Positions 1-46,391 of a stretch of 46,391 nt of DNA are shown here, in pieces. Numbering within the stretch: position 1 is the first letter of the stretch; each line of letters begins with the position of its first letter. The DNA comes from Bacteroidales bacterium. GTDB lineage: Bacteria; Bacteroidota; Bacteroidia; Bacteroidales; UBA932. The notes under the pieces were generated by a model that was given only the letters and a program-made list of their open reading frames with translations, was not told where the DNA came from and searched no databases. The translations under genes were made by a program, and so were the position numbers. The DNA is taken from contig JAFYRK010000080.1 in the NCBI GenBank assembly GCA_017559545.1, positions 1 through 46,391 of the forward strand, read 5' to 3'.

Positions 1-140
1 ACCCGTCACTGATGGGATACTACGAAAAGTATCATTGCAGATAAGGAACCGCCGTATGCGGACCCGCATGTACGGTGGTGTGAGAGGTCGGAAAACAAAA
101 GTAGGAGGAAAACCTACTTTTGTTTTCCTCCTACTCGATT
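1..140 (+). mobile_element. Group II intron, 3' end (domains V and VI)
   Basis: Positions 48-79 fold as domain V: arms 48-56 and 71-79 pair, 57-60 pairs with 65-68 around the loop at 61-64, and two bases (69-70) bulge on the 3' strand, as in every group II intron. Domain VI follows: 82-87 pairs with 130-136 leaving A133 unpaired as the branch-point adenosine, and 90-105 pairs perfectly with 113-128 (16 bp). The 3' splice site should lie 7-8 nt after A133, near 139-140. The body and any reverse transcriptase are left of the window. The intron lies about 20 bp past the stop codon of the minus-strand methyltransferase gene and runs opposite to it. Confidence 0.88.
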
Positions 141-160
141 GTTGTGCGTTATCGGGGCTT

Positions 161-1393
161 TTAATATCGGCGGGTGATGATGATGAGGTTGCCGAGGGTG
201 TCGGACTTAAGGCCGAAGATGTGTGCATCGTCACCGGAGGAGACACCGAGCTTCTTTCGGAAGGTTTCCGTGTCCATAGGGATGTTGCGTGCAGTGACTT
301 CGGCGCGAGGATAGGCGGCACCGGCTGCCTTGATCGATCGCTTGTCGAGAGGTTGTGTGTTTAGAATCATATAGACCTTGCCGTATGGCTTAAGCTCATC
401 GGCTTTTACAGGGTCATCTGTTACATAATAATGTGTGGATACGCCTAATTTTGACAGCCCGAAGTGGTTGGCTATCAGGTTGAAACAGCCAGCTTTCATA
501 AGGGATTTGCCTGGTTCGAAGAGGAAGCCTGATACGTCATTGCGAGGCCTCGTAGAGGCCGTGGCAATCTTTTCCTCGGAACCGCTAAACGAGAACGTAG
601 CCGGCTCGATTTCAGGATAGCCTGATGGCAGTTCCACAGCAGTGACAGTATATTCATCAAACCACTCCCTGTCCATCCAGATAAGCAGTTCCTTGCATTC
701 CCCTCCAGTCGCTACGATATGTACTTCACGGCATGTGGCTCCGAGTCGTGAACATGCCATTGTGATGTCTGCCATAGGGGAGAGCTTGAGGAGGATATGT
801 CTGCAATATCTGAAGATCTGCTCCTTCAGGGTCATGACATCCGGCATGCATTCCTCAATCAGGAACACTTTTTTGCCACCTTCGCCTCTGCGTGCAGGAT
901 CAATGTAGACAATGTCTGGCTGCGCTTCCGAGAGGATTCCGTCAAGCGTCTCCGGAGTGGAAACTATGTTTCTGACAATTATGTTTTCTGCCTTTAATGC
1001 CTTGAAGTTATGTTCGGCCGCGATACATAGCTTCTCCTGCATCTCATGATACCAGATCTGCGATGCTTTCTGCGAGAAGTACCATGAATCTACGCCTAAT
1101 CCGCCAGTCAGGTCAGCCAGTCTGAATGTCTTGCCTTCGGCGATTTCAGATGCCAGTGCTGATTTGTAGATTCCGGTAGCCGTACTGCTGCACTGCTCGG
1201 CAGAAAGGCCGACTGGAAATATGAGATCAGGGTTCATATACCATTCCTGAACCTTGCCTTTAAGCTTCCTGCGGCTCTGAATACAGGAAACGGCCAGATC
1301 CATATCGATATCCGGCCATTTCTTCCTGTCCAGCACGAGTCTGGTCAGATCATCTGCTATATGTTCCTGCACAAAGGCAGTGAGTTTCTCCAT
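161..1393 (-). CDS. Class I SAM-dependent methyltransferase, PG_1098 type with THUMP-like domain
   Basis: This 410-residue protein looks like the Bacteroidetes family named after Porphyromonas PG_1098: an N-terminal helical region, a Rossmann methyltransferase core and a C-terminal ferredoxin-like/THUMP-like part. Motif I is visible as LADLTGGLGVDS near residue 95 and the catalytic-loop motif as YIDPARR near residue 163. A DPAR-type loop is typical of enzymes that modify nucleic-acid bases, so an RNA substrate is likely but unproven. It starts 2 bp after the stop of the lipoprotein gene at 1396-2706, so the two are probably cotranscribed. The group II intron lies just beyond its stop codon. 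Confidence 0.85.
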   Translation of the reverse strand: MEKLTAFVQEHIADDLTRLVLDRKKWPDIDMDLAVSCIQSRRKLKGKVQEWYMNPDLIFPVGLSAEQCSSTATGIYKSALASEIAEGKTFRLADLTGGLGVDSWYFSQKASQIWYHEMQEKLCIAAEHNFKALKAENIIVRNIVSTPETLDGILSEAQPDIVYIDPARRGEGGKKVFLIEECMPDVMTLKEQIFRYCRHILLKLSPMADITMACSRLGATCREVHIVATGGECKELLIWMDREWFDEYTVTAVELPSGYPEIEPATFSFSGSEEKIATASTRPRNDVSGFLFEPGKSLMKAGCFNLIANHFGLSKLGVSTHYYVTDDPVKADELKPYGKVYMILNTQPLDKRSIKAAGAAYPRAEVTARNIPMDTETFRKKLGVSSGDDAHIFGLKSDTLGNLIIITRRY

Positions 1394-1395
1394 GA

Positions 1396-2706
1396 TTATT
1401 TAACTTCGCCTTTGTAGTAAACGTCGATTGAACATGGTTTTGACAGTGCTCCCTGGCTTGTGAGCACGAATTCAATCTCATATACATCATCGTTGTGGTT
1501 GATGTAGATCCAATCTGTATCGGCAGGATGTGGCTTCTCATCATTCTCATATGGCCATACCTGCATGATGTCGTATAGGAACTCCCAGCCAGTCAATTGG
1601 TTGAAATTCTTCTTTCCTGTATTGATGATTGATGCAGGAATAGTGAGGATAGGCATGTGGGTATAGTTTGCCGATGGGAACGAGTATCCATCGCTAGGAG
1701 AGAAACCGATCTTGAGTTTGTCGCCGCTCTCTTCTACCAAGAGTTCCACGATATTATTCCTGGTTTCAACTTTGGTGTCGTAGCTTACGTATTCATATAC
1801 GAATCTGTTGACCTTTACAGTTTTGCTCTCATATGCTCCAGAGTATTCGGCGCAAAGCTGGCTGCCGTCCTTTATCAGTGATATGTTTACTATAACTTCG
1901 TTGTTGTTTACTGTTGTCCTGATTGTGCCTGCAGCACCTTTGAGGGCGTATTTGCGACCCTTTGTATATAGCTTGAGTTCCTGTGGGTAATCAGAGGCTG
2001 TGATATGGTATTCCTTGGTATATGCGGAGTTTTCATCAACACTGATGTTTGGGAACTCTATTCTGATTCCTTCGCTGCCGTTTTCCTCAAAGAGTGCGAT
2101 GGTAGAGTCTCCTCCGTCCTCACGGGTGGTGAAAACTGCTTTCTTGATTGCTGTGTGCTTTCTGTCATAGCCCCAGTCATTGTTGTATGGCTGTTCTTTT
2201 TCAACGACAAATGTACCTTTATATTCGCCTGAGAGTAGACCTGATGGCTTATTGTCTGCCTTAGTGTAAAGCTTTTCAGCCAGGAAGTTCAAAGTAAGGT
2301 TGTCGTTTGCGATCTGAACTTCAATATATGCTGTTCCTACGTTGCCATAGGCGAACTTCTGCTCGCAGAAGCAGATGTATGAGTCTTTTGACTGCGGAGT
2401 GTTGAATCTGTCTCTGTTGCCCAGATATGACTTGTGGGTATTGAGTACGACATAGTCTCCTCCAGCCTTGATCTCCTCTGATGTTGTCAGTCCGCTGACA
2501 GGGGAGAGCCAGAACTCAAGTGTGTTGTCGCCTTTGTCATATTGTACTGCCGAATTTATGACAAACGAATATCCGTCATAAATGAAGAAGTTTGTATTTA
2601 TATCTTCAGGTGTAGCTGGACCATTGTTCGGCTTCTCGCAGCTGACAGTAAGCATTGTTCCCAATATGGCTACGGCTGCAGCCCTGGCAATAGAAATCAG
2701 TTTCAT
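1396..2706 (-). CDS. Putative lipoprotein of unknown function
   Basis: The 436-residue product opens with a hydrophobic signal sequence and a lipobox ending at Cys23 (TVSC, then EKPNN), so it should be a lipid-anchored envelope protein. The rest is soluble, rich in beta-prone segments, Asn, Asp and aromatic residues, like many Bacteroidales surface lipoproteins. I recognise no catalytic motif. A -7 element sits 40 bp upstream of the start. The methyltransferase gene follows after 2 bp, but nothing ties the two functions together. Confidence 0.75.
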   Translation of the reverse strand: MKLISIARAAAVAILGTMLTVSCEKPNNGPATPEDINTNFFIYDGYSFVINSAVQYDKGDNTLEFWLSPVSGLTTSEEIKAGGDYVVLNTHKSYLGNRDRFNTPQSKDSYICFCEQKFAYGNVGTAYIEVQIANDNLTLNFLAEKLYTKADNKPSGLLSGEYKGTFVVEKEQPYNNDWGYDRKHTAIKKAVFTTREDGGDSTIALFEENGSEGIRIEFPNISVDENSAYTKEYHITASDYPQELKLYTKGRKYALKGAAGTIRTTVNNNEVIVNISLIKDGSQLCAEYSGAYESKTVKVNRFVYEYVSYDTKVETRNNIVELLVEESGDKLKIGFSPSDGYSFPSANYTHMPILTIPASIINTGKKNFNQLTGWEFLYDIMQVWPYENDEKPHPADTDWIYINHNDDVYEIEFVLTSQGALSKPCSIDVYYKGEVK

Positions 2707-2745
2707 AAAAGTTGTTTTTATAAATATTCAAACCTTTCGACTTTG

Positions 2746-2753
2746 CAAATATA
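2746..2753 (-). promoter_or_regulatory. -7 promoter element for the lipoprotein-methyltransferase pair
   Basis: The minus strand reads TATATTTG, an exact match to the Bacteroidetes -7 consensus TAnnTTTG, 40 bp upstream of the start at 2706. No clear TTG -33 element is seen at the usual spacing. Confidence 0.6.
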
Positions 2754-2828
2754 TATAATTTAAAGTAATTATCAGCATGTGGTCTGAACCTTGCTAAATC
2801 CAAAGCTGTGAATTTAAATTTAAAAGCG

Positions 2829-3911
2829 ATGAAACGAATTATAACATTGGCCTCTGCGGCATTACTTCTGATGGCGGTTTCGACCGAAGCAGACGCCTGC
2901 ACAGGCATTTCCCTCAAGGCACAAGACGGCAGTAGGGTAGTGGCAAGAACCGTGGAGTGGGCTGCTACTCCGATGCAGTGTGGTTACGCTGTGGTACCTC
3001 GTGGCCATGTACAGCAGTCATATACACCTACAGGCGAGAATGGATTGAAGTATAAGGCTGTGTATGGCTATGTTGGCATATACACTGAATATGAACCATT
3101 CGTGGTTGAAGGAGTCAATGAAGCAGGACTCTCTGCGGGACTTTTCTTCTTTCCAGGCTATGGTGATTACAAGGCATATGATTCTAAGCGAAACGATGTG
3201 ACACTCTGTGATATGCAGTTTGTTTCATGGGTGCTTTCGCAGTTCTCAACGATCGATCAGATGAAGGCTTCATTGGCCGGCCTTGACCTTGTTACCTTGG
3301 ATCATAGAATAGGTGCTGTTCATTGGAGAATCACTGAACCTAATGGCAGAATGGTTGTACTTGAAGTTGTCGGTGGAGTTCCACAGTTCTATGAGAACAA
3401 GCTCGGTGTCATAACAAATGCACCTGGCTTCCAGTGGCACATGACCAACCTCAATAACTACATCAATCTCCAGCCGGGATCGGCTCCTGACAATACAATA
3501 GCTCCAGGCATCACTCTACAGCCTCTTGGTCATGGCAGCGGCATGCTCGGTCTCCCTGGCGACTTTACATCGCCGTCGAGATTTGTCCGCGCGACATTCT
3601 TCCAGACCACCGCACCAGTCTGGCCAGATGGTTTCTCGACAGTACAGCAGGCATTCCATATACTGAACAACTTCGATATCCCAATCGGAAGCCAGCACTT
3701 GCAGAAAGACATTCCTAAGGGTCTTCCAAGCGCAACACAGTTCACTGCTGCAACTGACCTGAAGGCGATGAAGCTCTATTATCGTACAGCATGGAACAGC
3801 AATATCCGTTGCATTGACCTTATGGATATTGATTTCAAGAAGGTCAAGTTCCAGAGCCATCCTCTCGACGATGTTCAGCAGCAGCCTGTTACGATGGTAA
3901 GAATCAAATAA
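2829..3911 (+). CDS. Choloylglycine hydrolase family protein (bile-salt hydrolase-like)
   Basis: Ntn-hydrolase that would cleave a linear amide such as a glycine- or taurine-conjugated bile salt. A 23-residue signal peptide ends exactly before Cys24, which becomes the N-terminal nucleophile (ADA then CTGISL). Numbering that Cys as Cys2, Arg18 is present and the usual Asp21 is Glu (ARTVEW). The Asn-containing block TNLNNY and the Arg-containing block LPGDFTSPSRFVRA of the family are intact. The start at 2829 (MKRIIT) is preferred over 2808 because it gives a clean signal peptide. Export implies action in the periplasm or on the surface. Penicillin V amidase or acyl-homoserine-lactone acylase activity is the main alternative. 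It is alone on this strand and ends at a strong terminator. Confidence 0.9.
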   Translation: MKRIITLASAALLLMAVSTEADACTGISLKAQDGSRVVARTVEWAATPMQCGYAVVPRGHVQQSYTPTGENGLKYKAVYGYVGIYTEYEPFVVEGVNEAGLSAGLFFFPGYGDYKAYDSKRNDVTLCDMQFVSWVLSQFSTIDQMKASLAGLDLVTLDHRIGAVHWRITEPNGRMVVLEVVGGVPQFYENKLGVITNAPGFQWHMTNLNNYINLQPGSAPDNTIAPGITLQPLGHGSGMLGLPGDFTSPSRFVRATFFQTTAPVWPDGFSTVQQAFHILNNFDIPIGSQHLQKDIPKGLPSATQFTAATDLKAMKLYYRTAWNSNIRCIDLMDIDFKKVKFQSHPLDDVQQQPVTMVRIK

Positions 3912-3984
3912 CAGGTTACAGAACGAATCGCCCTTTCGACCTCATAAGTGGCACTGCAGACCAAACTGTGAGGCACTCCATAGC

Positions 3985-4025
3985 AAATCAGGTGACAAGG
4001 TCCTTCGTACCTTGCCACCTGATTT
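3985..4025. terminator. Bidirectional Rho-independent terminator
   Basis: Arms 3985-4001 and 4009-4025 pair over 17 bp with a single mismatch around a 7-nt loop. T runs follow on the plus strand (CATTTTG) and A runs precede for the minus strand. It separates the convergent bile-salt hydrolase and deoxynucleoside kinase genes. Confidence 0.85.
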
Positions 4026-4049
4026 CATTTTGTGTCTTATTGTCTTGTA

Positions 4050-4661
4050 TCAGAACAGACCGAAGAGCTGAGCATCAATCTTGTCTGTGATCGCTGCGAA
4101 GTCTTCTGGGCGGTGCTCATAGTCAAGATCATCTGCCTCGATGATGAGTACCTTGCCTTTGTAGTCTGCGATCCACTGCTCATAGCGCTCGTTGAGATTG
4201 CTGAGGTATTCGATGCTGATGCCTTTCTCGTAGTCACGACCGCGTTTCTGGATCTGCGCCACCAGGGTAGGGACTGAGGTCTTGAGGTAAATCAGGAGAT
4301 CAGGCTCGCTGACCATAGACATCATCAGGTTGAACAGATGCATGTAGGTGTCAAAGTCCCTGTCTGAAAGGTTGCCCATTGCCTTGTTGTTGGCTACGAA
4401 GATGTGCACACCTTCAAGGATGGTTCTGTCCTGGACGATCACTTCATTGGACCTGGCAATCTCCACCAGATCCTGGAACCTCTGTGCCAGGAAATATGTC
4501 TCAAGGTTATATGACCATCTTTCAATGTCCTTGTAATAGTCCTCAAGGTATGGATTATATGTGACAGACTCGAACTTCGGTGTCCATCCATAGTGCTCAG
4601 CGAGCATTCTTGTGAGAGTGGTCTTTCCGCAGCCAATATTTCCGGCGATACCTATATGCAT
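4050..4661 (-). CDS. Deoxynucleoside kinase
   Basis: The 203-residue protein phosphorylates deoxyribonucleosides in nucleotide salvage. It shows the P-loop GNIGCGKT (residues 7-14), the DRT motif after beta-strand 3 (QDRTILEG) and an arginine-rich lid (KRGRDYEKGI), the layout of the deoxyadenosine/deoxyguanosine kinase family. Length is normal. It is the last gene of a minus-strand run after the Omp85-like barrel gene (63 bp gap). Which base it prefers cannot be read from the sequence. Confidence 0.9.
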   Translation of the reverse strand: MHIGIAGNIGCGKTTLTRMLAEHYGWTPKFESVTYNPYLEDYYKDIERWSYNLETYFLAQRFQDLVEIARSNEVIVQDRTILEGVHIFVANNKAMGNLSDRDFDTYMHLFNLMMSMVSEPDLLIYLKTSVPTLVAQIQKRGRDYEKGISIEYLSNLNERYEQWIADYKGKVLIIEADDLDYEHRPEDFAAITDKIDAQLFGLF

Positions 4662-4724
4662 GATTGTCAGTTTATTTTCGTGAACATTGAAACAGACCTT
4701 GTGGCCAGTATGTTTTTGAGTCGC

Positions 4725-6137
4725 CTAGAAGAGGAAGCCAGTGTTGATGTAGAATGCTCCTTTTCCGTCCTGCTTGTTAAAGCAACGTGCATACTCGAAC
4801 GCTACGATGAAGTTCTGGTTCATGATGAAGCGCAGACCTGCACCAGCAGTCGCGTGGAGTCCATCCTTGCGTGATGTGTCAACATACTTCTTGTAGAGCT
4901 CATTCTTGTGAGGGGCGCTGATTGCAAGAGCTGCTTCGTTCTTGTTTGTGAGATCATATCCCTTGAACACATGTGCTCCGTCTGTGAATCCGCTGAGTGC
5001 GAACGCGATGTTCTGATTGAAGAGCTGGAAGTCTACGAATCTGTAGCGGAGCTCGATGTTGTAGAATCCTGTGTGGAGACCCTGTACTCTGTCAAGCATG
5101 AGACCGCGTGTTGTACGGTATCCTCCGATGGCATCGTAGTCTCTTGTGTAGCCCATGTTAGAGTAGAATGGCATCAGATACCATGGAGTGTCGTTGCCGA
5201 GGAAACCCTGGTAGGCGAGTCTGTATGCGAATACGAGTTTGTCAGTGCCGAGTGGAACATACTGTCTGAATGTTGCAGAGATCTTGTATGAGTCCATTGA
5301 AGAACCGAGCCACTTCGGTGCCACGATAGCGTGGGCCTCTGCCCAGATACCCTTGGTAGGATTGTTCTGAACATTTCTTGTGTCGTACATGAGACCTGCC
5401 TTGATGGCTGAAACGAACTGGTTTTCACCTGTGTCGTTAAGGATGCCCCAATCCTTGTAAAGTTGGTAGAGTGAACCGTCTGCAGGAGCGTAGCCCTTAG
5501 GTGTGAACTCTTTATGGTTGATCCAATAGAATGTGTATCCTGCCTCCCAGTAGAAGTTCTTTGCGATCTCTCCGGTCAGGTCAGCCTTAGCCCTGAATGA
5601 CTGTCTGCTATAGCGGTAAAATCCATTAGGGGCCTTTCCTGCTCCGTTGTCAAACTTTGTCTGTGCTTTCTGTCCTTTCTTTGAATCATCGAAAGTGAAT
5701 TCGTCAGGATGAGTCTTGAAGAAGTCTGGCTGAGCATATGTGTAGATGCTCTGGTATCCGTTGAATCCGTAGAAGTCGAGAGCTGCCTCGTTGCTGTAGT
5801 TGGTACAGATCGACAGACGGGTGTTGTCCCAGATGTCTCTCTTGTCATAGTTGAGGTAGAGGTTCCATGTGCCTCCTGTGTATGCTGAAGCCTCGATGTA
5901 CCACCATGACTTAGGGTTTGGATAAAGACTTCCGTCGCCGAAGTTATAGATGTTAAGGAGGGCTCCGTACTGGAATCCGCGGTCAGCGTCGAACGCTACC
6001 ACTGGAAGGGGACCGAGGTTGATGCCGGTCTTGATGATTTCTCCGTTTTCGTTGTATGAGACGTTCTTCTCACCTTTTGCGTCCGCTATGGTACAAAATA
6101 CCACTGCAGCCGTAATGATTGCAAATAATCGTTTCAT
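4725..6137 (-). CDS. Omp85/BamA-superfamily outer-membrane barrel protein without POTRA domains
   Basis: A signal peptide of about 20 residues is followed directly by a barrel of about 440 residues, with no room for the POTRA repeats of BamA. The conserved lid-loop motif appears as GGYRTTRG, matching the RGY/F signature of the Omp85 C-terminal domain, and the protein ends in an aromatic residue (GFLF), as expected for Bam-dependent barrels. It may resemble the barrel of patatin-type or TamA-like proteins. Its role in protein or lipid export is inferred. It sits between an acyltransferase gene (24 bp) and the kinase gene. Confidence 0.8.
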   Translation of the reverse strand: MKRLFAIITAAVVFCTIADAKGEKNVSYNENGEIIKTGINLGPLPVVAFDADRGFQYGALLNIYNFGDGSLYPNPKSWWYIEASAYTGGTWNLYLNYDKRDIWDNTRLSICTNYSNEAALDFYGFNGYQSIYTYAQPDFFKTHPDEFTFDDSKKGQKAQTKFDNGAGKAPNGFYRYSRQSFRAKADLTGEIAKNFYWEAGYTFYWINHKEFTPKGYAPADGSLYQLYKDWGILNDTGENQFVSAIKAGLMYDTRNVQNNPTKGIWAEAHAIVAPKWLGSSMDSYKISATFRQYVPLGTDKLVFAYRLAYQGFLGNDTPWYLMPFYSNMGYTRDYDAIGGYRTTRGLMLDRVQGLHTGFYNIELRYRFVDFQLFNQNIAFALSGFTDGAHVFKGYDLTNKNEAALAISAPHKNELYKKYVDTSRKDGLHATAGAGLRFIMNQNFIVAFEYARCFNKQDGKGAFYINTGFLF

Positions 6138-6161
6138 GACTTTAAGATTTAAGTAGGTTTT

Positions 6162-7481
6162 TTATAGGTTTTGGTACTGTTTGACGATGTCATTGAATCT
6201 CTTTCTGAGTTTCTTGTTACCAAGAAGCTTCATGTCAGAAATCCAACGACGCCATCCTTCAATGTAGTCGTAGAAGTATCCGTATGATGGATACCAAAGA
6301 AGCATGAACGCAAGTGCAAGCCACCATGGCGCCAGACAGAACGCAAGTGCAGCATAGATCGGAGTGAGGATGATGGACATCGCAAGCTTTACTCCGAAGC
6401 TTACTGTGTTTCTGAATGCCGCGTCCCTGACCTTCCTGCGGATCACCTCTGAGGCGACCCACATAGGAAGGCTTGCGATAGCGCTGAAAATGAAATAAGG
6501 AAGACCTACAAGTGCTGCAAGTCCCTTTCCTATAATATTGAAAGCAGGATTGTTCTTCTTTCTGAAAGCATAGATCGATATGCCTGCAGCCTTTCTCATG
6601 CGCTCGAACTCCTTTGCATCATTAAGGAGCTCATCCATCTTCTCTGGCTGAGCCTGCAATTGGGCCTCGATATCCGCAGCGATCCCTCTGTTCTTGAGCA
6701 TGCTGTCATATAGCTTGCCTCCGCGGCATCCATAGCCTCTGCGCTCATCGCTGATTGCAACCATCTTAAGGAGAGACCATTTCTCATCATACTTTTCATC
6801 ATCGGGAAGGTATGTGATAAGGTCCTTCATCCTTTCGACGAGTTCCTTTCTCAAAGGCTCGATCATCTGGACTTCGTTCTCTGTATCAAGACCTTTGACG
6901 AACTCAGTGACGTTGATAGGGGAACCGTAGTTTACAAGATGGGTACTTCTATAGCGGAAATAGTCTCCGTATTCGATACCGACAGGTACTATATAGATAG
7001 GTTTGTCTGCTCCGAATCTGGTGTTGGCTGCGAGCGCGGCCCTGAACACTCCTTTGCCGAGAACCTGCAGCGAGTGCTTTGTCCTATGCTTTCCTTCAGG
7101 GAACATGCAGAACCTTACTCCGTGTTCAAGAGTCTCGACAATTGTCTCCTGTGTGTCTTTGTTCTTGAGCACATTTCGAAGACCGTCTCTCTGTCTTACC
7201 ATAGGAAGGATCCTGATATAGGTCATCACCTTTCCTATGAACTTGTTGTTGAAGATATCGGCTCTTGCACCGAACACTGTTGTGCCGCTGTATGCGTTGA
7301 GCATGACCAGGGCATCCATCAAGGTGTTGCAATGGTTAGGAGCCAGAAGAAGGGAACCGTCTGTTGGAAGGTTCTCTTCTCCGTGTACTTCAATCTTGCG
7401 GTAGCTTGCTTTGAGGCAAGTATCCACTATCTTTTTGAGAAGGTCGTATGAACCGTCCTTCTCATATATTTTTTCTCTCAT
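6162..7481 (-). CDS. Glycerol-phosphate/lysophospholipid acyltransferase (PlsC family)
   Basis: The 440-residue protein has an N-terminal acyltransferase domain with the histidine-aspartate motif NHCNTLMD (His50, Asp56) and the substrate-binding motif FPEG (127-130). The C-terminal half has several hydrophobic segments and ends in a basic tail. It would acylate glycerol-phosphate or lysophosphatidate at the inner membrane. The start at 7481 (MREKIY) is preferred to the upstream ATG at 7532 because it places the gene 4 bp after the stop of the symporter gene. The HX5D spacing resembles that of other Bacteroidetes acyltransferases. Confidence 0.87.
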   Translation of the reverse strand: MREKIYEKDGSYDLLKKIVDTCLKASYRKIEVHGEENLPTDGSLLLAPNHCNTLMDALVMLNAYSGTTVFGARADIFNNKFIGKVMTYIRILPMVRQRDGLRNVLKNKDTQETIVETLEHGVRFCMFPEGKHRTKHSLQVLGKGVFRAALAANTRFGADKPIYIVPVGIEYGDYFRYRSTHLVNYGSPINVTEFVKGLDTENEVQMIEPLRKELVERMKDLITYLPDDEKYDEKWSLLKMVAISDERRGYGCRGGKLYDSMLKNRGIAADIEAQLQAQPEKMDELLNDAKEFERMRKAAGISIYAFRKKNNPAFNIIGKGLAALVGLPYFIFSAIASLPMWVASEVIRRKVRDAAFRNTVSFGVKLAMSIILTPIYAALAFCLAPWWLALAFMLLWYPSYGYFYDYIEGWRRWISDMKLLGNKKLRKRFNDIVKQYQNL

Positions 7482-7485
7482 ATTA

Positions 7486-8454
7486 TTATTCGTTTGGTTC
7501 CTTCCTGCCTCTCCATCTCCAGAGGAATGCAAGGGTCAGACCAGATATGATATGCCATACACCCCACCATGCAGTGATGATGAGCATACCTCCGTTGTTG
7601 GCCCATGCGCCGGTATCAGGGAAGATGTTAGGGTTGAGGAGGAGTACAAGACCAAGGCCGGAGTTCTGGATGCCGGTCTCAATTGTTACGGTCCTGCGAT
7701 CCTTATAAGGAAGTTTGAGCAATGTACTTGTTCCATAGCCGATTCCGAGTGCAAGAAGGTTGTGCAGCAACACTACCAGGAAGATGTACTGGATTACCTT
7801 CATGAATACGTCAATGTTTCCAGTGAAGATGATGATCACCATTGCAATGAAAACAACGATCGACAGGTACTGCAGAGGTTTCTTGAGCACGTTGGCCACC
7901 TTAGGGAGATACTGTCCGCAGAGGATACCGAGTACAAGCGGAATACCCATGATGATGAAGATGCTCTGGAAGATCTCTCCGAGAGGAATCACAAGCTCGG
8001 GGAGGTCACCGATGTAGTGGTTTCCTGCGAAATTAAGATACATCTTTCCCCAGAAAGCGAAGTTCAGAGGGGTGGAGAACACGCAGATTGCAGTGTTGAA
8101 TGCTGTAAGTGATACCGACAGCTCTGAGTTACCTCTTGAGAGGGAAGTAATGAAGTTTGATATGTTTCCTCCTGGACATGAAGCCACGAGGATCATACCG
8201 AGAGCGAACATCGGTGAGACAAGATTACCCATCGCCATGATAAGCACGAGTGTCAGTGCCGGAAGAAGGACCAGCTGGCACGCGATACCTGTGATTATGG
8301 ACTTGGGATTCTTGACGATATCTACGAATGTTCTTGGCTTTATGCCAAGCGCTACACCGAACATCACAAGTGCAAGAACTATGTTCAGGAGGGTAGAACC
8401 TCCGTTCATTGTGACGTTCATGGCGTCGATTTCACGAATGATCTGCTCACTCAT
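7486..8454 (-). CDS. Bile acid:sodium symporter (BASS) family transporter
   Basis: The 322-residue protein has eight to ten hydrophobic segments and the family signature around ASCPGGNISNFIT, which lines the substrate and sodium site in BASS structures. Bacterial members move bile acids, pantoate or keto acids, so the substrate is not fixed. The presence of a bile-salt hydrolase gene 3.6 kb away makes bile acid import or handling a reasonable guess. It is the first gene of the minus-strand run 8454-4050 and has a -7 element 31 bp upstream. Confidence 0.88.
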   Translation of the reverse strand: MSEQIIREIDAMNVTMNGGSTLLNIVLALVMFGVALGIKPRTFVDIVKNPKSIITGIACQLVLLPALTLVLIMAMGNLVSPMFALGMILVASCPGGNISNFITSLSRGNSELSVSLTAFNTAICVFSTPLNFAFWGKMYLNFAGNHYIGDLPELVIPLGEIFQSIFIIMGIPLVLGILCGQYLPKVANVLKKPLQYLSIVVFIAMVIIIFTGNIDVFMKVIQYIFLVVLLHNLLALGIGYGTSTLLKLPYKDRRTVTIETGIQNSGLGLVLLLNPNIFPDTGAWANNGGMLIITAWWGVWHIISGLTLAFLWRWRGRKEPNE

Positions 8455-8479
8455 TTTTATTAAGTTTTAAAGGTTTTAG

Positions 8480-8512
8480 TTGGGCAAAGTTAGTAAACTT
8501 TTGTTATTTTTG
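8480..8512 (+). promoter_or_regulatory. Promoter for the 651-residue unknown gene
   Basis: TTG at 8480-8482 and TATTTTTG at 8505-8512 match the Bacteroidetes -33/-7 pair with a 22-bp spacer, slightly long. The start codon is 17 bp beyond the -7 element. Confidence 0.5.
8485..8492 (-). promoter_or_regulatory. -7 promoter element for the symporter operon
   Basis: The minus strand reads TAACTTTG, matching TAnnTTTG, 31 bp upstream of the symporter start. It overlaps the divergent promoter of the gene at 8529, so the two could compete. Confidence 0.6.
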
Positions 8513-8528
8513 TCATAATATCAAAAAA

Positions 8529-10484
8529 ATGAAGAATATGGATATAAGGCAAACATGCTGCTCAGCTGATAAACGTGAGTTGGTATTTCCATCATTTTCA
8601 GTTGTTTTCATTCATACTTTCATGCTCTCGGATGGCGTAATAAGTCAGGAGGTGGGCAAGGTGTCAGATGTGGATCTTGATGATGCTTTCAAGAAAATGA
8701 GGAGAGCCCTTCGGGATGATCCGAAGGTGGGTGATATTCCGGTGTCATCTCTTGCCGAGTATGTAGATAAGGAGGGAGTCTATATAGTGAAGATGAAAAA
8801 TGAGGTGGAGGAATTGCTTTTCCCTCCAAGGAGTTTCAGTAATAACCAGATTGCACGATACTCGATGAGAGGTTTTGATTTCCGTATTCCTGTACGCGCA
8901 GCAAAAGAAGAGGATAGCCAAGGAATAGAGGTCGCAGATTTTCCTTCGGTTGATTTTCAAGGCCATGCCAATGTCGAGGTTTCCCAATTCTTCGGTAATA
9001 TCTTCTCTGTGACATATCGTTTCCTGTTTGACGGATTCACCTGCAAAATATTGAAAGCTGATGAGTCAAACCATTTTGCTATGGGAGATCCTGATACAAA
9101 AACCGTCAAGGCTACAACCAATCAGATCATCGGCTTGCTGTCTTGTGCACTTGGGGCAGAGTATTGGAGTGATGACGATGATGACAATAACAATGACAAT
9201 GACAGGTCTGCAGGTATTGATCTTATCAATCGCCTTATCGTCGATAAGTTCTGGCTTAACTCCGATGGAGATGTGGCAAAACGCGAGGAAGGAGGCAGAC
9301 TGATTAATTCAGGAACGCTGGAAAAGAAGCAGAAAGACAAGTCTTTCGAGGAATGTGAAGGAGGTAAGGAGGATGACAGCGGCGTATGGGTCATCAAGGA
9401 CAAGGATAGGGTATTTGACTGGATCGTTCTAAGGTATAAGAAGTATATCTCAAAAATCTTTCAGTCAGGTGTGTCCGTTGAGGAAATGTCTGTGAAAGAC
9501 GATTCACGCTATGCAATGGTTGATATCTGGGAGACCGTGAAGCATCCGTATAGTACCCGTACCGGCACGTATGGTACACGTGACTTGTTCTCGGATAATC
9601 GAGGCAAGAAACTAAGTGAGGCCGATATCGTCAATCATATAAGGGATTATCATAAGCCTGAACTGGTGGGACTGATGTCTATGTATCCTGCAGAGTGGCC
9701 TTATAGGGCAGCGGAGGCATATGATGATGTCTGCGGTGAGAATATTGCCATTGATACTGATGATCTCGTATTGGCTGGTTCGCATATGACGGTCGTCATT
9801 GGAACATATGGCCGTCGTGGAGATGGTGTCAACGGTGTTAACTGGAAGCAGATGATGAGGGACCGTAGGTTATATCACGTGTCATGGGAGGAATATCTGC
9901 TCATTATTCAGTTCATCCTTGCCAAGAAGTATACCTTTAATAATGCTACAGACCGCTTGCTGAAACTGACCGATGATATGTCATTGGTAACCAAGCGTAT
10001 GATTGGAAACTATTCGAAAGAGGCTTTGGCGGCTTCCAAGAAGGCTATTGCTTTAGATGTGATCAAACAGATGAAGTTTCCGTCACATAAGATAATGTAT
10101 GACAGGGCGGCCAAGAGACTTGAACTGGATAATGATTTCCAGAGGTTCAAGGATATTCAGGACGTTGTAAGCGGTAATCTGCAGAGCCTGGGAGAATGTC
10201 ACGTGGCAGAGGCGGATTCCAGAATGAACTTCCTGCTGATGGCAATTTCGGTCGTATCTTTGCTTGAACTGCTGTATCAGGAAAGTAAGTGGCCGTTAGG
10301 TCAGGTTATCTTCGGTTGTGAATTGAAATGGTGGGCAACCGTAACATCGGTCATATCCGGTTTCCTTGCTGTCATTTCGTTGGGAGTTCTGATCAGCAAG
10401 ATAGACTGGGTGGAAACTGCAAAGAAAATAGAGAAATGGTTTAAAGAAACTGTAAATGAAATCAAGACAAGAAAGAATGGGTGA
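8529..10484 (+). CDS. Unknown 651-residue protein with CorA-like C-terminal membrane hairpin
   Basis: I do not recognise the family with confidence. The large N-terminal part (about 1-560) is soluble and carries an acidic low-complexity run of Asp and Asn at residues 214-226. The C-terminal part has a long charged helical stretch (about 500-565), a hydrophobic helix (567-583), a short loop with Trp and Cys, a second hydrophobic helix (602-623) and a basic tail. This order resembles CorA-type cation channels, but the GMN loop signature is absent. The next gene's start overlaps its stop by 8 bp. Possible roles include a ligand-gated channel or a membrane effector; both are inference. Confidence 0.6.
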   Translation: MKNMDIRQTCCSADKRELVFPSFSVVFIHTFMLSDGVISQEVGKVSDVDLDDAFKKMRRALRDDPKVGDIPVSSLAEYVDKEGVYIVKMKNEVEELLFPPRSFSNNQIARYSMRGFDFRIPVRAAKEEDSQGIEVADFPSVDFQGHANVEVSQFFGNIFSVTYRFLFDGFTCKILKADESNHFAMGDPDTKTVKATTNQIIGLLSCALGAEYWSDDDDDNNNDNDRSAGIDLINRLIVDKFWLNSDGDVAKREEGGRLINSGTLEKKQKDKSFEECEGGKEDDSGVWVIKDKDRVFDWIVLRYKKYISKIFQSGVSVEEMSVKDDSRYAMVDIWETVKHPYSTRTGTYGTRDLFSDNRGKKLSEADIVNHIRDYHKPELVGLMSMYPAEWPYRAAEAYDDVCGENIAIDTDDLVLAGSHMTVVIGTYGRRGDGVNGVNWKQMMRDRRLYHVSWEEYLLIIQFILAKKYTFNNATDRLLKLTDDMSLVTKRMIGNYSKEALAASKKAIALDVIKQMKFPSHKIMYDRAAKRLELDNDFQRFKDIQDVVSGNLQSLGECHVAEADSRMNFLLMAISVVSLLELLYQESKWPLGQVIFGCELKWWATVTSVISGFLAVISLGVLISKIDWVETAKKIEKWFKETVNEIKTRKNG

Positions 10485-10992
10485 GTTTGAAATAACAAGG
10501 GCAACAGTTGAAGATGAACAGGCCCTTTGTGAAATTTTTCTGAATCATATAACATCTCATACCGAGTATATTTCCCATGGGGAGATCCAGATGGGTGTAG
10601 GTCTGGGACATTTTGAAGACGGAAGGCTGGTGGCTGAGCCGTCACCTCGTGCCAAAGAGTACTGGATGAAATATATTCATACAGATATTACATCCGATGA
10701 GGCGGCAGTGTTTAAGGCTGTACTGCCTGACGGTGAGATTATAGGCTTCACGGTTGCTGAGATCCAGGAGGACGGGGCAGATCCTTTCGGAATGGTCTGT
10801 GACGTGCTTGTGGATGAGACCCGTCGTTGTGGTGGCGTGGGCTCGTCGTTGCTTTCTTCTGCTCTTGCCTGGTTCAAGGAGAAAGGCATCAAGGATATCT
10901 ATCTGGAATCAGGGCTGAACAACCATGCTGCACATGAGTACTTCAAGCGCCGTGGATTTGTGAAAGTATCGGAAATCTATAAGCTGATGTAG
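10477..10992 (+). CDS. GNAT family N-acetyltransferase
   Basis: The 171-residue protein has the GNAT fold. An acetyl-CoA-binding segment appears as VDETRRCGGVGSSLL near residue 117, followed by the C-terminal motif YFKRRGFVKVSEIY. The acceptor substrate is unknown. I chose the ATG at 10477 (MGEFEI) rather than 10456 because the domain begins there; it overlaps the end of the upstream gene by 8 bp, which suggests coupled translation. The cytochrome assembly gene starts 2 bp after its stop. Confidence 0.82.
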   Translation: MGEFEITRATVEDEQALCEIFLNHITSHTEYISHGEIQMGVGLGHFEDGRLVAEPSPRAKEYWMKYIHTDITSDEAAVFKAVLPDGEIIGFTVAEIQEDGADPFGMVCDVLVDETRRCGGVGSSLLSSALAWFKEKGIKDIYLESGLNNHAAHEYFKRRGFVKVSEIYKLM

Positions 10993-10994
10993 CG

Positions 10995-11780
10995 ATGTTG
11001 GCATTCCCGGCAGATTTTTTTACGTTTCCGCTTAATCTGATCTTTATGGTCATGTGGGTGGTTGCGTGTTCGCTGCTGTGGAATAATTGCAGGAAGTCGC
11101 TTTTCGTTCGCTTTCTTCTTTCGCCTGCTGCCACGTTCATTTCCATAGGGCTTTTCCTAGGTCTATGTCTTGTGGTCGGATTTACGGGATTGCGTTGGCT
11201 TGCCGCATCCTGGTTTTCATTTGTCATAACGCTGTTGCTGCAGACAGTACTGCTGTTTGTCATTATGCGTGGCTGGAGAGTCAAGGCTGCCTCTGCTACA
11301 TCTCCTGGTGCAGTCAGGTGGCGTTTCCTTCTGCTTCATGTGGGATTGCTGATTGTAGTGGGATCTGCTTTCTGGGGCGCTCCGGATATGCAGACCATGC
11401 GCATGAAGGCGCTTTCCGGCGAAGCCTGCCGTGAGGCTTATTTCATGGACGGAAGGCAGACATGGCTGTCTTATGATATAGTTCTTGAGGATTTTCAGGT
11501 CCAGGAATATCCTGGTGGAGTGCCTTCCGCATTCAGTGCGAAGGCTGTTGTGGATGGTGTACCGGTAGAGATCAGAGTCAATCACCCCTATACACGTAGC
11601 TTCGGTGAGGATATTTATCTTGTCGGATATGATGCCGCCGCCGGTTCTGAATCGACATACTGTATATTGGAGATAGTCCGTGAACCGTGGAAGTATGTGA
11701 CTGTTTCAGGTGTTGTGCTGCTTCTTGCAGGAGCCGTGCTGCTCTTTATTGTCGGGCCAACTAAACGTCGTGAGTCATGA
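10995..11780 (+). CDS. resB: ResB-like cytochrome c assembly protein
   Basis: Part of the system II haem-attachment machinery that ligates haem to exported apocytochromes c. The protein has three N-terminal hydrophobic segments, a fourth near residue 115, an exported loop domain (about 130-235) with the ResB-type sequence VNHPYTRSFGEDIYLVGYD, and a last membrane helix. At 261 residues it is much shorter than canonical ResB/Ccs1 and matches the compact Bacteroidetes form. It overlaps ccsA by 4 bp (ATGA) and precedes its likely client, the three-haem peroxidase. Confidence 0.82.
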   Translation: MLAFPADFFTFPLNLIFMVMWVVACSLLWNNCRKSLFVRFLLSPAATFISIGLFLGLCLVVGFTGLRWLAASWFSFVITLLLQTVLLFVIMRGWRVKAASATSPGAVRWRFLLLHVGLLIVVGSAFWGAPDMQTMRMKALSGEACREAYFMDGRQTWLSYDIVLEDFQVQEYPGGVPSAFSAKAVVDGVPVEIRVNHPYTRSFGEDIYLVGYDAAAGSESTYCILEIVREPWKYVTVSGVVLLLAGAVLLFIVGPTKRRES

Positions 11781-12589
11781 TATCGTGGGGCGTGTTCATA
11801 TGGTTTGCTGTTCCGGCGGTCGCTATGGCTGTAGGTGCATCGGTAGTGTCTTTGTGCTTCAATGATCATGGTGCAGCTTCATCTGTGACTTGCCGAGGCC
11901 GTCGCGGACTTGCTCTTGGACTTGCTGCCGCTGCATTGGCAGTGCTTTCTGCTTTTATAATAGGCCTGTGGATTTCACTGGAGCGGCCGCCTATGAGAAC
12001 TATGGGTGAGACCAGACTGTGGTATTCTTTCTTCGCACTTGTGGCGGGTCTATTGACTTATCTGAAGTGGAGATACAGGTGGATACTCTCTTTCTCTACT
12101 GTTCTTGCGACTGTGTTCATAGTCCTGAACCTGGCAAGGCCGGAGATCCATGATCAGACTCTCATGCCGGCGCTGCAGAGTGCATGGTTTATTCCTCATG
12201 TCACTGTGTATATGTTCTCGTATTCTCTGCTTGGCTGTGCGTTCATCCTCGCTGTGGCTGGTGTGGTGTTCCGATCCCAGGAAGTTTTTCCGGCTGCGGA
12301 TACACTTATATATATAGGTACGGCATTCCTGACTTTCGGTATGCTTTCGGGTATGCTTTGGGCTAAGCAGGCGTGGGGCCACTATTGGGGCTGGGATCCG
12401 AAGGAGACCTGGGCCCTGGTGACCTGGCTGGTCTATGTTCTTTATATCCATTTGAGGGTAACAGGCAGGGGATCGCGTGGAATGTTGTGCTTTTTGCTTA
12501 TATTTGGGTTTGTAAGTCTGCAGATGTGCTGGTGGGGTATAAACTACCTGCCTGCGGCTCAAGATAGTATACATATATATAATAGATAG
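11777..12589 (+). CDS. ccsA: CcsA/ResC cytochrome c assembly protein (haem handler)
   Basis: Multi-pass membrane protein that presents haem to apocytochrome c with ResB. The tryptophan-rich WWD motif is visible as WGHYWGWDPKE (200-210). His141 and His202 lie where family histidines ligate haem. Length (270) and about eight hydrophobic segments fit. The start overlaps the resB stop (ATGA), so the two are translationally coupled, and the peroxidase gene begins 3 bp after its stop. Confidence 0.92.
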   Translation: MISWGVFIWFAVPAVAMAVGASVVSLCFNDHGAASSVTCRGRRGLALGLAAAALAVLSAFIIGLWISLERPPMRTMGETRLWYSFFALVAGLLTYLKWRYRWILSFSTVLATVFIVLNLARPEIHDQTLMPALQSAWFIPHVTVYMFSYSLLGCAFILAVAGVVFRSQEVFPAADTLIYIGTAFLTFGMLSGMLWAKQAWGHYWGWDPKETWALVTWLVYVLYIHLRVTGRGSRGMLCFLLIFGFVSLQMCWWGINYLPAAQDSIHIYNR

Positions 12590-12592
12590 TAT

Positions 12593-13999
12593 ATGAAAAA
12601 ATGTTTCAAATGGTGTGCGGTGGCACTGCTGGTAGCAGTGGCCGCATTGACTGTGGTCTATAGGGCCGTCAATCGTGTCCCTTCGGAGACCTTGGCTCCT
12701 GACGAGCGTGTCTATGAAATTCTTGTTGAGGGCGGCTGTCTTAGCTGTCACTCTGCTGATCCGGAGATTCCTTTCTATGCAAAGCTTCCGGTTGCAGGCA
12801 AGGTGATCATGAAGGACATTGATTCCGGTTACCGTGCATACGACATTGAGAAGTTCATGGCAGACGTCAAGGCAGGTGTGGAACCTTCTGCGGTTGATCT
12901 TGCAAAGGTCGAGAAGGTGATTCTTGACGGACGCATGCCTATGGCGAAGTACTACCTTGTACACTGGGGCAGCCAGATCACTCCAGAAAAGCGTCAGATC
13001 GTTCTTGACTGGGTTCTCAACGAACGTGTCGCTATGTATGGTGCAGATGTTCCTGAGCATCGTGCAGGTGAGCCTGTCCGTCCGATTGATGCAACCCTTG
13101 AGTATGATCCTGCAAAGGCAGCTCTTGGATTCGAACTGTTCCACGACACTCGTCTTTCTGTGGACAACACAGTTTCATGTGCAACTTGCCATGCTCTCGA
13201 GACAGCAGGTGTGGATAACCACAGATATTCTAACGGCGTAGGCGGACAGGTTGGCGGCGTGAATGCTCCTACAGTCTACAATGCCGTTTATAACTTCGTG
13301 CAGTTCTGGGATGGACGTGCAGTGACGCTTGCTGATCAGGCAGCAGGTCCGCCTCTCAATCCTATCGAGATGGCATCGCCTTCATTCGACCATATCATCG
13401 CTAAGCTCCAGGCAGACAAGAATTTTGCAAGAGCATTCCAGGCAGTATATCCTGATGGGCTTACTCAGGCTAACATCACAGACGCTATCGAGCAGTTCGA
13501 ACGCACTCTCGTGACTCCGGACTCACGCTTCGACAAGTGGCTCCTTGGAGATGATCAGGCTATCACTGCAGAGGAACTCCAGGGATATGAGCTTTTCAAG
13601 CAGTATGACTGTGCTACATGTCACGTGGGACACAATCTCGGAGGTCAGTCTTACGAGCTCATGGGACTCCGCAGACATTACTTTGCTGACAGGGGAGAGG
13701 AACTCACAGTTGAGGATTATGGTCGCTTCAAGGAGACTCAGCTCGAGCGTGACCGCCACCGCTTCAAGGTGCCGGGTCTGCGCAACATCGAGCACACATG
13801 GCCATACTACCATGATGGTACCCGTGAGACCCTTGAGGATGCTGTTTATGACATGGGACTCTACCAGAGCGGTGTCGAGCTTACTGACGAAGAGGTTAAT
13901 CTTATGGTACAGTTCCTCCTCACATTGACAGGTGAGTATCAGGGCGTCCCTCTGACCAACCCTAATGACCGCTCGCTCCTCCACGGCCACGATCATTAG
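12593..13999 (+). CDS. Three-haem cytochrome c peroxidase (MauG/CcpA family with extra haem domain)
   Basis: Periplasmic enzyme that reduces hydrogen peroxide with electrons from the respiratory chain. One N-terminal membrane helix (8-24) anchors or exports it. Three CXXCH haem sites are present: Cys49-His53 in an added N-terminal haem-binding domain, Cys196-His200 and Cys340-His344 in the two classical peroxidase domains. Classical bacterial peroxidases have only two haems, so the first domain may act as a built-in electron donor. It directly follows resB and ccsA, which would mature it. A hairpin follows at 14028-14067. Confidence 0.92.
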   Translation: MKKCFKWCAVALLVAVAALTVVYRAVNRVPSETLAPDERVYEILVEGGCLSCHSADPEIPFYAKLPVAGKVIMKDIDSGYRAYDIEKFMADVKAGVEPSAVDLAKVEKVILDGRMPMAKYYLVHWGSQITPEKRQIVLDWVLNERVAMYGADVPEHRAGEPVRPIDATLEYDPAKAALGFELFHDTRLSVDNTVSCATCHALETAGVDNHRYSNGVGGQVGGVNAPTVYNAVYNFVQFWDGRAVTLADQAAGPPLNPIEMASPSFDHIIAKLQADKNFARAFQAVYPDGLTQANITDAIEQFERTLVTPDSRFDKWLLGDDQAITAEELQGYELFKQYDCATCHVGHNLGGQSYELMGLRRHYFADRGEELTVEDYGRFKETQLERDRHRFKVPGLRNIEHTWPYYHDGTRETLEDAVYDMGLYQSGVELTDEEVNLMVQFLLTLTGEYQGVPLTNPNDRSLLHGHDH

Positions 14000-14027
14000 G
14001 ATTCGGCTTGATTCAGTTCAATCGTGA

Positions 14028-14067
14028 CATCGTCGCCAAAGAAATGCATTTTTCTTCGGCGACGATG
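14028..14067 (+). terminator. Probable terminator hairpin after the peroxidase gene
   Basis: An arm from 14028 (CATCGTCGCC then AAAGAAA) pairs with the arm ending near 14067 (TTTCTTCGGCGACGATG) with one mismatch around a short loop. It starts 28 bp after the peroxidase stop. No long T run follows, so it may instead protect the mRNA end. The right arm is also copy one of the direct repeat. Confidence 0.5.
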
Positions 14068-14141
14068 ACTGTTTTGGGGCTCTGTGGCCCGAGTCTGCCC
14101 ACTGTCGCGCACAAAATGGCCTTTTCTTCGGCGACGATGAC
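14050..14141. repeat. 20-bp direct repeat pair
   Basis: An identical 20-bp sequence with core CTTCGGCGACGATGAC occurs at 14050-14069 and 14122-14141, 72 bp apart. Only the first copy has an inverted partner upstream. Function is unknown. Confidence 0.85.
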
Positions 14142-14198
14142 CGGCATTTGTGGGTGTGGGTAGGGCAGCACCGCTGGCGAATACGCAGACCAACGGTT

Positions 14199-14246
14199 CA
14201 AGACACTTCGTGCGAGCTCGGTTAAGGGCTCGCACGAAGTGTCTTG
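14199..14246. terminator. Perfect 19-bp inverted repeat, probable terminator
   Basis: Arms 14199-14217 and 14228-14246 are perfectly complementary around a 10-nt loop. It lies 40 bp beyond the stop codon of the minus-strand symporter gene (14287) and downstream of the peroxidase operon, so it could end transcription from either side. T runs are weak. The 287-bp gap 14000-14286 holds only these repeats and no gene. Confidence 0.6.
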
Positions 14247-14286
14247 TGCCAGAAGGACGCACTGAGTGGTATGGAAATAGGGAGGG

Positions 14287-15450
14287 CTACTTGGCTTTAC
14301 CCATGATTTTCTCTATAATCAGGGCGATGGCGCCGTCGCCTGTGACGTTGCAGGCTGTGCCGAAGCTGTCCATGGCGATGTAGAGGGCGATCATCAGCGC
14401 CTGTGCTTCCTGGTTGAATCCGAGCATGGACTGGAGGAGTCCGAGTGAGGCCATGATGGCGCCGCCTGGGACTCCCGGTGCTGCGACCATGGTGATGCCG
14501 AGCATCATGATGAATCCGAGGAACATTCCGAAATCGTATGGCATGCCTTGCATGATCATCAGCGCGAGGGCGCATGCGGTGATCTTAAGGGTGCTGCCGG
14601 ACATGTGGATTGTTGAGCATAGAGGAATCACAAAGCCTGCCACATCCTCTGACACTCCGTTGAGACGGGTCTGCTGGAGAGTTACAGGGATGGTTGCTGC
14701 AGATGACTGTGTGCCGAGCGCAGTGAAGTATGCCGGGAGCATGTTCCAAAGCATCTTGAAAGGGTTCTTGGCAGTGAGTCCTCCTGCGATGAGGAACTGG
14801 ATCACAAGAATGCCGATATGGATGGCGAATATGACTCCGATGATCTTTATAAACACGGTCAGGATTGAGAACACCTGGCCGACATATGTCATGTTGAGGA
14901 AGATACCGAAGATGTAGAGAGGGAGGAGGGGAATGATCGCTGACTTGATGGTTTTGATGACGACCTGTTCGAAGTCATGGATGGCATCCTTGAGAGTCTG
15001 CCTATCGATGTATGCGAGTCCCAATCCGAGGGTGAAAGACAGGACGAGTGCTGTCATCACACCCATCACCGGAGGTATGTTCACGGTGAAGAATGGTGCC
15101 AGTTCTGCGGCTCCGTCAATAGTCTCGAGCGCGGCTCCGTTCTGTATCATTCCAGGGAAGAGAGCTGCGCCTGTGAGGTATGAAACCAGTCCGGCAATGA
15201 CAGTTGAACCGTAGGCTATGGCGACAGTGATGATGAGCATCTTTCCTGCTGATTTTCCGATATCGGAGATGGCCGGTGTGACGAGTCCGAGGATGATCAG
15301 AGGGATGGCAAATCCGAGGAACTGGCTGAAGATTCCGTTGAAGGTAAGCATGGTCCTTACCATCCATGGCTGGGCGATCAGTCCGACTATGATTCCTAGT
15401 GCAATCGCGATGAGAATCTTGCCTAAAAGGCCTATCTTTAGCTTTTTCAT
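14287..15450 (-). CDS. Dicarboxylate/amino acid:cation symporter (DAACS family)
   Basis: The 387-residue protein matches the glutamate/aspartate/C4-dicarboxylate symporter family (GltP/SstT/DctA). It has about eight membrane segments, the serine-rich re-entrant loop (GTQSSAATIPVTL, near residue 245) and the Asn-containing last helix (ALYIAMDSFGTACNVTGDG). It uses a sodium or proton gradient at the inner membrane. Serine/threonine, glutamate/aspartate or dicarboxylates are all possible substrates. It lies 43 bp after aat and may be read through from the clp operon. Confidence 0.9.
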   Translation of the reverse strand: MKKLKIGLLGKILIAIALGIIVGLIAQPWMVRTMLTFNGIFSQFLGFAIPLIILGLVTPAISDIGKSAGKMLIITVAIAYGSTVIAGLVSYLTGAALFPGMIQNGAALETIDGAAELAPFFTVNIPPVMGVMTALVLSFTLGLGLAYIDRQTLKDAIHDFEQVVIKTIKSAIIPLLPLYIFGIFLNMTYVGQVFSILTVFIKIIGVIFAIHIGILVIQFLIAGGLTAKNPFKMLWNMLPAYFTALGTQSSAATIPVTLQQTRLNGVSEDVAGFVIPLCSTIHMSGSTLKITACALALMIMQGMPYDFGMFLGFIMMLGITMVAAPGVPGGAIMASLGLLQSMLGFNQEAQALMIALYIAMDSFGTACNVTGDGAIALIIEKIMGKAK

Positions 15451-15493
15451 GCGGTTAACAAAATTGTTATTAGATTAAACAAGTGTGTTTTAT

Positions 15494-16174
15494 TTATTGA
15501 TTATCAGTGTCCCAAACTATACAAGACTCCTTTAATGTCTCTTTTAGGTATTTTTCGTATGAAATGTACCTTGCGCCCATGGATTTGAGGTGATTGGTCT
15601 TCAATTGGCAGTCAATGAAGCTTCCTCCCTGCGCTTCCATGTGTTTTGCGAGGTGGATGAGAGCGAGTTTTGAAGCCCCGCTTTCAAGCGAGAACATGCT
15701 GTCTCCGATGAAGCATCCACCGCATACGAAACCATATAGGCCGCCGACCAGATAGTCGTCCTGATCCCATACTTCAACACTCTTTGCATAGCCCATTTCA
15801 TTGAGTTTGCACCATGTCTCTATTAACTCGGGACCGAGCCATGCGCACTCTTCTTCGATGCGACCCTGAGCCATCGCGCATCCGTGGATGACACCCTCGA
15901 AATCTTCGTTGATGGTGCATGTGTAGCGCCTCTTGTTCATGAGGTTTCTCATGGAGTGGGAGATGTGAATCTCCTCTGGGAAGATAACGTATCTTCTCTG
16001 TGGAGCCCACCAGATCAGCGGCTTCTGTCTGAATGCGAAATATGGGAATATGCCCATCGGGTAGGCCTTGATGAGCCTCTCTGGTGATAGGTCTCCGCCG
16101 ACGGCGTAAAAGCCGTCTTTCTGTCCATATCGCGGGTCGGGAAAGTCGGTTGTATTACTCAGTTCGAAGATCAT
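15494..16174 (-). CDS. aat: Leucyl/phenylalanyl-tRNA-protein transferase
   Basis: Adds Leu or Phe from charged tRNA to the N-terminus of proteins starting with Arg or Lys, creating an N-degron for ClpS. The family block FPDPRYGQKDGFYAVGGDLSP at the N-terminus, YPMGIFPYF, the WW-containing segment, and the GNAT-like core ending SLESGASKLALIHLA are all present. Length 226 is typical. The start overlaps the end of clpA by 20 bp, consistent with coupled translation in the order clpS-clpA-aat. Confidence 0.94.
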   Translation of the reverse strand: MIFELSNTTDFPDPRYGQKDGFYAVGGDLSPERLIKAYPMGIFPYFAFRQKPLIWWAPQRRYVIFPEEIHISHSMRNLMNKRRYTCTINEDFEGVIHGCAMAQGRIEEECAWLGPELIETWCKLNEMGYAKSVEVWDQDDYLVGGLYGFVCGGCFIGDSMFSLESGASKLALIHLAKHMEAQGGSFIDCQLKTNHLKSMGARYISYEKYLKETLKESCIVWDTDNQ

Positions 16175-18326
16175 ATCCTGTCTCTGTAGCTGTTATTATT
16201 GCTGTGAATCCTTCACCTCTGCCTCCAAAGAGGATTTCCTTCATAAGGAGTGGGGTGAGACGTGAGTTGAGTACTCTTTCGATCTCACGGGCGCCGTATT
16301 CAGGCGAGAATCCCTCTGAAAGGAGCTTGCTGTATGCTTCTGGTTCGATTACCAGTTTTACCTTGCGGGCATCGAGCCTTGCCTGGAGCTTCTTGATCTT
16401 GTCGTTGAGAATCATGCCGGCCATCTTCTCGTCCATGTCGTTGAAAACGACCACAGAAGACAGTCTGTTGAGGAATTCAGGTGCAAATACCTTCTTGACT
16501 TCCTTGGCCATTGCTGCGCCCGCATTCGCCTTTCTGGTGTATCCTACGTTGGCAGTATGTGCATATCTGGCTCCTGCGTTAGATGTCATTATGAGCACGA
16601 CATTGCGGAAGTCTACTTTTCGGCCTTTATTGTCCGAGATGATGGCGTAGTCCATTACCTGGAGAAGGAGATTGTATATGTCCTCATGCGCCTTCTCGAT
16701 CTCGTCAAGGAGGAGAACGCAGTATGGGTTCTTCCTGATGGTCTCTGTGAGGATACCGCCGTCGTCATAACCGACATAGCCGGCAGGTGAGCCTATGAGC
16801 TTTGCAACTGAGTGTTTTTCAGAGTATTCACTCATGTCAAAGCGGTGCAAAGGTACATGTAGCTGATGAGCCAGCACTTTGGAGAGCTCAGTCTTTCCGA
16901 CTCCTGTCGGACCGACGAAGAGGAAGCTTCCGATGGTCTTTCCGCTGTCCATGAGGCCTGCCTTTGACATGAGGATGGTCTCCGTGATGGTCTTGATAGC
17001 CTCATTTTGGCCGTAAATAACGCTTTTAAGGCGTTCTTCCATGTGATATAGGTCTTCCTTTACATCTTCGTCAGAAGCCTGTACATCGGTCTTGCAAATG
17101 TCTGCCAGGGCCTTGTCTATGGTGCGTCTGGTGACAAGCTTTTCGGTGTCCCCGGAAGTCATGGCGTATGCTCCTGCCTCGTCAAGCAGGTCTATAGCCT
17201 TGTCAGGGAGGCATCTGTCAAGGATATATCTGCGGCTCATGCTTACTGCATATGCTGCAGTATCTTTCTCGTATTGTATTTCGTAATGCTTTGACAGACT
17301 GCTTATTATATTTGACAGGATCTCTGTTGTTTCCTCCTCTGAAGGTTCCTCAAGCTCGATCTTCCTGAACAGGTCAAGGGCTGTGTTGTCATTTGCCTGA
17401 AGTCTCTTCACGTCCTCGTGGGTGGCGCAAATGATCAGTTTCAATGAGCCGTCCTTAAGGTGTGGGAGAAGCAGGCCTATGATGTCTTTCATGCCGTCGT
17501 CGGTCTTGCTGTATCCTCCGAGGCTCTTGAGTTCGTCAACGTACATGATGGTCTTTCCGTCCTCTGACAAGCCTCTTGCTATGTCATCGATTCTACCTTC
17601 AAGGTCTCCGCGGTATTGCGCTCCGCTAAGAATCATGTTAGGGAGTAACTCTTTGATAGTGAAATCTTTGAGTTTGTCTGGAACGTTGTCCTCTGCAAAG
17701 GCTTTTGCCAGTCCGTGGACGAATGCTGTCTTGCCGACGCCTCGTCCTCCGACTATGAGGATGTTGTTCTTGCGCTTTCTGCAGAGGATACGGAGAGCTT
17801 CGCGGCTTTCGTTTTCACGGCCTACGATCTCTGCAGCAGGGCAGTCACGGAAGAAACGGGTCCATCTTTCACCCTGTGGCAGGTCTTCGATGCTTTCGTC
17901 CTCAATCTGCACAAGGGAATTAAGTAACGCAGGGACAGAGGTCTCTATCGCTTCTTCAAGAGCGTAGCGGGCGTATGAGTCTTTCAACTGGAAGAAGGCA
18001 TACATAAGGTGGTGTACCTTCAAAAGCGTTGATCCTGAGCCTCTTGCAGCGTTTTCTGCTACTGCTATGAGCTCCTGAAGCTGGCTTGATGCATTAAGTT
18101 CATAGTTGCCGTCTGGCATTTCCTCAAGGGAGTCTATGTACTTCTTGACGAGTGAGTCAAGGTGTTCAATATTGCAGCATTGACTCACGGCGGCGCGTAT
18201 GTCGTCGTCTTTGAGGAGTGCTGCAAGCAGGTGCTCTGGCGTCAGAAACTCGTTTCTGCGTGTCAGTGCCAGGCTTGAGGCGAGTGAGACCGCCATTGAT
18301 ATCTTGTCTGTATCGTGGATTGGCAT
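16155..18326 (-). CDS. clpA: ClpA, ATP-dependent unfoldase of ClpAP
   Basis: The 723-residue hexameric AAA+ protein unfolds substrates and feeds them to ClpP. It has an N-terminal Clp_N repeat domain (1-140), a first AAA module (Walker A GGRGVGKT 193-200, DE 264-265) and a second (GPTGVGKT 472-479, DE 541-542). There is no ClpB-type coiled-coil insert. The ClpP-binding tripeptide position, usually IGL or IGF, reads VGY (594-596). clpS lies just upstream (38 bp) and aat overlaps its 3' end, giving a complete N-degron cassette. ClpP itself is not in the window. Confidence 0.95.
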   Translation of the reverse strand: MPIHDTDKISMAVSLASSLALTRRNEFLTPEHLLAALLKDDDIRAAVSQCCNIEHLDSLVKKYIDSLEEMPDGNYELNASSQLQELIAVAENAARGSGSTLLKVHHLMYAFFQLKDSYARYALEEAIETSVPALLNSLVQIEDESIEDLPQGERWTRFFRDCPAAEIVGRENESREALRILCRKRKNNILIVGGRGVGKTAFVHGLAKAFAEDNVPDKLKDFTIKELLPNMILSGAQYRGDLEGRIDDIARGLSEDGKTIMYVDELKSLGGYSKTDDGMKDIIGLLLPHLKDGSLKLIICATHEDVKRLQANDNTALDLFRKIELEEPSEEETTEILSNIISSLSKHYEIQYEKDTAAYAVSMSRRYILDRCLPDKAIDLLDEAGAYAMTSGDTEKLVTRRTIDKALADICKTDVQASDEDVKEDLYHMEERLKSVIYGQNEAIKTITETILMSKAGLMDSGKTIGSFLFVGPTGVGKTELSKVLAHQLHVPLHRFDMSEYSEKHSVAKLIGSPAGYVGYDDGGILTETIRKNPYCVLLLDEIEKAHEDIYNLLLQVMDYAIISDNKGRKVDFRNVVLIMTSNAGARYAHTANVGYTRKANAGAAMAKEVKKVFAPEFLNRLSSVVVFNDMDEKMAGMILNDKIKKLQARLDARKVKLVIEPEAYSKLLSEGFSPEYGAREIERVLNSRLTPLLMKEILFGGRGEGFTAIITATETGYDLRTE

Positions 18327-18364
18327 GTTATGGTGTTTGGGATCCCCATTATGGGATGACGTTC

Positions 18365-18673
18365 TTATTCAGGTTCTATCTCGAATGATAGTGGGAAATT
18401 CTCGGCACGGGCCATTTCTGTGGCTTTTGCGACCTTGCTTCGCGCTATGTCAAGCGTATATGTGCCCACTTTTGACTTCTGGTGCAGGTGAGTGGTCGAA
18501 GCTATGTCTTCGGCCTGCTGCTGAGTCTTTCTGAAGACGGTCATCATAATCATGATCACGAACTCGAATGTCGTGAAATCGTCGTTCAGGACTATCACAT
18601 TGTACTTTCTCGGCTCCTGAGGCCTTTCTTTGAGCGTCGTATTACGCTGCTTCTGCAATTCGGTCTGTGGCAT
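18365..18673 (-). CDS. clpS: ClpS, N-degron adaptor of ClpA
   Basis: The 102-residue adaptor binds proteins with N-terminal Leu, Phe, Tyr or Trp and passes them to ClpA. The NDD motif that holds the substrate amino group is at 30-32 and the ligand His is His62. The N-terminal 20 residues are charged and flexible, as needed for delivery to ClpA. It starts 3 bp after the stop of the queuosine-precursor transporter, so it is cotranscribed with it and with clpA. Confidence 0.94.
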   Translation of the reverse strand: MPQTELQKQRNTTLKERPQEPRKYNVIVLNDDFTTFEFVIMIMMTVFRKTQQQAEDIASTTHLHQKSKVGTYTLDIARSKVAKATEMARAENFPLSFEIEPE

Positions 18674-18676
18674 GGT

Positions 18677-19381
18677 CTATTCGATTTCAGAATGCTTCTC
18701 GTGGATTCTTCTGGCCCAATATACAAAAGGAGTGTCCAGAAGGCTGGTAATGAAGAATATCACATAGCTGCTGATGAAGATTGATATCAGTGTGCTGAGT
18801 GAGTATGTTCCGTAGAAGGCGAAAGCGGTGTAGAGGAGGGTGTTCAGCAGCTGGGAGATCATAGTCGAGCCGTTGTTACGGATCCATAGGCCTCTCTTGC
18901 TGTCTCCGAAGCGTTTCTTGCACCAATCCCACCATTTGTGGTATAGCCATACGTCAATCAGCTGCGATATCATATATACTCCGAGTGAAGCGCAGATGAT
19001 GCGTGGGGTGCTGCTGAAGATCGTGTGGAACGCTCCGCTTGCCCAGTCGTTCTCACTAGGGGTGTAGAGCAGCCACATCTGTGATATGGCGATGAATATC
19101 AGCGAGCAGAATGTGCTGATCAGCACGGCTCTGTTGGCAATCTTCTTACCATGGTTCTCACTGAGAATATCTGTTACGAGGAATGTGCTGGCAAACAATA
19201 CGTTACCTAAGGTCATCTCAACTCCAAATGCACGTACGAGAAGGAGTACTTCTATGTTGGCTATCAGTGTTGCGAGCACGTTGAATGCAAGTAGTCCTCC
19301 TTTACCGAACAGGCGATAGAAGAGGATTGTGCTTCCATAGATGATTATGAATGAAAGTATGATCAGCAGTTCGTTAGGCAT
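18677..19381 (-). CDS. yhhQ: Queuosine precursor transporter (YhhQ/VUT family)
   Basis: Inner-membrane importer of a queuosine precursor such as preQ0, preQ1 or queuine for tRNA modification. The 234-residue protein has six to seven hydrophobic segments and the family pattern LFASTFLVTDILSENHG near residue 65, plus SQLIDVWLY and a TMISQLLNTL motif. It heads the clpS-clpA-aat run with a TATCTTTG promoter element 21 bp upstream. The pairing with the N-degron genes is probably only positional. Confidence 0.9.
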   Translation of the reverse strand: MPNELLIILSFIIIYGSTILFYRLFGKGGLLAFNVLATLIANIEVLLLVRAFGVEMTLGNVLFASTFLVTDILSENHGKKIANRAVLISTFCSLIFIAISQMWLLYTPSENDWASGAFHTIFSSTPRIICASLGVYMISQLIDVWLYHKWWDWCKKRFGDSKRGLWIRNNGSTMISQLLNTLLYTAFAFYGTYSLSTLISIFISSYVIFFITSLLDTPFVYWARRIHEKHSEIE

Positions 19382-19401
19382 CTTTTTGATGTTTTAATCT
19401 G

Positions 19402-19409
19402 CAAAGATA
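19402..19409 (-). promoter_or_regulatory. -7 promoter element for yhhQ-clpS-clpA-aat
   Basis: The minus strand reads TATCTTTG, matching TAnnTTTG, 21 bp before the yhhQ start and just past the stop codon of the NdpA-like gene (19417). No good -33 match is visible. Confidence 0.6.
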
Positions 19410-19416
19410 GTAATTA

Positions 19417-20475
19417 TTATGCTTCTTCTTTGAAGAAGAGCTGATAATAATACATTCCTGATGCCTCGTCGTACCCACGCTGCAGAAACTCCTGATTGCC
19501 ATGGACATAGATGTGGAAGTTCTTGTCGAGTTTGATGACACTCTTGAAGTTTCTTGCCTTCTGTTTGACAGCAGCGTCTGATATGCTGAATCCTTCGTCA
19601 ATCCTGAGGTCATGCTCCTGCTGATAGTCGTTGCAGAATGAGTTAAAGCTTTCAATTACTTCAGGTTGTGCAATAACCTCATTAGCAAATTCTTCCATGT
19701 CAAATTCGTCTTTCTCCTTGAAGAACTGTACTGACTTGTTCAGCAGTTCGGCCTGATCAGCCTTTGTGACCTCGAATTCCTGTGGAAGTCCCTTAGTGAT
19801 GAAGCTTTTTGCCATGTTCAGGACGTTCTGGGTCTTGAAATACTCGTCCTGACGCTGTCTGACATGCAGGAAATCATCGATCCAGTAGCGTGCTTCCGAC
19901 TTGTTGGTGTTGTCAATTACAGATACGGAGAATCCGTCGCCTCTTTCCATATCATATATGATACATCCCTTGTCCAACTTGTTGATGTTTATACCTTGAC
20001 GACTGATGATTTCGAAATTTCCATCATCTTGGTACACATTAAGATAAGTGTCCTTATTTTCAGTTTTGAATAAACCAAGTGCCCGGTGGTTTGTACCATC
20101 TATGACGCAGTCGTCGAAGAGCACGACATAGAACTCGCCGGCCTTGATCTTTGGGTGCATGCTTTGGTCGTATAGGTACTTGGCGAATTCTCCTGAAATT
20201 TCCATGAGACTGTCAGGTTCGCTGAACGCCTGAGTTGCCAGCGTGAACGCCACGTTGAACTGAAGTCCGCTGTCGTGGTAGAACTGGTAGTATTCGCTGT
20301 TGGCTGCCTTTTCTGATGTGAAGGGTGAAGTGAACATCTGCAGCAGCGCACTCTTTACTTCTTCGTCTGCATCTGCCGCTCCGGCTGCAAGTACAAGCGC
20401 CTCGTCGTTCGCCTTGTTTCCTACCCTATGGACATAGAAGTCCTTTATCTTGATATCTGAAAAATCTACGTGCAT
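19417..20475 (-). CDS. Nucleoid-associated protein (NdpA/YejK family)
   Basis: The 352-residue cytosolic protein resembles the NdpA/YejK family (PF04245), which binds the nucleoid; its exact role is poorly known. The N-terminus (FSDIKIKDFYVHRVGNK) and central segment with a predicted coiled stretch (RYWIDDFLHVRQRQDEYFKTQNVLNMAKSF is within 195-235) match. The start at 20475 (MHVDFS) is preferred to 20592, which would run through a hairpin and promoter-like DNA. It is expressed divergently from the HTH protein at 20825. Confidence 0.85.
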   Translation of the reverse strand: MHVDFSDIKIKDFYVHRVGNKANDEALVLAAGAADADEEVKSALLQMFTSPFTSEKAANSEYYQFYHDSGLQFNVAFTLATQAFSEPDSLMEISGEFAKYLYDQSMHPKIKAGEFYVVLFDDCVIDGTNHRALGLFKTENKDTYLNVYQDDGNFEIISRQGININKLDKGCIIYDMERGDGFSVSVIDNTNKSEARYWIDDFLHVRQRQDEYFKTQNVLNMAKSFITKGLPQEFEVTKADQAELLNKSVQFFKEKDEFDMEEFANEVIAQPEVIESFNSFCNDYQQEHDLRIDEGFSISDAAVKQKARNFKSVIKLDKNFHIYVHGNQEFLQRGYDEASGMYYYQLFFKEEA

Positions 20476-20566
20476 ATCCGTTGTTTTTTTTAGTGGTGCG
20501 AAGATATGAAAAAAAATGTCATGCTGCTCCTGGCGCTTAAGTCCCTGCAGATCAGTGTGTTGTCGA

Positions 20567-20597
20567 AACTGCGTGCCGCAAAAGGGGAGCACGCGTT
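20567..20597. repeat. Imperfect hairpin related to the one at 23317-23350
   Basis: GCGTGC (20571-20576) pairs with GCACGC (20589-20594) around an A-rich loop. The loop and right arm (GCAAAAGGGGAGCACGCG) closely match the hairpin at 23317-23350, suggesting two members of one small repeat family. It lies in the 349-bp gap between divergent genes 20475 and 20825. Confidence 0.5.
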
Positions 20598-20675
20598 GTG
20601 GGTAACGTGCTGATAGTTAATAGGTTGTCCGACAGGTTTGAGTTGGAAGTGGGCCTATGTAGCTGCGTGTGAGAT

Positions 20676-20712
20676 TGAAAAAATAATTTTTAGTATGAAA
20701 AAATAATTTTTA
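20676..20712. repeat. Tandem 17-bp AT-rich repeat
   Basis: The sequence TGAAAAAATAATTTTTA occurs at 20676-20692 and again at 20696-20712, a 20-bp period that places both copies on the same face of the helix (about two turns). It lies 113 bp upstream of the HTH gene and 200 bp upstream of the NdpA-like gene. It could be a bent-DNA or protein-binding region. Confidence 0.8.
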
Positions 20713-20790
20713 AAGCCTGGATAATGTTAAAGAAAAGAGACATGATTTTAAAATAAAGAAAAATATTTGACAGAACAGCTTAGGAGACTG

Positions 20791-20820
20791 TTGTGGGGCA
20801 ATTGCGTATAGATAGCTTTG
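20791..20820 (+). promoter_or_regulatory. Consensus promoter adjoining the start codon of the HTH gene
   Basis: TTG (20791-20793), a 19-bp spacer and TAGCTTTG (20813-20820) match the Bacteroidetes promoter exactly. The start codon at 20825 is only 4 bp past the -7 element, so transcription should begin at or within the ATG and the mRNA may be leaderless. Confidence 0.75.
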
Positions 20821-20824
20821 CAGT

Positions 20825-21364
20825 ATGGGAAATATAGATTCAACACAATTCATCGACCTTGAAGCCCGGGTGGCTTCCATAGTCGAACAGTACAGGAAGG
20901 AGGCTTATGCCTTCATTGAGGAGATGATGTGGAATGCTTTCGAGGAGATTGGCCAGACTCTTCTTGCGTGTCAGCGTGAAGCTGATGGAGATGATCCGGA
21001 GTCAGCAACGCACTTTGCGCGTGAATACACCTATCTGATGTCAGTCAGGAAGGTTGCCGGACTCTCCTCCAGAACAATCCATGAGATCGTCAGGATAGCG
21101 AATGCAGGAGGGGATTATGCAGATGTCCCGGCCGAGAGGAAGTCCGGTTTTCTGTTGGACTTCCTGAAGGCCAGGACATTGTCTTTTAATGCAACAAGGG
21201 AACTCTATCCTAATTATCTCAAGCCGTGGACAGAGGAAGATGACCGGGAACTGATGCGTATGCATGCAGAAGGGATGTCCCTTGCTAAATTGGCGCATCG
21301 TTTCGGTCGGAATGATGGTGCTGTCCGTGCCAGGATAGAGAAGCTGCTTACTTTGCAGGAGTAG
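20825..21364 (+). CDS. Myb/SANT-like helix-turn-helix DNA-binding protein
   Basis: The 179-residue protein has an alpha-helical N-terminal part of unknown fold and a C-terminal helix-turn-helix of the Myb/SANT-like type (WTEEDDRELMRMHAEGMSLA then HRFGRNDGAVRARIEKL, about 135-175). Such modules are found at the ends of some helicases and recombination proteins in this phylum. DNA binding is likely; the target is unknown. Its end overlaps the convergent NYN gene by 17 bp. The promoter suggests a leaderless mRNA. Confidence 0.7.
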   Translation: MGNIDSTQFIDLEARVASIVEQYRKEAYAFIEEMMWNAFEEIGQTLLACQREADGDDPESATHFAREYTYLMSVRKVAGLSSRTIHEIVRIANAGGDYADVPAERKSGFLLDFLKARTLSFNATRELYPNYLKPWTEEDDRELMRMHAEGMSLAKLAHRFGRNDGAVRARIEKLLTLQE

Positions 21365-21965
21365 TCAGTCTTTTGAGCAGGGTGGCGTCGTTTGTCGTCA
21401 TCCTGTTCATATCTACATGGGTACATGCTTCCTCGCTGAGGAAACGTGATGTTGAGCCTGTATTTGCAGGATCCCATGTTAACAGGATTGTGTGGGTCTT
21501 AAGAGCCTTGAGCTTGCGTGCAAGCATCTCATGGTCAGCATCGCCGCTGATCAGGACCACATAGTCAAACTCGCGGAACAGTGTCATCTCGTATGTGTCC
21601 AAGGCAAACCATGTGTCTATGCCTTTCTCAATCACTCCTCCGTTTGGACTCTCGCGAAGGTGTTTGTAGTGGAAGATGATGTCGTTCTCGATCAAAGTGT
21701 CCTCGAATTCCCTTTCGCTCTTGAGAAGATTTCTCTCGATGGCATCCTGGGTACGGTATCTTCCTCTATAGTAATGTGCTTCAGTTATATACAGGAGTTT
21801 CCTGTCTATTCCGAACTCCTTGCCTATCATCTCAGGGATGTAGCTTAAAAGTGCCTTTACATTGACGTTCAGGCCCATGCCCTTGGTCTTGAAGCCTTCG
21901 TTGATCTTTGCGTAATATCCACCGTCGATAAATACTCCGATTGATAGGATGTCTGTCTTTGCCAT
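21348..21965 (-). CDS. NYN domain (PIN-like) predicted ribonuclease
   Basis: The 205-residue protein is of the NYN/LabA (DUF88) type, a metal-dependent PIN-like nuclease fold usually acting on RNA. Acidic motifs are in the expected order: FIDGGY (12-17), EKGIDTWFALD and SGDADHEML. The C-terminus is basic. A -7 element lies 35 bp upstream. The convergent overlap with the HTH gene means both transcripts are complementary at their 3' ends. Confidence 0.85.
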   Translation of the reverse strand: MAKTDILSIGVFIDGGYYAKINEGFKTKGMGLNVNVKALLSYIPEMIGKEFGIDRKLLYITEAHYYRGRYRTQDAIERNLLKSEREFEDTLIENDIIFHYKHLRESPNGGVIEKGIDTWFALDTYEMTLFREFDYVVLISGDADHEMLARKLKALKTHTILLTWDPANTGSTSRFLSEEACTHVDMNRMTTNDATLLKRLTTPAK

Positions 21966-21999
21966 AGTGCTGTATATAAGAATCGGTTTATTTTTAATC

Positions 22000-22007
22000 C
22001 AAATTTA
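22000..22007 (-). promoter_or_regulatory. -7 promoter element for the NYN gene
   Basis: The minus strand reads TAAATTTG, matching TAnnTTTG, 35 bp upstream of the start at 21965. No clear -33 element. Confidence 0.55.
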
Positions 22008-22019
22008 GATAAAATATCT

Positions 22020-22027
22020 TAAATTTG
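22020..22027 (+). promoter_or_regulatory. -7 promoter element for the M48 peptidase gene
   Basis: TAAATTTG matches TAnnTTTG, 39 bp upstream of the ATG at 22067. It supports that start over the in-frame TTG at 22025, which falls inside the element. Confidence 0.55.
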
Positions 22028-22066
22028 TCAGAGTCTATATTAAAAACCAATCAAAATCACATAATT

Positions 22067-23272
22067 ATGCTGAACCCTAAAATTGAACTTGAGCAGCATC
22101 TGACCCAGCAGATCTATGCTGCTCTACATGGAGAATTGGTCGAGAAGATCATTTCTCTCTCATCTTTCGATCAATCAAGCCACGGCCTCAGAAGCGCTAT
22201 GGAGGGCCATAGCTTTAAGGTTGAGAAGAGGCTTATGAGTCATCTTTATGACCTTCTTTATGGCGTCAAGGAGAAACTTGGTTTTGCCGATCCGGTAGAT
22301 TTCTATATTACCGGCGACTCAACTGTAAATGCCTGGACAATTGCTGCGGCACGTGAGGGTGAACCTCATATCGTGAACATCAATTCCGCTTTGATCAACC
22401 TCATGACGGACGATGAGCTTCGCTTTGTTGTCGGACATGAACTCGGACACCTGATGAACAGAAATACCGAGATGCTTCGTCTGATCAACTTTGTCTTTCC
22501 TCATGGAACAATGCCGCCTCTTGTGCTTCAGTATAAGATCCGTCTTTGGGAGCAGCTTTCGGAACTTACAGCCGATAGATATGGCTATATGGCAGTAGAG
22601 AGTCTAGGAGCTTGCCTTTCTGCTTTCTTCAAGATGACATCAGGTCTGGATATCAGCAAGATAGATATGCAGGTCGATGCATATCTGGAGGAGAATCTCA
22701 AGCATCTGGAGTACTTTATCAGCGATAAGGGACTCAGCAGAGATACGCATCCTGTAAATCCTATCCGTGTGCAGTCGCTTAACCTGTATGCTACTTGTAA
22801 GGACGAGAAGGAACTGGAAGAGAAGATGGATGCAATCATAGGAGCGCTCATGAAGCTCAGCAACGACGAAGTGGACTATTATCTTGGCTTCTTCGTTGCC
22901 ACAGCCGGACTCATCGCTATCAATGTTGATGGTGATGTGACTTCAGAAGAGATTGAAAGAGTGCTCAATAACCTTTCTTCATTCTATATCTTCCCTCGTC
23001 ACTTCCTGGATCAGGTTGCAGAGCAGAAGGTGGTTGAGATCTTCTATTCTTCTATCGAAGAGGTTCTCAAGCGCAGACCAGATATGCGTGAGGGTATGTT
23101 GGCCTACATAATTTCGCTGATACTTGCCGACAGTTCATTCAATCAGCAGGAGGTTGACTTCGTGTTTGAGGTTGGAGAAAAGTGTTTCGGCTTCAGCACT
23201 AAGGAAATTGCAGACAGGATGGCCGGTGCAATCCAGCAGAACTTCATTCCTAGCTACGAGGCTATCTGCTAA
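22067..23272 (+). CDS. M48 family zinc metallopeptidase fused to a TerB-like domain
   Basis: The 401-residue protein has a zinc peptidase domain with HELGH (His124, Glu125, His128) and the third-ligand motif ELTAD (Glu166). The region after about 265 is all-helical and acidic (two blocks, VDGDVTSEEIERVL and DSSFNQQEVDFVFEVG), matching the tellurite-resistance TerB/DjlA-type domain. There is no signal peptide and no clear membrane helix, so it should be cytosolic, unlike HtpX. Substrate unknown. Confidence 0.82.
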   Translation: MLNPKIELEQHLTQQIYAALHGELVEKIISLSSFDQSSHGLRSAMEGHSFKVEKRLMSHLYDLLYGVKEKLGFADPVDFYITGDSTVNAWTIAAAREGEPHIVNINSALINLMTDDELRFVVGHELGHLMNRNTEMLRLINFVFPHGTMPPLVLQYKIRLWEQLSELTADRYGYMAVESLGACLSAFFKMTSGLDISKIDMQVDAYLEENLKHLEYFISDKGLSRDTHPVNPIRVQSLNLYATCKDEKELEEKMDAIIGALMKLSNDEVDYYLGFFVATAGLIAINVDGDVTSEEIERVLNNLSSFYIFPRHFLDQVAEQKVVEIFYSSIEEVLKRRPDMREGMLAYIISLILADSSFNQQEVDFVFEVGEKCFGFSTKEIADRMAGAIQQNFIPSYEAIC

Positions 23273-23316
23273 GATGTTGCCTGGTGCTTGATAGTCTAGT
23301 ACATAGCGTGTTATGA

Positions 23317-23350
23317 AAACCGCGTGCTGCCAAAAGGGAGCACGCGGTTT
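23317..23350. terminator. Terminator hairpin between convergent genes
   Basis: Arms 23317-23331 and 23336-23350 pair over 15 bp with one mismatch around AAAA; A and T tracts at the arm ends would serve as U tracts in both directions. It separates the M48 and DPP11 genes and resembles the hairpin at 20567-20597. Confidence 0.75.
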
Positions 23351-23396
23351 CTGTAATGGGCTGATTTGTAGGCTATTGAGCGCCAGGCGCTGCAGA

Positions 23397-25547
23397 TTAA
23401 TTGACCAGGGTCATTTCGGCGATGAGGTGGTCAGCATCAGCGACTTTGTCGATGATGAAGAGCACGTATCTGACGTCGAGGGAGATGTTGCGGCATATCT
23501 CCGGGTCAAAGACGATGTCGCTCATGGTGCCTTCCCATACACGGTCGAAATTCAGGCCGATGAGGTCACCGTCAGCATTTATTACCGGGCTGCCTGAGTT
23601 GCCGCCTGTAGTATGGTTTGTGGCTATGAAGCATACCGGAACTTCTCCTGTAGAGTCTGTCCAGTTTCCATAGTCTTTCTCAGCATAGATATCACGCAGG
23701 CGCTGCGGGATGTTATAATCAAATATCTCAGGATTGTCCTTCTCCATGATTCCTTTGATTGTAGATGAAGGGAGGTAATATGTTGCATCTGCCGGCTGGT
23801 ATCCCTTGATGTGGCCATATGCTACTCGAAGGGTAAGGTTTGCGTCTGGATAGAAGACCTTTGGGACGCGCTGAGTACGGCAGTAAACCATCTGGCCGCG
23901 CATGTAGTCGCGATATGCAAGCTGGAGTTCCTGGTTGATTCTGCTTGTTGCAGGATAGATGTCAGAAGCGTACCATTTGGCGAACTCTGCAGCAAACTCA
24001 GTCGCTGGATCGTCGAGGAGAGTCTTTCTGCTCTTTGCGAATGACTTCTGTGCCTTGAGGAACTTCTCGACCTTTGCCTGGTCAGCAAAGATGGATTTGT
24101 TGAAGAGTGCCTCTGCCCATTTCTCTGCAGAACCGTACTTCTTTATCTGTTTTGTGAAATATTCACACTTGAATTCTGCTGGAATATTCTTGTCAAACTC
24201 TGTCATGAGCGCAGCGAAACATTCCTTGTCGATAGGGAGGTACCAATCCTTGTAGAATGCCTCTACGAGGTCGGCTGCTTTCTTTTGGTCGAATGTAACC
24301 TCTCCTGTCTCCTTGTTGACCTTATATGTCGCATAAAGAGAAGAAGCGAAGTTGGCGATCTCGATTGCACGTACGGTCTCAGAATAATATTCAGCGGCAA
24401 ACTGATAAGGCTCCAGTTCCTTATAGAGTCCGTAGATCTTGGCAATCACTCCGTCAAACTCGCCGTCGGTTGCCCACTTGTCGAATGCTGCCTCGAACTC
24501 CTGCTTGGTCTGTACGGTCTTCATCTTCCTGATACCCTTCACTTCGCCCTGCCATTTCTTCCATGCATTGGCTACGTCAGCGTGTTTTGAAGAGTACTGG
24601 ATACGTACTTTCTGACTCTGTGACTGGTACTTGCTCATGATGTCAAGACGCAGTGTGCGGAGGTGGATCTTATGTGGATCACCAATCTCCTCTATGTATC
24701 TTACGCCTTCAGAGTGGATGTACTCCCGGGTACGTCCGGGGAAGCCGTATATGAATGTGAAATCACCTTCCTGCACGCCTGCAGTTGAGATTCTGAAGTA
24801 TTTCTTAGGTTTGTATGGGACATTGTCCTTTGAGTATGGGGCAGGGTTGTTGTCCTTGTCTGCATAGATGCGGAACATGGAGAAGTCGCCGGTGTGGCGA
24901 GGCCACATCCAGTTGTCTGTATCGCCACCGAACTTACCGATCGATGACGGTGGAGCACCCACCAGGCGCACGTCATCATACTGCCTGTAGAGGAAAAGGA
25001 AATACTGATTTCCATAGTAAAGTGCCTCTACGGTAGCCCTGAGTCCCTTACCTTCCTTTATCACTTCGTCGATGAGTGCTTTTGAGTTTGCCTTTACAGC
25101 AGCAACCCTTTCGTCCTCGGACATACCTGGCTCATATCCCTTGAGGATGCGGTCGGTCACGTCTTCCATTCTCTCCAGGAAACTTACGCTTAGACCCTTA
25201 TTAGGGAGTTCTTCCTCCCTGTTCATTGCCCAAAAACCGTCTCTGAGGTAGTCGTTTTCCACGCTGCTGTGCTGCTGGATCTGTGAGTAGCCGCAGTGGT
25301 GGTTTGTAAGAAGCAGGCCCTCTGGAGAGATCAGTTCGCCTGTGCATCCTCGTCCGAACAGCACGACTGCGTCCTTGAGTGACGCCTGGTTGATGCTGTA
25401 TATGTCTTCAGCGTCAAGCTTGAATCCTTTCTCCTGCATGTCGGCGATGCGCTGCGCGATAAGCGACGGCAGCCACATGCCTTCGTCTGCCCTGGCACTG
25501 AATCCTGCCATAATGGTCAGCAGGATGATTGTCAATGTCTTTTTCAT
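23397..25547 (-). CDS. dpp11: S46 family dipeptidyl-peptidase, DPP11 type (Asp/Glu-specific)
   Basis: Exported serine peptidase that removes dipeptides from peptide N-termini, feeding asaccharolytic or mixed metabolism. The signal peptide ends at SARA (20). Catalytic His84 lies in TNHHCGY and Ser651 in GGNSGSP. Arg669, 18 residues after the serine (NFDRVWEG), corresponds to the arginine that gives Porphyromonas DPP11 its acidic P1 preference; DPP7 has Gly there. The length of 716 is normal. The ATG at 25547 overlaps the upstream DNA-glycosylase gene by 4 bp. Confidence 0.93.
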   Translation of the reverse strand: MKKTLTIILLTIMAGFSARADEGMWLPSLIAQRIADMQEKGFKLDAEDIYSINQASLKDAVVLFGRGCTGELISPEGLLLTNHHCGYSQIQQHSSVENDYLRDGFWAMNREEELPNKGLSVSFLERMEDVTDRILKGYEPGMSEDERVAAVKANSKALIDEVIKEGKGLRATVEALYYGNQYFLFLYRQYDDVRLVGAPPSSIGKFGGDTDNWMWPRHTGDFSMFRIYADKDNNPAPYSKDNVPYKPKKYFRISTAGVQEGDFTFIYGFPGRTREYIHSEGVRYIEEIGDPHKIHLRTLRLDIMSKYQSQSQKVRIQYSSKHADVANAWKKWQGEVKGIRKMKTVQTKQEFEAAFDKWATDGEFDGVIAKIYGLYKELEPYQFAAEYYSETVRAIEIANFASSLYATYKVNKETGEVTFDQKKAADLVEAFYKDWYLPIDKECFAALMTEFDKNIPAEFKCEYFTKQIKKYGSAEKWAEALFNKSIFADQAKVEKFLKAQKSFAKSRKTLLDDPATEFAAEFAKWYASDIYPATSRINQELQLAYRDYMRGQMVYCRTQRVPKVFYPDANLTLRVAYGHIKGYQPADATYYLPSSTIKGIMEKDNPEIFDYNIPQRLRDIYAEKDYGNWTDSTGEVPVCFIATNHTTGGNSGSPVINADGDLIGLNFDRVWEGTMSDIVFDPEICRNISLDVRYVLFIIDKVADADHLIAEMTLVN

Positions 25548-26149
25548 AATATGTTTTCTGTTTCGTACATTTTTCTGTATGGTTCCGCTTTCTTTTCGAG
25601 AGGGAGGGGGTAGGCGCGGGATGATGAGGGCATGCGCCAGAACCGGAGCTCTCTGCTGCCAATCCTTGCGGTTGTGAATGATCCCACTTCCGGTTCCTCG
25701 CATCCGTATTTTTCAGTAATGACGTCGGTAGCCTTTTGCCCTGTCGTGACGATCGCATTGCAGTCCGGAATCTTCTGGAGCAGAGCCTCTATGTCAGTAG
25801 GGGTGACTATTTCAAGAAACTTGTCGGATGCGTTGTCCTTGAGTCTGCGGACTTCCGTTGCAGTGTCGAACATTGCAATGCCTCTATCGGCTGCAAATGC
25901 GGCGCACATATCTCGGTCGAACCTTTTGGACGCCTGTTTTCCGCATGAAGCCTCAGCAACGAAATGGTTCTTTTCATCATAGAATATATAGCCGAATATC
26001 CTCCACATGTCGTTTATCCAGTTTGGATAGAAGAATTCCATGGACCAACGCTCACGCTTCGGCGGGAAACTGCCGAGCATGAGTATACGTGCGCCTTTCG
26101 GGAGGAATGGCTCCAGAGGGTGTTTTTCGGTAGGGATAATGTCTGCCAT
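25544..26149 (-). CDS. Uracil-DNA glycosylase superfamily protein
   Basis: The 201-residue protein resembles the small single-domain UDG-superfamily proteins of Bacteroidetes. The active-site-like strand-loop reads LMLGSFPPKRERWSMEFFYPN and the later motif reads MPSSSRAYP, in the position of the DNA-intercalating SPS/HPS loop. It would remove uracil or mismatched bases. The start at 26149 (MADIIP) is chosen because the upstream ATG at 26188 lies beyond the promoter. It overlaps dpp11 by 4 bp. Confidence 0.8.
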   Translation of the reverse strand: MADIIPTEKHPLEPFLPKGARILMLGSFPPKRERWSMEFFYPNWINDMWRIFGYIFYDEKNHFVAEASCGKQASKRFDRDMCAAFAADRGIAMFDTATEVRRLKDNASDKFLEIVTPTDIEALLQKIPDCNAIVTTGQKATDVITEKYGCEEPEVGSFTTARIGSRELRFWRMPSSSRAYPLPLEKKAEPYRKMYETENIL

Positions 26150-26156
26150 ATAAACA

Positions 26157-26164
26157 CAAATATA
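26157..26164 (-). promoter_or_regulatory. -7 promoter element abutting the DNA-glycosylase start
   Basis: The minus strand reads TATATTTG, matching TAnnTTTG, only 7 bp upstream of the ATG at 26149, so the transcript would begin at or next to the start codon (leaderless or near-leaderless). Confidence 0.55.
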
Positions 26165-26194
26165 GCTAAAGTTTCCGAATATGTTCATAAAAGC

Positions 26195-26228
26195 GCCACG
26201 CCTCTCGAATCACTTCAAGAGGCGTGGC
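26195..26228 (-). terminator. Rho-independent terminator of the PspC-PadR-PspC operon
   Basis: Arms 26195-26205 and 26218-26228 pair over 11 GC-rich bases. On the minus strand the hairpin is followed by GCTTTTAT. It lies 43 bp past the stop of the last PspC gene. Confidence 0.8.
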
Positions 26229-26270
26229 TGTTTAAGTTCAATATCAATGTCTGACAACCCGGTAAAATTC

Positions 26271-27314
26271 TTACAAAGTGATTGTCGGGAGGAACTCAGC
26301 TATCGTTTTAACAGTCCATGTAGCCAATGCCATAAGACTGAAGATATATGCGATCAGGAGCACCAGGCCCGGTCTCCATTTCGGAGCCTTCAGGTTGAAT
26401 GTCAGCATGATACCGTTATAGACGAACCATATTCCCATCAGTATGGCAGCTGTCGCGAGAATCATCCAGAAAGTTGACTCGATTGTGAGCATATGGATGA
26501 ATTGCTCTCCGGTTTCAGAGATCGGTCCGCACTCCTCAATAATCATTTCCTTACAGTTGCTGAGTATCTCCGGCATGGCAGGGAGGACTATGCCTCCCAG
26601 TAGGCTTGCAAAACCGCATAGCAGAAGCAGCAGGCCTAGGAAAACACCGCCCAGACGCAATATTGTCCTTGCGAAAGGGGAGGCAGCTGTTTCATTGATT
26701 TCAGTCTTGAGGTCAAAGTCCTTCCATCCTTCCAGCTTCATGGGCTTGCCCTTCATCTCGCATTTCTGCTCAACTGTCCTGGCGGCCGGCATAGCGATCC
26801 AGAGGGCAATGTATGCGAGGATCGTGAGCATGAACCATGGATTCCCGCCGTGATCAACATTACTTATGAATGTCAAGAAAAATATCAGCAGAAAAATGAT
26901 CCTTACGAATACTTTGTCTATGCCGAAATATGCACCCAGACCTGAACATACTCCACCGAAAACCCTTTCGTCGACATTGCGGTATATCTTCTTTCTTATT
27001 GTCTGAGGCTTAGTGTCCTTTTCAACCTTCTTCTCGGAGCCGGCTTCCGCTTCCTCCTCAGCCATAGCCATAGGGTCGCCGATCTGTTCCTTGATCGCTT
27101 CGATCATATCTGATTTCACGACCATTCCGTTCCTGCACTTTTCGCTAAGCAGTTCAGCGATCCTCTCCTCGATGTCAGAGACGATTTCTTCTGCGTTCTC
27201 ATCTGCCGCAAAAACAGTCCTGATGTCGTTGAGGTATTTCTCCAGTTCGACGTATGCATCCACCTCTATTGTGAATGAGTAGCCAGCCAGGCTTATGTTC
27301 TCTGTCTTTTTCAT
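26271..27314 (-). CDS. PspC domain membrane protein (long form)
   Basis: The 347-residue protein begins with a cytosolic region of about 100 residues (MKKTENISLAGYSFTIEV...), followed by a PspC module (RNVDERVFGGVCSGLGAYFGIDKVFVRIIF) and at least four more hydrophobic segments. PspC proteins take part in envelope-stress sensing. Its first 85 residues resemble those of the second PspC gene at 27667, suggesting duplication. The start at 27314 is chosen for the matching MKKT opening and the 4-bp overlap with padR. Confidence 0.88.
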   Translation of the reverse strand: MKKTENISLAGYSFTIEVDAYVELEKYLNDIRTVFAADENAEEIVSDIEERIAELLSEKCRNGMVVKSDMIEAIKEQIGDPMAMAEEEAEAGSEKKVEKDTKPQTIRKKIYRNVDERVFGGVCSGLGAYFGIDKVFVRIIFLLIFFLTFISNVDHGGNPWFMLTILAYIALWIAMPAARTVEQKCEMKGKPMKLEGWKDFDLKTEINETAASPFARTILRLGGVFLGLLLLLCGFASLLGGIVLPAMPEILSNCKEMIIEECGPISETGEQFIHMLTIESTFWMILATAAILMGIWFVYNGIMLTFNLKAPKWRPGLVLLIAYIFSLMALATWTVKTIAEFLPTITL

Positions 27315-27664
27315 ATGCAACTGCCAGTTTCTTTTCTGATGCTTTCGATTGCGGATGAAAGCTCTGTCCATGCTGCGTCAAGTCCGGCAAGCTGCTGCCT
27401 TCCGAGCTCTGTGATCATGTAGTACTTTCTTGGTGGACCCTGCGGCGACTCCTCCCATCTGTAGTTGAGAAGTCCCATGTTCTTCAGACGGGTGAGCAGG
27501 GGATAGGTCGTGCCTTCCACCACGATTATGTTGACATCCTTCAGCTTCTGGATTATAGACGAAGCGTACTCGTCGCCGGAAGCGAGGATCAGCAGAATGC
27601 TGTATTCAAGCACTCCGCGACGCATCTGCGTCCTGTTGTTCTCGATTATTCCGGTGTTTTCCAT
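27311..27664 (-). CDS. PadR family transcriptional regulator
   Basis: The 117-residue winged-helix regulator has the PadR core: LEYSILLILASGDEYASSIIQKL (recognition helices) and TTYPLLTRLKNMGLLNYRWEES (wing region), ending with an amphipathic dimer helix. It sits between two PspC genes, 2 bp after the first and overlapping the second by 4 bp, and probably represses their operon through the inverted repeat at 28288-28306. Confidence 0.92.
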   Translation of the reverse strand: MENTGIIENNRTQMRRGVLEYSILLILASGDEYASSIIQKLKDVNIIVVEGTTYPLLTRLKNMGLLNYRWEESPQGPPRKYYMITELGRQQLAGLDAAWTELSSAIESIRKETGSCI

Positions 27665-27666
27665 GA

Positions 27667-28221
27667 TTAGATCCTGCTTGTAAACTTCTGTATGTTCTCT
27701 GCAGTTGGCGGGATGCCTCTCATTTCGCACTTCTCGACTGCGGTCTTTGCCTCAGGAGCTACTACCCAGAAGATGACATATGCCCAGAAGCCACCTCCAC
27801 AGAAGAGGAGAGCTATCAGGAAGATGATTCTGATGAACACTACATCAATTCCAAGGAAAAGGGCAAGTCCGGAGCATACTCCTCCGATCTTCTTGTCGTC
27901 CGGGTCACGGAACAGTTTCTTAGTTGCACTCATATATTCATTATTTACTTTGTTATTATTATCTGCCTTATAGCCTTCAGGATAGCCGATTTGGGCTATG
28001 ATCTCTTCGACCATCCTGAGGTTTACAACCTCGCGTCCTCCAAGCTTCTGCTTCAGGAGATCTGAAATCCTTACTTCCAGCTCGTCCATCACATCGTTGC
28101 TGGTATTGGAACCTTCAAGAGCTTTTCTGAAATCCTCAAGGTATTCACTCATAACGTAATACGCATCCTCATCGATGATGAAGCTGCATCCGCCGATCGC
28201 TACGTTCAATGTCTTTTTCAT
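27667..28221 (-). CDS. PspC domain membrane protein (short form)
   Basis: The 184-residue protein has a cytosolic N-terminal region (1-105) and a C-terminal PspC module (KIGGVCSGLALFLGIDVVFIRIIF) with two hydrophobic segments, then a short conserved tail (EKCEMRGIPP) that also occurs in the long form. It is the first gene of the operon. Envelope-stress function is inferred from the family. Confidence 0.88.
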   Translation of the reverse strand: MKKTLNVAIGGCSFIIDEDAYYVMSEYLEDFRKALEGSNTSNDVMDELEVRISDLLKQKLGGREVVNLRMVEEIIAQIGYPEGYKADNNNKVNNEYMSATKKLFRDPDDKKIGGVCSGLALFLGIDVVFIRIIFLIALLFCGGGFWAYVIFWVVAPEAKTAVEKCEMRGIPPTAENIQKFTSRI

Positions 28222-28265
28222 AATCTATCTGTGTTAAATTCCTATCTCTGTTTACTTTGGTGCTA

Positions 28266-28297
28266 CAAAGATATGTAATTTTTCAAATACTATGCAA
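28266..28297 (-). promoter_or_regulatory. Promoter of the PspC-PadR-PspC operon
   Basis: On the minus strand TTG (28295-28297), a 21-bp spacer and TATCTTTG (28266-28273) form a good Bacteroidetes promoter, 45 bp upstream of the first start codon. Confidence 0.7.
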
Positions 28298-28306
28298 TAC
28301 ATAGTA
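28288..28306. promoter_or_regulatory. Probable PadR operator
   Basis: Perfect 7-bp inverted repeat TACTATG-N5-CATAGTA whose centre coincides with the -33 element of the operon promoter. Placement and symmetry fit autorepression by the PadR protein encoded at 27311-27664. Confidence 0.7.
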
Positions 28307-28378
28307 CCTAAAAATAAAGGCTCTGATTGATTGTGATTTTTGCTTTTCTACAATCATAGACGTATTGATGATCATTTT

Positions 28379-28510
28379 GACTAACGACACTTGGTTTTAT
28401 AACTATTTGCTTTGTAGAGCGTTATGAATTGAGGCGTCGTTAGTCCATGCTTTAAAGCACCGACTAACGACATGGGTGATTTTAATGAATTGATTACTAA
28501 TGTGTTATAA
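28379..28510 (-). repeat. 132-nt intergenic element, copy A
   Basis: This stretch aligns without gaps, over the same length, to 35610-35741. The 21 bases at 28436-28456 are identical to 35667-35687. It carries GACTAACGAC at 28379 and 28462 and its inverse GTCGTTAGTC at 28436; 28436-28471 folds as a hairpin with the palindrome TGCTTTAAAGCA at its tip. It lies 45 bp past the LOG gene stop. The 334-bp gap 28222-28555 contains this element, the PadR operator and a promoter, and no credible gene. Strand is assigned by the flanking genes. Confidence 0.8.
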
Positions 28511-28555
28511 GTCAGTGTGCCGTCGGTCCACAAACGAGCATCTGGAGGGAGGGTT

Positions 28556-29674
28556 TTACTGACTGTTGCGGAAGTCAGAGATTGTGGAGACAATCCGGTC
28601 TATGTTATCTGTTATGGAGAGAAGGAGGTTCTTGTACCTGCCTTTCTCCACAAGATGCTGCATGAGTCTGTATACAGGCATTTCCTCCATCCAGAAGTGC
28701 TCTCCAAGGAAGACCATCGGGCTGGCATAGCCGAAACTGAGGTAGTGGTTCTGGACAGCATCCTGAAAGATTTCCTGCATGGTTCCTGCGCTTCCAGGAG
28801 AGTATATTACTCCTCCTTTGGAGATTGTCAGGATCAGGTCTTCGCGGGTGCTGTTGTCAAAGAACTTGGCGATGTGTGTGGCGAATGGAGTTGCAGGCTC
28901 GTGTCCATAAAGCCAGGTTGGTACGCCCAGACTGACATATTCTGGATGCGGGAATGCAAGCATGACGCGGAAGGCAGTCTCCAGCCAAAGTTCATCCTTG
29001 AACGAAGGTGCTGCACTTAGGATCTCAGTGGCTTCATGCACAGCGCTGTCGTCCCGTCCCGCCAGCCAGGCGCCAAGATGGGTCGCCTCCATGGCTCCCG
29101 GCCCTCCGCCGCTGACCATCACGCAGCCGCTCTCGGTCAGCTTCTTGCTCACCAGTGCCACCTTGGTATACTCGGGATCTGTACGAAGCAATCCGTGTCC
29201 TCCCATGATTCCGACGACACTCCTTTCGTCAAATGATCTGAGGAAATCGTCCATCCCGTCGTTCATGGCATGGTCATGGAGAATGCGCGCAAGCGATTCC
29301 TTGATGTCACCTGTCTGTTTACCCTTTTCAAGATAATGCTCATAGACCTTATAATCATATGTGTCCTTATAGGACTCAGGTTCGCCAAGGCGATATCCCA
29401 TGTACAGGTCCTTATATGAATACAGCTTTCCCTTGAACATGTCAAACGGTACTCCGCGCATAGACGGGAAGACGCTGCAGGAGCATCCTATCCTGTCGCA
29501 AAGCTTCTCAACTCCGACTCCTCCAAGAAACAGGCAGTCCTCAAAAGTACACTTCAATGCGCTCTCCAGGAAAGGCTCAAAGTCAATGTCTTGGAATGCA
29601 TAATGTCTAAGTGTTCCGCCAGCTTCCAAAATGACGCGCAGCGCCTCGATATTTTCAATTTCCTTATATCTCAT
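28556..29674 (-). CDS. LOG family nucleotide-binding protein
   Basis: The 372-residue protein has a C-terminal Rossmann-like LOG domain with the phosphate-binding GGGPGAMEA and the second signature SPGSAGTMQE (canonical PGGxGTxxE, with Ser and Ala replacing the two glycines). LOG proteins cleave the base from nucleoside 5'-monophosphates. The N-terminal 140 residues are an extra domain like that of large bacterial members such as PpnN. Cytosolic. The exact substrate is unknown. Confidence 0.82.
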   Translation of the reverse strand: MRYKEIENIEALRVILEAGGTLRHYAFQDIDFEPFLESALKCTFEDCLFLGGVGVEKLCDRIGCSCSVFPSMRGVPFDMFKGKLYSYKDLYMGYRLGEPESYKDTYDYKVYEHYLEKGKQTGDIKESLARILHDHAMNDGMDDFLRSFDERSVVGIMGGHGLLRTDPEYTKVALVSKKLTESGCVMVSGGGPGAMEATHLGAWLAGRDDSAVHEATEILSAAPSFKDELWLETAFRVMLAFPHPEYVSLGVPTWLYGHEPATPFATHIAKFFDNSTREDLILTISKGGVIYSPGSAGTMQEIFQDAVQNHYLSFGYASPMVFLGEHFWMEEMPVYRLMQHLVEKGRYKNLLLSITDNIDRIVSTISDFRNSQ

Positions 29675-29732
29675 TACATTCGGTCATAAGTATATTTCAC
29701 ATGAACCAATGCGAATTTACGCTTTTTTATCT

Positions 29733-29740
29733 TAACTTTG
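29733..29740 (+). promoter_or_regulatory. -7 promoter element for the FKBP gene
   Basis: TAACTTTG matches TAnnTTTG, 37 bp upstream of the ATG at 29778. No convincing -33 element. Confidence 0.55.
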
Positions 29741-29777
29741 AAATTTGGGGAACCAATATTTAAATAGATAAAGAGAT

Positions 29778-30176
29778 ATGCCACCAGTAGATAATGCATA
29801 CAAGCTCAGGAACCAGGAGTTCCTGCAGGAATACGCCCAGAAACCAGGCGTGAAGATAATGTTCAACGGCGTTATGTACCGCGAGATAACAAAAGGAAAC
29901 GGTCCTAAGCCGTCTCCTAAAAGTTTTGTGACAGTATATTATACAGGTAAACTGATCAATGGAAAGGTGTTCGACCAGACCCAGAAAGGCAGGCCGGTGA
30001 CATTCAGGCTCAATGAGTTGATTACAGGTTGGATTACCGCGATGCGTGAGATGCCTGCCGGATCACGTTGGGAGGTCGTGATTCCGTATAACCTCGGTTA
30101 TGGTTCACGTCCAGCGGGAGCGATCAAGGCATTCTCTACCTTGATCTTCGACATAACCCTGTTAGATGTGCGATAG
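29778..30176 (+). CDS. FKBP-type peptidyl-prolyl isomerase
   Basis: The 132-residue protein catalyses proline cis-trans isomerisation during folding. The FKBP domain covers residues 45-131 with VTVYYTGKLINGKVFDQT, GWITAMREMPAGSRWEVVIP and a final FDITLLDV. There is no signal peptide, so unlike most Bacteroidetes FKBPs this one should be cytosolic. It ends 2 bp from the convergent cupin gene with no terminator between them. Confidence 0.9.
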   Translation: MPPVDNAYKLRNQEFLQEYAQKPGVKIMFNGVMYREITKGNGPKPSPKSFVTVYYTGKLINGKVFDQTQKGRPVTFRLNELITGWITAMREMPAGSRWEVVIPYNLGYGSRPAGAIKAFSTLIFDITLLDVR

Positions 30177-30178
30177 GC

Positions 30179-30529
30179 CTACTGCATAGCGACAGCGGCG
30201 TAGAAGACGAGGTCTTCGGAGCCGTTCAGGTTCTGCAGGCTGTGGGCATGGCCCTTCGGACAATACAGGCAATCTCCGGCCCTGACAGTATGTTCCGTCA
30301 CCTGATCGGTGCCGGGTGTCTTTTCTACTATTGTGCCGTTGCCGCTGAGTATGAAGATCATCTCGCAGCTGTCCTCGTGTGTATGCATTCCGATGGTAGC
30401 TCCAGGAACCAATATGCCGCGGAAGGCGCGGTTGGTGCCGTCAAAGTACATGTTGGCGCGGAGCTCTTTTTCGCCTCCCTTGAACTGAGGCAGGACGCTG
30501 AGGTCCATTTCGTCAAATCGTATGATCAT
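30179..30529 (-). CDS. Small cupin-domain protein
   Basis: A single-domain 116-residue beta-barrel. Cupin motif 1 appears as HTHEDSCEMIFILSGNG and motif 2 as CPKGHAHSLQN, giving the metal-binding His, His, Glu and His. The substrate is unknown; proteins like this include sugar isomerases and small-molecule binders. A TAATTTTG -7 element lies 22 bp upstream (30552-30559). Confidence 0.85.
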   Translation of the reverse strand: MIIRFDEMDLSVLPQFKGGEKELRANMYFDGTNRAFRGILVPGATIGMHTHEDSCEMIFILSGNGTIVEKTPGTDQVTEHTVRAGDCLYCPKGHAHSLQNLNGSEDLVFYAAVAMQ

Positions 30530-30613
30530 AAGTCAGAGTTTATTGTAACGGCAAAATTAGCAATTAATCGTAAAATTGCTTATATTCGCTGAATTGAAAC
30601 TACATAAATCGTC

Positions 30614-32284
30614 ATGGTAAATATCTTTTGCGTAAACACTCAGACAAGCAGGACTTTTCCTGAGGGCACGACCCTTATGGACATGCTTCCTGCATTTGCT
30701 CCCGAATTCGAGACTCCATATCCGATCATCGCAGCAAAGGTCAATAACGTCTGCCAGGGGCTGAAATACAGAGCATTCAACAGCAGACAGGTGGAGTTCA
30801 TCGATTATACATCTTATGCAGGTCGCAGCGTTTATTGCAGCTCTCTGTGCTTCCTTCTCTGCAAGGCGGCGAAGGATCTGTATCCTGAGTGCAAGATAGT
30901 CCTTAGACGCCCGATTTCCAAAGGATATTTCTGCTCTATCGATAAGCATGACGGTACTGCACTGACCCAGCAGGACGTTGATGCAATCAATGCGCGCATG
31001 AGCGAGATCGCAGAGCAGGATATGCCGTTCAAAAGACATGAGGTCCGTACACAGGAAGCGATCAAACTCTTTGACAAGATGGGTTACCAGGACAAGGTGC
31101 GCCTTCTCCAGACAGCAGGTGACGTATATGTGAACTATTATACTCTCGGTGATACGCCTGATTATTATTATGAAGCCCTGCTGCCAAGCACGGGATATCT
31201 CAAGGTATGGGGACTATCAATGTATCGTGACGGTCTTCTTCTTAGAGTACCTAACAGACATAAGCCGGAGGAACTTGCCCCGTTTACAGAGCAGCCTAAG
31301 ACATTCGAGGTGTTCAGCGAGAACCTGAAGTGGAACAAGATCATGGGACTGGACAATGTCGGCGATGTGAATCTGGCATGTCAGAGAGGTGAGGCCGGAG
31401 ACCTTATCAAGATTGCGGAGGCTCTTCAGGAGAAGAAGATCGTACAGATCGCTGAGGAAATCGAGAGAAGAATGCATCTTGACAATCCTTTGAAGCTTGT
31501 CCTGATCACAGGTCCTTCAAGTAGCGGCAAGTCCACTTTCTGCAAGCGTCTGAGTATTCAGCTTAAGGCGTGCGGACTGAAGCCGATATCATTCTCTACA
31601 GATGACTATTTTGTGAACCGTCTCGACACTCCACTCTTGCCGGACGGATCGTTTGACTTTGATAATTTCGACACAGTTGATCATGATTATCTCCAGAGTG
31701 ATGTGCTGAAGCTTCTTGCTGGTGAGACCGTGGAAGTTCCTGAATATAACTTTGTTACCGGACTTCGTGAATTCAATGGAAAGAAACTGAAACTTGAGCC
31801 GGGCATGGTTCTCCTGATCGAAGGCATCCATGCGCTCAATCCTCGTCTTACAGACCAGGTTCCGGAGTCGTCCAAGTACAGGATCTTCATCAACACGATA
31901 ACCAGCATCTCCCTTGATGACCATAACTGCATCCCGACAAGCGACAACCGTCTCATCAGAAGAATCGTGCGTGACTACACCAAGGGAGCGTTTACTGCAC
32001 GCGAGTCAATCATGCACTGGCCTAACGTACGTCGTTCGGAAGTGCAGTGGATCTATCCGTACCAGGAATGTGCGGATGTTCTGTTCAACTGTTCGTATAT
32101 AGTTGAGTTCCCTGTGATACGTGCCCGTGCAGAAAGAATCCTCATGACTGTTCCGAAGAATTGTCCGGAGTATGCTGAGGTCAACAGGCTGATGAAGTTC
32201 CTGAGCTACTTTACTCCGGTTCCGGAGAACGATGTTCCTGCGACATCACTCCTGCGAAGCTTCATCGGAGGCAGCAGTTTATAA
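30614..32284 (+). CDS. Nucleoside (uridine) kinase with N-terminal TGS/SAD-like domains
   Basis: The 556-residue protein has a TGS-like domain (1-60), a segment resembling the second additional domain of threonyl-tRNA synthetase (about 65-225) and a C-terminal uridine-kinase-like domain with P-loop GPSSSGKST (300-308) and FSTDDYF. This fused layout is common in Bacteroidetes and Firmicutes and is annotated as nucleoside kinase. The synthetase-like part lacks a class II catalytic core, so it does not charge tRNA. Hairpins follow at 32301-32348. Confidence 0.9.
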   Translation: MVNIFCVNTQTSRTFPEGTTLMDMLPAFAPEFETPYPIIAAKVNNVCQGLKYRAFNSRQVEFIDYTSYAGRSVYCSSLCFLLCKAAKDLYPECKIVLRRPISKGYFCSIDKHDGTALTQQDVDAINARMSEIAEQDMPFKRHEVRTQEAIKLFDKMGYQDKVRLLQTAGDVYVNYYTLGDTPDYYYEALLPSTGYLKVWGLSMYRDGLLLRVPNRHKPEELAPFTEQPKTFEVFSENLKWNKIMGLDNVGDVNLACQRGEAGDLIKIAEALQEKKIVQIAEEIERRMHLDNPLKLVLITGPSSSGKSTFCKRLSIQLKACGLKPISFSTDDYFVNRLDTPLLPDGSFDFDNFDTVDHDYLQSDVLKLLAGETVEVPEYNFVTGLREFNGKKLKLEPGMVLLIEGIHALNPRLTDQVPESSKYRIFINTITSISLDDHNCIPTSDNRLIRRIVRDYTKGAFTARESIMHWPNVRRSEVQWIYPYQECADVLFNCSYIVEFPVIRARAERILMTVPKNCPEYAEVNRLMKFLSYFTPVPENDVPATSLLRSFIGGSSL

Positions 32285-32300
32285 ACCCCTAGGGGTATTT

Positions 32301-32348
32301 CGGCACTACCCGTGCCGGTCCTGAAAGTTGAAAACCAACTTTCAGGAC
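32301..32348. terminator. Tandem hairpins between convergent genes
   Basis: A short hairpin CGGCAC/GTGCCG (32301-32317) is followed by a 13-bp perfect stem, 32318-32330 with 32336-32348, around AAAAC. The second stem begins at the stop codon of the small DUF4250 gene. Neither has a strong T run, so termination is probable, not certain. Confidence 0.55.
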
Positions 32349-32527
32349 TACCAGAAGCGGTTGTTTTCCGCACTGTATTCAAAACCTGCAGAGGCCAGTT
32401 TCTCAAGAAGCTGGCCTTTATCTATGTCCATATCTTCGCAAAGTTCGTCGAGAGAAGGGTAGAAGTCTCTAAGTTTCATATTTATGAAGCTCATCAGCAT
32501 TATAGGGTCTTTTGGAAGGTCGTTCAT
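32348..32527 (-). CDS. DUF4250 family small protein
   Basis: A 59-residue ORF starts MNDLPKDPIMLMSFINMKLR and ends in NNRFW. The opening and the acidic helix SLDELCEDMDID match the small DUF4250 family, whose function is unknown. A strong AGGAG ribosome site lies 8 bp upstream, inside the end of the PTS gene. It begins 2 bp after that gene's stop, so the two are one transcription unit. It is easily missed because of its size. Confidence 0.82.
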   Translation of the reverse strand: MNDLPKDPIMLMSFINMKLRDFYPSLDELCEDMDIDKGQLLEKLASAGFEYSAENNRFW

Positions 32528-32529
32528 AT

Positions 32530-33534
32530 TTATTCTCCTATTTTCATGTCACCAGGCTGTATCCAGCCGAACCTTTTCATCGCAAGATGTATGCACATGC
32601 TGATTACTGCAGGGGCGATGAAGTAGAGGCATATGATCTTTATCACAAGTGGCCAGGTTTCATATCCGGCTTCGCTCATAGTTGCAAAAGCGGCGATAGG
32701 ACCTACTAGTCCTGAAGTTCCCATTCCTGCGCCGAGAGCGTTGTTCGTCATCTGGAGCCATACTGTAGATACAGGTCCGAGGATGGCTGCTGTCATGGTC
32801 GGTGCCAGCCAGATTACAGGCTTGCGGACAATGTTGCCGATCTGCAGCATTGATGTTCCAAGTCCCTGTGACAGAAGACCTCCCACGCCATTGTCCCTGA
32901 AACTTATCACTGCAAATCCGACCATCTGCGCGCAGCAGCCCGCTGTCGCGGCGCCTGCCGCCAGACCGTCGATGCCGAGCATGACGCAGATTGCAACGGA
33001 ACTGATCGGGAGCGTCAGAGCGCAGCCAACAAGTACAGATACAGTTATTCCCATGAGGAAAGGACTGAGTGTCGTTGCGCGGTTGATCAGCGCGCCAAGC
33101 GACAGCATGAAGTCGTTGATAGGGGAGCAGCAGTATTTTGCCAGAAGACCTCCAACGACTATTGTTACCATTGGAGTGATTATTATATCTACAGGTGTCT
33201 TCTTGGATACCAACATGCCGATTTCTGCTCCTATGACAACAGCCAGATAGGCTCCGACAGGGCCTCCGAACTGATATCCGAGCGCTCCTGTGATTGCAGA
33301 CGATATCCTCACCAGCATGTCTGCATTGAGGCCATATGCTATTGCAAGGCCGATACACGCTCCTACCAGAGGAGATTGGGCAGAGAGTGTTTCCGATATG
33401 AAGGTCAAGAAGTCCAGACCAGGGATTTTCGCAATCTGGCCAATGATAAGACCGAGTATCAGAGAACAGAAAAGTCCTAATGCCATGTGACTCAGGGCAT
33501 CAACTATGTATTTCTTGAAAAACTGCTTTATCAT
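32530..33534 (-). CDS. PTS-type sugar transporter, EIIC_2 family, without partner subunits
   Basis: The 334-residue membrane protein has about ten hydrophobic segments and the glycine-rich blocks of the PTS_EIIC_2 family (GIDGLAAGAATAGCCAQMVGFAVISFRDNG). No EIIA, EIIB, HPr or EI gene is nearby. Members of this family are commonly found as orphans, so it may work as a facilitator or a secondary transporter. The substrate is unknown. It has a -7 element 30 bp upstream and is followed by the DUF4250 gene. Confidence 0.85.
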   Translation of the reverse strand: MIKQFFKKYIVDALSHMALGLFCSLILGLIIGQIAKIPGLDFLTFISETLSAQSPLVGACIGLAIAYGLNADMLVRISSAITGALGYQFGGPVGAYLAVVIGAEIGMLVSKKTPVDIIITPMVTIVVGGLLAKYCCSPINDFMLSLGALINRATTLSPFLMGITVSVLVGCALTLPISSVAICVMLGIDGLAAGAATAGCCAQMVGFAVISFRDNGVGGLLSQGLGTSMLQIGNIVRKPVIWLAPTMTAAILGPVSTVWLQMTNNALGAGMGTSGLVGPIAAFATMSEAGYETWPLVIKIICLYFIAPAVISMCIHLAMKRFGWIQPGDMKIGE

Positions 33535-33563
33535 GTTTTGGATGTTTTCGGCTCAAGCGCTCA

Positions 33564-33571
33564 CAAAGTTA
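33564..33571 (-). promoter_or_regulatory. -7 promoter element for the PTS IIC-DUF4250 pair
   Basis: The minus strand reads TAACTTTG, matching TAnnTTTG, 30 bp upstream of the start at 33534. Confidence 0.55.
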
Positions 33572-33679
33572 TAGATTATGTGGAAAATAATTGCTTTCCA
33601 ATTTAGTAATTCATACATTAGACGAATATTTGCGAATAAACTATAACTGAAAATACACTAATAGCTAAATTTTTCCAAA

Positions 33680-35098
33680 ATGAAAAGAATAGAAAGCGAT
33701 TTGATAGGTTCTATGGAGGTCCCTGCACAGGCCCTCTATGGAGTGCAGACTCTTCGAGGAATAGAGAATTTCCCGATCAGTTGTTTTCACCTTTGTGATT
33801 TTCCACTGTTCATCAACGGACTGGCAATGACCAAGCTTGGTGCTGCTATGGCAAACCATAAGCTCGGACTGCTGACAGATCAGCAGTATGAGGCAATAGC
33901 ACAGGCGTGCAAGGAAATTCTTGAAGGTCAGCACCATGATGAATTCCCTGTCGACATGATCCAGGGCGGTGCAGGTACCACAACAAATATGAATGCGAAC
34001 GAAGTGATCGCAAACCGTGCGCTTCAGATCATGGGTCATGAACTAGGAGATTACAAGTATTGTTCTCCTAATGATCACGTTAACTGCTCGCAGTCTACAA
34101 ACGATGCATATCCTACCGCCATACACCTTGGACTCTATGCTACACACCTTAAGTTCATGGAGCATTATGAGCTTCTTATCAAGTCATTCGAGGCTAAGGC
34201 CGAGGAGTTCAAGGATATCCTTAAGATGGGTCGTACACAGCTCGAGGATGCAGTTCCTATGACACTCGGACAGACATTCGGAGCATTCGCAAGCATCCTT
34301 CGCGACGAAATCCGCAACATCAACTTCGCTGCTGAGGAGTTCCTCACTGTCAATATGGGTGCGACTGCTATCGGAACAGGTATCTGCTCTGAGCCAGGTT
34401 ATGCCGAGAAGTGCGTTGCCGCGCTCTGTGAGATCACAGGATGGGAGATCAGACTTGCTCCGAATCTCGTGGCTGCAACTTCAGACACATCATGTATGGT
34501 GGGTTATTCGTCCGCTATGCGTCGAATTGCAACCAAACTGAACAAGATCTGCAACGACCTTCGTCTCCTGGCTTCGGGACCTCGCTGCGGCCTTCATGAA
34601 TTCGATCTTCCTGCACGTCAGCCTGGTTCTTCAATCATGCCAGGTAAGGTTAATCCAGTGATTCCTGAGGTGATGAACCAGATATGCTATAAGGTGATCG
34701 GTAACGACCTTTGCGTGGCAATGTCGTCTGAGGAGGCTCAGATGGAACTCAATGCAATGGAGCCTGTAATGGCACAATGCTGTTTTGAGTCTGCACAGAT
34801 CATGATGAACGGTTTCGATACTCTCCGCATCAATTGCGTTGACGGCATCACAGCTAACCCGGAGCAGTGCCGCAAGTATATCCACGACAGCTTCGGCGTG
34901 GTAACGGCTCTGAACCCTGTAATCGGATATAAGAATTCTACTAAGATTGCAAAAGAGGCAATGGCGACAGGAAAGAGTGTCTATGACCTCGTTCTCGAGC
35001 ATGGTATCCTTACAAAGGAGGATCTCGATACCATTCTTGCTCCTGAGAACATGATCAGGCCTGTAAAGCTTGACATCAAGCCTTTGAAGCAGCTTTAA
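33680..35098 (+). CDS. aspA: Aspartate ammonia-lyase
   Basis: Converts L-aspartate to fumarate and ammonia, feeding fumarate respiration, which Bacteroidales use. The superfamily signature GSSIMPGKVNP (316-326) includes the catalytic Ser318. GAGTTTNMNANE (98-109) and SSQST/NDAYPT-type loops (near 138-146) complete the active site. The start (MKRIESDLIG) and the aspartate-specific GDYKYCSPNDHVNCSQSTND block favour aspartase over fumarase C. Length 472 is typical. A strong terminator follows. Confidence 0.95.
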   Translation: MKRIESDLIGSMEVPAQALYGVQTLRGIENFPISCFHLCDFPLFINGLAMTKLGAAMANHKLGLLTDQQYEAIAQACKEILEGQHHDEFPVDMIQGGAGTTTNMNANEVIANRALQIMGHELGDYKYCSPNDHVNCSQSTNDAYPTAIHLGLYATHLKFMEHYELLIKSFEAKAEEFKDILKMGRTQLEDAVPMTLGQTFGAFASILRDEIRNINFAAEEFLTVNMGATAIGTGICSEPGYAEKCVAALCEITGWEIRLAPNLVAATSDTSCMVGYSSAMRRIATKLNKICNDLRLLASGPRCGLHEFDLPARQPGSSIMPGKVNPVIPEVMNQICYKVIGNDLCVAMSSEEAQMELNAMEPVMAQCCFESAQIMMNGFDTLRINCVDGITANPEQCRKYIHDSFGVVTALNPVIGYKNSTKIAKEAMATGKSVYDLVLEHGILTKEDLDTILAPENMIRPVKLDIKPLKQL

Positions 35099-35117
35099 CT
35101 GTCTTGCTCAGTAAAAA

Positions 35118-35156
35118 AACTGTCCATCCTGGTTAGCCGGGATGGACAGTTCTTTT
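35118..35156. terminator. Rho-independent terminator after aspA
   Basis: A 12-bp perfect stem (35118-35129 with 35140-35151) is followed by CTTTTAT. A run of seven A before the stem would give a U tract for the convergent membrane-protein gene as well. Confidence 0.9.
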
Positions 35157-35175
35157 ATATATGCATGATTATGTC

Positions 35176-35568
35176 TTATGCTGTATGCTCCGTGTCGAAT
35201 TCTTTCTTCACTCTGTATAGGATTATGTAGTCTATGATGGCGGAAGCGCCGATGAAGACCAGGGCCAGGCATGTCAGTTTCAAATTTCCGCTGAATGTCA
35301 GATATGCACTGTATAGCGTGAATACGGACCATATTATTATATATGTTATGATCATGCCTTTTTCAATCCTCGACAGGTACATAGAGCTTTCCTGTTTCTT
35401 GATACGGTTTACATAGGAAACAGGTATAGCGACAACGAATATTGCCAGAAGAGCAATCATTAACCAGTCAGGCTTTCCCTGTACCATGACACGTGGCGCC
35501 AGAGCGGCAATCAGACAACACATTCCGGCTGCCAGTAATATAGGACGTAGGATCTTAAGTGATTTCAT
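35176..35568 (-). CDS. Small membrane protein of unknown function
   Basis: The 130-residue protein has four hydrophobic segments (about 8-25, 36-53, 72-90, 98-116) with a basic loop in the middle (NRIKKQES) and a charged C-terminus. I recognise no family. It lies downstream of the repeat element copy B (gap 41 bp), behind the ICMT-like and menG genes on the same strand. Confidence 0.7.
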   Translation of the reverse strand: MKSLKILRPILLAAGMCCLIAALAPRVMVQGKPDWLMIALLAIFVVAIPVSYVNRIKKQESSMYLSRIEKGMIITYIIIWSVFTLYSAYLTFSGNLKLTCLALVFIGASAIIDYIILYRVKKEFDTEHTA

Positions 35569-35609
35569 GTTGTATGACGTTTAATTTTCTGCAAGTTAGT
35601 AAAAAATCA

Positions 35610-35741
35610 GATTAACGACAGTGACTTTTGTAAGTGTTTGGTTATAAGTGTTGTATGGTTTTAGGTGTCGTTAGTCCATGCTTTAAAAGGATAACTAAAG
35701 ATGGCGTGGTTTGTAATTGTTTGATAATCAATGATGTATAA
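35610..35741 (-). repeat. 132-nt intergenic element, copy B
   Basis: It aligns ungapped with 28379-28510. GATTAACGAC starts at 35610 and GTCGTTAGTC at 35667, the same 57-bp spacing as in copy A; the third motif has decayed (near 35690). It lies 43 bp past the stop of the ICMT-like gene, almost the same distance as copy A from its upstream gene. An ORF that crosses copy A is broken by a stop here, so the shared sequence is probably not coding. Confidence 0.8.
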
Positions 35742-35784
35742 ATTGGGGTGTATTTAGTTCGATACGAACAATGTTCTTTGGAAT

Positions 35785-36453
35785 TTACCAGATAAAAGGG
35801 ATTATTCGGTATTTGACCTTCTTCATGTATTCCTGATATCCTTCCAGGCCTTCTGCTAGGACTTTCTCTTCGTTGTTCATTCGTTTCTGGATGATAGGAA
35901 GGTATACTAATGTGATGATGAAGGACGGGATCGACCCCAATATCAGCGGCATGGAAAGGAACAGGAGGAGGGTAGCGGAGTACATAGGGTGACGGACGAT
36001 TCCGTAGAGTCCGGTGTCAACGACCTTCTGGTTCTCCTGGACTTCGATTGTGCGTGACAGGTATGCGTTCTCTCTCATTACTTCTGCATACATCACATAG
36101 CCAGCAAGGAAGATTGCTGATGATATCCATGTCAAAGCAGGTGGCATAGGCATCCATCCGTATCTGAAGTTCAGGCCTGCCAGTACGAATGAGGCTATGA
36201 ACATAAGTCCGGAGAGGGCGACGACGCTCTTCTGCTCGTCCTGCTTCTCCTTTGCGTTAAGTCTTTTGCGCAGGAGATCCGGGCTTTTGGCTATCATTAC
36301 CAGTCCGGCGATGAACATCGGTATGAACAATGTACCGAGCAGTACCCAGCCCTGCCAGAAATGCAGTGTGCCTGCCGGAATGAATGTAAGTGCTCCTGTA
36401 AGTAATATGCCTGAGAATAGTTTTACAAGGCCGTCAATGATCAGTTTCTTCAT
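35785..36453 (-). CDS. Isoprenylcysteine carboxylmethyltransferase-family membrane protein
   Basis: The 222-residue protein has five hydrophobic segments and the C-terminal SAM-binding signature of the ICMT/phospholipid methyltransferase family (DTGLYGIVRHPMYSAT then NEEKVL...YQEYMKKVKYRIIP). It would methylate a lipid or a small hydrophobic molecule at the inner membrane. It overlaps menG by 4 bp (ATGA), which hints at a prenyl-lipid substrate, but this is only inference. Confidence 0.88.
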   Translation of the reverse strand: MKKLIIDGLVKLFSGILLTGALTFIPAGTLHFWQGWVLLGTLFIPMFIAGLVMIAKSPDLLRKRLNAKEKQDEQKSVVALSGLMFIASFVLAGLNFRYGWMPMPPALTWISSAIFLAGYVMYAEVMRENAYLSRTIEVQENQKVVDTGLYGIVRHPMYSATLLLFLSMPLILGSIPSFIITLVYLPIIQKRMNNEEKVLAEGLEGYQEYMKKVKYRIIPFIW

Positions 36454-37148
36454 TTCTTAATTCCTATGTACATGTGACATATTCCCATGGTGAATGACTT
36501 CTTGCGCACCTGCCCGAAGCCTGCTTCCTGCATCATTCCCATGAACTTTTCCGGGGCAGGGAAGCGCAGGACTGATGATGGGAGGTATTCGTATGCGCCT
36601 CTGTTGCCTGATACCCATCCGCCGATTGCAGGGAGGATCTTCAGGAAGTAGAGCTTGTAGCACCACCTTATGATTGGGTTTCTCGGTATGGACAGTTCCA
36701 GGATAACGAGCTTGCCTTCGGGCTTCAACACTCTGAGCATTTCTGTAAGTCCTTTCGGGAGGTTCTCGAAGTTGCGCACACCGAAGGCTACGCCTATCCT
36801 GTCGAATGTTCCTTCGTCATACGGCATCGCTTCGCAGTCTCCGGTCTGCAGCTCAGCAGTGATGCCTTCCTTGCAGCATTTGTCTCTACCGATCTTGAGC
36901 ATTCCTTCCGAGAGGTCTATGCCAGTTATCTTTGAGCCTTGGGGAGCTGCCTTGGCGATTTCTATGGTGAAGTCGCATGTTCCGCAGGCCTCGTCAAGAA
37001 TGTTGAGAGGCCCTGCACTGTCAGTGATTTCCTTGACGGCTTTCCTTCGCCATGATTTGTCGATGTTCAGTGACAGAATGTGGTTCAGTCTGTCATAGTC
37101 GCCTGCTATGTTGTCGAACAGCTTCCTTATACCTTCTTTCTTTGCCAT
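36450..37148 (-). CDS. menG: Demethylmenaquinone methyltransferase
   Basis: Last step of menaquinone synthesis (UbiE/MenG family). The signature FDNIAGDYDRLNHILSLNID opens the protein, motif I reads LDEACGTCDF (51-60) and the C-terminal FAFGVRN-type block reads GVAFGVRNFENL. Two motif I residues differ from the usual LDVACGTGD: Glu53 and Cys58. Length 232 is normal. A TAACTTTG -7 element lies 19 bp upstream (37167-37174). Confidence 0.93.
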   Translation of the reverse strand: MAKKEGIRKLFDNIAGDYDRLNHILSLNIDKSWRRKAVKEITDSAGPLNILDEACGTCDFTIEIAKAAPQGSKITGIDLSEGMLKIGRDKCCKEGITAELQTGDCEAMPYDEGTFDRIGVAFGVRNFENLPKGLTEMLRVLKPEGKLVILELSIPRNPIIRWCYKLYFLKILPAIGGWVSGNRGAYEYLPSSVLRFPAPEKFMGMMQEAGFGQVRKKSFTMGICHMYIGIKK

Positions 37149-37264
37149 ATTTTTTTCAATTCCTTACAAAGTTATCAAATTTCATTGATACATATGGCAC
37201 ATAAAGTGTCTTTCGGCATTTCAGGTCGGTGATGAAATATTTTATGTGATTTTTAACTTTTAAA

Positions 37265-37279
37265 TTTGCATTATTCAAA
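37265..37279. promoter_or_regulatory. Upstream 7-1-7 inverted repeat (Fur/PerR-like operator)
   Basis: TTTGCAT-T-ATTCAAA, one mismatch from a perfect 7-1-7 inverted repeat and 13 of 15 identical to the site at 37303-37317. Its first bases form the -33 TTG of the superoxide reductase promoter. Confidence 0.65.
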
Positions 37280-37295
37280 ATTAGCTGTATCTTTG
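37266..37295 (+). promoter_or_regulatory. Consensus promoter of the superoxide reductase gene
   Basis: TTG (37266-37268), exactly 19 bp, then TATCTTTG (37288-37295). Transcription should start near 37302, about 40 bp before the ATG. Confidence 0.8.
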
Positions 37296-37302
37296 CATTA
37301 GA

Positions 37303-37317
37303 TTTGAATGATTCAAA
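37303..37317. promoter_or_regulatory. Downstream 7-1-7 inverted repeat (Fur/PerR-like operator)
   Basis: TTTGAAT-G-ATTCAAA is a perfect 7-1-7 inverted repeat covering the expected transcription start. The geometry is that of Fur-superfamily boxes. The two sites are 38 bp centre to centre. Confidence 0.7.
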
Positions 37318-37343
37318 ATAAGAACATTTTAAAACTAATGCAT

Positions 37344-37715
37344 ATGTCAGTGAAATTTTACAGATGCCGCCATTGCGGTAACGTTATACAGAAGGTAGTA
37401 GACAGTAAGGTACCAGTGGTCTGCTGCGGTGAGAAGATGGAGGAACTGGTGCCGGGAACAGTTGATGCAAGCCTTGAGAAGCATGTTCCTGCTGTTACAT
37501 GTCTTGATGAGCATACTCTTAGAATCCAGGTTGGCAGTGTGGAGCACCCTATGCTTCCTGAACATCATATCGCATTCATTTATGTCGAGACAGAGAATGG
37601 CGGTATTCGTGTTGACCTCAAGGATAAGCCAGTTGCGACTGTGTGTTGCATCGACAAGCCTATAGCAGTATATGAGTACTGCAATCTCCACGGACTTTGG
37701 AAGACTGAATTATAG
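37344..37715 (+). CDS. dfx: Desulfoferrodoxin (two-iron superoxide reductase)
   Basis: Reduces superoxide to peroxide without making oxygen, a defence typical of anaerobes. Residues Cys8, Cys11, Cys27 and Cys28 form the desulforedoxin iron site. His47, His68, His74, Cys113 and His116 form the catalytic Fe(His4Cys) centre (EKHVPA, EHPM, EHHIAF, CNLHGLW). The 123-residue length fits. The ATG at 37344 gives the usual MSVKFYRC start; 37338 is an alternative. Two operator-like repeats flank the promoter, and a small winged-helix gene follows. Confidence 0.95.
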   Translation: MSVKFYRCRHCGNVIQKVVDSKVPVVCCGEKMEELVPGTVDASLEKHVPAVTCLDEHTLRIQVGSVEHPMLPEHHIAFIYVETENGGIRVDLKDKPVATVCCIDKPIAVYEYCNLHGLWKTEL

Positions 37716-37781
37716 TGGAGAATTATAAGCAGGCACATTGGGAGTTTGATAATAAGTTTATAGTTAATAATAGATGTTGTT

Positions 37782-37958
37782 ATGGAAAAAGAAACCGTAT
37801 TGAAAACAATGAAGGAGGCTGGGAAGCCTGTATCTGCCGGTGAGGTGGCCACATTGACCGGCCTTGATAAAAAAATTGTTGATAAGGTGTTTGCGGAGCT
37901 GAAGAAAGAGGGGGCGATCATTTCACCTGTCAGGTGTAAATGGACACCGGCTGAATAA
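37782..37958 (+). CDS. 58-residue winged-helix protein
   Basis: The ORF begins MEKETVLKTMKEAGKPVSAG and ends in CKWTPAE. The pattern (helix, EVATLTGLDKKIVDKVFAELKKEGAI, strand ending in W) is a single helix-turn-helix with a short wing, as in MarR-like or FeoC-like mini-proteins. It lies 66 bp after the superoxide reductase gene and is probably cotranscribed. Whether it binds DNA or protein is unknown. Confidence 0.75.
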   Translation: MEKETVLKTMKEAGKPVSAGEVATLTGLDKKIVDKVFAELKKEGAIISPVRCKWTPAE

Positions 37959-38007
37959 TCTAAAGACAATGGTCACCTAAATGTTTGTTTGACAGACATT
38001 TACGTCA

Positions 38008-38037
38008 ATAAGGGTAGGAAAATTTTCCTACCCTTAT
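38008..38037. terminator. Bidirectional terminator
   Basis: A perfect 30-bp palindrome (15-bp arms, AAAATTTT at the centre) between the convergent winged-helix and gadC genes. It leaves a tight loop of four bases and T-rich ends on both strands. Confidence 0.75.
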
Positions 38038-38076
38038 CTGTTTAAGGTGCTCTGTGTCAGGGGGTTGGGTGATCAG

Positions 38077-39540
38077 CTACTTCTGCTCATTGTGGAATGA
38101 TGCGAACTCGGCATTCGGGTCGCGCCATGATGGTTTGCGCATTGCGTAGATGATGAATGGAATCACCACCATCACAATGCATCCGATAATCAATACAGAG
38201 TACCAGACTGTGTTGCTTCCTGTTGCGATTTGTCCTGGAGGAATGAAACTGAGGACGAAAGCCAGGAGTGAACCTGCGAATCCAACTGTTCCGAGCAGCC
38301 ACATCAGTCCGTTGCCTTTGCCGAGTCTGAACGGACGCGGTGTGTCCTTCATCTTGTATCTGAGGACTATAGCAGCAGCAAACATGAGCATGTACATGAT
38401 CAGGTAGAGCAGGATTGTCAGCTGAGAGAGGATCTGGTAGAAGGACTGCACTGATGGCATGACCACAAACAGTAGAGAGAGCAGTGTCACGATTCCACCC
38501 TGCACCAGAAGGATGTTGCGCTGGACGCCCTGCTTGTTTGTCTTCTGGAAGAAAGGAGGCAGATAGCCTGCCTTTCCTACCATGAAGATACCTTTTGAAG
38601 GACCTGCCACCCATGTCAGAACGCTTGCCAGCACACCAAACATCAAGGCGATTGCGATCAGCGGTCCTGCCCACGATATGTGGAAGTGTCTGAAGTAGTT
38701 ATCGAATCCTATCAGAAGCGATTGTGTAAGGTTGATATCTTTTGCAGGGATGATGAATCCGAGTGCAAATGTTCCAAGGATGAATATCGCCACGGTAGCC
38801 AAAGATCCTATGATGATCGCCTTCGGATAATTCTTCGAAGGGTTCTCCACCTCCATTACATGCACACCCATCATCTCCATACCTGCATAGAAGAGAAAGA
38901 TGCTGCTGGCGAGCACAAGATTGTCAAATTTGGTAAGGTTAGGGAAGAATCCCTGGGACATATCCATATAGTTATGACCTCCGCTTGCGATGTAGATAAC
39001 CCCAAGGATGATCAACAGTCCGGCTGGGATGATCGTTCCGATCATTCCTCCCCATTTGCTGATCTTTCCTACCCAGTTCAGGCCTTTCAGGGCAATGAAA
39101 GTGGCCACCCAGTATATAGCCAGAACTGTTACCAATGTGAATATCTTGTTGGACGCCAGGGCAGCATCAGATGCTCCGTCCATTCCAATGTATGCGATTG
39201 ACACGGCTCCAAAAGTGAGCACTGTAGGGTACCAGATTGTGGATTCAATCCATTGCAGCCATATAGCCAGGAATCCGGTACGTGGTCCGAATGCTTCTCC
39301 GACCCAGCGGAAGACTCCTCCTTGCTTATCGGAAAACATTGCTGCGAGCTCTGCTGCAACCATCGCTGTAGGGATCAGGAAGACGATTGCTGCAAACAGG
39401 TAGTAAAATGCTGACGACGGACCGTAGATGGCTTCAGACGGCAGTCCTCTCAGGCTCACCACTGCCGTGATGTTCATGATAGCGAGTGTTACGACACTCA
39501 GTTTGAATGCCTTGCCGGCATTTCCATTTTTCGTATCCAT
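38077..39540 (-). CDS. gadC: Glutamate:GABA antiporter
   Basis: Exchanges external glutamate for internal GABA, completing the proton-consuming acid-resistance cycle. The 487-residue APC-family protein has about twelve membrane segments. The opening MNITAVVSLRGLPSEA and the motif FFYAGMEMMGVHV-type helix (LFYAGMEMMGVHVMEVENP) are those of GadC. The C-terminal tail after the last helix could act as the pH plug. It starts 11 bp after gadB, so the two form an operon. Confidence 0.92.
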   Translation of the reverse strand: MDTKNGNAGKAFKLSVVTLAIMNITAVVSLRGLPSEAIYGPSSAFYYLFAAIVFLIPTAMVAAELAAMFSDKQGGVFRWVGEAFGPRTGFLAIWLQWIESTIWYPTVLTFGAVSIAYIGMDGASDAALASNKIFTLVTVLAIYWVATFIALKGLNWVGKISKWGGMIGTIIPAGLLIILGVIYIASGGHNYMDMSQGFFPNLTKFDNLVLASSIFLFYAGMEMMGVHVMEVENPSKNYPKAIIIGSLATVAIFILGTFALGFIIPAKDINLTQSLLIGFDNYFRHFHISWAGPLIAIALMFGVLASVLTWVAGPSKGIFMVGKAGYLPPFFQKTNKQGVQRNILLVQGGIVTLLSLLFVVMPSVQSFYQILSQLTILLYLIMYMLMFAAAIVLRYKMKDTPRPFRLGKGNGLMWLLGTVGFAGSLLAFVLSFIPPGQIATGSNTVWYSVLIIGCIVMVVIPFIIYAMRKPSWRDPNAEFASFHNEQK

Positions 39541-39551
39541 TGTTAATTCGT

Positions 39552-40946
39552 TTAATGAGTAAACACTTTACCTTTCTTCTGTGCTTCAATGCGTGAAGGA
39601 GTAGGGTACTGAAGCTTTTCAAGTTCGATTACTGCGTCGTTGATGTCTGCAATCAGCATGTCTGCCATGTCGCGTGACATTCCCTGACGCACGACGATAC
39701 GCATTACAACCATATCCTCGATGTCTTTCGGCATTGTGTAAGCCGGTACCATCCATCCCTTCTGCATCAACTTATCCTGCAGATCGAACAGGGTCCATTT
39801 TGCTGTCTTGTCGTACTCTTCGTTCATGTACCAGATGAAGAGCGGATTCTCGATCTTCTTCGCGTAATTGGTGAAGCAGGACATCTTGCCGATCTCGTCA
39901 TGGCAGTACTGCGCGATGTTCATTGAGTTCTCGTGGATTTCCTTGTAGCCTTCCACTCCAAGATGGATGAAGTTGTAGTATTGTCCGAGGATCTGTGCAG
40001 CAGGTCTTGAGAAGTTCAGTCCGACCTGTGAGATGTTGGCTCCCAGATAATTGACGCTGAATGACATTTCTTCAGGGAGGAATTTCTTGTCCTTCCATAC
40101 CACCCATCCGAGGCCCGGATATACAAGGCCGTATTTGTGGCCTGAGGTAGATATGGAGTGTACCCACTCAAGTCTGAAGTCCCATTTCTTGTTCGGGTCG
40201 ATGAACGGCAGGATGAAGCCTCCTGATGCAGCGTCCACATGGATAGGGATATCATATCCTGTTACGCTGTTATATGTCTCCAATGCATTGTTCAGTGCTT
40301 CGACATCGTCGTTCATACCTGTCCAGGTCACGCCAGCGATAGGCACGATGCAGATTGTATTTTCGTCGCACATAGCTATTGCGGCCTCGATGTCAAGGGT
40401 AGGATGTTTCTTGGTAAGCGGCACTGTACGCATTTCGATCTGCCAAAGCTGGCAGAACTTCTCCCATACGACCTGATATCCTGTACTCATCACAAGATTA
40501 GGCTTGTCGTATGGCTTGCCTGCTGCCTTGCGGCGTTCGCGCCAGCGCAGCCACGCAGCCACTCCGCCGAGCATGCACGCCTCGGATGATCCAATACCCA
40601 CTGCTCCGGTCTTCCAGTCATCTTTCTCAGGAGAGTGCCACATGTTTGCAACCATGTTGATGCATCTGCCGCACATGACGGCGACGCGAGGATATTCTGT
40701 CTCGTCGATATAGTTGATGCCGATGGCATCGTTCATGAGCTTGGTACCATAGTCATCCATGTATGTGGTGACGAATGTAGCCAGGTTCAGTCGAGGCTGT
40801 GTCTGTGGGAATGTCTCGTCCTTGACGATCTGATATGCTATTTCTGCTGGAGTCTTATGTTTCGGAATGAATTCCGCAGGTGCCGGTTCCCTCATTTCAG
40901 GGGAACCGAAAATTGGTGTAACACCATCTTTGTCTCTTCTTTTCAT
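39552..40946 (-). CDS. gadB: Glutamate decarboxylase
   Basis: PLP enzyme converting glutamate to GABA and CO2, using up a cytosolic proton. Lys271 in TSGHKYG carries PLP and Asp238 in VDAASGG pairs with its ring nitrogen. The C-terminal residue is His464 in FTH, equivalent to the His that locks the E. coli enzyme at neutral pH, so pH gating is likely. Length 464 is typical. No glutaminase gene is nearby, unlike some gut Bacteroidales gad loci. Confidence 0.95.
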   Translation of the reverse strand: MKRRDKDGVTPIFGSPEMREPAPAEFIPKHKTPAEIAYQIVKDETFPQTQPRLNLATFVTTYMDDYGTKLMNDAIGINYIDETEYPRVAVMCGRCINMVANMWHSPEKDDWKTGAVGIGSSEACMLGGVAAWLRWRERRKAAGKPYDKPNLVMSTGYQVVWEKFCQLWQIEMRTVPLTKKHPTLDIEAAIAMCDENTICIVPIAGVTWTGMNDDVEALNNALETYNSVTGYDIPIHVDAASGGFILPFIDPNKKWDFRLEWVHSISTSGHKYGLVYPGLGWVVWKDKKFLPEEMSFSVNYLGANISQVGLNFSRPAAQILGQYYNFIHLGVEGYKEIHENSMNIAQYCHDEIGKMSCFTNYAKKIENPLFIWYMNEEYDKTAKWTLFDLQDKLMQKGWMVPAYTMPKDIEDMVVMRIVVRQGMSRDMADMLIADINDAVIELEKLQYPTPSRIEAQKKGKVFTH

Positions 40947-41003
40947 ATTTCTGAAATTTAATGTTCATCCAGTCCGCGAGTCACAAAGTGTGCCATAATT
41001 TTC

Positions 41004-41011
41004 TATCTTTG
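41004..41011 (+). promoter_or_regulatory. -7 promoter element for the PhnA-like gene
   Basis: TATCTTTG matches TAnnTTTG, 23 bp upstream of the ATG at 41035. No clear TTG at the -33 position. Confidence 0.6.
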
Positions 41012-41034
41012 CACCCGTAAATAATTTGAGAAAT

Positions 41035-41364
41035 ATGAATGATATACCTAAATGCCCTAAGTGTGGCAGCGAGTACACTTATTTTGACGGATCTCTTTAT
41101 GTTTGTCCAGACTGCGCTCATGAGTTCCACTCAGTAGAGGAGGCAGTTGAGGCTGATGATGTTGCAAGAGATTCAAACGGTGCGGAACTTTTTGATGGTG
41201 ACGCTGTTACAGTAATCAAGGACCTTAAGGTAAAGGGTTCTTCCATGGTGATCAAGCGCGGAACAAAGGTAAAGAGCATCCGCCTTACAGAGAATCCTGA
41301 GGAGGTTGACTGCAAGATTGACGGCAGCAGCATAGTTCTTAAGACCTGCTTCCTTAAGAAGTAG
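41035..41364 (+). CDS. yjdM: PhnA/YjdM-like zinc-ribbon protein
   Basis: The 109-residue protein has an N-terminal zinc ribbon (CPKCG and CPDC) followed by the C-terminal PhnA domain (DGDAVTVIKDLKVKGSSMVIKRGTKVKSIRL). Despite the historical phosphonate name the role of this family is unsettled. The ATG at 41035 is chosen over the TTG at 41026. The SDR gene begins 2 bp after its stop. Confidence 0.9.
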   Translation: MNDIPKCPKCGSEYTYFDGSLYVCPDCAHEFHSVEEAVEADDVARDSNGAELFDGDAVTVIKDLKVKGSSMVIKRGTKVKSIRLTENPEEVDCKIDGSSIVLKTCFLKK

Positions 41365-41366
41365 TC

Positions 41367-42014
41367 ATGAAAGTAGTAATTACAGGAACATCACAAGGTA
41401 TCGGCAAAGGGATAGCCGAGCTTTTTCTCCAGAAAGGTCACGCCGTAATCGGAATTGACAGGCAGGTTGCCTCCGTGGAGCATGAGAACTATGTCCATGT
41501 GCAGTGCGACGTTAGGGATGAACTCCCTGAAATAGCTGATGTAGAGATACTTGTGAATAATGCAGGAACGCAGAATGAGGCCGATATTGATATCAACCTC
41601 AAGGCGCTTGTGCGTGTTACAGAGAAGTATGGCGTGCAGCCTGCAATCAAGTCTGTGCTGTCGATTGGCTCTGCAAGCGGACATACCGGTTCGGAGTTTC
41701 CGGAGTATTGTGCCAGCAAGGGCGGTGTTATCGCATACACCAAGAATGTGGCATTGCGTATAGCACAGTTTGGTGCTACCTGTAATAGCCTTGATCCAGG
41801 CGGAGTACTTACGCCGCTTAATGACTGCGTGGTCAATGACCCTGTATTGTGGGAACAGATCATGGCTGAAACCCCACTGAAGCGTTGGGCTTCTGTTGAG
41901 GAGATTGCCGCATGGGCATATTTCCTGACTGTCGAGAACCGTTTCTGCACAGGTCAGAGCATCGTTGTCGACGGTGGTGAGTCAATCAATTCCAAATTCA
42001 TATGGCCAGAATAG
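41367..42014 (+). CDS. Short-chain dehydrogenase/reductase
   Basis: The 215-residue Rossmann oxidoreductase has the cofactor loop TGTSQGIG (6-13), NNAG (64-67) and the catalytic Tyr114-x3-Lys118 with a serine near 102. A C-terminal DGG motif (VVDGGES) closes the fold. It is shorter than FabG by about 30 residues, mainly because the region after NNAG is compact. Substrate unknown. Translationally linked to the PhnA-like gene. Confidence 0.9.
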   Translation: MKVVITGTSQGIGKGIAELFLQKGHAVIGIDRQVASVEHENYVHVQCDVRDELPEIADVEILVNNAGTQNEADIDINLKALVRVTEKYGVQPAIKSVLSIGSASGHTGSEFPEYCASKGGVIAYTKNVALRIAQFGATCNSLDPGGVLTPLNDCVVNDPVLWEQIMAETPLKRWASVEEIAAWAYFLTVENRFCTGQSIVVDGGESINSKFIWPE

Positions 42015-42017
42015 CCC

Positions 42018-42416
42018 CTATTGCTGTACTGACTCCTCAGGAATAGTAATGTCATCGACGAGGTATTTCTTGTCTCCGATTTCGAAATAGACCTGCTGGC
42101 CTTTGCCTGTAAGGAAGAACTGGTATTTTGTTTTGGTCTTGGTGTTCATGAACCATCCGGATTTTTTGGCGCCTACACTTGTGCCGCCGATGCGTATGAG
42201 GTTATGAGTTGCCTCTTCCGGTACAGGCATGAACCTGGCACCTTCCATATCGATGACCTTCTTGCCGATGATGAAGTGCACGGTAAGTTTATCTCCTTCC
42301 AGTGTGTTCTTTACAGGAACTGATCCTAAGATCATGAATATAACTCCTATTGTGACCAGTATTCCTCCTAAGATTGATATCCACATAATCTTCTGCATAT
42401 GATTTGATTTATTCAA
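42018..42416 (-). CDS. Membrane-anchored protein with a possible bacterial PH-like domain
   Basis: The 132-residue protein has one N-terminal membrane helix (about 9-30) and a soluble C-terminal part with alternating beta-strands (LTVHFIIGKKVIDME, GWFMNTKTKTKYQFFLTG) that resembles small bacterial PH domains. I cannot confirm the family. The ATG at 42398 is an alternative start. It ends 3 bp from the convergent SDR gene. Confidence 0.6.
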   Translation of the reverse strand: MNKSNHMQKIMWISILGGILVTIGVIFMILGSVPVKNTLEGDKLTVHFIIGKKVIDMEGARFMPVPEEATHNLIRIGGTSVGAKKSGWFMNTKTKTKYQFFLTGKGQQVYFEIGDKKYLVDDITIPEESVQQ

Positions 42417-42445
42417 TTATACTGCGGTCATAAATTGTACCAGCA

Positions 42446-43324
42446 TTATTGAAGTATGAAACGGATAGGAATGTCGAGTCGTGATTTCCAGTCGTTTTCC
42501 GAATGCGAGTGTCCAGGGAAGAATCTGTACATATAGTGTGACTCGTCCCATCCGAGTGAACTGATCAACTGATTGATCGCTTCCTGTGGCTCAGCATATG
42601 GAGTGTCGATAGCGCAGTCGCCACGGTCCATGTAGAGGATGTGGTCTGCAGGAAGTTTCTCCTTAAGATAGTTGAGATATGCTTCGGCAGCCGGCTTCTG
42701 GTCCACTTCTGTGAATGGGTTCATAAGCGAGCAATGTGTTGACAGACATGCAGCACCACCGAATACTTCCGGATATTCGCATAGTGCATATGAAGATATG
42801 AGTCCTCCGCAGCTGCTTCCCATTACAAATGTATGTTCTGCATCTCCCCATGTAGAGTACAGGCTGTCCACAAATGGCTTCACCTCTTCTACGATAAAGC
42901 GGAGATATTCGTCTCCAAGTGGTTTGAATCCATCCGGCAGAACACCTGGGGCTACTTTCGAGCATATCGCAGTAGGGTAGTATTCCTCATACCTGATTTC
43001 TGAAATGTTGTCTATGCCGACTACTATGCTTGGTCTGATTTTTCCTTCTGCAAGAAGAACTGAGAGGCATTCGTCTACGCCCCATTCCTGCTGGTTCCAT
43101 GTGATCGATGAGTCGAACAGGTTCTGTCCGTCGTGCATGTATATCACATCATATTTCTGTTCTGCTGAATAGTTTGCAGGTGTCCATACACGGACAGGGC
43201 GCGAAGCGACGTGCTGTGACTCAAAGTTCTCATAGATGTCGAGATTACCGACAACGAAGTTCTCTGGATTACCGCAGCAAACCAGCGAGAGCACTGCTGA
43301 AATGATTCCTGTTATCTTTTTCAT
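42446..43324 (-). CDS. Exported esterase of the Fes/EstD-like alpha/beta hydrolase family
   Basis: The 292-residue product has a signal sequence with a lipobox-like SLVCC at 14-17/18, so it may be a lipoprotein. The esterase family motif YMHDGQNLFD (62-71), the nucleophile elbow GSSCGG (Ser171) and a late histidine in GHSHSENDW are present. Substrates of relatives include enterochelin, acetyl-xylan and other esters. The reading frame stays open upstream to an ATG at 43489; I chose 43324 because the signal peptide begins there. Confidence 0.82.
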   Translation of the reverse strand: MKKITGIISAVLSLVCCGNPENFVVGNLDIYENFESQHVASRPVRVWTPANYSAEQKYDVIYMHDGQNLFDSSITWNQQEWGVDECLSVLLAEGKIRPSIVVGIDNISEIRYEEYYPTAICSKVAPGVLPDGFKPLGDEYLRFIVEEVKPFVDSLYSTWGDAEHTFVMGSSCGGLISSYALCEYPEVFGGAACLSTHCSLMNPFTEVDQKPAAEAYLNYLKEKLPADHILYMDRGDCAIDTPYAEPQEAINQLISSLGWDESHYMYRFFPGHSHSENDWKSRLDIPIRFILQ

Positions 43325-43514
43325 TGAGTGGTTGATTAATTTATAGTTACTATGGTTACTGCCGGATCGCCTACGGAATCTGACATCTTCTCCATACATT
43401 CTCATCATTTTCATACCTTTATGATGCATGTTCTCTCTATGCGATCTGCCTTCAGGCTTCTTGACCGCTTTTGCCCATTCTGGTACCATGATTTCAACTA
43501 TTAGATGTCTGATA

Positions 43515-43522
43515 CAAATTTA
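43515..43522 (-). promoter_or_regulatory. -7 promoter element for the esterase
   Basis: The minus strand reads TAAATTTG, matching TAnnTTTG. Transcription would start near 43508, giving a leader of about 185 nt if translation starts at 43324, or about 20 nt if it starts at 43489. Confidence 0.5.
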
Positions 43523-43577
43523 GCGAAATTTTCCTGACATAGTTACTTGAAAAATATAAGGTTCTGCGGGTATATCC

Positions 43578-43696
43578 AAAAAAAAGAGACGTCGCCGCTC
43601 TCGCGGGGATGCCTCATACTAACCACATAATTAATAACACTAAAACTAATAACCAATTGAGTTACAGTCACTTGTGATAAGTTCCTTGATTAACTC
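43578..43696 (-). ncRNA. Candidate independent small RNA
   Basis: A consensus promoter ends at 43702 and a terminator ends at 43578, about 120 nt apart, with no convincing ORF between. The 5' part can fold with GAGTTA near 43693 against TAACTC near 43660. The 3' part is a hairpin: GAGGC (43615-43611) pairs with GTCTC (43590-43586), an inner CCGC-GAGA-GCGG stem follows, and eight T residues (43585-43578 on the minus strand) complete a Rho-independent terminator. The middle is AT-rich and unstructured, as in antisense-type RNAs. It could also be a leader attenuator, but no start codon lies ahead of the terminator. Confidence 0.6.
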
Positions 43697-43701
43697 GGGT
43701 G

Positions 43702-43731
43702 CAAAGGTACGACTATTTAGGAATTCTGCAA
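43702..43731 (-). promoter_or_regulatory. Consensus promoter of the candidate small RNA
   Basis: On the minus strand TTG (43729-43731), exactly 19 bp, then TACCTTTG (43702-43709). It is one of the best promoter matches in the window although no gene follows it. The 588-bp gap 43325-43912 holds this promoter, the candidate RNA, the esterase promoter and leader, and the plus-strand promoter at 43868. Confidence 0.75.
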
Positions 43732-43867
43732 TAGGTTATTGTTTAAAATCTGATGAATGGTAGAAATTGAGGGATGAATGGTAAATTACGGACTTTGTAG
43801 TGATAAAAGTTCAGTCCAAAGTCAGGGGTTAAGGCTATCCTTTCTTATGAAAAGTCTGAAATTTTCC

Positions 43868-43875
43868 TATCTTTG
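43868..43875 (+). promoter_or_regulatory. -7 promoter element for the barrel protein gene
   Basis: TATCTTTG matches TAnnTTTG, 37 bp upstream of the ATG at 43913, supporting that start over the ATG at 43778. Confidence 0.6.
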
Positions 43876-43912
43876 CCATCCTTTATTGACAGGGTTTAAC
43901 CCAAATCTAATT

Positions 43913-44512
43913 ATGAAACGTTTAATTTATATATGCATATTGGGCTTGTTCTGCTTTTGCGGTAATGCACAGGAGAAGAAGTTTATAAAGGGATTTTCAG
44001 GTGGCATGATGATACACTCCGGCTATCAGTCCGGTGGTGACAATCCTTACAATTATAATCCTAAAGGCGCTACATTCGGTATCGGAGGTGTGGCAAGGCT
44101 ACATCTCTCCGAGCATTTCCGTACAGGCTTCGAAGGTTATTTCTCAACTCTTGGATTGAAGAAGGATCTTGTAAAAGGAAGCCATAACAAGGTTTTCTGG
44201 ACAGGTGTTCTGGCAGATTATTATTGGAAAGCTGGCCGTTTCTATCCATATTTCGGTGCCTCATTCGGAGGCGGTATGGAGACCGCATATTATATGTTCA
44301 AAGGTGATACCCATGATTGGGAACCTGAAGCGAATGCAGTACTGAATAAACAGCCGTTCTTTGCTGTTGATCCGTTCGTCGGATGCGATATTGCAGTGGG
44401 TGAGGCTCTACGTCTGACTATCAAGGCAGACTGGCTGATGGCAATACGCAGCACGGGTCTTAACAGACCCTATGGTCCGAGAGTCTATTTCGGATTCATC
44501 TTTGCTCATTGA
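43913..44512 (+). CDS. Small outer-membrane beta-barrel protein
   Basis: The 199-residue product has a signal peptide (MKRLIYICILGLFCFCGNAQ) followed by alternating strands rich in Gly, Tyr and Phe, typical of an eight-stranded barrel such as the OmpA/OmpW-like group. It ends in FIFAH rather than a clear terminal Phe. Function unknown. It converges with the metallophosphoesterase gene, 4 bp apart. Confidence 0.75.
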   Translation: MKRLIYICILGLFCFCGNAQEKKFIKGFSGGMMIHSGYQSGGDNPYNYNPKGATFGIGGVARLHLSEHFRTGFEGYFSTLGLKKDLVKGSHNKVFWTGVLADYYWKAGRFYPYFGASFGGGMETAYYMFKGDTHDWEPEANAVLNKQPFFAVDPFVGCDIAVGEALRLTIKADWLMAIRSTGLNRPYGPRVYFGFIFAH

Positions 44513-44516
44513 TGCT

Positions 44517-45389
44517 TCATAGTATCTGCCAGTCAAAGCTGATACCTGACTCACTTACATTGAGTTTCAGGTACTCGGGCGCATTGGATTCGTCTTTGAT
44601 CGTTCCCAATACGGTGTATCTTACATTGTCATAAGTCAGGTCTTCTCTATAATGGTCATGACCCTGCAGAACAAGAGTGACATTATGTTTTCCAAGGAGG
44701 TCCAGAAGCAAGTAAACCTCTTCAATCGGCATGTTGCCTGAAGTTGTTTGCGAATTGTCTGTGTAAAATAAGTTAGTGTGCGTGAGGATTATGCAGTGGC
44801 GATAGTTCTCACGTTTATCTGTCAGGAACGATTTTAACCACTCTGTCTGCTTGCCGCCTAGTGTTCCTGTGGCAGTGTCCAGCGAGATGTAGAGGTCCTT
44901 GCCGTTCTTGAAATCCGCCTCGAACCAGAATACTGAAGGGCCTATCAGCTCTTTGAAATCTGCCCATCCTTTGAAGTAGACATCGTGATTGCCGAGGATG
45001 TGAAAGAGCCTATGGTTGTATGCATGTCTATCGGGATCATATACGGTAGCGTCAAGGTAGTTCGGAAGATTATCGCGAACATCTGTGCAATCGCCTAGAA
45101 TCACTCCGAATGCAGCTTGTTCATCGTTCCTTAAAGTGTCGTTGAATGTGTTGAGATTCCTGCTGGTCTTGTCTATATGTGGGTCTGTAGCTGAATAGAA
45201 TACATATTGCTCATCTGTATCCACCTTTCCCACATAGAGGTCTTTATTCATCTTCATGCTCTGCTCGAAACGAGTCTGTACGCCTTCGCCAGTGGGCATG
45301 AACATACCCTTGAAGTCGTATTTATTGCAACCCCATGTCGCTGCTGCAGCAATTGCAATAGCTGAAATTCGTCTTACCATCTGTAGCAT
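44517..45389 (-). CDS. Calcineurin-like metallophosphoesterase, exported
   Basis: The five metal-binding blocks of the family are in order: DPHID, GDCTD, GNHD, LTHTN and GHDHY. An N-terminal hydrophobic segment ending in WGC21 suggests a lipoprotein or signal anchor, so it would act on phosphoesters outside the cytosol. The 290-residue length is usual. The start overlaps the end of the barrel gene at 45374 by 16 bp; the ATG at 45380 is an alternative. Confidence 0.88.
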   Translation of the reverse strand: MLQMVRRISAIAIAAAATWGCNKYDFKGMFMPTGEGVQTRFEQSMKMNKDLYVGKVDTDEQYVFYSATDPHIDKTSRNLNTFNDTLRNDEQAAFGVILGDCTDVRDNLPNYLDATVYDPDRHAYNHRLFHILGNHDVYFKGWADFKELIGPSVFWFEADFKNGKDLYISLDTATGTLGGKQTEWLKSFLTDKRENYRHCIILTHTNLFYTDNSQTTSGNMPIEEVYLLLDLLGKHNVTLVLQGHDHYREDLTYDNVRYTVLGTIKDESNAPEYLKLNVSESGISFDWQIL

Positions 45390-46048
45390 ATGCCAACCTT
45401 AAGATATGATTCATAATAATCTGCCGACAGGTGGAACATTCCTGACGGCTTGCAGCCAATACCCATCTTAATGCCAAGGTCATGTCGAGGGAAATAGCTG
45501 CAGACAGCGCTGAAAGTCGGCTGGTAATGTCTGTCCAGCTCGAAGATCTCGTTGTTTGTGACAAGCAGTTTCAGGTCCCATTTCTCAATCATAGGAAGGA
45601 CGCTCACACCAAATTCATAAAAGATGTTGAACGGTTCTGTTATCTGTCCTCCTCTACCTCCATATACATGACAGTAATAGCCAAGTCTTGCGTATATCCA
45701 ATTGCTTGAGATTCCAGCTCCAGCTCCGGCAGCAAAACTGTTGATGGATGAGAAGTTGGTGTATGAAAGGAGAAGCTCTGCAGATACACGCCCCCAGTCA
45801 AAGTCGTGAAAATATGATGGACGTGCTTCAACTGCAACCTTTCCGATGGTGTTGTATTGCGCTCCACCGTGTATTATGAATTTCTCGCTGATGATGCCTC
45901 TTGCTTCCGCAGAGACAGCAGCGAAGCCGCCTGATAAATTGCTGTGTCCTGTGCGAAGTCCGAGCATGACCTCGTTATCCTGCGCTTTGAGCTGCACTAT
46001 GCCGGTAAAAAGCAAGGTCAATGTGTATATTATCAAATGTCCTCTCAT
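45374..46048 (-). CDS. Predicted outer-membrane barrel protein of unknown function
   Basis: The 224-residue product has a signal peptide (to about residue 22, QLKAQ) and then ten or so amphipathic strands with many Gly, Tyr and Phe, ending in ICYRW, a terminal aromatic residue as in Bam substrates. No family is recognised. Overlap with the metallophosphoesterase gene suggests both act in the same envelope process. Confidence 0.72.
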   Translation of the reverse strand: MRGHLIIYTLTLLFTGIVQLKAQDNEVMLGLRTGHSNLSGGFAAVSAEARGIISEKFIIHGGAQYNTIGKVAVEARPSYFHDFDWGRVSAELLLSYTNFSSINSFAAGAGAGISSNWIYARLGYYCHVYGGRGGQITEPFNIFYEFGVSVLPMIEKWDLKLLVTNNEIFELDRHYQPTFSAVCSYFPRHDLGIKMGIGCKPSGMFHLSADYYESYLKVGICYRW

Positions 46049-46068
46049 CTGCTTATAGACTTAGGGAA

Positions 46069-46177
46069 ACCTTGGTCGCATTATGATACTAAAACGGCCA
46101 AGGTCTCCATATGATGTTGTAAATATAGTGGTTTTTACGATACCTTGCCCGTTTTTATACCATTAAACGTCCAAGGT
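46069..46177. repeat. Two inverted repeats with shared CCTTGG arms
   Basis: ACCTTGG (46069-46075) pairs with CCAAGGT (46098-46104). ACCTTG (46142-46147) pairs with CAAGGT (46172-46177), with CGTTT/AAACG inside. The right-hand arms of both are followed or preceded by related AAACGgCCAAGGT sequence. They lie upstream of the barrel gene at 46048 and may be binding sites for one regulator. Confidence 0.55.
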
Positions 46178-46215
46178 GCACTATAGATTGTGCTCCTGTG
46201 CTGCATAATAACGAA

Positions 46216-46247
46216 AAAGAGATTCCGAATTTCTTCAGAATCTCTTT
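46216..46247 (-). terminator. Terminator after tRNA-Val
   Basis: Arms 46216-46225 and 46238-46247 pair over 10 bp; on the minus strand the hairpin leads into TTTTTCGTT. It begins 5 nt after the tRNA 3' end. Confidence 0.8.
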
Positions 46248-46251
46248 CTTG

Positions 46252-46326
46252 TGGGAGCAGAGGGAGTCGAACCCCCGACCCTCTGCTTGTAAGGCAGATG
46301 CTCTAAACCAACTGAGCTATGCTCCC
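46252..46326 (-). tRNA. tRNA-Val (anticodon TAC)
   Basis: The minus strand gives a 75-nt cloverleaf: acceptor GGGAGCA pairing with TGCTCCC, a D arm with AGCTCAGTTGGTTTAGAGC, anticodon stem TCTGC/GCAGA with loop CTTACAA (anticodon TAC), T arm GGGGGTTCGACTCCC. The discriminator is A and CCA is not encoded. Confidence 0.97.
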
Positions 46327-46391
46327 TTCTTGCTTCTTTTGCCCGATGACTGTGTCGGGTTTCGTTCTTCAGTCGGTCATTACCATCAGGT

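Follow-up and report, generated by a model that had tools for sequence, protein, structure and literature searches.

Paired 68-nt palindromes after the ends of genes in a Bacteroidales bacterium, probably members of a REP/BIME-type family associated with RAYT-like genes

The closest described counterparts of the elements reported here are the REP and REPIN (BIME) repeats with their RAYT (TnpA_REP) proteins, as in the REPtrons of E. coli and Stenotrophomonas (PMC8266576, PMC3733652). In the portions of these two papers that concern us, the repeats are short extragenic palindromes that occur in pairs or clusters, have a sequence specific to the species and flank the RAYT gene, and the present elements are like them in these respects. 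They differ in the size of the unit (68 nt here versus 20–40 there), in having outer arms that vary around a core that is kept, in forming direct doublets with a linker of 15–16 nt, and in RAYT-like ORFs of about 290–345 aa whose C-terminal part is long. Inspection of units by eye showed no shared foot of the GTAG/CGTC type, and therefore we do not claim canonical REP membership for them. The second counterpart is subclass 2.6 of TnpA_Y1 from Bacteroidetes, in which, in the relevant passages of PMC6006769, ‘atypical secondary structures’ flank the genes and have copies elsewhere in the genome. By this description the likeness is one of HUH/Y1 genes of Bacteroidetes, non-GTAG flanking hairpins and further genomic copies of these, and in those passages the kind of system is already known. 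The table value of 179 given there for the subclass, which we take as a mean length in aa, compares with about 300 aa here, and the motif YIH[QN]NP, as printed there and without the subclass profile, compares with YLFNNP, YIGNNP, YILRNP and similar motifs here. What sets the elements apart from the described REPs is the size of the module, the missing GTAG foot, the species-specific arms and the fixed core resembling an IHF site, and in the surveyed part of the open-access literature we found no description of the doublet design, the fixed core and the species-specific arms.

We propose that two elements, copies A and B, in a 46,391-nt stretch of DNA from a Bacteroidales bacterium (the window; contig C98 of a 2.1-Mb draft assembly that is 69% complete) are members of a REP/BIME-type family of extragenic palindromes spread by HUH/Y1 ‘RAYT’ transposases. 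We hold this to be likely, with our confidence slightly lowered because the presence of RAYT genes does not track that of the units. The family unit is a 68-nt palindrome in which an outer stem of 10–12 bp, set by the species, surrounds a fixed AT-rich palindromic core, and such units often stand as direct doublets with a 15–16-nt linker and, in some species, in longer tandem arrays with a period of about 84.

A preliminary description of the window had presented the two copies as colinear, ungapped 132-nt look-alikes, and this is borne out, with 88 of 132 positions identical versus 58 of 132 for the next best 132-nt stretch of the window; the identical 21-nt core, the 57-nt spacing and both motifs also lie where they had been placed. 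The pair is real but the 132-nt frame was too short, as the second module reaches position 28529 in copy A and 35760 in copy B (Table 1). Over the full 151 nt the copies agree at 97 positions, and BLASTN with copy A as query returns copy B from the same genome at E 7.2e-8. One copy consists of two direct 68-nt palindromic modules and a 15-nt palindromic linker (68 + 15 + 68), and each module is approximately a palindrome from end to end, with position i pairing with 68-i in 74.9% of cells across eight units. Module 1 of copy A forms a mirrored hairpin over its full length (-28.8 kcal/mol), as do, when folded singly, most of the 11 units excised from this genome, the full-length hairpin being absent or partial in C130_1 and in both units of C145. 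The hairpin attributed to copy A in the preliminary description is the central one at 28436-28471 that the linker gives, and copy A as a whole has a folding z of about -5 on both strands; the folding of copy B is far weaker (z of -1.1 and -2.6). The arm sequence GTCGTTAGTC, with at most one mismatch, has seven matches in the window versus 1.87 expected, five of them inside A and B, and none of 100 shuffles reaches seven. Of the remark that an ORF crosses copy A and is interrupted in copy B, what stands concerns a single minus-strand frame, which is open throughout copy A except for the stop that forms the last codon there, and has an internal stop in copy B; the other frames of copy A each contain at least two stops. 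The minus-strand stop codons, earlier put at 43-45 bp from the starts of the copies, lie 26 nt from copy A and 24 nt from copy B.

Table 1. Elements and neighbouring genes in the window (window coordinates), outer arms of units in related genomes, and RAYT-like loci with flanking units.
Feature	Genome or locus	Position	Strand	Remarks
Copy A	window	28379-28529		doublet, 151 nt
Copy A module 1	window	28379..28446	+	68 nt; arms GACTAACGAC / GTCGTTAGTC; R1 77.2 bits, R2 70.9 bits
Copy A linker ATGCTTTAAAGCACC	window	28447..28461	.	15-nt palindrome
Copy A module 2	window	28462..28529	+	68 nt; R1 69.3 bits, R2 51.1 bits
Copy B	window	35610-35760		doublet, 151 nt
Copy B module 1	window	35610..35677	+	68 nt; arms GATTAACGAC / GTCGTTAGTC; R1 69.4 bits, R2 52.3 bits
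Copy B linker ATGCTTTAAAAGGAT	window	35678..35692	.	15 nt
Copy B module 2	window	35693..35760	+	68 nt; arms AACTAAAGAT / GTATTTAGTT; R1 72.3 bits, R2 63.9 bits
PspC-domain gene	window	27667..28221	-	downstream of copy A
Gene with weak SLOG/LOG-type Pfam matches (below cut-offs)	window	28556..29674	-	stop codon 26 nt from copy A
130-aa ORF, no Pfam match	window	35176..35568	-	downstream of copy B
PEMT/ICMT-type methyltransferase gene	window	35785..36453	-	stop codon 24 nt from copy B
Arms GGTTAACGAC	G153
Arms GGTTAAACAC	G026 and G380
Arms GGACCGCGAACA	G362
Arms GACCTGGAACG	G367
Arms CCCTAGCCAC	G021
Arms CTACTTCCAC	G321
Arms GACCTAGGTC	G120
Arms GGACCTTCCAT	G075 and G078
RAYT-like ORF	L323 (G021)			doublets on both sides
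RAYT-like ORF	L324 (G026)			flanked by units
RAYT-like ORF	L325 (G380)			flanked by units
RAYT-like ORF	L326 (G321)			flanked by units
RAYT-like ORF	L333 (G261)			flanked by units
RAYT-like ORF	L334 (G334)			unit arrays, period 84, on both sides
RAYT-like ORF	L341 (G324)			flanked by units

Beyond the window, BLASTN and pattern searches of the same genome found a doublet on each of the contigs C130, C133 and C145, and C133 also has a single unit. A covariance model built from 10 units of this genome (R1) recovered these sites and two more, on C61 and C53, of which the C61 doublet, with a linker of 15 nt, had contributed nothing to the model and had earlier been only a partial BLASTN match (E 0.24). 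In total R1 finds eight sites in this genome, one of them on a possibly misbinned contig; with that contig, C53, excluded, there are five sites besides A and B (four doublets, one single). Contig C53 may be misbinned because its unit (L038) and the gene upstream read the same as contig C119 of genome G153 and its arms, judged by eye, are of the G153 type; in a 200-nt stretch around the unit 158 positions agree without gaps, and a short tandem repeat there differs by indels. Repetition in the extragenic DNA of one genome, a trait by which REP elements are recognized, is thus found here. The idea that a spacer was simply duplicated by chance, which draws on the small copy number in the window and on nothing else, is refuted by these copies, and with kin species, covariation and a linked gene also against it we give it practically no credence.

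All six classifiable sites of this genome begin no more than 26 nt after a stop codon, the doublet on C133, near a contig end, having been left out. Besides A and B, the distances are 13 nt on C130 and 11 nt for the single unit on C133; the C145 doublet has stop codons 19 and 12 nt away on its two sides, and that on C61 follows the stop of a 499-codon frame at 0 nt. These positions favour a different reading, in which the units are primarily a 3'-end RNA device (a terminator, pause site or exonuclease block) selected at each gene, with their spread as a by-product, and the stable hairpin in copy A points the same way. So does the arrangement of neighbouring genes. A naive ORF caller classified 88 of 122 fetched sites (13 lay inside naive ORFs and 21 at edges) into 42 tandem, 36 convergent and 10 divergent, versus 33, 14 and 18 for element-free spacers, and on these naive ORFs, with some sites shared by two species and hence not fully independent, convergent pairs are in excess (36/88 vs 14/65, p 0.015) and divergent ones differ at p 0.012. 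A further point in favour comes from site A in the relative L082, where the spacer measures 164 nt and has a 13-bp GC-rich hairpin in place of the element, compared with 334 nt including the element in the window; this hairpin scored as terminator-like only on the strand opposite the gene (0.4 such sites in shuffles), and just four T follow it on the gene's strand. Against a 3'-end device, a scan of the spacer found no terminator-like site at copy A, the units of copies A and B are followed by no run of T, their orientation relative to the gene before them is not constant (plus in C130, minus in A and B), and the copy number ranges widely between species, from 2 to 121 matches in the 25 genomes picked as positive, as a mobile repeat would lead one to expect. 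We consider it possible, if rather improbable, that this is what the units primarily are; in addition to being a probable member of a mobile family, copy A may influence where the transcript of the upstream gene ends, at a place where the closest relative has its GC-rich, terminator-like hairpin.

Judged by the gene next to copy A, the named records closest to the window belong to MAGs of uncultured Bacteroidales from the guts of ruminants, and RGIG9439 from yak, in genome G424, comes first with 92% protein identity. Among 400 genomes of the genus, R1 matched 25, own genome included, at E 0.001. The units of the relatives are of similar length and commonly form doublets with linkers of about 15–16 nt, and in G101, G104, G003 and G396 the gap between units is 57–58 nt. 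Their middle part is nearly constant (TTTTRTAAnnnnTTGATTATCAAnnnnTTAYAAAA), and the outer arms, of 10–12 nt, differ by species yet remain complementary. A second covariance model (R2) was run at E 0.001 on 39 chosen genomes, 25 of them picked as positive, and matched 34: all 25 of those picked and, weakly and with one to three matches each, 9 of the other 14. The highest counts, with both strands included, are 121 in G362 and 91 in G367. By arm pattern, 20 fetched stretches of G362 contain 23 clusters, namely 14 perfect doublets, five single units (pairs) and four with a mismatch in one arm, and the mosaics of units in G367 are longer than those in G362. At many of the sites fetched from G362 (L247-L266), the units abut a second, larger intergenic repeat mosaic (CCAGATCCTTCACTTCGCCTGCGGCTCCGTCTATGGTGACA, GAATCTGGAGAAGAAGGGCGGGACAACG and variants).

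When R2 was applied to 393 genomes of the order at E 1e-4, four matched. Two of these, the own genome and G334, belong to the genus, whose further member G254 had no match. The two others were lone, weak matches outside the genus with no doublet beside them by eye, and were taken as chance. Convincing matches among the 393 genomes came from the genus only. BLASTN of copy A against 61 genomes (own genome and 60 relatives) gave matches in the own genome only; since the arms change, a search by sequence does not by itself recover the family. Phage records gave no match, nor did viral contigs searched with a 21-base pattern. A doublet detector run on the surroundings of the neighbouring gene at 80 loci returned 10 doublets versus 2 in shuffles, and none of the seven listed has the core. 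No Rfam family reached its gathering score over the units, the best at copy A being mir-230 at 17.5 bits (cut-off 72.7).

The division into variable arms and a kept middle bears on two further explanations. A MITE, derived by deletion from a DDE-transposase insertion sequence and bounded by terminal inverted repeats, would likewise be short, repeated, palindromic and intergenic; in such an element one would expect the opposite of arms that vary by species around a kept middle, inspection of copies A and B by eye revealed no target duplication, and the gene between units in relatives encodes an HUH/Y1-type protein, so that this origin seems quite unlikely to us. The attC sites of integrons have the core motif GTTRRRY. 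Integron-like attC recombination sites, as imperfect palindromes of 60–150 nt after stop codons, resemble our elements, in which GTTAGTC comes near that motif. There is no cassette array, however, as the 7 kb between the copies has ORFs on both strands, and GTTRRRY is not kept in the arms across species (for example GACCTAGGTC and GGACCTTCCAT), and we rate this explanation as less probable still than a MITE. As regards insertion events, no clean empty site or terminal duplication was found: the spacer of the relative at site A is too diverged for a junction to be placed, and for site B no empty counterpart could be used, with G360 and G001 keeping just one of the flanking genes.

The pairing of the arms was examined in 30 units from 23 genomes, with 500 shuffles and a slid-partner control, and the values have to be read with the caveat that these units came from a model that rewards pairing. 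Mirrored positions pair in 73.5% of cells, versus 63.6% after shuffling and 37–44% with a slid partner; the covariation value is 0.415 versus 0.236 shuffled and at most 0.144 slid; and 151 cells have changed on both sides versus 89.4 in shuffles. None of the 500 shuffles was as high in any of the three measures. Two further measures over the 30 units did not rise above the shuffles, namely the pairs with both sides changed (25 vs 23.0; 86/500 shuffles) and the further pair types (78 vs 74.2; 77/500). Much of the change sits in the outer eight pairs; the second pair, for instance, is A-U in 13 of the 30 units and G-C in 12. Within the own genome alone, the covariation of eight units is barely higher than that of shuffles (0.260 vs 0.245; 149/500). 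Free of the caveat on pairing is the search for a second hairpin, with 9 or more of 10 arm pairs formed, on either side of the first unit at the gap expected of a doublet: with two windows examined per locus, it was present on one side at 14 of 53 loci, versus 5 of 965 control windows.

The candidate partner gene is of a divergent HUH/Y1 type. PF01797 (Y1_Tnp) matched in 24 of 26 genome handles (one genome is counted twice, G424 being G360 by coordinates), mostly in ORFs of about 290–370 aa. A first automatic scan of Y1 loci found no adjoining module, and hairpins emerged when the flanks were read: by eye, the flanks of 19 Y1 ORFs have hairpins, in many of them gene-specific and two-sided. In a RAYT group of 13 the unit core occurs 29 times in the flanks versus 0.2 in shuffled sequence, at 9 of the 13 members, and the core is absent from the flanks of a second RAYT-like group of five. 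This second group (L225, L226, L229, L240 and L330, from G000, G360 and G021) is of the NHxH, YILRNP type, and L225, L229 and L240 have their own repeated hairpins. When a profile was made from the first group, it matched 28 of 31 genomes and found more RAYT-like ORFs, several of them between or beside units that the models had found.

Seven loci with units around a RAYT-like ORF are listed in Table 1, and the arrays of L334 extend over about 950-1505 and 2570-3496, with about 6 and 11 units. Loci L323 to L327 had been chosen by coordinates and L328 to L342 fetched without regard to adjacency; three of the latter 15 have a unit within 150 nt, as compared with a background of about 0.16% per locus, which comes from 80 control loci mostly outside the genus and whose true value is somewhat higher. 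At L327 a weak core match with other arms was not counted. The arms beside the RAYT-like gene recur in dispersed copies in five genomes, at 3/3 other fetched loci in G321, 2/2 in G026, 3/4 in G380, 3/4 in G334 and 2/2 in G324, and in G021 (C23) and G261 the remaining fetched copies did not show them. An HUH/Y1 gene flanked by the same repeat, as in REP systems, is therefore found in relatives; it was not found in the own, incomplete genome, where arms GACTAACGAC are at none of nine RAYT-like loci (69% complete assembly). The presence of the gene does not track that of the units, with such ORFs in three of five genomes without a unit match and with units and no ORF in G304. Nor is there support for a single clade of module-flanked RAYTs, with five changes on the tree and 24 of 500 shuffles as low.

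The encoded proteins have the features that a REP-associated transposase calls for, an HxH motif and a catalytic Tyr: H58, H60, Y118 and N122 are invariant in 19 RAYT-like proteins, and L323-L325 have NHVH and YALRNG / YVLRNG. NCBIfam REP_Tyr_transpos matches each of the seven proteins compared with it (E 1.5e-5 to 4.6e-11), always below its 80-bit cut-off, and Pfam Y1_Tnp is weak in most, with only L334 and L222 of eight above cut-off and no match for L326. Among 17 matches of a PDB profile search (E <=1), three are named TRANSPOSASE (E 0.012-0.015), and the remaining 14, nearly as good, are 14-3-3 chains.

The preliminary description had offered a structured RNA, a 3' UTR module or a small non-autonomous mobile element, and had stated that no described family fits. 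A mobile element 3' of genes agrees with the dispersed copies, the high copy number in G362 and G367, the cis-linked transposase-like gene of relatives and the starts near stop codons. A dedicated structured RNA is not needed, since the gene upstream may point either way relative to the unit and no Rfam cut-off was reached. The statement on families was too strong, REP/RAYT being the right kind and the pertinent passages of PMC6006769 containing Bacteroidetes RAYTs with atypical structures. Of the checks it had suggested, further copies turned up in the own and in related genomes, covariation across species and proximity to stop codons at all six classifiable own-genome sites, and terminal duplications did not; a lack of further copies and of covariation, which it had named as signs of a chance duplication, is not what was found.

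As to how a REP/BIME-type family of this kind might spread, we envisage that the RAYT would bind the hairpin in single-stranded DNA, for example on the lagging-strand template, cut it at its foot and copy it to new extragenic sites, and that arms and RAYT would change jointly from species to species. The kept core could be where an IHF/HU-type architectural protein binds. The consensus WATCAANNNNTTR, which we take to be that of IHF, is present in 16 of 30 units versus 0.6% of mononucleotide-shuffled units, a sequence match that makes this a putative site; transposition of the units and IHF binding are both predicted from such patterns. BIME-1 (RIB, also RIP) of E. coli likewise combines paired palindromic arms with a core like the IHF consensus and lies at 3' ends. 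Its arms and core differ in sequence from those of the units here, and the parallel would be worth testing, no more. If it holds, the present family may be the counterpart, in Bacteroidota, of those REP elements that contain an IHF site. More tentatively, the core fixed in the genus might be read by an IHF/HU-type host protein and the arms serve as the species-specific address for one RAYT paralogue, paralogues and arms forming a rapidly changing code within one genus, and the doublet might switch between two hairpins and one long one. In the surveyed part of the literature, work on how RAYTs recognize repeats concerns canonical GTAG REPs, and one genus with several RAYT/arm pairs around a constant core offers a natural data set for the recognition code. 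As a separate observation on the window, positions 47-139, at its very start, match a group II intron domain in Rfam.
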